Source: Haliotis asinina (Eukaryota > Mollusca > Gastropoda > Lepetellida > Haliotidae). From it: a DNA stretch of 64,000 bases. This document shows, piece by piece, positions 1-64,000 of this stretch. The position numbers and the translations under genes were made by a program. The notes under the pieces are model-generated. The model ran no database searches, was not told the DNA's origin, and saw nothing but the letters and a program-made list of their open reading frames with translations. Every line of letters starts with the position of its first letter. Within the stretch, counting starts at the first letter, position 1. The stretch spans positions 27,947,554-28,011,553 of the forward strand of contig NC_090282.1 of NCBI RefSeq assembly GCF_037392515.1, read 5' to 3'.

Positions 1-1690
1 CCCCATTTTCACAATGGAATTGGATACTTCAGGGCAAATAGTTTTCAAACCCAAGCAGCAGGCTACCCGTCAAGTGACTATTGGGTCCTGGACATCTGCG
101 TTCCTGATTTATATGAGCGTGGCAGAATGACACCAACAAAATACAGCAAATGCTATCGTACATGGAGGCGATCAGCGGTGCCGCTGCAACGTTTGGCGGG
201 GACTGCTGGTCTCAGTACGATGTGCAGTTTCATCAGAAAATGGAGAGGGATCCATCCCACTCATGGGGTGCCTTAGACGGACAGCTGTGGCTGCAACTAA
301 TGCTCCCCACCCAAAAACAACAAGCATTCCGGTGTATAGGAATTCCAACTATACACAGCAACGCATGTCGTCCGAAGTTTGTCGGAATTTTAACCATGGT
401 GCTTGCGATAGGGGTCAGATGTGCCGTTTTGCACACTGGTGCTTGGCATGTAATGTCGGAGGACATGGCGCTTCATCTTGTTTTCGTGCCAGATGGAGCG
501 CAGTCCCCACACAATCCATCAAGCGGCAACCCACTACGACAAGCAGAGCTCCTTCACATGGCTCGAACTCCAATTAATGTAAATAGGTTGTGCAACCCAG
601 CAGCGGCTCACTTATTACAGCAAAGTTTCAGGAAGGGTTTTAGTTTGAACTATGCAGGGCCACGGGTCGCTAGGGATGCAGCCAATCTTAAATCTGGTAG
701 GGAAAAGCCACTAATTGTGGACCAAATCTATCACATCCTCAGGACGCGTCAGTTAATGATTACATACCACAGGAAGCATGTACGGTTCAGTACACCAGTT
801 TTGATCAGGCAGTGGCCATGATCCAGAGTTTGGGCAAGGATGCTTACATGTCGAAGCTTGACATCAAATCGGCCTTTCGGCACGTCATCCAATCACACCA
901 GAGCTTCTAACTCGCATCGTGCAACTCCTCCCCACGGTATGTAAATCATCTTATGAAGCTTCTCTCTTTTCAGCGGTGTATCTGCTGATATTCTTTGTTT
1001 TTTTTCAGGGTGAGTGAAGTAGTCGCGGGTTCCAGCAGTGACTCGTCACAGCGTGCATTTTTGCTGAATGACATTTCTTTTGTTAGTGATCAATCCCACG
1101 TGGAGGTGCTTTTACGGGTATCCAAAACAGACCAATGTGGCCGCGGCACACACATATCGTCATTCAGGTGCTGCCTCGGTCCATATTATGCCCTGTCAAA
1201 GCATTGTTGCGTTTTTTTGGCAGTGCATCCACGTACAGATGGGTATTTCTTTATCCATATTAATTCAGCTCCTTTAACAAGATTTCAGTTTCAGGCAGTG
1301 CTCAGGAAGACACTAACGGCTGCAAACGAACACATCACAACTAACCTTTACTCTTCTCATTCATTTCGGATAGGGGCGGCAACCACAACAGTGAAACAAG
1401 GAATTCCAGCAGCGCAGATTCAGGAATTTGGCGGCTGGAGATCTAATGCCTACCGGGTGTATATCCGTATTCCGCAGCTAAAACACATGAGTCTAATTGT
1501 AGTAATTATGGGTTGCAGGACCATCGTGGGTGATCGGTTCCAGCTATATGGCGAGGCTACAGCGACACCTTGGCCGCAGCGAAGTAGCCTGGGCCTCGCC
1601 GGGGGTGTCATCTGGTCAGCCGGGTGGGGTGGGGGGTGGGGGGGCTCAGGTGGTCAGACCTGCGCAACAGGGTGGATGGTCTTATAAGGG
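1..1690 (+). mobile_element. Fossil DIRS-like (tyrosine-recombinase) retrotransposon
   Basis: Three parts are visible in order. A gag-like zinc-binding segment (about 365-480) has a C-x7-C-x5-C-x3-H finger followed directly by a C-x2-C-x4-H-x4-C knuckle. A short reverse-transcriptase piece (about 830-890) has the SKLDIKSAFR type of motif. A tyrosine-recombinase C-terminal domain (about 1000-1490) has the HSFRIGAATT and GGWRSNAY-type motifs. RT together with a tyrosine recombinase instead of an integrase is the hallmark of the DIRS order. The element is broken, with several breaks and a large internal loss, and runs off the left edge. It is an old copy with no sign of function. Confidence 0.75.
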
Positions 1691-2105
1691 TGAGGGGCCC
1701 ACGCAGGTCGTTTAGTTTGATTCATCTCGGAGCCAACGACCTGTGTGAGGTCCAATATTGGGCCACGTGCGGGTCTGTTGGCATGGTGCCGACGGGACAA
1801 AACTCCAAATTGGCTTAAAAAGGGGGAGTGCCTGCTGTCTCCGCGGGAGGAAGTACAAAAGTTTCCAATGCCTTATCAGCCTGCTTTTCCTGCCTGCTGT
1901 CTCCGCGGGAGGAAGTACAACCTATGCTTTGTCCGTCTGCTTGTACACGGCGGAGCGTTGCTAACAGCTAAAATATATATCTGGTCCCGTCGGCGCCATC
2001 CACACCGCACTCATTGTCATCCACACATTCGTGTTGTGTAGTCTTTCATCGCAGTTACATACGGTGCCTAAGGTACGTTTATCAGCCTCATATTACCTAA
2101 GATAA
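1691..2105 (+). other. Non-coding tail after the DIRS-like fossil
   Basis: G-rich sequence and then a segment with two 29-bp direct repeats. No protein similarity is seen. It may be the 3' terminal repeat region of the DIRS-like element, whose family ends in split direct repeats rather than LTRs. Confidence 0.4.
1830..1920 (+). repeat. 29-bp direct repeat pair
   Basis: Positions 1830-1858 and 1892-1920 are identical, offset by 62 bp, and begin GCCTGCTGTCTCCGCGGG. The location just after the recombinase fits a split direct repeat of a DIRS/Ngaro-type terminus, but no second terminus is in view. Confidence 0.6.
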
Positions 2106-3795
2106 AGGTCTGCATATAAGCTCATGCCAAAAAGTTTGGTTCAAACTTGCACAACAGTGATTTAAAGGACCAGATTTTCTGTGGAGACAAAGAGTTGAAT
2201 GGCCCCTTTCTCCTGACTTATGTGTCACTGTACCCGATGAGGACCCAGAAGCCAAGCACTCGGTAAGTTTTGTAGTAACTTGCCAATCCCAAGATGTGTT
2301 GGACAGACTGCTGAATCATTATTCAAGCTGGCTACGCCTCCGAAAGGCTGTTCCATGGATCATCTTAACTATAAGGGAGCTAGAAAGAAAGATGAAAGAA
2401 AGGAAATTGTTTTTCAAGGCCGATATTGACAGTGTTAGTAATGAGGGATGCAAAAGATGCACTTATTCGTTATGTGCAGGGCCAGCACTTCAGGAAAGAG
2501 ATTGAAGTTTTGAACAGACAAGAAAACCAGGTTAACAATAGAAGAAGGGTCAGTAAATCTTGTCCTTTGTACAAGTTAGATCCCTTCATTCACAATGGAA
2601 TCATAACGGTCGGTGGACGTCTTCAAAGAGCTGCGATTCAACATGATTCTAAACATCCAGTTGTGATACCCAAAACCTCTCCTTTGTCAAATTTGCCAAT
2701 CAAGGATGCTCACGTAGCTGTAGGTCATATGGGAAGAAATGCTATACTTGCCCAGTTGAGGAAACGCTATTGGATCTTGGGAGCTGGAGTCATCATTAAG
2801 AGACTTGTTTCCAACTGTGTCATTTGTAAGTATCAGTCATCAGCTGAACAACAAAAGATTGCAGACCTTTCTGATGACCGTCTTCAACCTGACAAACCAC
2901 CATTTTCACATGTGGGTATGGACTTTTTTTGACCTTTTTAGTTAAACAAGGTCGTGCAACAGTGAAAAGGTATGGTGTGATCTTCTCATGTTTGACCATG
3001 AGAGCAGTACACTTGGAACTAGCTTGTTCTCTTGATACTGACAGTTGCACCAATGCTATACGACGATTTATGTCAAGACGAGGTCAGCCAGGAGTTATCA
3101 AATCAGACGATGGGACCAATCTCACAAGTAGCGAACGTGAACTCAAAGAAGAAATCTTGAAATTATACCAATCCAAGCTGCACCCATCGTTGCTAGAAAG
3201 AATAATTGATTGGCATTTTAACTCTCCTGCAGCATCTCACCATGGTGGGAGTTGGGAACGTATGATTCGCACCATAAGGAAAGTTTTACATGCCGTTATC
3301 CGTGAGCAAACCATTAAACTTGACGATGAAGGTTTGAGTACTCTTTTTTGTGAAGTTGAAACTATTCTCAATGGGAGGCCTATCACTGATGTACCGTATC
3401 ATCCTCATGATCTGAACCCCCTCACACCAAATCATCTTCTGCTTCTACGTTCGGGTCAGAAAATGCCACCAGGAACTTTTTGCAAAGATGATGTTTATTC
3501 TCGCCAACGATGGAGGCAAGTACAGTATTTAGTTGATGTATTTTGGAAGCGGTGGGTAAAGGAGTACCTTGCAATGCAGCAAGAGAGACAGAAGTGGGTT
3601 GTAAAGAAGCCCAATCTTAAAGTTGGAGACATTGTTCTTCTGGTGGACAGTTCTCCTCGTAAGTCATGGTCACTGGGACGTATCACGGAGGTCATGACCA
3701 GCAAGAAGGGATTTGTACGTATTGTGCGTGTGAGGACAGCTACACCCGAGCTTGTCCGTCCTATTAACAAACTGTGCGCCATTGTGCATAGTTAA
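2106..3795 (+). mobile_element. Fossil BEL/Pao LTR retrotransposon, 3' part of pol
   Basis: The parts in order are the linker after RNase H (about 2150-2400, with the GPDFLW and LNHYSSWLRL type of signature), the zinc-binding HHCC domain of integrase (about 2700-2850), the integrase catalytic core (about 2900-3450) and the C-terminal domain ending near 3795. The linker and the H2C2-integrase arrangement are typical of BEL/Pao rather than Gypsy. Protease, reverse transcriptase and gag are absent on the left, so the copy is 5' truncated. It is broken, with a small number of breaks. The integrase core is better preserved than the neighbouring DIRS-like fossil, suggesting a somewhat younger insertion. 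Confidence 0.85.
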
Positions 3796-5100
3796 AATGT
3801 ACAGACCTCTTGAAAGACATTCTGATAAATTGTGAATGTGCCTCAAAGATTTATTGGATTATTCGTGTTTTGACACCTGTTCTTTCCAGTGTGAAATGTA
3901 TTTTACTTTGTGCAAATCAAGACAATTTTGACCTTTTTTATATTGTTACTTGTAATTGTTTCATTCAGATTCTACAATTAGGAGACCGGTGTGTAAAGGA
4001 CGAAATATTGATTTTATTTATTTCACTTTAAATGGCTCAACTGATTTAATTAATATTTCCATAATTTCAATTTCACTGTTTCAAATGCACCATTATACTG
4101 TCATATTAATTAGTAGTAAGGGTTAGAAGTTTATTTTCATTTCATATTCTTGAATGCTGCATTTCATTTTTGATATGGTGATCCTTTTATGTCAACTAAA
4201 TGGGAAGGAAGATAATTTGATAAAGGGTTGGCAGAATGACCATGTGGTTTGTGGCAAGCACATGTGGACACAGACATGACACATGTGAAGTGTACAATAA
4301 TGGTAAGCCACATATTATTCATTTATTAGACATGTTCATTGGTGAAATGTGTTTGTAAAGGTATCATCTTAACTTGTACAAACCATAATAATAATAATAA
4401 TATTTTCATAATTTAGGTTTTATTGCTGTTTTGGACTTAACGCATTGAAAATGGCTTTGTCTTCAAAACGTGTTCACAAGTGGGGGTTTTTTTTGGCCTA
4501 AAGTTGGTGTTAAAGATGTTTGAAATATTAAGCTTGCTATTTATGCAATGTATTTGAGTTATTGGTTTTGCACACTTTATTTATGAAAGTGTTCAACTTT
4601 TTGTTCTATAATCTACATTGTTATAGGTATATGATATGATGTCAGGATGTTGTTGCTCTGTGACTTTAGTGAAGGAAAATAATAGCCATATACTTAATTA
4701 TATTCTTTTGTTTTGTTACAGTCAATCTAATGTTGAAACTTAGACTCAAGAATAAAGGAAGAACAGGAATATTTTTTGGGGTTATCAACAGAGGGCTATC
4801 AAAACTACTATTCAGTGTGAAATGTCAGTATCTTTTTGTGACAGTCTTGAGCATCGATAACAGCTTGGCAGCAGAGACCCATGGAAGAAAGAAGATATGC
4901 TGTCATGAGAAATGTTTTCATACTCTTGCAGAAGTGCTGTGTGCAGTTGTAGTGTGGCGGATTACGCTGCGTCGATCAAGATATTATAAATGTTCTGTTG
5001 TGGACAAATCGGGTAATCGAGAACGCTAAGGTAACACCTGAACATTATTTTACTGAAAGAAGCCCTGTAAAACACCTACAACGCGAGGTCGAGCATTGTC
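3796..5100 (+). other. AT-rich 3' region of the BEL/Pao fossil, with candidate LTR
   Basis: There is no convincing gene. A purine run (4202-4212) precedes GTTGGCAGAATGAC at about 4228, and the sequence AAGGTAACA ends near 5036. These could be the polypurine tract and the limits of a solitary 3' LTR of about 0.8 kb. No 5' LTR is present for comparison, so the limits are a guess. A (TAA)n microsatellite lies near 4386-4405. Confidence 0.35.
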
Positions 5101-5116
5101 ATGCTCCAAAGATCAA

Positions 5117-5363
5117 CCGACCCATGAAGGTCCCGGGGTAGAATAGGCCTTCAGCAACCCATGCTTGCCATAAAAGGCGATTATGCTTGTCGTAAGAGGC
5201 GACTAACGGGATCGGGTGGTCAGCCTCGCTGACTTGGTTGACACATGTCATTGGTTCCCAGTTGCGCAGACTCGATTATTTACAGGCCCGCGCCATATAG
5301 CTGGAATATTGCTAAGTGCGACGTAATACTCACTCACTCGCTCACTCACTCACTCACTCACTC
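5117..5363 (+). mobile_element. Abalone-type SINE, near full length
   Basis: It opens with GACCCATGAAGGTCCCGGGG, continues through AGAATAGGCCTTCAGCAACC and GGAATATTGCTAAGTGCG, and ends in a (CACT)n tail. The same family recurs at 14669-14934, 16226-16449 and 37629-37852. I know it as very abundant in Haliotis. It lies outside the duplicated block. Clear target-site duplications were not found. Confidence 0.85.
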
Positions 5364-5705
5364 CAGAGACAAACCTTTGACGTTGATGAAGAAAAGGACG
5401 TGACATTGAAGTGGCAAAAAAAGATTCGGCGCTGTTCATGGATTTGGATTGTTGTTTATAATGCGGCCGTGGTGTTTGAAGGAAGATGTCTCAACCGGAC
5501 GTAACGATCCTGGACGGCATTCGTAACTCTAGGTCGACTTGACCTGGGTCTGTCAATTAACACTCACAGTATTGCTGTATCGGGACCACATGTTTGAGAT
5601 GGTCTGTCTGTACACGCTGAAGTGCCTTGCCACCTGATATTGCGATGCCCGTTCTTGCAAACGTTGTGTCGTTGAGCTTCTGTCATTCTTTTCATTCTCT
5701 TGCAT
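5364..5705 (-). mobile_element. Decayed Tc1-type transposase, N-terminal part
   Basis: On the minus strand, reading from about 5700 down to 5380, translation shows MTEAQRHN, then QVARHFSVYRQTISNMWSRY (the Tc1 helix-turn-helix), then remnants matching the usual RPRSGRPRVTN, QDRYVRLRHL and NNPNP segments. Several stops and at least one frame change break it. The catalytic DDE part is absent. Only the first few codons (about 5673-5700) recur in the second block at about 29579-29606, because the left breakpoint of the 24-kb duplication (5660) falls inside this remnant. Confidence 0.7.
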
Positions 5706-6157
5706 TTCACGTAGGGTGCCTTTAAGCGAATCACTAGACATGAGTGTAACGTTATGTTTTTGTTCAACGTTTCCCTTTTCAGACGTTTTGTCGTCGGCCA
5801 CCATTCCCCCACACGTTGGGATTCAGCATGGGCTGGTTTCAGTCAAATATTTCTTAAAATTAAATTTTTTCTATGTCAAGTTTATTTTTTTGAAGAGTAT
5901 ATTTTATAAATTGAATCGTTGGCACACTCAACATAATCATTTTTATGGAAGTTTTTAAGTTTCACTGATTTTTAACATCAAGTCGAGATCTAAAGAGGCA
6001 GATGCATTGTCGTTTACATCCCTCATAGTCGGTAACAAGCTTATCGATCTTCAGTAATCTTATACCAAAAATGAAATTTTGTAGATTTAACATGGTGGTA
6101 AGATAAACAAGTTGTAAACGCCTCCCTCTGGTTATACGGTCAGATGTGCGTCTTTTT

Positions 6158-6202
6158 GTAGCAGTGTTATCTTTCGCCTACTGGTTTGGGTGACACTGCT
6201 AC
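6158..6202. repeat. Perfect 10-bp stem hairpin, unit 1
   Basis: GTAGCAGTGT (6158-6167) and ACACTGCTAC (6193-6202) are exact reverse complements with a 25-nt loop. The right-arm motif with its GGGTG lead recurs once more near 6266-6281. It lies about 0.8 kb upstream of the TATA-like box of copy A. Function unknown. Confidence 0.6.
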
Positions 6203-6719
6203 ATAGAGACGTATATCAGATCGTATTTCCTGTCTATTCCTTTTCAAATGACGACCTACCAGCTTGGGTGACACTGCTACACATTTCTCCATATTTCTCT
6301 AGTCGCGTGATATATCCTCTACACATCCGCTTCAAAGATGTCTGAATTCACACAGCTTGTATACTACAAAGAAAAAATATGGGAACACCCTAAAATTTGA
6401 TAGACATATATAAACCGAATCGTGGTAAGGTCATTTATACTCTTAGGTAAATGCAGCTTTTTGTGTACTTAACGGGCATTTCAAACGACATGTTAGAACT
6501 TACGGTGAAGCAACTGAAGTCACTGATTCAATATTCGTTGAGTTTGAGTGAAATGAAAAAAATGTCAAAAACAGTAAAAAACAAGGGTGTTGAAACATAC
6601 CAGCACCATGTTTGATTCGTTTTTTGTATGTAGTGACATCGATATCCACTCTTAGACACGGCTCCATGTTTTAGGGAGCCGAAACTTTAGACTTTTCCTG
6701 GCTATTTCGGAGGCACCAG

Positions 6720-7148
6720 TCGTACGCAAATAAAACATTATCATCAGTACGTAAATATATGTATACACAGTCCTTGAAACTCCAGCATTTATTACAAAAG
6801 AGTGTAATCAACACGTGTCCAGTGTCTCCTCAGTGGAGGAGAAGTATGTTCACTGCTGCTTTTCAACACTGCTTTGTAAAAGTCTTTTTTGCAATTCCGA
6901 GTGTGAAAGCAGAAAGTTGAAAGTTCGAGTCAGTGAACTTCTAACACACACAATATCGAGAGAGGCTATAACTATATCCGCAGCCGGCAGCGCGGTGAGT
7001 ACAAATTACGAATAACACCAACTGTTACGAGTAACAGTATTGGGTGCAGTTTGTATAAACACTCCATTGTGCATACACGTACCCCGACAAAAGCATTTGA
7101 GCGTCTGTCTTACAGCATAAGCTGAAAGCCAAGCGTTTGTAGGTCAAT
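6720..7148 (+). promoter_or_regulatory. Promoter and inferred 5' UTR exon of copy A
   Basis: A TATA-like CTATAACTATAT lies at 6966-6977. The upstream block (about 6720-6965) is recognisable before copies B, C and D. The inferred non-coding exon runs from about 7000 to 7148, ending CAAT|GTAAGAG; the matching point has a usable GT donor in all five copies. It would join the acceptor at 8077, giving an exon from 8078 with the ATG at 8094. The transcription start is inferred from TATA spacing only. Confidence 0.55.
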
Positions 7149-8093
7149 GTAAGAGATATGTTATGTAGGGCAAATCCTGTCAGTCCAGCCCTTGAAATTA
7201 TCATTGCTTATTCCTGTGGTGGTGTTCTGAGCAGGAGACACGCAATTGTTATAGCTACGGGAATAGAACCGTCTACGATGTTTTTGAGTGGAAGACCGAA
7301 GACGTGTACTTAAATATCATGAGGAGTTTGGGTCAGAATCTCCGATGATGTAATTTAATGTGCCGGATATTGGTTGCGTCCTTCTGTCATGTCACCGACT
7401 GGTTGTAGTGTCGCATATTTACGTCATTTGATCAGCCAGCACAAAGTCCATGTCGTTGATCAAACCAACAAACGTCCAGCAGAATCATCAATTTGGTTTC
7501 AACAGGAGATAAAACTGCACATCATTGTCTTTAAAGAGACGAGAAGCAAAACTCACTCACCTACCCACAGTCTGAATTACATTTTCACATGTTTCCATGG
7601 ACTATGTCTCTCGTATAGAAGAGTTTTCATGTCATGCTAAAATGTTTTCATACAGTATCACAGTGTGATAATTGCCTCATTGTTTTACTTTCCTTTTCAG
7701 ATAGCCAAAACGAATGCAATATTTCCTATGCAATGTAATATTTTAACACAAAATTAAAATACGACTGCTCATCACAATGTTTGACTTACTCTGGGACGTG
7801 AGCAGTAACCGATTAAGTGAATGTTTATTAAATGGTCCAGTTATTCTTTTGTAAGACTATACAGTTCATCTCATCAGGGTAAGGTTTATATGAAACTGAC
7901 AAATCACTTAATGCTGTATGTCAATACAAATTTCTATGTCCCCTGTGGTACTAATATTATTAGTTTTGCAGCTTATTCACTCCGACCTACTAAGTCTACT
8001 AATTACATTACATTACATTACAGTTGCAGAACAGTCTGAGTATATATTATACATACATGCATTGTTTCCACCTACAGCATACCTGAAGTCGAT

Positions 8094-11000
8094 ATGCAGC
8101 TGAAAGATAAAGTAGTATTCATCACCGGCGGTGCACAGGGATTCGGTAGGGGCGTAGCTGAAGCAGTATTGAAGAAAGGTGCAAAGGTAAAGCTGTCTTA
8201 CGTGCAGTTCATTATTGGTATGAGAGCGTGCTTTTGTAAATTAAGATGCCATTGATATTTATCAACTTTCATTTTTAGTCACAAACGTTTAAAGCGCTGA
8301 GTGTGATTTCAACGCCCATCTTGCCCAAGCTATGTAAATCCACCTGTACAGGTTCCACTACACTATATCAATATCACATGCTGCAACTCAAACGGACAGA
8401 GGCCTGTGACAGCTGTGATTGGATGAAATAGTGTAAGATGTTTATGTGTTTTAAAAGCACCTTCCACCCTGTTATTAATACTGACCACAATTTTAAGCAT
8501 TTAGTGCTGTCATTTTTATCACCATGGGTTATGTTTATGTGTGTACATATATTTTGAAGTGGGTGACATTTGGTGCGGAGGTGGGTGTTGTGTTGGAAAA
8601 TGTGCTTGGAAAATGTGCTTGGAAAATGTGTCAGACAAGTTGGCCACAACGTGTGTTTTATTGTAGGTTGGAGGTCAGACTGTGCCCATGTGTACATGGA
8701 ATGGCTGTTGATAGCCTGTATGATTTTGAAAAATATAACGTTACTATAGAAGTCTATGGGAAAACATTTGGTGTTGTGTAACCTCGAGAGTAGTCTGTGG
8801 AGCTACGCTCAGAGTTACCTCCTCTTGGTTATGTTTCTCCATTCGTGATCAACTCGTGTTATTCCGGGACAAGCCGAATAGTGACTTCTGCCCCTCTCAT
8901 ATTTTCGTAGGATTATGAACCAAAACAAAACAAGCTACATTATCTAGACTCATGTAAGAATGTCGAGTTTTGATTGGTCCATGATCCGCGAGCGGGCGTA
9001 TAAAAGTCGTGTACTCCCGCTACGAAAGTCATATCACCCCGCTACGGTGACGACGCGAAGTGAGAAAAACGTGCATCCACAAGCCTTTAGTAACGTGCGG
9101 TGCATTGAGGTCAAACGATCAGCTGGTGTCAACATGGCAGCAAATCGATTCGATGCTTGTTGTTTTGTTTTGATTTAGTGAAAACATTCAGCTAGATAAA
9201 TGCGTTATCACATGGTGTCGAGGGAAATACGGGGTTTTATCAGTCCCGAGTAAGGTTGTATTCCTCGAGCCGGAGGCGGGTTTTATCAGTCCCTAGTAAG
9301 GTTGTAATACAATACTCTGGACTGATAGAACCCCATATTTCCCTCGACACGATGTGATAACTTATATTAAATCCCAAACCAGAAACTCCAAAATGACTTT
9401 AAAAATATTGAACATTCGTGTAACCTTGGTGTCATACCCCAAGTGAAATTGTGACTGAATTTGATGAAACATATATGTGAATGACAAACTTACCCCCCAG
9501 CGCACGCGCGCACGCACGCACGCACGCATACACACACTTCACTCAGACTTAAATATTCCCTAATTTATGACCAATGGTGAATATTAAAGTTGACTAGTTA
9601 CATACAAATATTATGTAATTATTGTTTTGAAGCTCGTAGCAATTTATCATTACATTTAAATTTTTTTATACAACTGTTGGATGCGCACCTACAATCACCA
9701 CAACAAGCCCGCAAGATCGTGAGAACTACACAAGCGAGAACCGTTATGCCAACAACCGCATGTGCGTGTATTTCAATGTCTCCCCGTCAAACGCGTGATT
9801 CTTATGAAAGCTTCACAGTATACACCACAGGCCTTTTAGCTACGTTCTTAGTACTTTCAATATGACGATATATATTTTCATGAGTTTTTACACAATAACA
9901 TAACGCCATAAACGATATAAGTAGTCAGGATTATTTTTATCAAGGCACCGCATCCATTACGCGGTTTCTGATTGGTTTGTCGAGTCGGGGACGAGTCTCC
10001 TTGGAGGTTACGGTAAGCATTCGTGATTTACCCGTGTTATTCCGGAACAATCCACAAGGCGATTCGTGCCCCTCTCGAAGGATTTCATATTGGCGAAGGA
10101 ACATTAGAACTACTTTAGACAGGAACGATAACTCTATGCCTGTTTCATTCCAACAGTAGTCAATATCACCGAAGTACTCATACATTGTATTGCGGTTTTT
10201 GTTTTTGGCTTATTTATTTTGAAGAATTAAACGTCCTTGGGAAAATTAAAAGAAGAGAACAAACATATTATATAGGGGATTGTTTTATTGAATATGGAAA
10301 TAACATTCATACCAAGTACAGTTACATTAAATCCCAAAGCAGTAACTCAAAAGTGACCTTAATATATTTTTCAGACTGAACATTCGTGTAACCTTGCTGT
10401 CATGCCTCTGGTGGAATTTTGAATAAATTCGCTGGAAAAAATATGAATGGCTAAACAAAAGTTTGACTAAAACGTTACCAGAGATATGAAATGTAAGGCG
10501 AGTGTCAAAGATTAAAGTTACTTGGTTACATACAGATATAATATTATTTCTTGAAACTCGCAGCGATTTATAAATGCAATTCCTAAAACTGTTAAAAAAA
10601 CTGTTAAAAAGTGAACTCATAGATCTTCTGAAACCTCAGTTCCTAAATCGTAACATTATGAAATGAAACCAAAGCAAAGAAAGCTTTTTCACAGAAAATA
10701 TTATACAATATGAGAGGAGTGAGTGAGTAACATTCAGGCTATATCACGGCAAGGAACACCAAACGTGGACTTCATTCATTTCACCCATAGAGGTAATCAA
10801 AAAACACTATGTAGATGACGCATGTTGTCTTTTGTTGTTGTTGCGAGACAACAGTTTGATTCTCCGGGTGTATTGTATTAGATTAATTTGTACTAGTCTC
10901 CCAAACAGCACATTGCCTGTTTGTTACTGCATGGGTGATAAGGAATATTATGACGTAAGCAGCCACCAAAACCTTCCATACCTCTGAACTCCCAGATGGG

Positions 11001-14000
11001 GGAACAAATGCATTGTTATCTTTACGAAATCATGCAAAGTGTCAAAATGTGACCAAATCGTGATAATGCAACACCATAACATTCGCATTGTAAATAGGTG
11101 CTTTAACTTTCCCGTGCCACACAGGCTGTTTGGGTTGCCGGGGTGATAATCAATGCCAATCATTTTGCATGCACTTACAGCATGACAGCTGCTCCTATAG
11201 CATCTAGTTTGACACATCAGGGATCGGCAACACGTACATCGAAAAGAACCAGGTTTTAGAGGATAACGGGATCAGAAGAGGTCGATCTACCATTGAACAT
11301 ATTTCATCACTCAGATAAATTATTGAAACACTCAAATCTATGAAAAAGTCCACCTTTAACGATCAACATAAAGCATATGACCGTATTGATCGTTCTATAC
11401 TGTGCTCGAAATTTCTGAAAATGAACATAAAAGGTAAAACGTTTAATGTCATTACCTACCCCTACAGAACTGTCGAAGGTTGTGTGAGATCAAATTGTAG
11501 ACATACTTTCTGGTTTGATTGCAGTGTGGATTGAAACAAAGATACATACAGTTTACATACATCATTACCTTTCTCTAATCTCTACGCAAATGATCTCTTA
11601 ATAACGATGAATAATTTATCTATCGGCGTTGTCATAAACAAGACTGTTGGAGTGCTCGCCTATGCTGACGACTTGTGTTACTTGCTGAATCAGGAAGTAA
11701 TTTGAACCAACTCTACGATTGTCAACAAAGGGAAATCAAAGATCATCCGCTTTAGACCAGCATCAACATCCCGAGCAGTTGCTACTTTTGCCTGTGGAAA
11801 AGATGTTTTAGAGATCACGAACTTTTATAATTACCTTGGAATTCTCTTAACCGAGCACCTGACTACAACTGAATGGCGAACGCATCGGCCAGCGCAGCTA
11901 ACAGAACTCTAGGATTGCTCAGTTCCAAGTACAAGGTTTTAGGAGTTATGGAATTCGACACCTTTACTACTTCATACGACTCTGTGGTGTGGCCTCACAG
12001 CACAGAACAGGGCTATGCATTTCTTCCTCGGTCTACGACGTTTCGCTCCTAACAATGCTGTAGGTGGAGATATGGGCTGGGTCCGTCTGACCGTCCGGCA
12101 GTGGGGATGTGTGACGCGCCTCCATATGCAACTCTAGAGCACTTTCGCCACGGGAGGTTCGTTTTACACAAGATGGAGGAAGATGTATATAAAGAGTTTT
12201 TATCTAAATGGAACAGAGAAACTACAGACACCAAACGAGGACATGTAAACAGAGGGAACAGACTACGGCAGTTTCAAGACTGAGTATGCGACCGAACGAT
12301 ATGTTAAATCTGAGATCTGAGAAGCACCTTCTCAAGGTTTAGATGCGGACTAACCTTGAAGACTGAGACATCACGATACACCAACACGTCTGTAGAAGAG
12401 AGAACTTGTCCTGTATGTACACACGTCGTTGAAGTCGAGGTGCATGTCCTCCTACTCTGTCCACTATATGTACCTGTCAGACATGATCTGTGAGCCAAGT
12501 GTGTTTTAGTGCGCCCTGACGTCCCCCGTTTTAGTGATGTGCAGAAACTTGGTTATATTCTCTCCTCACCTGAAGGGATCTTTTTAAGTGCCAAGACCTG
12601 CAAAACTATTTTAACTACCCGTACACATTTTTTTATATCCTAGCTAGTCATATATAGTGTCAAACATCTCATGTATGCAGATTTGTGAGATACTACCCTT
12701 TAATGTTTTACATCTTAAAGGTCACATGCAACAGAAAAGAAAACAAACAGAAAACACAATTATCACCTATTCATGACATATAATATACATTGGTGATTGT
12801 GAAAAAACCAAATAAACTAAATTATAAGCGTAGAATCGCGAATCAAAAGTGCAACGATCGGTATGGATTCATATACCGTTGTCAAGCAAGAGTGATAACG
12901 GTATAAGAATACATACCGAAACGTCGCATCATATACACTTGACAAAATAGACCGCTAGACAAAATACATGAACCAAACAAGGTTTGTTGGCCAAATGGAC
13001 TTCCTGTTCAGTAAATAAGACAAAATACCCAAACCTGTAAATGAGACAAAATATCCAAACCAATCAACGGGTTGTTTATTCAAAGTTTATCGGCCAAACA
13101 GACTTCCTTCAATTATAAAGCAATGTTTTTAAGTGCATCTATCTTTTCGGGGTGACACTTTGGTCAGAAATCCGAAATGAGAGTCCGAGATACAGAGCTT
13201 TTTAATTATGATAAGTTCAGTCTGGTTTATATCAAGTAGTCGCCCAGGGAGGACAACACAATGAAGAGACAGGGGCAAACGCTTTTTTGTGGTCAGTCCA
13301 GCCCTTGAGAAGGTGATATGTTTTATCCTCTTCCAAAATCATTTTGTGTACGAGACGTTGATCCTTGCACCCCAACATGTGTTTTTTGCTTCCTTTCTCT
13401 CTGTGTGGATTGGGGTGGAAAAGAATATTTGTCCATAAACGACAATGCGACAAAGGGCATAAATGTTAAGTTGTCGCAATGTTGCATATTTGTGACTCTT
13501 TAGTTATATTGTTACGATTTTGACACGGATTCCACATACAGTTTAAACATTACGAGTTGCAATGCCTGGATGTCATTCGTATCAGGTCGTTTACTGCGAC
13601 ACAATGCCTCTCCGTGTGGAGACCCGAGACCGCTTCAGTTGAACAATTGAAAGATGTCGTGTCTGGCTTCAGTCAGAAGTTGTCTTCTGGAATGATGTAG
13701 CTTCAATTCTGTACCAGTTTCATTCAGGACTGTGTACCGTCACAGTACAATAATATGATCAGAAGTAAATTCTGTTGGTTGTTGATGTCATGGCGCGCAG
13801 AAATTGCAGAAAGTATAACGACAATTTAGTCACTTTGCAGTTTGTTTGACATTCGGAATTCCCAAATTACATTTGCTTGTAAGATACAAATGTTTTATGG
13901 AGATGTTCTCAGATTTTCAAACATTATATTCCCATTACCGGTCAGGTTTGTCTCGCGGATATCAATGAGGATCAAGGGGAGGCAACTGCGAAGGAACTAC

Positions 14001-17000
14001 AAACTTCCAGCGGAGATGATAATGTCTTCTTCGTAAAATGTGACGTGACGAATGTTCCTGAATTTGAGGGTAAGGTTTTTAACTAGTGACATCACCACAT
14101 TAGTGTTAAAATAGTTGTAGCGTTGCCAACTAGCCATTTGTTTACTTTCAATTCAGATGTCATAAATCACGGCTTCAACATTTATGCCTACACTGGGTTA
14201 CCGTCAATAAATGTGTGCGGGTATGTATGTATTTTTCCTCAGATGCTTTCAAAGCTGCCGTCTCCAAATTTGGTCATGTTGATGTAATGTGCAATAATGC
14301 AGGCATGCTGGATGAACGGAAATGGGAAAAAGTGCTGGAAATCAATTTCGTAAGTGTTTGAAAATTTGTCCTATCATTATCTAACATGCCATACATTGAT
14401 TCATTGTCCCAGAGAATAGCTATGATTTCTGGTGTCTATGCAGACGCAATACTCATTTCCGAAAAATGACCAGACATATTAATTGTACATCATGTAACAG
14501 ATTATCTGTTGGTAACATAGCGCGTTACCACCGTCTACTGTAAGGACTGTTACTGTCTCTAATTCAGGACCGCCATCGTCCAAATATTTCTAAAAAAGCC
14601 TAGAAGTATGTACCCAGGCCATATCATTATTATCTATTATCATTCAGTCTGCATTCTTATTCTTTATCGACCCGTGAAGGTCACGGGGTAGAATAGGCCT
14701 TCAGCAACCCATGCTTACCATAAAAGGTGACTGCTTGTAAGAGACGACAAACGGGATCGGATGATCAGACTCACTGACATAATTGACACATGTCATCGGT
14801 TACCAATTGCGCAGATCGATGCTCATGTTGTTGATCACTGGATTGTCTGGTCCAGACTCGATTATTTACGACCGCCGCCATGTAGCTGGAATATTGCTGA
14901 GTGCGGCGTAACAGTAAACTCACTCACTCACTGACTTATTCTTTATCACTACCGCAGCGTACATTGTCTTGTCGGCTACCCTGTCTTGTCGGCTACCCTG
15001 TTTCTCATTTGTCACTTCCATTAATTCATGTATGTGACATTTATGACCTATATTGGTCACTCCCCTTGGCTGTGTCTGTCATCACATCAACCGTACAAGG
15101 AAGTGCTATTGTTTCTCTATCTGTCCATTGTTGAATCTTTGCCTAAACTACATTAGTGGTGTGGAGTCCGGTATTCCGACTGTGTGTAGGGACGACCGCG
15201 AGCAGGATTATGCCGCACGGAGGAAAGGCCCTGGGGCTGAACTGGAAGTTCGCTCACCTCATTCATGTATACTTCTTTGTCATGCCTTGTATAAGCAACT
15301 AAAGAAGTTCGAACTCAACTATTCATTCGTGTACATGTACGGTCCATCTGAATTAAGACCTAATTCTCCAGTCACCGTATCCATCCGTTGACAATACTGT
15401 CTTCAACTCTGCTGTACCATGGCGGCGTTGTGCGGGGCACCATGATGGGGCACCGTAGTATGTGTACATCTTGTTAAGGATTGCAGTTGGTTCTGTGAAC
15501 TTGGGACTGTCACCATTGTCTCTTTCTAAGGACTTTATGTTTATACTGTCTTCATTGCTCTCTGTGTTTAGATAGCCGTTGTGCGGGGCACCATGATGGC
15601 ACTGAATCACATGAGGAAGGATAAAGGGGGTAGAGGCGGCGTCATCATCAACACCGCGTCAATTGCAGGTAAGAGGCAGTTCTTTGCTTGACAGAGATAA
15701 GTGTTCAGGCTGTAGAAGGCCTGTGCGTGGTGGACTGGTTCCAGTGATGTTGGAGGAGGAGATTGAGGTCAGGACAGATGACTTGCATGTCATCGTATCG
15801 CGTTTGCTCATGATGCCAGACACCAGATTGTCTGCTCATATATATACAGACCTCGGTGACTTAGCTTGACTGTAAATACTAAACAAACGACCGAGAAGGT
15901 CTCGGCACAAGGTTGCATTACATGATGAATATGCGACGGTTCAATTGAAATAGTTACATGAAGTAACTTGTATGAATAAGAAATCCTTTCTAAAAATAAA
16001 ACTTAAACGGTTCATCTTTCTTTCATTCTTTATTAAGGTTTGATGCCTTTTCTTTGGGGACCAGTTTATGGTGCCAGTAAAAGCGCTATTTATCACTTCA
16101 CGTCGAGTTGGGCAGTAAGTGAATTTCAAACAATTCTCGCAATTAACATACCATGCCATGATACTGAAGTATTCACTATCGATATGAATAACGATATATA
16201 TGAACAGAACCTATCTGCTTTGGAACCCACGCTTGCCATAAAAGCGACTATGTTTGTCGTAAGAGGCGACTAACGGAATCGGGTGGTCAGGCTCGCTGAT
16301 TTGGTTGACGCATGTCATCGGTTCCCAACTGCGCAGATCGACGCTCATGTCGTTGATCACTGGATTGTCAGGTTTAGGATCGATTATTTACAGACCGCCG
16401 CCATATAGCTGGAATATTTCTGAGTGCGGCGTAGAACTCAACTCACTCACTATCTGCTTTGGAATGCACGTTCTCTTTTCTGGAGCAGATTAAACCGAAC
16501 TAGTATGCAAACGCAATCTGATGTAAATGTATAGCGTATAATGTAAAACAGAAATGGTTCTCTCTCCTTTATTTTGGTCAGTAGTTACAATGTCGAACTA
16601 CCTGTCGTCTTAGTAAATAAATGACAATATTACCCGAGGAGAGAATGACATCATTGAAAAGTATACTCTGTGTAGCTTTTGCCAGTGAGAACTAAAGTCG
16701 TAACCCATTGGTTGTGTGTAATACTATTGTTCCTTCAGCAAAACCCTGAAATGAAAGCTGCAGAGGTTCGACTGGCCACTATTTGCCCCACGGGTGCTAA
16801 GACAGGCTTTTATAACAGTCTGGACCAGATCATACAAGCTGAACACTTCATGCAGGTTTTGGAACAAACCGAGTTCTGCACGTAAGCATTATATTCTAAA
16901 ACTGAAGAAAACTAATGTGATGCAGCCTTTGTAATGGACTGAGATACTTCCCCACTTCTGAAGGTGTATCTTTTAGTTTTCAAATTGTATCGACAAAAAC

Positions 17001-18792
17001 ATTTGAATGAACGGTTTTAGGATCAGTTATAGTGTAGACACAGCAACGGTAGTATCGAATTACTATGACTAGTGGAATATAGTAATAACGGACATGCAAC
17101 ATACGGTCGCGATGGGTGTGCCTTATTATGCCTGTCAGCCTTATAGTATTCAAAAATGGCTTTGGAAATTATTCCCTTGTGTCCATACATCACTACGTCA
17201 ATGTTTGAATTCTTTCGTGGATACAGTGGCTGTTACTCCTTCTTTCTGCAAAGGTAGAACAATGCCTGTACAAAAGTAAGGTGATTGACTGATCCGAAAG
17301 TCTGATCTGTCTGAATTTACGATGCAAAATATGTACAGGGCGTCTTACAGATCTCGTGGAACATCAGTCATATGTACACTAAGTAATGCATGTTATAGAG
17401 AAACTCCATATGTGTAACATTGGAGCAGAATACAATTGCAGACAAAAGCTAAATCAGATATTACGTGTGTTGACACTAGCTATCATGTGAGCACCCATGC
17501 TCCTCCCTCAGCTGTGTATATTAATCAAATAAAATGTGGGAGCTTGCTTTGTTCAACATTGACGCTTTTCATTACAGAAATATTATTGTTCAAGTTTGCA
17601 TATTTTGTCCGATGGTCATCTTGTGAAGCACGTCAGAAGCCCTGATGAAAACAAGGTTTTTTCACAGCTATTTAAAAACAACCATTAGTGTTGGACATAA
17701 TATGAACGTAAATGTTCTGTACAGAAATAAGTGTCAGCCAGGCGAAAAGCCATACCAAATCCAGGGCATGAAAGCCGATGATGAGCCTAGCCAGCTTGAC
17801 TATACAAGGTCCACTTGACCTATCTCTGACCGTGAAGAGCAAACTCCGCGTGGTGAGCACGGGTAATGCGTGTGGAAACGAGGCAGAATGTGTACACAGT
17901 ACCTTATTGCTGGTCGCAAATTGGGCAACGTGTTTGCCGTGGGTTGCACCCATGTGTCGGTGGGAAGGAATTCTGTTGGTTGAGAGCACTGGTTCCAGGA
18001 ATAGGCGTTCCTTTGCTCAGTGAACCACACCGACCTTGACTTTAGCAAGAAGGGTGGGAGACAATGGGCCCATTTCTATCAAACGGCTGGACGTGCCGAG
18101 CCCTGTGCATTCTACTTGGTTTTGCACAAATTTGATATTTTCCGGTGTTTGCTGTGTCTTGCCTAGTCTTGGCTACACGAGTTGGATGATATTAAACATC
18201 ATCAGTTTGCACAAACGGTGAATATAACTTACACACTTTTCCAAAAGAGAACACGTTCTTCAAAGCGACCGTAGCGTTACGGTTGTCATTAATTACACGA
18301 TGCCATTAAGAAAGTGGTCATATGCAACATATGTCAAATTCTAGTACTTTTTTGAAGTTCCTCTTTGTGGAAGTCGCCATAGGCTGGGCGGGCTAGGCGG
18401 CTGAAACTGTGTGCTTTGTGTGCGATTATGTGCCTGACTCTGAGGGTGCGGGTTCGAATCCCGAATGGGACTGAAACAAAAAGTACCACAATTCGTACTT
18501 TTCTAAGAAAGTGAAATGCCAAATATGGCATATGTTGCGTTACGATACTACAATACTATAAGACATTACATGAGTTACGACTGTCTTAGCGCTACGATCG
18601 TTTTGTGGCAGTGGAGTGTTAATGTAACAACATAATGGTGCTAGTGTGATGTATGTTTGTTCCAGGGTAGACCAGGTGGTTGAGGCTTTCCTGTTGGCAA
18701 TGGAGGACGACACCATCAACGGCATAGCCCTCACAGTCAGAGCCAAAGAAGGTGTGGAGAAGATGAAGTTGAGCATGGTCCCGGTGGAATAA
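8094..18792 (+). CDS. HPGD-like: 15-hydroxyprostaglandin dehydrogenase-like SDR, copy A
   Basis: Coding exons: 8094-8186, 13946-14069, 14243-14349, 15572-15668, 16038-16114, 16739-16881, 18666-18792; all junctions are GT-AG and phases agree, giving 255 residues (human HPGD has 266). Expected role: cytosolic NAD+-dependent oxidation of a hydroxyl on a prostaglandin or related lipid. Visible features: TGGAQGFG nucleotide loop (11-18), Asp36 favouring NAD over NADP, NNAG (90-93), and catalytic Asn107, Ser138, Tyr151, Lys155, all at human numbering. Human Gln148 is Gly here. The C-terminus is shorter than in mammals. The start is the first ATG after the acceptor at 8077. Intron 2 (8187-13945) is swollen by a LINE and another insert. 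Twin of copy C. Family assignment is firm; substrate is inferred. Confidence 0.9.
8973..9006 (+). promoter_or_regulatory. CCAAT/TATA promoter-like module inside the intronic insert
   Basis: ATTGG (inverted CCAAT) at 8973-8977 lies 21 nt before TATAAAAG at 8999-9006, a spacing close to a classic core promoter. No recognisable gene follows. It may be an internal promoter of the mobile insert or chance. Confidence 0.3.
9204..9361. repeat. Palindromic element with 43-bp inverted arms
   Basis: The arms 9204-9246 and 9319-9361 match as reverse complements at about 39 of 43 positions and start GTTATCACATGGTGTCGAGG. The middle holds a short direct repeat built on TTTTATCAGTCCC. It looks like a foldback/MITE element. 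Absent from copy C. Confidence 0.6.
9500..9537. repeat. CG/CA-rich microsatellite
   Basis: An alternating (GCAC)n and (CA)n tract within the insert in copy A. Confidence 0.85.
11195..12655 (+). mobile_element. LINE reverse-transcriptase remnant, intron of copy A
   Basis: Translations give the 3' two-thirds of a non-LTR reverse transcriptase: RGRSTIEHISSL, then KAYDRIDRSIL (palm start), the catalytic AYADDL near 11660, SKIIRFRP, NYLGILLTEHL, NAVGGDMGW and a C-terminal AKTCKTILTTRTHF. The order and spacing match Jockey/CR1-like LINEs common in invertebrates. Many stops and frame changes interrupt it, and the 5' half is missing. The same copy sits in C, so it predates the block duplication. Clade assignment is uncertain. 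Confidence 0.75.
14669..14934 (+). mobile_element. SINE with 13-bp target duplication, unit 1 only
   Basis: A full-length member of the abalone-type SINE family (266 bp). The target duplication CTTATTCTTTATC is at 14656-14668 and 14935-14947. The matching place in copy C (about 36245-36262) has a single copy of this target and no SINE. It lies in the intron between the second and third NAD-domain exons' successor, i.e. between exons 14243-14349 and 15572-15668. Confidence 0.95.
15426..15448 (+). repeat. Decoy fragment of exon 5 in the preceding intron, copy A
   Basis: A 23-nt stretch is identical to 15577-15599 inside the real exon (15572-15668). It has no acceptor AG in the right place and soon loses similarity. 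It looks like a small local duplication of the exon start. Confidence 0.75.
16226..16449 (+). mobile_element. 5'-truncated SINE shared with copy C
   Basis: A member of the same family lacking about its first 45 bases. The target duplication CTATCTGCTTTGGAA lies at 16211-16225 and 16450-16464. The insertion at 37629-37852 has the same target, so it happened before the block duplicated. Confidence 0.95.
18261..18605. mobile_element. Foldback MITE with a nested tRNA-derived SINE, copy A
   Basis: The ends CAAAGCGACCGTAGCG and CGCTACGATCGTTTTG are near reverse complements. Short loop versions of this hairpin occur in the last intron of B, D and E. Here the loop contains a tRNA-derived SINE (about 18345-18500) with a perfect RNA polymerase III B box GGTTCGAATCC at 18451-18461 and a tail ending GACTGAAACAAAAAGTACC. 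A related SINE lies on the minus strand near 52520-52640. Confidence 0.6.
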
Positions 18793-20875
18793 TACCACGA
18801 CACGTGCCCTACGAAATAATCCTCCCAAGTCTATCATGCTTGTTTTTCGGATGCTTATCAGTGCTATTGAACAGAGAAGAAGACAACGCACGTCTTATGT
18901 TTTGCTGGAATTGACTTAGCTTTATGTGTTTGTCTGTATGGTGTTTAGCACCCCATTTAGCAAATCTTAGCTCTGTGGCGGCTGTATGCAGATAATCAAG
19001 TCTGGATCAGACAAGTGATTAACAGCATGAAAATCAGTCCTTGCTGCTCTGTTACGCGTTTTACGACAAGCAGTAGTCGCCTCTTATGATATACATGGAT
19101 TACTGAAGACCGACTCAAACTTGGATCTTCATGTGGCGTAACCACCTTAGCATTTTTGTTAGTTTCTATCACATAAAGAGATAATGCAGTTCAAACGAAA
19201 ACAATATGTAAAACAATGGGTCCAAATTCGCCAATGTACAGGACCTGGATTCTTTTTTATAAAGCTAATAGCACTATGCAGAAATTCTATGGAGAAATGC
19301 TGCAATTTTGTGAATGAAACATGTTACTACACAGTGTCTCATTTGTTATATTATTCTAATATAAAACCAAACAAAACTGTCTTATTTTGAAAATGACTCG
19401 TATACTACTCATCATGTTATGTCAGCACACAAAGTCAGCCGTTTAGCCCACTCAATCACAACGAATTCCAATGACGCCTGGTCATACTGTTACGACATTC
19501 AGAGAATATGAAGACTATGGCATTATGTCAATACATGAAAACTGACGGCTTTTAACCTTGAAACATTACTAAACATTCGATATTTCCGAAACACATATTC
19601 TGCAATTAGTCCAACATTCATATTATTCCCGGATTGTTTGAAACCTTAGTAGATGAAGCGTTATCATTTTCAGTTCCCCTCATGGAACAACTTGCATATT
19701 GATCGAATTAAGAGGTGATAACCTACTTGCATCAGGTGCAGCCTAACATGAAAACCTAGTTGCACCAAACAAATTCCAGATGCTCTGCTTAGATTGCCGA
19801 GTGTCATGAAAGAAATATGGTTTTAAATTATTTAGATGTTTTATTGCGAAGTTTACCCACTCAAAAATTGACTTGCACCTAGTGCAAGTTAGACCAATAA
19901 CTAGGTTGCACTTTGTAGTATTGGTAGTAACTAGTAACAAAGTATTAAATCGAGCCCTGACTTGTGAAACCCATTTGTAGTGATATCGATTTAATGCTGT
20001 TAAAAGAAATGCATAACCCTACATAGTAAATTATTATATATAATTCCGCACGCGAAACACTAACCGTCCAAACCCTGAGCTTATTGTTTTTATTGAAAGA
20101 AGTACGTGATCGTACAGGACAGAACTCCGCCAGGAAGCTGTGAACTGTGTTCCCGTTGTTGACGTGCATATTGACACACAACCCTCAACTCTCCCGTGAA
20201 GTGCCTGTCGATAAAGCCCACTATGGTGTGACCTACATTAAACGTGTGGGCATACATAGATATAAATATATATGCTAGTATCTAAAACCGCAAACCAACT
20301 TTATATGCCAATATTGTCCTGGTCATTTGTTGCCCTAGACACATAGGCAAAAAACATGTCGTGAAATCAGCTGAATACCGTCTTCGTGAGATAATAAGAT
20401 ATCCCCAAAGAGATATCGTTTTAACAACAGATTTTCTACAATGCCCTGACAATGCTATGACGTAATGAAGTGGTGACGTCACACTTATGACATCGCTGCA
20501 CTGCAAGTCAATAGTAACAAGGTGCAGTACAGCAAGCCTGGGATGATTGTAACTAAATCAAATCAAATTTGGGAGAATTTAGCTTTAGTTTATCTGACTT
20601 TTAAAAAGTTAATAATGTTTAATTTAATTACACAAAATTGGAAAGGAATGAACAGAATCTTTCATGTGCCTGCTTAATCACTTGATTACAGATAAACCAT
20701 ATTTCGTTAGTAAAATGAAATATGCTCTATATATTCGTTGCAAACAGATTTCAATTCCTACGGCTTACATATTGTTTGTAGTAACAAGAATACCCCACGC
20801 AAAGAGACGACTCTTTGTTTTAACGTTGCCGTATGTTTAGACTTGTTCCGACCATTTTGGAAGCACACAAATAAT
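18793..20875. other. Intergenic DNA between copies A and B
   Basis: No gene was recognised and no clear polyadenylation signal follows the stop of A. It aligns with 40579-43095 between C and D. Its one structured stretch is the inverted-repeat cluster at 19722-19915. Relative to unit 2, about 385 bp are missing near 20380. Confidence 0.6.
19722..19915. repeat. Inverted-repeat cluster built on TTGCACCTAG
   Basis: Several copies of TTGCACC/CTAGGTTGCAC occur in both orientations. One is a tight hairpin: ACTTGCAC (19871-19878) and GTGCAAGT (19882-19889) with a 3-nt loop. The counterpart in unit 2 is at about 41550-41757. Probably a foldback element remnant. Confidence 0.45.
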
Positions 20876-20926
20876 GAGTCTGTTTAGTCTTACGCTGCAG
20901 TCAACAATATTCCTGCTATATGGCGG
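20876..20926 (-). mobile_element. 3' end fragment of the abalone-type SINE upstream of copy B
   Basis: The reverse complement reads CCGCCATATAGC, then GGAATATTGTTGACTGC, then TAAGACTAAAC: the last 50 bases of the SINE family. It abuts the conserved promoter block. The same fragment is in unit 2 (43096-43146). Confidence 0.75.
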
Positions 20927-21357
20927 ACGCTAGTAGAACATTATCATCATTACGGAAATATATGTATACACAATCCTTGAAAACTACCGCATCTATTATA
21001 ACAGATTCTAAACAATACGTTTCCAGTGTCGAGTCTCTCAGCAGAGGAGAGATATGTTCACTGCCTTTCAAAACTGCTTTGCAAATGTTTTTTTTCAGTT
21101 CAGACGGTGTGCAAGCAGAAAGTTGAAAGTTCAAAATCTCGAGGCAGTGAACTTTAAACACAATACCGATTGACACTATAGCTATATCCACAGCAGACAG
21201 CGCGGTGAGTACAAATTACGAACAGCACCAAGTGTTACGAGAAATAATATTGCGTGCAGTTTGCATAAATAATCCGCCTGCATACATTTACCTTGGAAAC
21301 AATGTTTGAACGTTTGTCTTCCAGCACCAGCTGAAAGCCCAGCGCTTGTAGGTCATG
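20927..21357 (+). promoter_or_regulatory. Promoter and inferred 5' UTR exon of copy B
   Basis: The TATA-like CTATAGCTATAT is at 21176-21187, in the same setting as copy A. The inferred non-coding exon ends at 21357 (CATG|GTGAGAG), pairing with the acceptor at 21910. The upstream block is conserved with A, C and D although the surroundings diverge. Confidence 0.55.
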
Positions 21358-21926
21358 GTGAGAGATAGGCTTTCGAGGTCGACAGAATATCTCCAACCGG
21401 TGACATGATCATTGTCTATTCCTCTGACGGTGTGTTGATAAAGAGGCTTTTGATTGTTATAGTTTAAGTGAGGACGGAGGGCGGAGGAAGTAGTCTACTG
21501 AAATATGACGACATGGTTTGGTCAGGGTCTCCGATTATGTAATTAAATGTTCCGCCTATTGGTTGCGTCCCAACTTCTGGTTGTAGTTTCCCATTGTTAC
21601 ATCACGTGATCAACCAGCACAAACGTCCATGTCGTTAGCTGTACCGGTAAAACATCACTTTGGTTTCTATATGAGATAAGGTGGCACATCGTTGCCTTTA
21701 AAGTGACACAAAGGTCCATGCAGGTAGCAAAGGTATTGTAAGTCCCCACGGTCCCTAGTATGGTGATCTACCTGACGATCAATAGCCTGTTTACATTGTA
21801 TCGTTTAAAGTATATTAGATTTCATTACTCATTCTAAAAAATATATCTGTGCTAGACAAGTTGGTTTTACTGTCTTTTGTCGACAGATATTTAAATTAAT
21901 CCACTTACAGCATACCTGAAGTCGAC

Positions 21927-24900
21927 ATGCAGCTGAAAGATAAGGTAGTGTTCATCACTGGCGGTGCACAGGGATTCGGTAGGGGCGTGGCTGAAGCAGT
22001 ATTGAAGAAAGGTGGAAAGGTAAAGATGTCTTACGTGCAATTCATTATGAAATGCAAGCAAAGCAAACCCTTGTACATGATATGACAGAGTGAGGAATCT
22101 TCTGGAAATATCACGGCAGTCGACAGCAGAAGTGTGGACATTCATTTCACCTATATGGGGAATCAACAACGCCATGTTTATTTCTTTTTCTCGCGACAGC
22201 AGTTTGATTCTCCGTTTTTTTTAATGAGATTAAATTTGCACATGTATCCAAAACATCACATTACCTATCTGTTACCCCAAAGGTAATAAGGTATATTATC
22301 AATTATGCAGTCATCAAACCCTTTCCATACATATGAAATCCACCATATACCCCTTTACAAAAAAAAACAAGCAAGAAATTTCAAAATTAACGAAAGCAAG
22401 ATAATGTAACATGACAATATTTTCGTCATTCATCGCATTGTCGATGTATCACCCAGTCGCCCTTCTGTAGAATAAACAATATATATTTGTTCAAAAGCGT
22501 CAAAACGAGAAGGGGCATAAATATTACGTAGTCGCGTTGTATTTTTGTGACATTTGATATTTAAACCTTTGACGAAGATTCCATATACAGTAGACTCTGT
22601 CAATACCGGCACCACTCGGGAAATAAGGAACAAGGCAGTCTCAGAATGGAGTCATTTATTACACATTCAAATAATAACGAGTTTGTTCACACTGTAAAAA
22701 AGTCGCTGATCTTGCTTTGTATTTTCTGTACCGATGCCCCGAGAGCAATGTCCTCCGCTGCACTTTCCAAGTTCTGCACATGATGTAGAGGTCGTACTTC
22801 CTGGCTAGATGCGGCGTGTTTAATCTGAGTGTACATTCTAAAAACATCACTTACAGACATTTTAGCAATACTGAGTGTTACGCCACTGTACAGAGTTTCA
22901 GATATTACAGCTTGTTCAGCTTGACCTGGGCTACTCTACACATGCATGGCCCGCGAGACCATTTGGCAGAAACAGCAGGTCGAGTTAACTTCATTAAATA
23001 TGGGAGCACGGAATAATAGTAATGTTGCTGCTCGCTGCCTAAAAGCCCGTATCCGAACGTTAAATCATCTGTAGTTATTTTTTAAAGAAAGTAAGGATAT
23101 TTCGGACGTTTCTTCGACACTGAGATGTCAAACGATGACTTTGTCTCCGCTGTTCGGACATTTTGACAATCAACTGACAACTGTCTTCTACAGCGATTCA
23201 GTATCACCTTGATTCAGAGCAGTTGTCTTTTACAGATATTCTTCATCACCTTGATTCAGAGCAGTTGTCTTCTACAGAGATTCTTTATCACCTTGATTCA
23301 GAGCAGTTGTCTTCTACAGAGATTCTGTATCACACTGATTCAGAGCAATTGTCTTCTACAACGATTTCGTATCACCTTGATTCAGATCGGTTGTCTTCTA
23401 CAGCGATTCTGTATCACACTGATTCAGAGCAGTTGTTTTCTACAGCGATTCCTTATCATATTGATTCAGAGCAGTTGTCTTCTACAACGATTTCCTATCA
23501 CACTGATTCAGAGCAATTGTCTTCATCCACGATTCTGTATCACCCTGATTCAGAGCTGTGTACAATCTCACAAGAACACTGTTATATTTCACAAACATAA
23601 AGTAAATTCTGTTTGATGTCGATGGAATTGTGATCAGGAATAGAATGAAGTATAATAACACTAATCGTGATCACGTTGTAGTTTGTTTGACATTCGGAAT
23701 TCCCAGAGTGTATTTATGTTTTCAAGATAAAACTTTCTTTAGAGATTTTCTCAGATCGTCAAGAATTATATACCCATTTCCGGTCAGGTGTGTCTCGCAG
23801 ATGTCAAGAGGGATCAAGGGGTGGCAACTGCTAAGGAACTACAAACTTCCAGCGGAGCTGATAATGTCTTCTTTGTGAAGTGTGACGTGACGAATGTTGC
23901 TGAATTTGAGGGTGAGATACCAGCTATTGACACTACCATGCTTGTGTTATAATAGTTGCAGATGCTGACGACTAGTGATTCGTTTACCTCTAGTTCTGAT
24001 TTTGTAAAGTACGGCTTTAACTCAACCATTAACATCCACACGCATTAACCGTGATGCATATGTACGTACATCTATGTATTTCTTTTGTCTAGATGCTTTC
24101 AAAGCTGCCGTGTCGAAATTTGGTCATGTTGATATAATGTGCAATAATGCAGGCATCATGGATGAACGAATATGGGAAAAACAGCTGCAAATCAACTTTG
24201 TAAGTGTTTAGAATTTGTCATATTGGCATATACCATTTACCATACATCCGTTCGTATGACCAGAGAATTGCCATGGTTTATGATTTCCGTACAGACACAA
24301 TGCTCATATTAATGGCAAATCGTGGAACAGATTATCTATTGGTAACTTGGAAGTGTTTCCACCTCTCTCTCTCCCTCCCTCCCTCCCTCTCTCTCTCTCT
24401 CTCCCTCTCTCATCACTATTATTATACTATCGTCATTACTCTCTGCGTTCAGACAGCCGTTGTGCGGGGCACCATGATGGCGCTGAATCACATGAGGAGG
24501 GATAAAGGAGGCAGAGGCGGCGTCATCATCAACACGGCGTCAATTGCAGGTATGAGGTGGTCATTCTTGTCTAGTAATGTCTGTTACACTGATCTGTGTA
24601 TGGTGGAATGGTTTGAGTGAAGATGGAGGAGATGGGGAAGAGGAGTCCTCTTTATTTGACTCAGCAACCGCAAAAGCGAAAATCCTGGTCTGAACTACCC
24701 TTAGCAGCCCATGGTTGTAAAGGCGTCAAAGGTCGGATGGTCAGGTTACCTGACTCTCAGGTCGTCGTGTCCCGTTTACTCTCAATGTCAGTCTGTGTGC
24801 TCGTGTATTCTCAGATTGCAAACTTATTTATCTGGGAAATAAATACTGAACAAACAACAAAGTTGTTCTCGTCACAAGGTTGCATTTGTATTACAGGATG

Positions 24901-27720
24901 ACCTTGAAACACCTGAACTGTCGCAGTTACATGAATCGTTACCAGGAATGAACTTTAAATGTTTCTTTCACTTATACTTAAGGTTTGGTGCCTAGAATGT
25001 GGTTCCCTGTTTATGGAGCTAGCAAGAGCGCTGTTTATCATTTCACGTCCAGTTGGGCAGTAAGTGAATTTGGAACATTTCTTGAAATCTACACATTGTG
25101 TTTTCATCAAGAGATATTCTTAATCATAGTCATCCATATAAATGTCGATATACACATCCAGAAAATGTCTTCTGTTTGAATGAACAACGCCTTGTCTCGA
25201 CTACCATGACGCACGCTGATGTTAATTTGTAACGTATTATGTATAACAGAAATTCTTAGTCTTGATGATATGGCCAGCAGTTACTGGTCGTGTTAAAGAG
25301 ATTGCATACCGTGGTTTGGGCACATACCGTATGCGACAGGATGTGACAGTAGGAGCGCGTATTTATGTTACGCTGTTATTTCCCTTTATCTTGCTTCTAA
25401 TCATACTATATGATAATTTTGTCACACAAGCATTTGTTACATAATTAGATTTGAGACACGTTTTTGATTAATGATACCAAATTTAGTAATTTCATGTCTT
25501 TTTGATATTTTGCATGCAGCCTCCTCAATGAATCAGTGACAATGTTACCCCAACATTGAATGACTATGCCCTGTGTATGGCTGGGATATCGCTGATGTGA
25601 ACTAACCTATGCACACTGTGTAATGCCATCGTTTCTCCAGCAAAACCCTGAAATGAAGGCTGCCGAAGTTCGACTGGTCAGCATCTGCCCTACGGGAGCT
25701 AAAACGGCTCTTCTGGACTTGGAGGAAGACCAGATCGTACAATATGCACACTTCAAGCAGACAATAGAACGTTTTGAGCATTGCACGTAAGCTATTCCTT
25801 TAACTGAAAACTGTAGCCTTTTGTTCTGATGCACTCCCCGATTTCTGATGATCTCCCGGTTTTGAAGTTATGTCTGCAAAACGTTTTCAATGACAGTTGT
25901 TTGAATCAGTTGTTTTCTCTATGCCGCAACGGTGACATCGAGGTACCAGGGATAGAGGAGTACAATAACCAAAACAGTCACCTTTCCAATGTATCACCCT
26001 TGGTTCGAAACACCATTAACATCACTGTTAATGCTAGAGATTATGATTGTCTTAGCGGTACGTTCGTTTTGTCGAAAGAGATCGCAGTTAACATTGTAAT
26101 AGTAATGTCAAAAATAGAAAAAACCCTGATATTTCACGTTTATCTCTACAATTCATGTAGGTGATATGCAATTACCAAAACAGTCACCTTTCCAATGTAT
26201 CACCCTTGGTTCGAACTACCATTAACATCACTGTTAATGGTAGAGAGGTAGGACAAAAGTAAGGTTACTGACTGAAAAATGTCCACCCACTTATCGTCTG
26301 TTTATCCACATGGAATTTATGTCATTGATAAATTGTCTTGAACGAAGTTTTTACGCTGCGTGTTGGTATTTCGCCCTGACTTCTTGAATTCGTTTTGGTT
26401 ATGCGAGTTGAATGATTCCAAACACCATCAGTATCCACAGACACTGGATATAATCGCCACTCATTTCCAAAATAGGACACCTTCCTAAAAGCGAGCGTAG
26501 CGTTACGATAGTCTTTGCGCTACGTTCGTTTTGTCGAAAGAGCTCGCAGTGTAACATTGTAATAGTAATGTCGGAAATAGAAGAAAAACCCTTATGTTTC
26601 ACGTTTATCTCTACAATTCATGTAGTTGATATGCCAAATTGTGAAATATCTGTTAAAATAGGTTCGGCCTAGAAAAAGACTTTACTGAGGACAGACGGGA
26701 AATGAGTGCAGAAATGAACAATGCGAATTTTTGGAACAGACCATGGCTTCGTGCAAATTATTGTGCGATGATCTTGTATTACAAAGGGCACAATTTAAAT
26801 GTCCATTTTAAAATTACACTTATCTTCATTACAAACGATAGCTGTCTGAAAAATAACTTTAATGCTGAAACTATTCAAGATGTAAATACCAAGGAGTCTC
26901 ACTATCACTTAAAAAAGAAACAGGTAGGAGGGGTCGTCTCAGACGCAAAACCTGGAGAGGTGAAGCAGACGATAGTTGGGGTCGGGCTGGGGATACAGAT
27001 ATCAGCGAAGATCTGATAGTACTATAGGGGAATTACAGAAAGGAAGTACACGACATGTCCCCATCATATAATAACAATGCCCAGTCGTCGGGCGGTCATG
27101 CCACTTATATTTTGAGATATATGATATGATAATTTTCTATGGGTACGATGTATAATACTGTTTTAGACATATTTAAATAAACTTCATGAAAGGAAGACAC
27201 ATAAGACGTTAATGTTAGATGAGACCTATTCAACACGAAAAGGACAAAATATCTTTGAGATGACCCCCGTGTCCGTAGGAAGCGCATGCATTTCATGCCA
27301 GGTGAGTCGATGGCCCATCGTTATACTAGGCTGGGCAACCGTTTTGCCACCTGTGATCTGATCTATTGTTTTCAGGAGCTAATTGTATTTTTCATTACTC
27401 TTGCCCGATTTCACGAGGAAACATGGTTTTCTGGACATCCTTTTGTGCACCCCACGGAATGCCCAGCTAAGCCGAAGTGAGTTATTTCAACATATCCTAT
27501 TTGCTGTTGTGTAAATATGAGGGACACAGAGTTACAGCCTAAGAACAGTTGTTGTTTTTTCTTCGATGGTACTGTGATTTCTGTGTGTTCCAGGGTAGAC
27601 CAGGTGGTTGGGGCGTTCCTGATGGCAATGGAGGACGACACCATCAACGGCACTGCCCTCACCATCAGAGCCAAAGAAGGTGTGGAGAAGATGACGCTGA
27701 AAATGGTCCCAGCCGAATAA
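21927..27720 (+). CDS. HPGD-like: 15-hydroxyprostaglandin dehydrogenase-like SDR, copy B
   Basis: Coding exons: 21927-22019, 23788-23911, 24093-24199, 24453-24549, 24983-25059, 25641-25786, 27594-27720; all junctions canonical, 256 residues. The catalytic set Asn107, Ser138, Tyr151, Lys155 and NAD-selecting Asp36 are present, and the nucleotide loop is TGGAQGFG. It differs from A in the second coding exon (VKRDQGVAT instead of INEDQGEAT), has Phe at 148, and carries one extra residue in the exon covering the substrate lid. Introns are shorter than in A. The first coding intron holds a Tigger-like remnant and a 42-bp minisatellite. Near twin of D, but with exon 5 and its donor intact. Predicted active; substrate unknown. 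Confidence 0.9.
22588..22990 (-). mobile_element. Tigger/pogo-like DNA transposon remnant, copy B intron
   Basis: It begins at a TA with the terminal sequence CAGTAGACTCTGTCAATACC, the type seen in pogo/Tigger ends. The minus strand carries a short decayed reading frame better preserved in unit 2. About 115 bp present in the unit 2 copy are missing just inside the end. The second terminus was not found. Confidence 0.5.
23181..23557 (+). repeat. 42-bp minisatellite, about 9 copies
   Basis: The unit contains GATTCTGTATCACC, then TTGATTCAGAGCAG, then TTGTCTTCTACA. Since 42 is a multiple of 3, long open frames with 14-residue periodicity appear by chance. The same array in D has about 14 copies. 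Confidence 0.95.
24364..24412. repeat. CT/CCCT microsatellite just before exon 5 of copy B
   Basis: A pyrimidine-rich tract about 40 bp upstream of the exon starting at 24453. It could serve as an extended polypyrimidine tract. Confidence 0.9.
25966..26250 (+). repeat. Local ~200-bp duplication with a perfect hairpin, last intron of B
   Basis: The segment containing CAGTCACCTTTCCAATGTAT occurs at about 25975 and again at about 26180. The second copy ends in a perfect hairpin, ACCATTAACA (26218-26227) and TGTTAATGGT (26232-26241), with a 4-nt loop. Also present in D. Confidence 0.7.
26487..26532. repeat. Foldback element (compact), last intron of B
   Basis: A 46-nt hairpin: AAAGCGAGCGTAGCG pairs with CGCTACGTTCGTTTT. 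It corresponds to the MITE at 18261-18605 in A, without the nested SINE. Confidence 0.65.
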
Positions 27721-29069
27721 TACCACGACACACACCATACATAGTCTCCCCTGAAATACGAAGCAATAGTGTTGAAAGTATCTTAAAGAAATATTGAAAT
27801 CTATCACGTTTGATTTTGGGGTGCTTATTAGTGCTTAGATGAACAAAAACGAAAATGACGCGCATGTTCAAGTTTAACTGGCATCGTTTTTGTATGTTGT
27901 TGAACGCCGCGTTTGGGAAATCCCAGCGGTATGACAGCTATCTTTAGATACTAGTAATCGAGTCTGGACCAGGCAATCCCCTAAGTTGCCATCTACGAGA
28001 AGCATGTGTTGCTGAAGGCCGACTCTGACCTGGATATTCAGAAATTGTAAGCGCCAAGCAGGTTTTCTTAGTTTTGCGTCATTTAAACAGATATAGCAGT
28101 TAACACGATATAGATGGGTCCATATTTACCAATATGCAGAGCCTGGAATCTTTGTCATAAGGCAAACTGCACTAATATTATGGGAGATGTGAGTAATCGT
28201 TGATATTTTGTGAATAAAACAAATTACTACATCTTGTTTTGTCTCCACGTTTGGAAATACTTGCGACATGTACATGTTGACATTCAGTATTGGTTTGCCT
28301 GACAACAATAATCTGAGGTTGATATTGAATATCATAAAGAAACGCCAAAGTCCATTTTAGCATTTAAAATGATTTACGAATTGTCATGTTACAGTGATAG
28401 TGTATATCATATAATTCAATATCATGTCACCCTTCATAATATTATAATTAAGAGAAACTAACATAAAACGAAAAACTGACATATTTTGAAAATGGGCCAT
28501 TTTCTATTTACCTTTTGATAAAAATACCTGGTAATATGTAAACAGTTACGAAACTGAGAAAACCCGAAGTGTATGACAATTTGTAAATGCATGAATGTCT
28601 TGAAACATAACAGACCCTTATTTACGTGCAATATTACAGTCTACGAAACCTAACATTCATGTCAAAGACATTATTCAGGGGTGTTGGGGTAGCCATGCTG
28701 TTAGGTCGTTATATCGGGTTCAGTTGCTCTAATGGGTACAACTAGTGAAACCCATCTGTAGTGTTATTACCTTAGTGTTGGTAAAAGCGGCATATAAACC
28801 CGCATACTCCATAACTATTCAATTTAACGCGAAAGGATCACATTAACCGTACCAAATCCTGAGCTAATTATTTCACTGAAAGAGGGTCGAAACGGTACAG
28901 GGTCATAATCACGTGACAGAGCTCACGCCAGGACTCAGTGACCAATGTTTCCGTCGTTGGGTACAAATTGACACACGACAGAACTGCGAGTGTATCACTA
29001 CCTCCAACCATACTTTAATTATCTGTGGATGGTGTCCTTTATGTAGTAGCATACTTTAATCATGTGTAA

Positions 29070-29070
<1 letters not shown>
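27721..29070. other. Intergenic DNA after copy B
   Basis: No gene seen. It aligns well with 49711-51048 after copy D. Confidence 0.6.

Positions 29071-29071
<1 letters not shown>

Positions 29072-29138
<67 letters not shown>
29072..29138. repeat. (AT)n(TG)n microsatellite
   Basis: It occupies the place of the much longer CA/CATA tract at 51049-51215 in unit 2. About 1 kb that follows that tract in unit 2 is absent here. Confidence 0.9.
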
Positions 29139-29139
<1 letters not shown>

Positions 29140-29390
29140 CCACTTTATGTTCCTTTTCTCAGAAATGTCAAGAAATGTATACGTGCAGTATAACATCACT
29201 TACGAACGGTATCGTTCGGGCTACTAATTGACGTGAAAAATGAAGTCCTAAGAGACATTTCCCCCCATTTATCTGGATTATGATGACATGCAACGAACGT
29301 TGTCAATCGACACCGTCAGCCGCCTATCACGACAAGAATGGGTTGTAACATGTTAGATTTGGGATTCCATTGTCTTAGTAAAGTACAAAT

Positions 29391-29460
29391 ACAGAGTCAG
29401 GCACCTAATCGCCATCACGCAAAGTCGGACAACGGGTAGTCTAGACTGCGAACTTTGTGC
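29391..29460 (-). mobile_element. Partial tRNA-derived SINE (head only), end of unit 1
   Basis: It matches 52568-52640 in unit 2. The part with the B box and tail is missing: about 50 bp present in unit 2 are deleted here. Confidence 0.6.
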
Positions 29461-29559
29461 ACCCCAGTCACGTGTTAATTGGCACGGCTCCCACGGCAGA
29501 AAGCTGTGATTACACAATGCAATTTATAAAGCGGTGAACTGTGACAAATGTTAAATTCT

Positions 29560-29572
29560 GTACTTAACGTTG
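29560..29572. other. Junction of the tandem duplication
   Basis: CTGTACTTA (right end of a unit, compare 52733-52741) runs straight into AACGTTGTGTCG (left end, compare 5660-5671). Only the A at 29566 is shared by both flanks. No long repeat is present at both breakpoints, so end joining or template switching is more likely than recombination between repeats. Confidence 0.75.
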
Positions 29573-30177
29573 TGTCGTTGACCTTCTGTCATTCTTTTCA
29601 TTCTCTTGTCGTCTTTGATGGCTTAAAGCAATGTATGTAGAGAACAATTGATGTGACTTCTTAAAGCCTACAGTGATATTCTTCAGCTCTGGGTGATGAA
29701 ACGTTCATGATGCACGTACATTTCACGGAGGATTCCTTTAAGCGAGTGTAACGAGACATGAGTGTAACGTTATGTTTTTGTTCAACGTTTCCCTTTTCAG
29801 ACGTTTTGTCGTCGGCAACCATTCCTCCACATGCTGGGATTCAGCATGGACTGCTTTCAGTCAAATATTTCTTAAAATTCAATTTTCCCTATGTCAAGTT
29901 TATTTTTTGAAGAGTATATTTTATAAATTGAATCGTTGGCACACTCATCATAGCTAATCATTTTTATGGAAGTTTTTAAGTTTCACTGATTTTAAACATC
30001 AAGTCGAGATCTAAAGAGGCAGATGCCATGTCGTTTACACCCCTCATAGTCGGTAACAAGCTTATCGATCTTCAGTAATCTTCTACCAAAATGATATTTT
30101 GTACATTTAACATGGTGGTAAGATAAATAGGCTGCAAACGCCCCCCTCTGGTAGTACGGTCAGGTGTGCGTCTTTTT

Positions 30178-30222
30178 GTAGCAGTGTTATCTTTCGCCTA
30201 CTGGTTTGGGTGACACTGCTAC
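30178..30222. repeat. Perfect 10-bp stem hairpin, unit 2
   Basis: The same GTAGCAGTGT/ACACTGCTAC hairpin as at 6158-6202, unchanged in stem and loop length. Confidence 0.6.
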
Positions 30223-30509
30223 ATAGAGACGTACATCAGATTGTATTTCCCGTCTATTCCTTTTCAGATGACGACCTAAGTTAGAACTAGTACTTGCTGT
30301 GAAGCAACTGAAGTCTCTGATTCAATATTCGTTGAGTTTGAGTGAAATGAAAAAAATGTCAAAAACAGTAAAAAACAAGGGTGTTGAAACATACCAGCAC
30401 CATGTTTGATTCGTTTTTTTTGTTTGTAGTGACATCGATATCCACTCTTAGACACGGCACCATGATTTAGGGCGCCGAAACTTTAGACTTTTCCTGGCTA
30501 TTTCGGAGG

Positions 30510-30936
30510 CACCGGTCGTACGCAAATAAAACATTATCATCATTACATAAATACATGTATACAGTCCTTGAAACTCCAGCATTTATTACAAAAGAGTGTA
30601 ATCAACACGTGTCCAGTGTCTCCTCAGTGGAGAAGAAGTATGTTCACTGCTGCTTTTCAACACTGCTTTGCAAAAGTCTTTTTTGCAATTCCGATAGTGT
30701 GAAAGCAGAAAGTTGAAAGTTCGAGTGAACTTTGAACACAATATCGAGAGAGGCTATAACTATATCCGCAGCCGGCAGCGCGGTGAGTACAAATTACGAA
30801 TAACACCAACTGTTACGAGTAACAGTATTGGGTGCAGTTTGTATAAACACTCCATTGTGCATACACGTACCCCGACAAAAGCATTTGAGCGTCTGTCTTA
30901 CAGCATAAGCTGAAAGCCAAGCGTTTGTAGGTCAAT
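30510..30936 (+). promoter_or_regulatory. Promoter and inferred 5' UTR exon of copy C
   Basis: The TATA-like CTATAACTATAT is at 30754-30765. The inferred non-coding exon ends at 30936 (CAAT|GTAAGAG), pairing with the acceptor at 31867. Nearly identical to the promoter of copy A. Confidence 0.55.
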
Positions 30937-31883
30937 GTAAGAGATATGTTATGTAGGGCAAATCCTGTCAGTCCAGCCCGTGAAATTATCATTGTTTATT
31001 CCTCTGGTGGTGTTCTGACCAGGAGACATGCAATTATTATAGATACGGGAAAAGAACCGTCTACGATGTTTTTGAGTGGAACACCGAAGACGTGTACTTT
31101 AATATCATGAGGAGTTTGGGTCAGAATCTCCGATGATGTAATTTAATGTGCCGGATATTGGTTGCGTCCTTCTGTCCTGTCACCGGCTGGTTGTAGTGTT
31201 GCATATTTACGTCATGTTATCAGCCAGTACAAAGTCCATGTCGTTGATCAAACCAACAAACGTCCAGCAGAATCATCAATTTGGTTTCAACAGGAGATAA
31301 GACTGCACATCATTGTCTTTAAAGAGACGAGAAGAAAAACTCACTCACCTATCCATAGTCTGAATTATACTTTCACATGTTTCCATAGACTTCGTCTTTC
31401 GTATGGAAGAGTTTTCATGTCATGCTCTAAAATGTTTTCATACAGTATCACACTGTGATAAGTACCTCGTGGTTTTACTGTCCGTTTGGGAATGGCCAAA
31501 ACGAATGCAACATTTCCTATGCAATGTCATATTTTAACAGAAAATTAAAAATACGACTGCTCTTCACAATGTTTGACCTGCTCAGGGACGTGAGCAGCAA
31601 CCGATTAAGTGAATGTTTATGAATTGGTCAAGCTATTCCTTTGTAAGACTATATAGTTCATCTCATCAGGGTAAGGTGTATATGAAAACGACAAATCACT
31701 TAATGTTGTATGTCAATACAAATTTCTATGTCCCCTGTGATACTAACATTATTAGTTTTGCAGCTTATTCACTCCGACCTGTATATGTCTACTAATTACA
31801 TTGCATTACAGGTGCATAGAACAGTTTGAGTATATATTATACATACATGCATTGTTTCCACCTACAGCATACCTGAAGTCGAT

Positions 31884-34800
31884 ATGCAGCTGAAGGATAA
31901 AGTAGTGTTCATCACTGGTGGTGCAGAGGGATTCGGAAGGGGCGTAGCTGAAGCAGTATTGAAGAAAGGTGCAAAGGTAAAGCTGTCTTACGTGCAGTTC
32001 TTTATTGGTATGAGAGCGTACTTTTGTAAATTAAGATGCCATGTTTATCAACTATCATTTTTATGAGTCACAAACGTTTAAAGCGCTGAGTGTGATTTGA
32101 ACCCTCATCTTGCCCAGATTATGTTGAAATAAGGAAATAAAATTCATACAAAGTACAGTTACATTAAATCCCAAAGGAGTAACTCAAAAATGACCATAAA
32201 TATATTTTTCAGACTGAACATTCGTGTAACCTTGCTGTCATGCCCCTGGTGGAAGTTTGAATAAATTCGCTGGAATAAATACGAATGGCTAAAAAATAAA
32301 TACGAATCACAAAAGTGTGACTAGAAAGTTACTAGAGATATGAAATGTAAGCCCAGTGTCAAAGATTAAAGTTACTTGGTTACATACAGATATATTATTT
32401 CTTGAAACTCGCAGCGATTTATAAATGCAATTCCTAAAACTGTTAAAAAAACTGTTAAAAAGTGAACTCATAGATCTTCTGAAACCTCAATTCCTAAACC
32501 GTAACATTATGAAATGAAACCAAAGCAAAGAAAGCTTTTTCTCAGAAAATATTATACAATATGAGAGGATTGAGTGAGTAACATTCAGGCTATATCACGG
32601 CAAGGAACACCAAACGTGGACTTCATTCATTTCACCCATACAGGGAGTCCAAAAACACTATGTAGATGACGCATGTTGTCTTTTGTTGTTGTTGCGAGAC
32701 AGCAGTTTGATTCTCTGGGTGTATGAGATGAATTTGTACTGGTCTCCCAAACAGCACATTGCCTGTTTGTTACTGCATGGGTGATAAGGAATATTATGAC
32801 TTAAGCAGCCACCTAAACCTTCCATACCTCTGAACTCCCAGATGGGGAAACAAATGCATTGATATCTTTACGAAATCATGCAAAAGTGTCAAAATTTGAC
32901 CAAATCGTGATAATGCAACACCATAACATTCGCATTGTCAATAGGTACGTGGTGGTAAAAGTCATAACGGTTAACTTTCCCGTGCCTCACAGGTTGTTTG
33001 GGTTGCCGGGCTGATAATCAATGCCAATCATTTTGCATGCACTTACAGCATGACAGCTGCTCCTATAGCAGCTAGTTTGACACATCAGGGATCGGCAACA
33101 CGTACATCGAAAAGAACCAGGTTTTAGAGGATAACGGGTTCAGAAGAGGTCGATCTACCATTGAACATGTTTCATCACTTAGGTAAATTATTGAAACACT
33201 CAAATCTATGAAAAAGTCCACCTTTAACGATCAACATAAAGCATATGCCCTTATTGATCGTTCTATACTGTGCTCGAAATTGCTGAAGATGAACATAAAA
33301 GGTAAAACGTTTAATGCCATTACCTACCTTTACAGAACTGTCGAAGGACTGTGTGAGATCGAACGGTAGACATACTTTCTGGTTTGATTGCAGTGTGGAT
33401 TGAAACGAAGATACAAGTTTACATACATCATTACTTCTCTCTAATCTCTACGTAAACGATCTCTTAACCACGATGAATAATTTATATCTCGGCGTTGTCA
33501 TAAACAAGACTGTTGGAGTGTTCGCCTATGCTGACGACTTATTTCACTTGCTGAATCAGAAAGTAAATTGAACCAACTCTACGATTGTCAACAAAGGGAA
33601 ATCAAAGATCATCCTCTTTAGACCAGCATCAACATCCCGGGCACTTGCTACTTTTGCCTGTGGAGAAGATGTTTTAGAGATCACGAACTTTTATAATTAC
33701 CTTGGAATTCTTTTAACCGAGCACCTGACTACAATCGAATGGCGAAAGCATCGGCCAGCGCAGCTAGCAGAACTCTAGGATTGCTCAGTTCCAAGTACAA
33801 GGTTTTAGGAGTTATGGAATTCGACACCTTTACTACTTCATACGACTCTGTGGTGTGGCCTCACAGCACAGAACAGGGCTATGCATTTCTTCCACGGTCT
33901 ACGACGTTTCGCTCCTAACAATGCTGAAGGTGGAGATATGGGCTGGGTCCGTCTGACTGTCCGGCTGTGGAGATGAGTGACGCGCCTCCATATGCGACAT
34001 CGCCCTGTCAAGGTTTAGATGTCCTTGCATGTACACACGTCGTTGAAGTCGAGGTGCCTGTCCTCCTACACTGTCCACTATATGTACCTGATCTATAGGC
34101 CAAGTGTGTTTTAGTGCGCCCTGACATCCCCCGTTTTAGTGATGTGCAGAAACTTGGTTATATTCTCTCTTCACATGAAGGGATCTTATTAAGTACCAAG
34201 ACCTGCAAAGCTATTTTAACTACCCGTACATAATTTTTTATATCCTAGCTAGTCATATATAGTGTCAAACATCTCATGTATGCAGATTTATGAGATACTA
34301 CCCTTTAATATTTTACATCTTAAAGGTCACATGCAACCGAAAAGAAAACAAACAGAAAACACAATTATCACCTATTCATGACATATAATATACATTGGTG
34401 ATTGTGAAAAAACCCAAATAAACAAACTTATAAGCGTACAATCGCGAATCAAAAGTGCAACGATCGGTATGGATTCATATACCGTTGTCAAGCAAGAGTG
34501 ATAACGGTATAAGAATACATACCGAAACGTCGCATCATATACACTTGACAAAATAGACCGCTAGACAAAATGCATGAACCAAACAAGGTTTGTTGGCCAA
34601 ATGGACTTCCTGTTCAGTAAATAAGACAAAGTACCCAAACCAGTAAATGAGACAAAATATCCAAAGCAATCAACGGGTTGTTTATTCAAAGTTTATCGGC
34701 CAAGCAGACTTCGTGCTCAGTCCGGATTATAAGGCAATGTTTTTAGGTGTATCTATCTTTGGTCCGAAATCTGAAATAACGACAGTCCGAGATATAGAGC

Positions 34801-37800
34801 TTTTTAATTATGACAAGTTCAGTCTGGTTTATACCGGCCAGGGAGGTCAACGGAAAGGAGAGACAGGGGCATACGCTTTTTTGTGGTCAGTCCAGCACTT
34901 GAGAGGTGATATGGTTTATCCTCTTCCAGAATCATTTGGTGTACGAGACGTTGATCCTTGCACCCCAACATGTGTTTTTTGCTTCCTTTCGCTCTGTATG
35001 GATTGGGGTGGAAAAGAATATTTGTCCATAAACGACAATGCGACAAAGGGCATAAATGTTAAGTTGTCGCAGTGTTCCAGTTTTGTGACTCTTTAGTTAA
35101 TTGTTACGATTTTGACACGGATTCCACATACAGTTTCAAACATTACGAGTTGCAATGCCTGGATGTCATTCGTATCACGTCGTTTACTGCGACACGATGC
35201 CTCTCAGTGTGGAGACCCGAGACCACTTCAGTTGAACAATTAAAAGATGTCGTGTCTGGCTTCAGTCAGAAGTTGTCTTCTGAAATGATGTAGCTTCAAT
35301 TCTGTACCAGTTTCATTCAGGACTGTGTACCGTCACAGTACAATAATATGATCAGAAGTAAATTCTGTTAGTTGTTGATGTCATGGCGCGCAGAAATTGC
35401 AGAAAGTATAACAACAATGCAGTTACTTTGCAGTTTGGTTGACATTCGGAATTCCCAAATTACATTTGTTTGTAAGATAGAAATGTTTTATGGAGATGTT
35501 CTCAGATTTTCAAACATTTTATTCCCATTACCGGTCAGGTTTGTCTCGCGGATATCAATGAGGATCAAGGGGAGGCAACTGCCAAGGAACTACAAACTTC
35601 CAGCGGAGCTGATAATGTCTTCTTTGTAAAATGTGACGTGACGAATGTTCCTGAATTTGAGGGTAAGATTTTAACTAGTGACACCACCACGGTAGTGTTA
35701 AAATAGCTGTAGCGTTGCCGACTAACCGTTTGTTTACCTTCAAATCAGATTCCATAAATCACGGCTTCAACGCTACCTTTTATGCCTACATTAGGTTACC
35801 CTCAATAAATATGTACGTATATGTATTTTTTCCTCAGATGCTTTCAAAGCTGCTGTCTCGAAATTTGGTCATGTTGATGTAATGTGCAATAATGCAGGCA
35901 TACTGGATGAACGAATATGGGAAAAAGTGCTGGAAATCAATTTCGTAAGTGTTTGAAACTTTGTCCTATCATTATCTAACATGCCATACATCCATTCATT
36001 GGCCCAGAGAATAGCTATGATTTCTGGTATATATGCTGACACAATGCTCATTTCCGAAAAATGACCAGACATAATAATTGTACATGTAACAGATTATCTG
36101 TTGGTAACTTAGCGTGTCACCACCGTCTATTGTAAGGACTGTTACTGTGTCTAATTCAGGACCGCCATCGTCCAAATATTTCTAACAAAACCCCAAACTA
36201 TGTACCCAGGCCATATCATAATTATCTATTATCATTCAGTCTACATTCTTATTCTTTATCACGACCGCAGCGTACATTGTCTTGTCGGTTACCCTGTCTT
36301 GCCGGCTACCCTGTCTTGTCGGCTACCCTGTCTCTCATTTGTCACTTCCATTAATTAATGTATATGACATCTGTGGCCTTTATTGGTCACTCCCCTTGGC
36401 TGTGTCATCACATCAACTGTAGAAGAAGTGCTAGTGTTTCTCTATCTGTCCATTTTTGAATGTTTGCCTAAACTACATTAGTGGTGTGGAATCCGGTATT
36501 CCGACTGTGTGTAGGGACGACCGCGAGCAGGATTATGCCGCTCGGAGGAAAGGCCCTGGGGCTGAACTGGAAGTTCGCTCACCTCATTCATGTATACTTC
36601 TGTCATGCCTTGTATAAGCAACTAAAGAAGTTCGAACTCAACTATTCATTCGTTTTCGTCAACATGTACGGTTCATCTGAATTAAGACCTAATTCCCCAG
36701 TCACCGTATTCACCCGTTGACAATACTGTCTGCATCTCTGCTTTACCATGGCGGCGTTGTGCGGGGCACCATGATGGGGTACCATAGTATTTATAAATCT
36801 TGTAAAGGATTGCAGTTGTTTATTGTGAACTTGGAACTGTCACTATTGTCTCTTTCTAAGACATTATGTTTATACTGTCTTCATTGCTCTCTGATGTCAA
36901 GGATTGTTTTTGTGAAGTCTGGGGACTTTGTGTTCACACTGTCGTCATTGATCTCTGCGTTCAGACAGCCGTTGTGCGTGGCACCATGATGGCGCTGAAT
37001 CACATGAGGAAGGATAAAGGGGGCAGAGGCGGCGTCATCATCAACGCCGCGTCAATTGCAGGTATGAGGCAGTTCTTTTTGCTTGACAGAGATAAGTGTT
37101 CAGGCTGTAGCAGGCCTGTGTGTGGTCAAATGCTTTCAGTGATGTTGGAGGAGGAGACTGAGGTCAGATGTTCAGGACAGCTGACTTGCATGTCATTGTA
37201 TCGCGTTTGCTCATGATGCCAGACAGCGGATTGTCTGCTCATATATATACAGACCTCAGTGACTTAGCTTGACTGTAAATACTAAACAAACGACCGAGAA
37301 GGTCTCGGCACAAAATTGCATTACATGATGAATATGCGACAGTTCAATTGAAGTAGTTACATGAAGTAACTTGTATGAATAAGAAATCCTTTCTAAAAAT
37401 AAAACTTAAACGGTTCAGCTTTCTTTCATTCTTTATTAAGGTTTGATGCCTGTTTTTTGGGGACCAGTTTATGGTGCCAGTAAAAGCGCTATTTATCACT
37501 TCACGTCGAGTTGGGCAGTAAGTGAATTTCAAACAATTCTCGCAATTAACATACCATGCCATGATACTGAAGTATTCACTATCGATATGAATAACGATAT
37601 ATGTGAACAGAACCTATCTGCTTTGGAACCCACGCTTGCCATGAAAGCGACTATGTTTGTCGTAAGAGGCGACTAGCGGAATCGGGTGGTCAGGCTCGCT
37701 GATTTGGTTGACACAAGTCATTGGTTCCCAACTGCGCAGATCGATGCTCATGTTGTTGATCACTGGACTGTCAGGTTCAGGCTCGATTATTTACAGACCG

Positions 37801-40578
37801 CCGTCATATAGCTGGAATATTGCTGAGTGCGGCGTAGAACTCAACTCACTCACTATCTGCTTTGGAATGCACGTTGGCTTTTCTGGAGCAGATTAAACCG
37901 AACTAGTATGCAAACGCAATCTGATGTAAATGTATAACGTATAGTGTAAAACAGAAATAGTTCTCTCTCCTTTATTTTGGTCAGCAGTTACAATGTCGAA
38001 CTACCTGTAGCCTTAGTAAATAAATGATAATATTACCCAAGGAGAGAATGACATCATTGAAAAGTATACCCTGTGTAGCTTTTGCCAATGAGAACTAAAG
38101 TCGTAACCCATTGGTTGTGTGTAATACTATTGTTTCTTCAGCAAAACCCTGAAATGAAAGCTGCAGAGGTTCGACTGGCCACTATTTGCCCCACGGGTGC
38201 TAAGACAGCATTTTACAAAGGTCTGGACCAGATCATACAAGCTGAACACTTCATGCAGGTTTTGGAACAAACCGAGTTCTGCACGTAAGCATTATATTTT
38301 ACTTAAAAACTGAAGAAAACTAATGTGATGCAGCCTTTGTAATGGACTGAGATACTTCCCCACTTCTGAAGGTGTATCTTTTAGTTTTCAAATTGTATCG
38401 ACAAAAACATTTGAATGGACGGTTTTAGGATCAGTTATGGTGTACACACAGCAACGGTAGCATCGAATTACTATGACTAGTGGAATACAATATTAATGGA
38501 CATGAAACATACGGTCGCGATGGGTGTGCCTTATTATGCCTGACTGCCTTATAGTATTCAAAAATGGCTTTGGAAATTATTCCCTTGTGTCCATACATCA
38601 CTACGTCAATGTTTGAATTCTCTCGTGGATACAGTGGATGTTACTCCTTGGTTCTGCAAAGATAGAACAATGCCTGTCCAAAAGTAAGGTGATTGACTGA
38701 TCTGAAAGTCTGATCTGTCTGAATTTGCGATGCAAAATACATACAGATCTGGCGTCAACCTACTGTTCCAGAGACATTATTAACAAGGAGCGGGAAGGAA
38801 CCAGAAATGGGAGTTGGGGTACACGGATCAATTGTTGGTTTAAATATCATTGACTTCAGAAAACTTGTGATTCTGTACCGCAGATATTCTAAAGTCCCCA
38901 GAGGGTACTGACTTCCCTTGCTGAATATCTGTATTGCTCAATACCTAAATAATTTGCTTGTTAACTAAACTTGAGAAGCATTCGCAAGGGCAGGCGTTAA
39001 CTGACCTCAAACCCCATTTCTATTAAAAAAGGAACATTACAGGGCGATTCTTTCATCTGAAATGTGGCAAGATAGAAAAAGGGATGGAGGTATTGATAAA
39101 CCTCGTGGAACATCAGGCATATGTACACTAAGTAATGCATGTTATAGACAAACTCCAGATGTATAACATTGGAGCAGAATACAATTGCAGACAAAGGCTA
39201 AATCAGAAATTACGTGTGTTGACACTCTCAAAATTAACTATCATATGAGCACCTATGCTGTGTATATTAATCAATTACAATGTGAGGGCGTGCTTTGCTT
39301 AACACTGACGCTTTTCATGACAGAAATATTACTGCTCAAATTTGTATATATTTGTCCGATGGTCATCTTGTGAAGCACGTCAAAACCCCTGATGAAAACA
39401 AGGTCTTTTCACAGCTGTTTAAAAACAGCCATTGGTGTTGGACATAATATGAACGTACATGTTCTGTACAGAAATAAGTGTCAGCCATGTGAAGAGACAT
39501 ACAAAATCCAGGGCATAAAAACCGATGATGAGCCCAGCCAGCTTGACTATACAAGGTCCACTTGACCTATCTCTGATCGTGAAGAGCAAATTCCTCGGGG
39601 TGAGCACCGGGTAATGCGTGTGGAAACGAGGCAGAACGTGTCCACAGCACCCACCTTATTGCTGGTCGCAAATTGGGCAACGTTTGCCATGGGTTGCACC
39701 CATGTGTCAGTGAGAATGAATTCTGTTGGTTGAGAGCACTGGTTCTAGGAATAGGCGTTCCTTTGCTCATTGCACCACACCGACCTTAACTTTACCAAGA
39801 AGGGTGGTAGACAATGGGCCCATTTCTATCAAACGGCTGGACATGCCGAGCCCTGTGCATTCTACTTGGTTTTGCACAAATTTGATATTTTCCGGTGCTT
39901 GCTATGTCTTGCATAGTCTTGGCTACACGAGTTGGATGATATCAAACATCATCAATATGCACAAACGGTGAATATAAGTTATACAGTTTTCCGAAAGAGA
40001 ACACGTTCCTCAAAGCGACCGTAGCGTTACGGTTGTCATTAATTACACAATGCCATTAAGAAGGTAGTCAAATGCAACATATGTCATATTTCGGATTTCA
40101 GTTGTTTCTTAGTTAAATACAAATTCTAGTACTTTTTTTGAAGTTCCTCTTTGTGGAAGTCGCCATAGGCTGAGCGGGCTAGGCGGCTGAAACTGTGTGC
40201 TTTGTGTGCGATTTTGTGCCTGACTCTGAGGGTGCGGGTTCGAATCCCGAATGGGACTGAAACAAAAAGTGCCACAATTCGTACTTTTCTAAGAAAGTGA
40301 AATGCCAAATATGGCATATGTTGCGTTACGATACTACAATACTATAAGTCATTATATGAGTTACGACTGTCTTAGCGCTACGATCGTTTTGTGGCAGTGG
40401 AGTGTTAATGTAACAACATAATGGTGCTAGTGTGATGTATGTTTGTTCCAGGGTAGACCAGGTGGTTGAGGCGTTCCTGTTGGCAATGGAGGATGACACC
40501 ATCAACGGCATAGCCCTCACAGTCAGAGCCAAAGAAGGTGTGGAGAAGATGAAGTTGAGCATGGTCCCGGTGGAATAA
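31884..40578 (+). CDS. HPGD-like: 15-hydroxyprostaglandin dehydrogenase-like SDR, copy C
   Basis: Coding exons: 31884-31976, 35539-35662, 35838-35944, 36965-37061, 37441-37517, 38142-38284, 40452-40578; canonical junctions, 255 residues. Asn107, Ser138, Tyr151, Lys155 and Asp36 are kept. The nucleotide-binding loop reads TGGAEGFG, with Glu at residue 15 where A, B, D and E have Gln, which could alter cofactor or substrate contacts. Other differences from A: Ala for Asp in TSSGADN, ILDERIW for MLDERKW, NAAS for NTAS just before the catalytic Ser, and a changed stretch in the lid exon (TAFYKG against TGFYNS). Residue 148 is Gly as in A. Its last exon differs from A at 2 of 127 bases. It looks intact. 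Confidence 0.9.
33080..34260 (+). mobile_element. LINE reverse-transcriptase remnant, intron of copy C
   Basis: Same insertion as 11195-12655, including the AYADDL catalytic motif near 33530 and the C-terminal AKTCKAILTT-type end. About 0.3 kb of the 3' part is missing relative to unit 1. It is interrupted by many stops. Confidence 0.75.
36755..36777 (+). repeat. Decoy fragment of exon 5 in the preceding intron, copy C
   Basis: The same 23-nt duplicate as at 15426-15448, so it predates the block duplication. The real exon is 36965-37061. Confidence 0.75.
37629..37852 (+). mobile_element. 5'-truncated SINE shared with copy A
   Basis: Target duplications CTATCTGCTTTGGAA at 37614-37628 and 37853-37867 match those of 16226-16449. 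Confidence 0.95.
40011..40391. mobile_element. Foldback MITE with nested tRNA-derived SINE, copy C
   Basis: Same arrangement as 18261-18605. The B box GGTTCGAATCC is at 40237-40247. It ends 61 bp before the last exon, as in A. Confidence 0.6.
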
Positions 40579-43095
40579 TACCACGACACGTGCCCTACGA
40601 AATAATCCTCCCAAGTCTATCATGCTTGTTTTTCGGATGCTTATCAGTGCTATTGAACAGAGAAGAAGACAACGCACGTCTTATGTTTTGCTGGAATTGA
40701 CTTAACTTTATGTGTTTGTCTGTATGGTGTTTAGCACCCCATTTAGCAAATCTTAGCTCTGTGGCGGCTGTATGCAGATAATCAAGTCTGGATCAGACAA
40801 GTGATTAACAGCATGAAAATCAGTCCTCGCTGGTGTCCTACGATGTCAACCAAGTCATCCAGTCTGACCACACGATCGCCTTTTACGACAAGCAGTAGTC
40901 GCATCTTATGATATACATGGATTACTGAAGACTGACTCAAACTTGGATCTTCATGTGGTGTAACCGCCTTAGCATTTTTGTTAGTTTCTATCACATAAAC
41001 AGACAATGCAGTTCAAACGAAAACAATATGTAAAGCAATAGGTCCAAATTTGCCAATGTACAATGGATTCTTTCTTATAAAGCAAATTACACTATGCAGA
41101 AATTCTGTGGAGAAATGCTGCCATTTTGTGAATGAAACATATTACTACACAGTGTCTCATTTGTTATATTATTCTAATATTATTCAAAACAGTATTATTT
41201 TGAAAATGACTCATATACTACTCATCATCACCCAGAGCTAACTCATGTTATGCCAGCACACAAAGTCAGCCGTTTAACCCACTCAGTCACACAGAATTCC
41301 AATGACGCCTGGTCATACTGTTACGACATTCAGAGAATATGAAGACTATGGCATTATGTCAATACATGAAAACCGAAGGCTTTTAACCTTGAAACATTAC
41401 TAAACATTCGATATTTCCGAAACACATAGTCTGCAATCAATCCAACATTCATATTATTCACGGATTGTTTGAAACCTTAGTAGATGAAGCGTTATCATTT
41501 TCAGTTCCCCTCATGGAACAACTTGCATATTGATCGAATTAAGAGGTGATAACCTACTTGCATCAGGTGCAACCTAACATGAAAACCTAGTTGCACCAAA
41601 CAAATTCCAGATGCTCTGCTTAGATTGCCGAGTGTCATGAAAGAAATATGGTTTTGAATTATTTAGATGTTTTATTGCGAAGTTTACCCACTCAAAAATT
41701 GACTTGCACCTAGTGCAAGTTAGACCAATAACTAGGTTGCACTTTGTAGTATTGGTAGTAACTAGTAACAAAGCATTAAATCGAACCCTGACTTGTGAAA
41801 CCCATTTGTAGTGATATTGATTTAATGCTGTTAAAAGAAATGCACAACTCTGCATAGTAAATTATTATATATATTCCGCACGCGAAACACTAACCGTCCA
41901 AACCCTGAACTTATTGTTTTTATTGAAAGAAGTACGTGATCGTACAGGACAGAACTCCGCCAGGAAGCTGTGAACTGTGTTCCCGTTGTTGACGTGCATA
42001 TTGACACACAACCCTCAACTCTCCCGTGAAGTGCCTGTCGATAAAGCCCACTATGGTGTGACCTACATTAAACATGTGTGGGCATACATAGATATAAATA
42101 TAAATGCTAGTATCTAAAACCGCAAACCAACTTTATATGCCAATATTGTCCTGGTCATTTGTTGCTCTAGACACATAGGCAAAAAGCATGTCATGAAATC
42201 AATTGAATACCGTTTGCAATGTCATTGCGGAGGTGAGCTTGGTATTTACTTAGCCCACTTGTTACTCAGTATGTTATTTTGAGATGAGAACGTCTACAGT
42301 CACCAGTGACATCCTATTCTGTACAGTGCCTTGATTTTTTGTCAGTTTAGTGACTACCCATGACATCAACACACTTTGTCGAAGGGATATGTGTGATGAG
42401 TTTTCGTATCGTTTCGTTTACTGTAGTCTGCCTTGGTATATATACCAACAGAAAAATGTACCTGTGCTTCACATGACGTTATCGAAAATGAATGCATATT
42501 TTAGCACACCCTCATAAAGATATCGCCTTGACTTTAATGGAATGTTTATTTATGTCCACGTTCCAAAAAGAGCATTTTGATTCGAAACTGAGATATTGTT
42601 TTCGTGAGATCATAAGATATCTCCAAGGAAATATCGTTTTAACACTAGATTTTCTAAAATGCCCTGACAATGCCATGACGTAATGAAGTGGCGACGTCAC
42701 ACTGTTATGACATCGCTGCACTGCAAGTCAATGGTAACAAAGTGCAGTACAGCAAGCCTGGGATGTTTGTAACTAAATCAAATCAAATTTGGGAGAATTT
42801 AGCTTTAGTTTATCTCACCTTTTAAAGTTAATAATGTTTTAATTTAATTACACAAAATTGGAAACGAATGAACAGAATGTTTCATGTGCCTGCTTAATCA
42901 CTTGATTACAGATAAACCATATTTCGTTAGTAAACTGGAATATCCTCTATATATTCGTTGCAAACAGATTTCAATTCCTACGGCTTACATATTGTTTGTA
43001 GTAATAATAATACCCCACGCAAAGAGACGACTCCTTGTTTAAACTTTGCCGTATGTTTAGACGTGTTCCGACCATTTTGGAAGCATACAAATAAT
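40579..43095. other. Intergenic DNA between copies C and D
   Basis: No gene seen. It aligns with 18793-20875. About 385 bp here (42210-42595) are absent from unit 1 and resemble sequence at 51297-51440 after copy D. The TTGCACCTAG inverted-repeat cluster lies at about 41550-41757. Confidence 0.6.
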
Positions 43096-43146
43096 GAGTC
43101 AGTTTAGTCTTACGCCGCACTCAACAATATTCCTGCTATATGGCGG
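43096..43146 (-). mobile_element. 3' end fragment of the abalone-type SINE upstream of copy D
   Basis: Same 51-bp fragment as 20876-20926, somewhat closer to the family sequence (it keeps GCCGCACTC). Confidence 0.75.
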
Positions 43147-43571
43147 ACGCTAGTAGAACATTATCATCATTACGGAAACATATGTATACACATTCCTTGA
43201 AAACGACAGCATCTATTATAACAGATTCTAAACAATACGCTTCCAGTGTCGAGTCTCTCAGCAGAGGAGAGATATGTTCACTTGTTCACTACTTTTCAAA
43301 ACTGCTTTGCAAATTTTTTTTTCAGTTCAGACGGTGTGCAAGCAGAAAGTTGAAAGTTCAAAATCTCGAGGCAGCGAACTTTAAACACAATACCGATAGA
43401 CACTATAGCTATATCCACAGCAGACAGCGCGGTGAGTACAAATTACGAACAGCACCAAGTGTTACGAGAAATAATATTGCGTGCAGTTTGCCTGCATACA
43501 TTCACCTTGGAAACAATATTTGAACGTTTGTCTTCCAGCACCAGCTGAAAGCCCAGCGCTTGTAGGTCATG
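43147..43571 (+). promoter_or_regulatory. Promoter and inferred 5' UTR exon of copy D
   Basis: TATA-like CTATAGCTATAT is at 43403-43414. The inferred non-coding exon ends at 43571 (CATG|GTGAGAG), and the acceptor is at 44133. The promoter appears undamaged even though the coding part is broken. Confidence 0.5.
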
Positions 43572-44784
43572 GTGAGAGATAGGCTTTCGAGGTCGACAGC
43601 ATATCTCCAACCGGTGACATGATCATTGTCTATTCCTCTGACGGTGTTTTGATGAAGAGGCTTTTGATTGTTATAGTTTAAGTGAGGACGGAGGGCGGAG
43701 GAAGTAGTCTACTGAAATATGACGACATGGTTTGGTCAGGGTCTCCGATTATGTAATTAAATGTTCCGCCTATTGGTTGCGTCCCAACTTCTGGTTGTAG
43801 TTTCCCATTGTTACATCACGTGATCAGCCAGCACAAACGTCCATGTCGTTAGCTGTACCGGTAAAACATCACTTTGGTTTCTATATGAGATAAGGTGGCA
43901 CATCGTTGCCTTTAAAGTGACACTAAGGTCCATGCAGGTAGCAAAGGTATTGTAAGTCTCCACGGTCCCTAGTATGGTGATCTACCTTCACCTACCTGAC
44001 GATCAATAGCCTGTTTACATTGTATCGTTTAAAGTATATTAGATTTCATTACTCTTTCTAAATATATATCTGTGCTAGACAAGTTGGTTTTACTGTCTTT
44101 TGTCGACAGATATTTAAATTAATCCACTTACAGCATATCTGAGGTCGACATGCAGCTGAAAGATAAGGTAGTGTTCATCACTGGCGGTGCACAGGGATTC
44201 GGTAGGGGCGTGGCTGAAGCAGTATTGAAGAAAGGTGGAAAGGTAAAGATGTTTTACGTGTAATTCATTATGAAATGCAAGCAAAGCAAACCCTTGTACA
44301 TGATATGACTGAGTGAGGAATCTTCTGGAAATGTCACTGCAGTCGACAGCAGAAGTGTGGGCATTCATTTCACCTATATGGGGAATCAACAACGCTATGT
44401 TTATTTGTTTTCTCAAGACAGCAGTTTGATTCTCCGTTTTTTTTTAATGAGATGAAATTTGTACATGTATCTAAAACATCACATTGCCTATCTGTTACCC
44501 CAAAGGTAATAAGGTATATATCAATTATGCAGTCATCAAACCCTTTCCATACATATGAAATCTAAGATATACCCTTTTACAAAAAAAAATAAATAAATAA
44601 AAAAAAAATAAAAACAAGCAAGAAATTTCAAAATTAGCGAAAGCAAGATAATGTAACATGACAATGTTTTGGTCATTCATCGCATTGTCGTTGTATCACA
44701 CGGTCGCCCTTCTGTCGAATAAACAATATATATTTGTTCAAAAGCGTCATTTGATATTTAAACCTTTGACGAGGATTCCATATA

Positions 44785-45290
44785 CAGTGGACTCTATCAA
44801 TACCGGCACCACGCGGGACCAAATAAAAGAATAACGGTTTTGACAAAGTGCCGGTCAGGGCAGTTTGCCTCATGACGCCGATGCACAACGGAAGTCGTAC
44901 TGTCTCGTTAGCATTAACAACATGTTTGAATAAGGAACAAGGCAGTGTCAGAATGCAGTCATTTATTACACATTCAAATAATAACAAGGTTGTTCACACT
45001 GTTAAAAAGTCACTGATCTTGCTTTGTATTTTCTGTGCCGATGCCTCGAGAGCAATGTTCTCCGCTGCACTTTCCAAGTTCTGCACATGATGTAGAAGTC
45101 GTACTTCCTGGCTAGATGCAGCGTGTTGAATCTGAGTGTACATTCTCAAAACATCACTTACAGACATTTTCTCAATACTGACTGTTACACAACTGTACAC
45201 AGTTTCAGATATTACAGCTTGTTCAGCTTGACCTGAGCTAGTCCACACATGCATTACCCCCGCGAGGCCATATGGCACAACCGGCAGGTC
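44785..45290 (-). mobile_element. Tigger/pogo-like DNA transposon remnant, copy D intron
   Basis: The terminal sequence CAGTGGACTCTATCAATACC follows a TA at 44783-44784. Its minus strand keeps a 94-codon open frame (45278-44994) of helical character (SVSDVLRMYTQIQHAASSQE), which may be the C-terminal tail of the transposase. No catalytic residues were recognised and the other terminus is missing. Shared with B, hence older than the block duplication. Confidence 0.5.
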
Positions 45291-45470
45291 GAGTTAACTT
45301 CATTAAATATGGGAGCACGGAATGATATTAATGTTGCTGCTCGCTGCCTAAAAGCCAGTATCCGAACGTTAAATCATCAAGTAAGGACATTTCGGACGTT
45401 TCTTCGAAACTGAGATGTCAAACGATGACTTTGTCTCAGCTGTTCGGACATGTTGACAATTAACTGACAA

Positions 45471-46060
45471 CAGTCTTCTGCAACGATTCTGTATCACCTT
45501 GATACAAAGCAGTTGTCTTGTACAGCGATTCTGTATCACCTTGATTCAGAGCAGTTGTCTTCTACAACGATTCTGTATCACATTGATTCAGAGCAGTTGT
45601 CTTCTACAACGATTCTGTATCACCTTGATTCAGAGCAGCTGCCTTCTACAGCGATTCTGTATCAGACTGATTGAGAGCAGTTGTCTTGTACAGCGATTCT
45701 GTATCACCCTGAATCAGGGCAGTTTTCCTCTACAACGATTTTGTGTCACCTTGATTCAGAGCAGTTGTCTTTTACAGTGATTCTGTATCACCCTGAATCA
45801 GGGCAGTTTTCCTCTACAACGATTTTGTGTCACCTTGATTCAGAGCAGTTGTCTTTTACAGTGATTCTGTATCACCCTGAATCAGGGCAGTTTTCCTCTA
45901 CAACGATTTTGTGTCACACTGATTCAGAGCAGCTGCCCTCTACAACGATTCTGTATCACCTTGATTCAGAGCAGTTGTCTTGTACAACGATTTCGTGTCA
46001 CCTTGAGTCAGCTCGGTTGTCTTCTACAATAATTCTGTATCACCCTGATTCAGAACTGTG
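45471..46060 (+). repeat. 42-bp minisatellite, about 14 copies
   Basis: Same unit as 23181-23557. Near 45700-45910 an 84-bp double unit (one ordinary copy plus a variant with CCTGAATCAGGGCAG) is repeated three times, showing recent local expansion. Confidence 0.95.
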
Positions 46061-46786
46061 TACAAGCTGGCAAGAATACCGTTACATTTCACAAACATAA
46101 TGTAAATTCTGTTTGATGTCGATGCAATTGCGATCAGGAATAGAATGAAGTATAATAAACACTAATCGTGATCACGTTGTAGTTTGTTTGACATTCGGAA
46201 TTCCCAGAGTGTATTTATGTTTTCAGGATAAAACTTTCTATAGAGATTTTCTCAGATCTTCAAGAATTATATACCCATTTCCGGTCAGGTGTGTCTCGCA
46301 GATGTGAAGAGGGATCAAGGGGTGGCAACTGCTAAGGAACTACAAACTTCCAGCGGAGCTGATGATGTCTTCTTTGTGAAGTGTGACGTGACGAATGTTG
46401 CTGAATTTGAGGGTGAGATACCAGCTATTGACACTACCATGCTTGTGTTATAATAGTTGCAGATGCTGACGACTAGTGATTCGTTTACCTCTAGTTCTGA
46501 TTTTGTAAAGTACGGCTTTAACTCAACCATTAACATCCACACGCATTAACCGTGATGCATATGTACGTATATCTATGTATTTCTTTTGTCTAGATGCTTT
46601 CAAAGCTGCCGTGTCGAAATTTGGTCATGTTGATATAATGTGCAATAATGCAGGCATCATGGATGAACGGATATGGGAAAAACAGCTGCAAATCAACTTT
46701 GTAAGTGTTGAAAATTTGTTATGTTGGTATATACCACTTACCATACATCCGTTCATATGACCAGAGAATTGCTATGGTTTATGATT

Positions 46787-46787
<1 letters not shown>

Positions 46788-46818
<31 letters not shown>
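46788..46818. repeat. CT microsatellite before exon 5 of copy D
   Basis: A (CT)n tract about 40 bp before the exon at 46860, matching 24364-24412 but shorter. Confidence 0.9.
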
Positions 46819-46822
<4 letters not shown>

Positions 46823-48206
46823 CTATGGTCATACTGTCATCATTACTCTCTGCGTTCAGACAGCCGTTGTGCGGGGCACCATGATGGCGCTGAATCACAT
46901 GAGGAAGGATAAAGGAGGCAGAGGCGGCGTCATCATCAACACGGTTACAAAGGGTCGGATGGTCAGGTTATCTGACTCTCAGGTCATCGTGTTCAGTTTG
47001 CCCTCAATGTCAATCTGTCTGCTCATGTATTCTCAGATTGCAAACTTGCAAACTTTCCTGGAAAATAAATACTGAACAAACAACAAAGTTGTTCTCGTCC
47101 CAAGGTTGCATTTGTATTACAGGATGATCTTGAAACACCTGAACTGACGCAGTTACAGAATCGTTACCAGTAATGAACTTTAAATGTTTCTTTCACTTAT
47201 ACTTAAGGTTTGGTGCCTACAATGTGGTTCCCTGTTTATGGAGCTAGCAAGAGCGCTGTTTATCATTTCACGTCCAGTTGGGCAGTAAGTGAATTTGAAA
47301 CATTTCTTGAAGTCTACACAGTGTGTTTTCCTTTAAGACATATTCTTAATCATAGTCATCCATATAAATGTCGATATACACATCCAGAAAATGTCTTCTG
47401 TTTGAATGAACAACGCCTTGTGTCGACTACCTTGACGCATAATGTATAACAGAAATTCTTTGTCTTGGTGATATGGCCAGGAGTTACTGGTCGTGTTAAA
47501 GAGATTGCATACCGTGGTTTGGGCACATACCGTATGCGACAGGATGTGACAGTAGGAGCGCGTATTTATGTTGTGCAGTTATTTCCCTTTATCTTGCTGT
47601 GTGTAATGCCATCGTTTCTTCAGCAAAACCCTGAAATGAAGGCTGCCGAAGTTCGAATGGCCAGTATCTGCCCTGCGGGAGCTAAAACGGCTCTTATGGA
47701 CTTGGAGGAAGACCAGATCGTACAATATGCACACTTCAAGCAGGCAATGGAACGTATGGAGCAATGCACGTAAGCATATATTCCTTTAACTGAAAACTGT
47801 AGCCTTTTGTACTGATGAACTCCCCGACTTCTGATGCACTATCTCCCGTTTTGAAGTTATGTCTGCAAAACGTTTTCAATGAAAGTTGTTTGAATCAGTT
47901 GTTTTCTCTACGCAGCAACGGTGACATCGAGGTACCAGGGGTAGAGGAGTACAATAACCAAAACAGTCACCTTTCCAATGTATCACCCTTGGTTCGAAAC
48001 ACCATTAACATCACTGTTAATGCTAGAGATTATGATTGTCTTAGCGGTACGTTCGTTTTGTCGAAAGAGATCGCAGTTAACATTGTAATAGTAATGTCAA
48101 AAATAGAAAAAACCCTGATATTTCACGTTTATCTCTACAATTCATGTAGGTGATATGCAATTACCAAAACAGTCACCTTTCCAATGTATCACCCTTGGTT
48201 CTAACT

Positions 48207-48230
48207 ACCATTAACATCACTGTTAATGGT
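48207..48230. repeat. Perfect hairpin in the last intron of D
   Basis: ACCATTAACA and TGTTAATGGT with a 4-nt loop, as at 26218-26241 in B. Confidence 0.65.
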
Positions 48231-48469
48231 AGAGAGGTAGGACAAAAGTAAGGTTACTGACTGAAAAATGTCCACCCACTTATCGTCTGTTCATCCACAT
48301 GAAATTTATGCTAAATTGTCTCGAACGAAGTTTTTACGCTGCGTGTTGGTATTTCGTCCTGACTTCTTGAATTCGTTTTGGCTATGCGAGTTGAATGATT
48401 CCAAACACCATCAGTATCCACAGGCACTGGATATAATCGACACTCATTTCCAAAATAGGACACCTTCCT

Positions 48470-48521
48470 AAGAGCGAGCGTAGCGTTACGATTGTCTTCG
48501 CCACGTAGCTCTACGTTTCTT
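48470..48521. repeat. Foldback element (compact), last intron of D
   Basis: AAGAGCGAGCGTAGCG faces CTCTACGTTTCTTTT; a weaker hairpin than the one in B. Confidence 0.5.
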
Positions 48522-49710
48522 TTGTCGAAAGAGCTCGCAGTGTAACATTGTAATAGTAATGTCGGAAATAGAAGAAAAACCCTGATGTTTCACGTTTATC
48601 TCTACAATTCATGTAGTTGATATGCCAAATTGTGAAATATCTGTTAAAATAGGTTCGGCCTAGAAAACGACTTTACTGAGGAAAGACGAGAAATGAGTGC
48701 AGAAATGAACAATGCGAATTTTTTGGAACAGACCATGGCTTTGTGCAAATTATTGTCCGATGATCTTGTATTACAAAGGGCACTATTTAAATGTCCATTT
48801 TAAAATTACACTTATCTTCATTACAAACGATAGCTGTCTGAAAAATAACTGTAATGCTGAAACTATTCAAGATGTAAATACCAAGGAGTCTCACTATCAC
48901 TGAAAAAATAAAAGTAGGAGGAGTCGCCTCAGAAGCAAAACCTGGAGAGGTGAAGCAGACGATAGTTGGGGTCGGGCTGGGGATACAGATATCAGCGAAG
49001 ATCTGATAGTACTATAGGGGAATTACAGAAAGGAAGTACACGACATGTCCCCATCATATAATAACAATGCCCAGTCTTCGGGTGGTCATGCCACTTATAT
49101 TTTGAGACATATAATATGATGATTTTCTATGGGTACGATGTATAATACTGTTTTAGACATATTAAAATAAACTTCATAGAAGAAAGACACATAAGACGTT
49201 AATGTTAGATGAGACATATTCAACACGAAAAAGCACAAAATATCTTTGAGATGACCCCCGTGCCCGTAAGAATCGTATGCATTTCATGCCATTTGAGGTG
49301 ATGGTCCGTCGTCATACCTGGCTGAGCGACCCATTTGCCACATATGGTCTGATCTGTTGTTTTCAGAAGCTAGTTATATTTTTCCTTAGTTTTGCCCGAT
49401 TTTGCGAGGAAACATGCTTTTCCTGGATATCCTCTTACGCACCCCACTAAATGGCCAGTTAGGACGACGTGAGTTATTTGACATACCCTATTTGTTGTTG
49501 TGTGGATATGAGGGACACAGATCTAGAAGAACAGCATAAAAACAGTTTTTTCTCTCTTTTTCCGACGGTACTGTGTGTTCCAGGGTAGACCAGGTGGTTG
49601 AGGCGTTCCTGTTGGCAATGGAGGACGACACCATCAACGGCACTGCCCTCACCATCAGAGCCAAAGAAGGTGTGAAGAAGATGACGCTGAAAATGGTCCC
49701 AGCCGAATAA

Positions 49711-51047
49711 TACCACGACACATACCATACATAGTCTCCTCTGAAATACGAAGCAATAGTGTTGAAAGTGTCTTTTCTTTAAAGAAATATTGAAATCTAT
49801 CACGTTTGATTTTGGGGTGCTTATTAGTGCTCAGATGAACAAAAACGAAAATGACGCGCATGTTCAAGTTTAACTGCCATCGTTTTTGTATGTTGTTGAA
49901 CGCCGCGTTTGGGAAATCCCAGCGGTATGACAGCTATCTTTAGATACTAGTAATCGCGTCTGGACCAGGCAATCCCCTTAGTCGCCATCTACGACAAGCA
50001 TGTGTTGCTGAAGGCCGACTCTGACCTGGATATTCAGAAATTGTAAGCGCCAAGCAGGTTTTCTTAGTTTTGCGTCATTTAAACAGATATAGCAGTTAAC
50101 ACGATATAGATGGGTCCAAATTTACCAATATGCAGAGCCTGGAATCTTTGTCATAAGGCAAACTGCACTAAAACTATGGGAGATATGAGTGATCGTTGAT
50201 ATTTTGTGAATAAACCAAATTACTACATCTTGTTTTGTCTCCACGTTTGGAAATACTTGCGACATGTACATGTTGACATTCAGTATTGGTTTGTCTGACA
50301 ACAATAATCTGAGGTTGAAATTGAATATCATAAAGAAACGCCAAAGTCCATTTTTAGCATTTAAAATGATTTACGAATTGTCATGTTACAATGATAGTGT
50401 ATATCATATAATTCAATATCATGCCACCCTTCATAATATTATAATAAAAGAGAAACTAACATAAAACGAAAAAAACTGACATGGGCCATTTTGATAAAAA
50501 ATACCTGACACCTGGTAATATATAAACAGTTACGAAACTGAGAAAACCCGAAGTGTATGACAATTTGTAAATGCATGAGTGTCTTGAAACATAACAGACC
50601 CCTATTTACGTGCAATATTATAGTCTACGAAACCTAACATTCATGTCAAAGACATTATTCAGGGGTGTTGGGGTAGCCATGCTGTTAGGTCGTTATATCG
50701 GGTTCAGTTGCTCTAATGGGTACAACTGGTGAAACCCATCTGTAGTGTTATTACCTTAGTGTTGGTAAAAGTGGCATATAAACCCGCACACTCCATAACT
50801 ATTCAATTTAACGCGAAAGGATCACGTTAACCGTACCAAATCCTGAGGTAATTATTTCACCGAAAGAGGGTCGAAACGGTACAGGGTCATAATCACGTGA
50901 CAGAGCTCACGCCAGGACTCAGTGACCAATGTTTCCGTCGTTACGTACATAGTGACACACAAGTGAACTGCAAGTGTCCCACGACCTCTAACCCTACTTT
51001 AACTATCCGTAGATGGCGCCCTTTATGTTGTAGCATACACAGACGTG

Positions 51048-51048
<1 letters not shown>
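49711..51048. other. Intergenic DNA after copy D
   Basis: No gene recognised. It aligns with 27721-29070. Confidence 0.6.
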
Positions 51049-51114
<66 letters not shown>

Positions 51115-51118
51115 ACAC

Positions 51119-51151
<33 letters not shown>

Positions 51152-51215
51152 CATATACACATACATACATACACGCACACATACACACACACATATATAC
51201 ACATATATATAACAT
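51049..51215. repeat. Compound (CA)n/(CATA)n microsatellite
   Basis: About 60 bp of pure CA, then CATA and mixed units. Long open frames on both strands here are artefacts of the repeat. Confidence 0.95.
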
Positions 51216-51589
51216 TTCCTTGGCTGTTTGTTACTAGACACATACACATAGATCAAATACATGTTGTTATCATCATGACCTACGCTAAGTAGTTTTTGCA
51301 ATGTCATTGTCGCGTTGAGTTTGGTATTTGTTTAACCTACTTGTGAATGTCATTATAACATTTTGAATAGAGGACATGTTACCAAAGTCACCTGTTTCGC
51401 AAGGTGAAATTAAAGGCGTTGTCAATTTGTTAGACATCTGTGACAGGAGCTTTTTGTCGAAGTGCGACATATGTGCAAGTTATCTTAATACGAAAGAGGG
51501 TAGTGTTGTTGTGAGCATTCGTACCTATGTATATAACGTTATATAAAATCTGTGCATTTTTGGGAATCAGTGCATTTTATGGTGCATGT

Positions 51590-51800
51590 TCATAAAGATA
51601 TCTCGTTAGAGCATCCGTCTGGAGAACGCAAGATCGCTATTTCGATCCCCAATCGTGTCATACCAAGAGACCTTGAAATATGGTACTTGTTGATTCCTGC
51701 CTGGCGCTCGGCTTTAATGAGTACAGGTGGACTCCGAGCATGAGTAAAGTATTCATGCTTGACTGCGGCATGGTTTCTCAGTGAGCTAACATTATATAGA
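51590..51800 (+). mobile_element. tRNA-derived SINE of a family widespread in molluscs
   Basis: The tRNA-like head has TCGTTAGAGCATCCG (A-box region, about 51603) and TTCGATCCC (B box, 51641-51649). The body follows with GTCATACCAAGAG, TATGGTACTTGTTG and GGCGCTCGGC, a combination I know from mollusc SINEs. Unit 1 lacks this segment. Confidence 0.65.
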
Positions 51801-52519
51801 ACTAGCGTAAGCCTGGGTTAGTGCAAGTAGTCACACGTACACAAGCATGCACGTCGTCATATGAGCGAAATATTCTGAAGTCCGACGTTAAAACTCATTT
51901 AATCTCACCCCTGGGGATTGACAATTTGTTCGTTTCACACAGTTTCTACGTGTATATGGTTTTACTTATACACGTGGCTTTGGAACGTGAAACGCACACA
52001 AGGATTGTTCAGCTATCACCTGCTGAAATGCTATAGTCAGATATCATCTGCTGAAGTGCTACAGCTCATTTACCTTGACTTGTCTGCATCTCTAAACACT
52101 GTGTAAAACAGCTCCGTAATGGAGGATCACAAATATACACGTCCCAGTTTCCGTATACATGTCGACAATGAAACATTGTTTACCGATATATTATGTGACT
52201 GACGCATATTAGTAAACCATACCTACCACGTTGCGAAAAGGCGAATTCCAAAGGCGAGGACCACTTTTTGTCCTTTTTCTCAGAAATGTACACATGCAGT
52301 ATATTGAAGAAGAATAATGTCAAAGTTCACTTATTAGCCAATGAAACACCATTACGAAGTACCACGTGGGTAGTAACATCAGTTACGAACGGTATCGTTC
52401 AGGCTACTAATTGACGTGAAAAATGAAGTGCTAAGGGACAATCAACACCGTCAGACGCATATCATGACAAGCACAGGTTGTAACTTGGGATTATATTGTC
52501 TTAGTAAAGTACAAATACT

Positions 52520-52640
52520 GTATTTTTTGTAGTTGAGTCCCATCCGGGATTAGAACCCACACCCGCAGAGTCAGGCACCTAATCGCCAGCACACAAAGTC
52601 GGACAACGGATAGCCTAGACTGCGGACTTTGTGCACCCCA
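52520..52640 (-). mobile_element. tRNA-derived SINE, minus strand
   Basis: The reverse complement holds GGTTCTAATCC (B box, 52547-52557), preceded by GTGCCTGACTCTGCGGGTG and followed by GGATGGGACTCAACTAC and an A-rich tail. Same family as the one nested in the MITE of copies A and C. Confidence 0.65.
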
Positions 52641-52741
52641 ATCACGTGTTAATTGGCACGGCTCCCACGGCAGAAAGCTGTGATTACACAATACCATTTA
52701 TAAAGTGCTGAACTGTGACAAATGTTAAATTTCTGTACTTA

Positions 52742-53252
52742 TCAGAGAGGTACACAAAGTCCTCAATCTAGACTACCCGGTTAGGACTCGACTAAAATAT
52801 ACTAGAATGTGTACTTTACGAAGAAAGTGTAACCCCAAACATAAATTAGGTTATATTTCACCACTTTCTGAAAGGCATTTTGTAAACGAGCATATGGGTG
52901 GCTGAACATCAGTGGTAAGCCGGGTGACTGAACCTATTTTCAATGTAATCTGCTAGACTATTGATTTCTTTAGTTCTTTATCAAATTCACTTAATCCCTA
53001 CATATACGATGCTCCTCAGTGAATTCCTAATATCTCACTCGTCTGCTTCACACGAGTTTGTGAACTGAGCTGAATCCGCAATGAATAAATTGTTTAATAG
53101 AAGGTCGATTAAGTATAATATACACAATGAAGTCTCTCTCATTAACCGGAAAATTCAGAATTGAAGTTAGGTTTGGCCGGTCAGTATCGGGAGCTAAAAG
53201 GTCCTTCCTCACCTCTGTTCGTGAACTGAAGGAAGACGGCGGTGGCATTGCT
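52742..53252. other. Unique DNA right of the duplicated block
   Basis: No gene, RNA or repeat family recognised. An open frame starting at 53127 runs into the 75-bp repeats. Confidence 0.5.
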
Positions 53253-53480
53253 AAGAAGATCCTGGAGTCCAAAGGGTTAAGTGATACATCTACAACAGGA
53301 AAACCGGCTTCAGCAGTGCATAATGTTAAGAAGATTCTGGAGTCCAGAGGATTAACTGATACATCTACACAAGGATAACCGGCTTCAGCAGTGGATAATG
53401 TTAAGAAGATTCTGGAGTCCAGAGGATTAACTGATACACCCACACAAGGATAACCGGTTTCAGCAGTGGGCGATGTTAAG
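53253..53480. repeat. 75-bp tandem repeat, about 3 copies
   Basis: Starts at 53253, 53328 and 53403; each contains AAGAAGATTCTGGAGTCC and ACTGATACATCTACA. The period is 25 codons. The + strand reads KKILESRGLTDTSTQG-like repeats, with stops in the later copies; the minus strand stays open for 131 codons (53443-53048). Origin unknown; it may be a small minisatellite or the remnant of a repetitive gene. Confidence 0.8.
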
Positions 53481-54339
53481 GAGATGCATACTGCAGATGT
53501 TTGAAAGTGATTTTGTGCCCACCCGTCAATCCCTTGGCGTGCGATATGAGAAAAGTAAGGGAAACATATCCGTTGTTAATCTGATTTCTGTGTTTTATCC
53601 TCACCGTTAGTTCTGACCTGTCGCACCAGTCATACTTTCATAGAATCATCAGTACATAACTTTTTGTGCACAAAAGTCCCAGTAAACTCTAGTATATGAA
53701 AGAAAAAGACTTTAGAATATCTGGCAGCGAACGTTTCCAGTGACTTAGCTGCGGGAGATATGGTGGTTTATTACCCTGAAGATATATCTGTCGAATAGCC
53801 AAAGGACACGAAACCATGTAGGCCGATTTGCCAGGGTGTACGAAGAGTACACCCTGTCATATATCTGTCACGTGACACACAATACAGGTCGTACAAATGA
53901 TCATGACTTTTACCTTAGATGGAACGTGGCTGCCCAACGGCTGAAGTTGGCGTATACAATTATGAGTATAAACAGAGTAATAAAATTGTCACCATATTTT
54001 TTTATTTGTTTGTGTCAAAAAGTATATTGATGGATTGGTGTTTCTGTCTGTCACTTGTCATTTAACAAATGATCAAATTCGATCATTATTTTTACCATGA
54101 GCGTTATCTCCCTTTATGACAGTTTAAGAACTAGCATGGCGAAACGTTTTCGGTCTCATTCTTCTGAATATTGAATGTTGTGGTTTAGAGATAAACTAAG
54201 TTAAAAGATCTTAAGGGCCATAAATTCGTGACACCGTGTTTTGAAAGGGACTGTAAGACCATCGTAAATTCCGTATTTCCCGAGGCGTCCCGTACACCTT
54301 TTCAAAACGTTTTGTAACTAATAATGTTCAGTGCCTTTT
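53481..54339. other. Intergenic DNA upstream of copy E
   Basis: Nothing recognisable. AT-rich with no coding signal. Confidence 0.5.
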
Positions 54340-54561
54340 GCCTAGTATTTAGAGCACGACAGTCCAAAGTTTAAAATCCCGAGATGTGGACTCCATATCG
54401 CGAAAGACTATATATGCACAAACACAACCGGCAACGTACTGAATAATAATTACTGTTACTGGGTCTGGATGAATGCTGCGTAAAAAACGCTAGCGTTCAT
54501 ACACAGTATTTGAACTCCTGTCTCACTGCCCGAACTAAAAGCCAAGCATTAGCAGGTCAAG
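54340..54561 (+). promoter_or_regulatory. Promoter and inferred 5' UTR exon of copy E
   Basis: TATA-like ACTATATATG is at 54408-54416. The inferred non-coding exon ends at 54561 with an ideal donor (AAG|GTGAGT), pairing with the acceptor at 55362. E lacks the GTGAGT seen just after the TATA box in the other copies, which argues that the later donor is the real one. Confidence 0.55.
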
Positions 54562-55378
54562 GTGAGTGATATTCTTTTGATGTTGACAGCAAACCCTGTG
54601 AATCCAACCCGTGAATTTCTCATTTTCTATTTCTCCAGTTGTGCTATAATCGGGAGGCTTTGTTTTCTAACTATTATGCTGGGGACGGAGCTCTGTAGAA
54701 GCTCTTGTGATGTTAGTGTGAGGCAGACAGAAGTAGTCTACCTACAAATCAAGATGGGTTTGAGCGAGGGTGCCGCATGTTGGTTGTGAAAAGTAGCGTC
54801 CCTTTGTTGATTTTAGTTCGAATCGCATTTTCACATCACTTGATCCTTGATCTGTGCACAGAAAGTCCATGTCATTAGTTATACCGATGAATGTCCAAGG
54901 GAATTCGGGAAGCATCACTTTGCTTTCCTCATGATATAACATGGCGCACCATGATACATCAGAAGTTGTCTTGAACGTAACGAGAGGCAAAAGTTATTCC
55001 AGTCTGATACAGGCTCCTACAGGTCATGCCAGCAGTATGTACGCGTACGAGCCCTTTCACGAAGTCCTGTTGCTAGTCACAATGTTTGACCCTATTTTGA
55101 GATAATAAGGGCAGTCACTGACGCAGTGAATATTTATTTTGTGCATAGTTCACATCAACGGGATAAAGATGTATATCAAAATTAAATATTACTTTTTATT
55201 TTGTACGATAGTTCAAATGTTTATGGTGCCTGGTTGTTTTCACTGTATTAGTTTTTCAGGTATGTGAAAATTTAACGTGTATTCAGCCCAACTTATTCAT
55301 GTCCACTTATTATAGTCTCGGTGCACAGAACAGTATGAATGTAGTATTGCTTCCACCTACAGCAAACCTGAAGTCGAC

Positions 55379-58300
55379 ATGCAGCTGAAGGATAAAGTAG
55401 TGTTCATCACTGGGGGTGCACAGGGATTTGGTAAAGCCATAGCTGAGGCAGTATTGAAGAAAGGGGCAAAGGTAAAGATGTTTACCGTACAGTTCATTAT
55501 GAAATGCTACCAAAGCAAAGGAGGTTCTTCGGTATTTTTGTAGATGCATTACATCATATCGCGTTATGTAGATAGGGGTGAGTGATTAAGTAAAGACATG
55601 AATATACTCTGCAGTAAACTCTTTTGAATGTATATATCACGGCTCTCAGAAGATGCAGGAAGAATACCAACAATGTATTAAAGTTCCTTTTGGTGTTCCA
55701 TTCGGAATTCCCACATTATTTTTGTTTCCAAGATACAAAAGTTTAATGGAGGTTTTCTCAGCCCTTTACATCCATGGGTTTTGCGTTTGAACCTACCATC
55801 CGATTTTAGAAATTATTGCGAGCAGCTAGAATATAACTTTATGTAGATTATTTTCTTTCAACAAGGATCTGAAGACAAAACGCATCTTGTGTGATACTGT
55901 ATTCCCAATTCCTGGCAGGTTTGTCTCGCAGATGTCAAGAGGGATCAAGGGGAGGCAACTGCCAAGGAACTACAAACTTCCAGCGGAGCTGATAATGTCT
56001 TCTTTGTAAAATGTGACGTGACTAATGTTGCCGAGTTTGAGGGTGAGATACTATCTGTTGTCGTTACCATGCTAGTGTCAGTTGCAGATGGGACTTCTGC
56101 ATATAAATGCTTGAATCTGGAGGCTCAGGCGCTCATGCTGTTGTTTCCTTGTTTGTGGTATTAGATATTAATCAAACTGTACTCCATAACATTTCCATAA
56201 TAGCATTGCTTTGACGACAGGAGATTTTTTACCCTTAAATGTTTCATTTATATTGGTTGACTTCAATAAATACATAGGTATATGCATGATGCATATATAC
56301 GTATATCTATGTATTTCTTTTGTCTAGATGCTTTCAAAGCTGCAGTCTCGAGATTTGGTCACGTTGACGTAATGTGCAACAATGCAGGCATAGTAGATGA
56401 ACGAATATGGGAAAAAGAGCTTGAAATAAATTTCGTAAGTGTTTGAATATTTGCGTCAAGAGAGTGTACTCTAATCTAATGCCATACATCTGTTCATAAG
56501 CCCAGAGAATTGTTGTGGTTTACGGTTTCCATACAGACAAGTGATCATTCCTGAAATTTGACAGTACATAGTAAAGGATTGTTTATTGTGAACTCGAGAC
56601 TGTCACCATTGTCTCTTCCTAAGGACTTTATGGTTATACTGTCTTCATTGCTGTCCGTGTTAAGACAGCTGTTGTGCGGGGCACTATGATGGCACTGAAT
56701 CACATGAGGAAGGATAAAGGAGGTAGAGGTGGCGTCATCATCAACACGGCGTCAATGGCAGGTACGAGGTGGTCATTTTTGTCTAGTAATGTCTGTTGCA
56801 CTGATCTGTGTATGGTGGAACGGTGTGAGTGAAGATGGAGGAGATGGGGAAGAGGAGTCCTCGCAAAAACGAAAATGACATAGTCATTCTTGTCCAGAAA
56901 TATTCATTTTACGGGACCGAGATTTGTGTATGCATCGCCAGCGGATGCAGAGATTAGGTCCATCTCGTCCCCAGCCTCTGCATCCACTGGCGATTGTACT
57001 CTAAATTAGCCATTATTAGAATCAGAAATGTTCTACAAACAAAATTCTAATACAATTACTTTGAATGTTTCGAGCCTTGCGTGCCCTCTCAGGTAGATTT
57101 TTTTCTTTTGCAACACTTCAATCACCCGTGAGGCCACAACCACTAACAATTTCAGCTGTTAAAATCTTGCTTGGTTTAAAAATGCAAAAAACTAAAAAAA
57201 ATAAATGGAAATGGGGATTATAAAACAATCCTTCACTTTTTTGCAGTGAAATATCATTCCTTGTGAGTGAAACGTCAAATAAGACAATCAGGATGCGTTA
57301 TCAGGATTCTTTCAGAATCAGCTTTTTATAATTATTCATGAGTTTATCGCCAACGTCGTCGCACACTGAACTGGTCCAGAATGGTTCTGTAGAGGAACCT
57401 CTGAAGTTGAATGGGTGGTAGTTGGCATTTTGACGTCAGTGTACGATATGTTTTTGTCACTTTTAAGTTTCATTTTGTTATTCCTTTTACCACCACAGCA
57501 AAAATAAGCTGGTTTCCGGAACACTGAAACCAAGAAGAAACGCCATGGAAACCAACATTTCCAGTTGGTTTCCAGGGAGTTTCCTACAGTTTCATTGTGG
57601 TTTCCATGCAACTGAAACTGCACCATTTCAGGATGGTTTCCAGTTCGTTTCATTACCCACTCCTCCAAGCGGGATCCAGTTGGTTTCCATGTACGAGTTT
57701 ATTGTAGGTTTCAACCTGGTTTCCATGTGTGAGTTTATTGTAGGTTTCAACCTGGTTTCCATGTATGAGTTTATTGTAGGTTTCAACCTGGTTTCCATGT
57801 ATGAGTTTACTGTAGGTTTCAACCTGGTTTCCGTGTTGTAGTTTCCAACCTAGTTTAATACCTAGTTTCCATGAACTGAAACTTGCTCGTGTCGGCCCTT
57901 TACCCGGTCCTCCGGAAAACAGGTTGTCTCACATGTAGCAAATCAGGTATTTTATACAATTGCATAATGGTAAAAGGCTCCAGGATGGCAAATAACAGAA
58001 TAAAACACAAATTCATTAAAAGTTTATTTATATTCAACAATTTGTTTGTACACAAATAATATTCGGAATATTCAAGTTAGTAAATGAAACAAAAGCAAGG
58101 GAATAATTAGCAGTGAGTACAGAATATTTTGCTTGAACACATCAATGTAGATCAGCCCATATCACTTGGCTTCCTAGTTTGAAAAATGTTAGCTCATTCC
58201 CCAAGAGAGGAAGAACTGTGTGCTTCTTCTCCTCCGGCCAATCAATCGTTTCACAGCCTTCCTGCTTTCCAGCTTCTGAAATTTGAAAAACAAACTATCA

Positions 58301-61300
58301 GTACAAACAATGATTCGTCAACGATATCCATGGCTAGAGAAAAGAAAACTGTCAAACATTGCTTGAGGTGAAATACACTGAACCCCATGTCCAAAAAGCG
58401 AAGAGCTCAAAAAGTATAAAATGAGCATTTGGCATCAAAAGTTTCAATCCCAGAACAGCCTATTGATATATGAGAGTGCAGAGACATGAAAAATTCTCCT
58501 TTGAAAGCCATAATTTATTTTCTGAATGTTACTTACAATGCACATTAGGTGTATAGAACTAGGACTTATCCGTTATTGTGAAAAGACATATTTTCTTAAC
58601 CAATAATATGCAGTCATTCAGGCAGACAAGCTATGAATATGGGGTCACAAGCATACACTGCAACATAATATGTGCTATTTAAAACTTTTTAAGCTGTAAC
58701 TTTCAAAGGATAAATTGCACTTTTTAAACAGTGTTCATTTTGAAATTCCTTGAATGTACATAGAAAGAATCCAAATTAACTTGATATTTTAAAGGATTCC
58801 TTTAAATTTTTAATCTGTGCAAGATGTACAATGACTAGAATACGTTTACTTACTCTGAACTTTTTGCCGTTCTTTGCGTACAAGCCGTGGGCCTCTGCTT
58901 TCCCCACACCTTCTTAAGAGATCCATCTTGTTCATCCAAACCCATCTGAAAAGACACATGTGCATGATGCATAACTATAAGTGAAACATGTTTCCAGTTG
59001 GAGGTTACAACAATAGTGACTGTGCCATTCATTTTTACTGATTCCTAGGATTTACATTATTTGATTATGTTGTATGTACATTATGTACTGGACGGTTCAG
59101 GTTATACATACCTTTTGTATGTCAAAATGAGTTGGTCCTGGCTGCCTTCTTCAGAATTTCCAACACTGCCCTCCTTTAAGCTGGAAACGTAGAAATGCAT
59201 CGATTAAAAAACAGGAACTTGTCATATTGCACTCTTGATAACAATAAAGTGTCGAATAAAAAGAATAAATATCAATTTGCAAAGTGTAGATTATGCTAGA
59301 TGAAAAGAATCCAGGTCAACAAATTCATATACTATTTTGGGTTGGCAATCCATCATTGTATACCCATATATTCTTTATGTCAAAAACTCTTCGCAACCTT
59401 TTCTGTGGGCCTAACACAATCTACAATTCTTCATTCAGGGTTCGTTAAATCTTGATATGATAAGCATAACACTACTTACATCAGATGGCAAACCTAAATT
59501 ATCTCATAAATCAATGATATAAACATATTCAACATTAGTTTGAAAACATTGTGAAATTTCATTTTTGAAATTTCACTCAAACAATGCACCAAATCTGGTC
59601 TGAGAATCACTAACCTATAAATGCAAAATGACACTCTATCCCCAACTACATTGTTTTCAAAGGTGCAAATATCAAAAGCAATATGAAAAGGATTTCTTAA
59701 ATAAATATTCGTATTTATAAATACGTTTGAAGTTACTGTGAGTCGTAACAAGCACATTAGCAAGAATAGACTAGAGATATTTGTGATTTATTTTCTTCTT
59801 GCAACGATAATTTTTCATTCATTAACACAATGAACCATTTTAATCGTGTGTGAGCTGATCCAAATCACAGTAATATTGAGTTCTTGAATCAACTGTGTGA
59901 AGGAAGCCATCTCTCTTGCTAAGAATTCAACACGCATTTGTTTACAGAGGTTCATCAAGTCTAAACTTTCATATGTATTGTGGTAGTTACTTATTTACGT
60001 TAAACATTACGAATAACATGAGCTATTGCTTATTTCAAGAAAATAACACTGTACCTGACCAGATCGTGGAATGTTCCTTTTCTCCCGCTGCGATCGACGA
60101 CTGCTGCTGTTCTCAATTTTTCATGTAACCGAATCTCCAAAGCTTCTATTGTAAATCTCATTGCCAGTCTCTTGAATCAGATAACACGGGCAAACGTAGG
60201 AATACTGCATTGTGTTGACTTCCTTGTTGTCGTTACTGGACATACCGGTTGAGAACTGCTTTCAAAATAGTCGTCTCAAAACAACTTGGGATCAAGTGAC
60301 AAAATGGCGGCAAGTGTGCGTTGGGGCATTGTGGGTAATAACAAATACCTGATCCTTTTTCGATTGGCAGGCATGAAATCCTTCTCTGACCCAATTACGA
60401 TGTGATTTTAAGACAAAGACTGAAAACGACCACTTCAGTACATTAAACTGTTGCTTTTATAAAATGTCACGACTTCGCGTGCCCATGGATTACCGAGTCA
60501 TTACTTCCGGTTTCGTCTGTCAACACCTGACTCAGGTAAGTTCCATTGTTTTTACAGCTAGCTAATTTTGATAATAGAACCTGTTAAGTGGGGACTGCCC
60601 CAATGAAGCCGACACACGAACCCCGACACACTAATGACCTGACACTGATTAATTGTCAAGTATTTGAACTCAGTGTCAAAGTATTACAACTATAAATGCT
60701 TTTAATGCTAAACTTCACGCACTGCCTCAGTTTATTGTATAATTCACGTATATTCTGGATATTAAGAAATACCATCATGTAAGTACCGAACTGACAATTG
60801 TTTTAATGACTTATACTAATCTTCCTAAATGCTTATACTCTTTCACATTCCTAGGAGTTGGCAGTCTATAGCCTGTTTTTTATATATTGCATCATTTACC
60901 TTTTAATTAATAATATATATCTGAACTACAGCTATTGCTAAAGTGGTTTTAATTTTACTTATTTTTATACAATATATTTACTGAAAGGAATACAAGCCCG
61001 TACACAACTCAATGATCCAATAAATTATAATTAATATATAATAAAAGTTTAAGCAATGTTCCTATGCAGAGTCAACTCACCTTTTATTCTTGTATATAGA
61101 TATCAGAGTTTAATTATTTCTTTTCAGATAAAGAAAGCGTCTGATCCTTAATTGGAGAAAGCAGACAACCGAAACCTGGACTTGCCTCATTCATCCCAAT
61201 CTAGAGAAACCAGACTAAGTGTGCCTCGCGCACATAGCTGGACAAAGGCCATTTATAGCCATTCGTCCTTTCACCATTTATATGTTTAGTACGGTTATTG

Positions 61301-62497
61301 TGAAGTTTGTGTGCATGGTAGTTGGAATATGATGCTTCATTACATTACGAATAAACAAGAATGTGAAGGAACAAAGTGTATCGTTTGTTCTTGTATCATT
61401 AGTTTGAAGCCACATTTAATATTGTGATATCCACAGAATGATGCGTCAACAATTTACTTTTGTTGTCAGGAATGGAAACCAACACATGACCATAGCTTCG
61501 TGTCAGTTTCCATCACCAGAGCTTAGAGTATCCATTATGGATTCTATTTGGAAACTAGGTCACCCAGTTTCACTGAATGGATACCAACTGGATGTCAGGA
61601 TGACAACCCATTTTATGTTACTTAGTTCAAAACAGCCCAATGGAAACCAACATGAAACCACATTTTCTGCTTTTATGTTGGTTTCCATTTAGTGAGATGT
61701 GAGAATTGCAAATTCCAGATATGGAAACCAACAAGAAACCCCCGAACTTAGTTTCATTTTGGTTTCCATTTACAGAATTCCACAATCACAGATTCCAAAA
61801 TGGAATCTAGTTGGAAACTCAGTTAGTGAGTTTCAGGGAATGGAAACCAACTGGATTCCGCAATTACCCACATTACGGATGGTTTCCAGAAACCTGGAAA
61901 CCAAGTCATTTTTGCAGTGCACACATGGACTTTAAGGCTTAACCTTCTTTCGCTCTTTATTTAGCTTTGCTACCTACATACTGGTTCCCTGTTTATGGAG
62001 CCAGTAAAAGCGCTGTTTATCACTTCACGTCGAGTTGGGCAGTAAGTGATTTTCTAATCTGCATAATGTGTTTTAATCTCTAATGTTCATCATCAATAGG
62101 AACATCGACTTGTATGGACAGAATGTGTCTACTGTTAGAATGAATAACACGTTCTCTCACCTGGTGCTGATTAAACCAATTGAGCAGGTAAATGCAATAC
62201 GACGTAAATGTATGGCGGGTAATGTGTAACAGAAACTCTTTAGTCTCGATTATTTGATCAGTCCTTCACGACACTTATGACTTCTGAGCTGTGGTTGAAA
62301 TACTACATATGAGAATTAAAATACTTGTTCACTCAGTGCCTGATACCATTGCCTCTTCAGCAAAACCCTGACATGAAAGCTGCTGAAGTTCGACTGGTCA
62401 GCATCTGCCCCACGGGTGCTAGGACGGCTTTTTTTGACATGGATGACGATCAGATCATGCAACGCGAACACTTCATAGCACAAACTGTGTTCTGCAC
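55379..62497 (+). CDS. HPGD-like: 15-hydroxyprostaglandin dehydrogenase-like SDR, copy E (3' end outside window)
   Basis: Coding exons in view: 55379-55471, 55919-56042, 56328-56434, 56665-56761, 61965-62041, 62361-62497; all open with canonical junctions and the same phases as A-D. Asn107, Ser138, Tyr151 and Lys155 are kept. The nucleotide loop is TGGAQGFGKA, residue 148 is Phe as in B, and the NTASMAG/ALLPTYW segment is unique. The lid exon is three residues shorter than in B's relatives (137 nt against 143 in A and 146 in B). The intron between 56761 and 61965 holds the CACTA-like element. A partial last exon at 63706 looks like a decoy. The foldback element that sits 61 bp before the last exon in A and C ends at 63947, so the real last exon probably starts just past the right edge. 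Confidence 0.85.
58142..60161 (-). CDS. Unrecognised four-exon gene carried inside the CACTA-like element
   Basis: Exons, in transcript order: 60161-60055, 59180-59112, 58945-58854, 58275-58142. Donors are AG|GTACAG, AG|GTATGT and A|GTAAGT; acceptors are all CAG. Lengths 107, 69, 92 and 134 sum to 402 nt, so the frame stays open to a TGA: 133 residues. An in-frame TGA 18 nt upstream supports the ATG. The protein starts MRFTIEALEIRLHEKLRTAA, has a basic middle (RLVRKERQKVQ) and no signal peptide or membrane segment. AATAAA on this strand at 58028-58023 could be its polyadenylation signal. I do not recognise the family. It may be a captured host gene fragment or an accessory gene of the element. 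The exon model is inferred from splice sites and phase only. Confidence 0.5.
60301..60337. promoter_or_regulatory. Putative bidirectional promoter with YY1- and ZNF143-like sites
   Basis: AAAATGGCGGC (60301-60311) matches the YY1 core. The minus strand of 60323-60337 reads TACCCACAATGCCCC, close to the ZNF143/Staf motif. Both are typical of housekeeping promoters. The site lies between the minus-strand gene (ATG at 60161) and a possible plus-strand transcript (ATG at 60464). Confidence 0.4.
60464..61151 (+). CDS. Possible two-exon micro-ORF inside the CACTA-like element
   Basis: 60464-60535 (24 codons, ending CTCAG|GTAAGT) could splice to 61128-61151 (TTTTCAG|ATAAAG), giving 31 residues that start MSRLRVPMDYRVITSG. 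AATAAA near 61351 could end the transcript. The donor and acceptor are good, but such a short ORF may be chance or a non-coding transcript. Confidence 0.25.
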
Positions 62498-63705
62498 GTG
62501 AGCATGTATTCACTTTTCTTAATAATTGAAGACAAAATGTTGCAAAAATCTGATGTTGCCTCCAATTGTGAACTGATGTAATCCCCGATCTCTGATGCTG
62601 TATCTCCTCGTTATTATGGTATGTCGACAAAATCTTTTCAATAAAATGTTTTTGAATCAGGTTTCAATAAGCGGAAGCTGCGTTTCATTACCCCTGATGT
62701 AACCACAGAGTTCAGATTTGATACGGCACCAGAACCTGATGGTATATGAAACCGATTTTGGAAACTGTACTCGCGTATGCAAAGACCACGATGTCATTGT
62801 TTGAAATCTCTTGTGGATACAGAGGGTGCTACAGTTTGGTTCTGCAAAGGTAGAACAGTACTGCAAAGATAGATCCATCCACCCTATTACTTGTCAGAAA
62901 ACACAATACAAAATAACCTACATGGTGTCTTACAGATCTTGTGTCATCCTACTGCGTTTCCAATGATATTATTTACATAAAGCAGAAAGGACCCGAAAAG
63001 GCATGCTGGATTGAAAACATCTATTGGTTTAAAATTATCCTTGAAGTGTAAGAAACGTCACAATGTAACCTCTCAATTTTCAGGATCTACTACACAAAAG
63101 CTAATGATTCATTATGTAACCCACTAATTGTTTTGGAGGTCACTTAAATGTATCGTCCACTTCAGGCGATAACCTGTTTTAGTAAAGATTTTTTTATGAA
63201 TCGTTGGACAACTAAACTCAAGATGCAAGGGCAGGTGCTTACCTCAACAGCTCCCCCCTCCCCTCTAACATAAAGAATACATAAGGGTGATTCCCGCAGG
63301 TCTTTGCTTTCCTGTCTGTCACTAAATCCGCTAAGCATTATTCATAACCAAGGAGAGGGTTATCACCTTGGACAACAGTAGCAGTTTCCCAAACCCTTCA
63401 CTCACCCCCTTTAATAAAAGGCCTGCAACTGTTGAATCAACACTGAAATACGCCGCATGTATTCTTCGTGCTGAGTCCTTTTCCAATGACAGGTCGTATG
63501 GTTTCAACAAATGAAACATTTCCCATCTGAAACATGGCAAAACAGAAGGAGAATCCAAGAATGTAGGTCTGTAGTAGTTATTGACCATCTCGTGGAATGT
63601 CACAATGCTACAATTGTTATGTCGAACGTCACCCCGATGAAGCATTGCTTTGTTAATTTAACTTTGTGCTTGAATATTGCTAGTGTAATGCCTGCTTGTT
63701 CTTAG

Positions 63706-63748
63706 GGTAGGCCAGGTGGTTGAAGTGCTCCTGTTCAAGCTTCAATGA
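63706..63748 (+). pseudogene. Partial copy of the last exon in the last intron of copy E
   Basis: After an acceptor (CTTAG) the sequence matches the start of exon 8 of the other copies (VDQVVE becomes VGQVVE), then diverges after about 30 nt and hits TGA at 63746-63748. If used, it would give a 225-residue protein lacking the last 30 or so residues. More likely a decoy from a partial local duplication. Confidence 0.6.
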
Positions 63749-63885
63749 CGAATTCTTTCTTTCACTATACATTGCCCTGAACAAAGTCAGTTTTTGTCGT
63801 GCTTTTTGTTTTCTGTCACATCTTTAATTTGTTTCAGCTAAACATGTTGTAAGATGATAAAAAAAGACACTGAACACACGATCCT

Positions 63886-63947
63886 CAAAGCGACAGTAGC
63901 GTAGTCATGTGAGTTATATGATCGTGTTAGGGTTGTGACCGTTTTGT
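63886..63947. repeat. Foldback element, last intron of E
   Basis: CAAAGCGACAGTAGCG at the left and GACCGTTTTG at the right match the ends of the elements in A-D. Its position relative to the last exon in A and C suggests where the real exon 8 of E lies. Confidence 0.5.
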
Positions 63948-64000
63948 CAAAAGAACTGATAACGTGTTACTGTAATGTTGTAATTGTGTCAAAGCAATGT

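Follow-up and report, generated by a model that had tools for sequence, protein, structure and literature searches.

Within the window, the 64-kb stretch of the Haliotis asinina genome that we analyzed (C3:27947554-28011553), a transposon encloses what looks like a spliced gene of four exons, and the question that this locus raises is whether that gene came from the host or from the transposon. The earlier note, made from the letters alone, had favored a CACTA-like element that carried a captured, non-transposase gene. We find it very likely that the locus is instead a non-autonomous CACTA (En/Spm) element that has kept the decayed remnant of the second gene (ORF2) of a two-gene ancestor, and not a captured host gene.

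The element and its repeat family

The element spans 57494..61919 (4426 bp) and is bounded by short inverted ends of the form CAC[A/T]GCAAAAAT, with the left terminal inverted repeat CACAGCAAAAAT at 57494..57505 on the plus strand and the right one, CACTGCAAAAAT, at 61908..61919 on the minus strand. This copy reads CACAG at its left end and CACTG at its right, and it is flanked on both sides by the 3-bp target-site duplication CAC (57491..57493 and 61920..61922). All 18 of the TGGTTTCC/GGAAACCA sites in the 64-kb window fall inside the element. Ten of them are near the left end (57510..57844, a region that includes a 36-bp tandem array of the motif at 57681-57844), and eight are near the right end (61474..61903), where both orientations are present. 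The count of TGGTTTCC sites by chance is 2.2 +/- 1.5 per window, and 18 was reached in none of 100 shuffles. These subterminal repeats would likely be protein-binding sites.

We searched the whole genome assembly (1.14 Gb in 159 contigs) for other copies. The first 201 bp of the left end gave 305 first-look candidates, and the 40 that were scored were all 98-100% identical, so that the ends do recur in the genome, as the earlier note's reading implied. Twenty further places were selected by the left end and fetched; all 20 opened with that left end, and the 12-bp terminal repeat by which they had been chosen was identical in every one. The right end was found in 19 of the 20, giving element lengths of 1.8-6.2 kb, and it read CACTG in 10 copies and CACTA (CACTAC) in 9. 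The 3-bp duplication matched in 15 of these 19 copies and was mismatched in L009, L012 and the near-duplicates L027 and L028. The interior largely recurred in 18 of the 20 places (L027 and L028 again counting as near-duplicates), the exceptions being L025, a deletion copy of 1.77 kb, and L024, which is interrupted by frames that are LINE-like by eye. Seven of the copies read (L009-L015) belong to the window element's own subfamily and were 99.1-99.8% identical to it, and the interior stretch 60040-60560 gave 185 candidates in the genome, with the 40 places scored at 95-100% identity.

Because the ends and the interior recur as a repeat family, the element is not a chance pattern, and because the 40 scored left ends are 98-100% identical and the 3-bp duplication is matched in 15 of 19 copies, we consider this a young CACTA family, present in high copy number. 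Some copies also contain retroelement-like frames, recognized by eye: a Penelope-like GIY-YIG frame in L019 and a LINE-like reverse transcriptase in L024.

We looked for a transposase inside the window element in three ways. None of the 13 Transposase_21 matches listed genome-wide lies within it, nor does any of the 28 listed matches to the transposase of L043, a relative described below. Inspection by eye of the 25 longest frames, in 18 measured copies, revealed no transposase, though three interior frames of 117-155 aa received no assignment. With no intact transposase inside, the window element is not autonomous and has lost its own transposase.

Transposase-bearing relatives and the origin of the inner gene

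The gene model lies on the minus strand and consists of exon 1 (60055..60161), exon 2 (59112..59180), exon 3 (58854..58945) and exon 4 (58142..58275, encoding TIDWPEEKKHTVLPLLGNELT and including the stop). The exons have GT-AG borders and join into a frame of 133 aa, with an in-frame TGA upstream of exon 1 at 60179 and an AATAAA signal 3' of exon 4 at 58023..58028 on the same strand. All of these features, which the earlier note had described, hold as sequence, with the reservation that the frame is open in few copies (see below). The note had also left the protein without an assignment, and our searches of Pfam and PDB with the 133-aa protein returned no match.

A Transposase_21 profile search of the genome gave 13 matches at E values up to 1, six of them above the cut-off. 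Ten of the 13 were read as loci (L037-L046), in which we looked for TGGTTTCC and for sites resembling terminal inverted repeats. L043 had four TGGTTTCC motifs, L040-L042 had one each, and the other loci had none. Together with its neighboring sequence, L043 forms an element of 3674 bp; the ends are 78% and 90% identical to those of the window element, with CACTA at both sides and an imperfect target duplication (TTG/TTA). Its Transposase_21 frame scored 25.9 bits (E 6.5e-6), which is below the Pfam cut-off of 28.6. Inside the ends of L043, and divergent from the transposase, lies a frame with TIDWPEKKKEKVLPLLRKELT that corresponds to exon 4; when exon 4 was compared with L043 alone, it matched this second gene with an E value of 1e-7. 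The L043 second-gene peptide itself had nothing above cut-off in Pfam.

A second relative, L044, was analyzed in the interior of its locus. Its transposase is broken, and in the two longest pieces it is 76% and 90% identical to that of L043. L044 carries exon 2 within a stretch 73% identical to the window, with both splice sites at the same places, and it carries exon 3 with both splice sites plus 10 bp that are absent from the window; the exon-3 alignment scored 87, compared with at most 37 in 100 letter shuffles. A match to exon 4 lies 0.9 kb further on, which places exons 2 and 3 between the transposase and the exon-4 match. The open frame of exon 2 in L044 does not join the frame of the exon-3 peptide RVWTNKRDDL, and in L022 the frame of this peptide contains stops, so that an exon may be missing or the copies may have decayed. 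A close relative of RVWTNKRDDL is present in L049, the sister family considered below.

Positions 61162..61233 of the window, on the plus strand, are 81-82% identical to a stretch adjoining the transposase frames in both L043 and L044, and represent a remnant of the 3' part of a transposase gene. The other eight Transposase_21 loci had no match to the window element at the DNA level, and no intact transposase with window-type ends was seen among the loci read. A plus-strand, exon-like frame at 60464-60535 was tried as a first exon of the transposase; it had no match at the transposase loci and is speculation. At C11:224451-225137 and at C1:58320787-58321473 there is an open frame of 814 aa that shares 27% identity with the transposase of L043, possibly an intact CACTA-type transposase of another family.

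The arrangement seen in L043 recurs elsewhere in the genome. The L043 transposase query listed 28 matches at 18 places, and the exon-4 query listed 150 matches; first-look candidates numbered 35 for the transposase and 468 for exon 4, rough counts given that the queries differ in length. At 5 of the 18 transposase places (on C11, C1, C13, C5 and C4) a listed exon-4 match lies 0.2-5.2 kb from the transposase (3.65 kb on C13, at 328177-331828), and in all five pairs the two are divergent. The 150 listed exon-4 matches included none at the remaining 13 places. Because exons 2, 3 and 4 recur divergently beside a tnp2 transposase in the relatives, the gene is, very probably, the element's own second gene. 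The relatives document a CACTA lineage with two divergent genes, in which pieces of the second gene are more numerous than the transposase.

The first alternative is that the element captured a four-exon host gene, which was then amplified with it, as in a Pack-CACTA. The interior does resemble an ordinary spliced gene, and for exon 1 and the region upstream of it no counterpart was seen in those copies read that bear a transposase: comparison of exon 1 with the transposase loci gave no convincing match, neither exon 1 nor the upstream region was found beside a transposase when the 150 scored exon-1 places were set against the 28 transposase matches, and the nearest of those places is 77 kb from a listed transposase match. 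Capture nevertheless appears improbable. An inner gene taken from the host should be missing from transposase-bearing relatives, but exon 4 sits within the ends of L043, exons 2 and 3 lie in L044 with the transposase on one side and the exon-4 match on the other, and a sister family with a nearly identical end also has a relative of exon 4. The exon-1 search itself gave 169 first-look candidates in the genome, of which 150 were scored; most had an identity of 85-100%, as members of a single repeat family would, and a few had 68-80% (C3:2644093, C1:70091088, C1:70494324 and C11:19347933).

The earlier note's proposal of a captured gene is therefore not upheld for exons 2-4, which are found beside the transposase of relatives, whereas exon 1 by itself might still have had a host parent. 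The search for the gene elsewhere that the note had suggested found exons 2-4 in transposon relatives, and exon 1 mostly in the one-repeat-family pattern. The claim of gene capture was a plausible one, and its correction carries a lesson for similar cases, namely to look first for the inner gene in relatives that still have a transposase.

We propose that the ancestor of this decayed two-gene element had two divergent genes, a tnp2 (Transposase_21) gene pointing to the right end and, pointing to the left end, a small second gene of several exons, to which exon 1 would also have belonged. From its position, the stretch 60180..60460 is the probable common upstream region of the second gene and the lost transposase gene, and may have held a shared promoter. 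The body of the transposase would have been lost, leaving both ends with their subterminal repeats, the second gene and a fragment from the 3' part of the transposase gene. The shortened element would then have amplified recently, presumably mobilized in trans by the transposase of rarer copies. In this amplified family the second gene would have been drifting, and the 133-residue reading would be one form of the ORF2 protein that has survived with part of its frame changed.

State of the second gene and the sister family

We assessed the condition of the second gene in an alignment of 18 rows that included the window copy and left out L024 (no right end), L025 (the 1.77-kb deletion copy) and L028 (the near-duplicate of L027). 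Read with the window's exon borders, the 133-aa frame was open in 4 of the 18 copies, and the remainder had stops, a 5-bp deletion or further indels. At the exon-3 acceptor, 10 bp were absent from 8 of the 18 copies (the window and L009-L015) and present in 9, as they are in L044, and exon 3 was absent from one copy; this deletion shapes the frame seen in the window. Across the four exons we counted 52 nonsynonymous changes and 11 synonymous ones, in agreement with the proportion expected in the absence of selection (75.7%, p = 0.24). The variability of the exons was about that of most of the element, and only the middle of intron 1 was clearly higher. There (59220-59820), differences between copies were about twice those of the rest of the element, as if this segment had a separate history.

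These values bear on a further alternative, that the family maintains the 133-residue product, or a longer one, as a functional protein, such as a trans-acting TnpA-like factor or a repressor. Of the 18 aligned copies, 16 retained all three splice-site pairs, the exon-1 frame was stop-free by eye in about 130 of the 150 scored places, and in the sister family the presumed exon 1 was stop-free in 148 of 150 places. We consider this alternative about as improbable as capture, given that the changes fit no selection, the frame is intact in only 4 of 18 copies and the exons vary about as much as most of the element. The second gene, to judge from its sequence, no longer appears to be maintained as a 133-aa protein.

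Comparison between families gave lower ratios. For exon 4, the 87 codons compared between L043 and L049 gave a pS of 0.78 and a pN of 0.33, and a comparison of the window family with L043, over only 21 codons, gave a dN/dS of approximately 0.27-0.30; low values are favored in such comparisons because the stretches were picked for matching as protein. The likeliest reading is that the ancestral second-gene protein was formerly kept and is now drifting in the amplified family that lacks the transposase.

The sister family, represented by L049, has the end CACAGCAAAAATAACCTGGTTTCC, which differs by one base from the window's end in these 24, and it too has the TGGTTTCC motif at 36-bp spacing. Its presumed exon 1 lies at 967-1071, and an open relative of exon 4 lies about 2.2 kb on, at 3189-3510. 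The presumed exon 1 gave 201 candidates, and the 150 places scored were 86-100% identical. It had no detectable similarity to exon 1 of the window, and a search of PDB with the L049 exon-4 peptide gave a best E value of only 0.74. On these sequences, the L049 family is a better candidate than the window copy for a working second protein.

CACTA elements that carry the second gene without the transposase would have amplified far beyond the transposase-bearing copies. Because the presumed exon 1 of the L049 family is open in nearly all scored places, keeping the second gene may itself aid amplification, a suggestion that we regard as rather unlikely. The second protein might in that case be a TnpA-like factor that binds the TGGTTTCC arrays, acting in cis-preference or as a competitor, and a TnpA-like role may also have been the ancestral one. 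Passages of PMC4158355 describe ORF2 as being of unknown function, and the sister family, with its largely open second gene, offers a means of testing its role.

Superfamily, known systems and surroundings

The earlier assignment to the CACTA group stands, and is strengthened by the repeat family and by the L043 relative. Terminal inverted repeats that are CACTA or close variants are present in the window element and in L043, the target-site duplication is of 3 bp in the window (CAC/CAC) and in 15 of 19 copies, and the 18 TGGTTTCC sites supply many subterminal repeats at both ends. Transposase_21, which is expected in full elements, is represented by the L043 match below the Pfam cut-off, and an ORF2 adjoins the transposase at the 5 divergent places out of 18. 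Placement in another superfamily with CAC ends (Chapaev, Mirage or Transib) is extremely unlikely: the left end does read CACAG, and CACTG is common to Chapaev ends, but Chapaev and Mirage make 4-bp or 2-bp target duplications whereas the 3-bp length counted here matched in 15 of 19 copies, right ends are CACTAC in 9 of 19 copies, L043 has CACTA at both ends, and this relative with similar ends encodes Transposase_21.

Among known systems, the two-gene CACTA/En-Spm elements (maize tnpD and tnpA) have the same end type, 3-bp duplication and subterminal repeats, and their tnp2 transposase and second gene are matched in the relatives, while the window copy is without the transposase. Deletion derivatives of the dSpm type keep the ends and subterminal repeats, lose the transposase and exceed the transposase-bearing copies in number. 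The window family shares these features, but most of the copies read retain a multi-exon remnant of the second gene. Pack-TYPE and Pack-CACTA elements are likewise non-autonomous with a spliced non-transposase gene inside; in a Pack-CACTA, however, the inner gene is made of host pieces, whereas exons 2-4 here trace to the transposon.

In the passages of PMC4158355 on CACTA elements, two open reading frames, a transposase and ORF2, are given together with a 3-bp target-site duplication. The corresponding passages of PMC1636069 derive TnpA and TnpD of maize Spm from one transcription unit, unlike the divergent gene pair in the relatives of the window element. The same passages report that SmTRC1 and the animal TRC/CACTA elements encode Transposase_21 and, besides it, a short protein that does not contain this domain, much as the window's relatives have a second protein. 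The ends of SmTRC1 begin with CCC and its duplications are of 2 bp (PMC1636069), in contrast to the CAC ends and 3-bp duplications of the window family. Titles and abstract openings in the literature that we surveyed named no such CACTA family in a mollusc.

The rest of the window contains several features of separate interest. A tandem duplication of some 22 kb occupies 5700-29100 and 29700-51000, with approximately 87-94% identity in the main aligned pieces. Its genes resemble short-chain dehydrogenases (adh_short, below cut-off), perhaps of the 15-hydroxyprostaglandin dehydrogenase kind. The transposon sits in an apparent intron of a further copy of these dehydrogenase-like genes; when we looked in the tandem paralogs of these genes for a site without the element, no alignable counterpart of the element's left flank was found within the window. 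Both duplicate halves contain a 42-bp minisatellite, with 8.9 copies at 23182-23556 and 13.9 copies at 45473-46054. Frames with Integrase_H2C2 and DUF5641 domains were found at 2396-3795, presumably the domains of a BEL/Pao retrotransposon. A tyrosine recombinase frame (Phage_integrase, E 6.9e-7) lies at 989-1687, and we suppose that it may belong to a DIRS or Crypton element.
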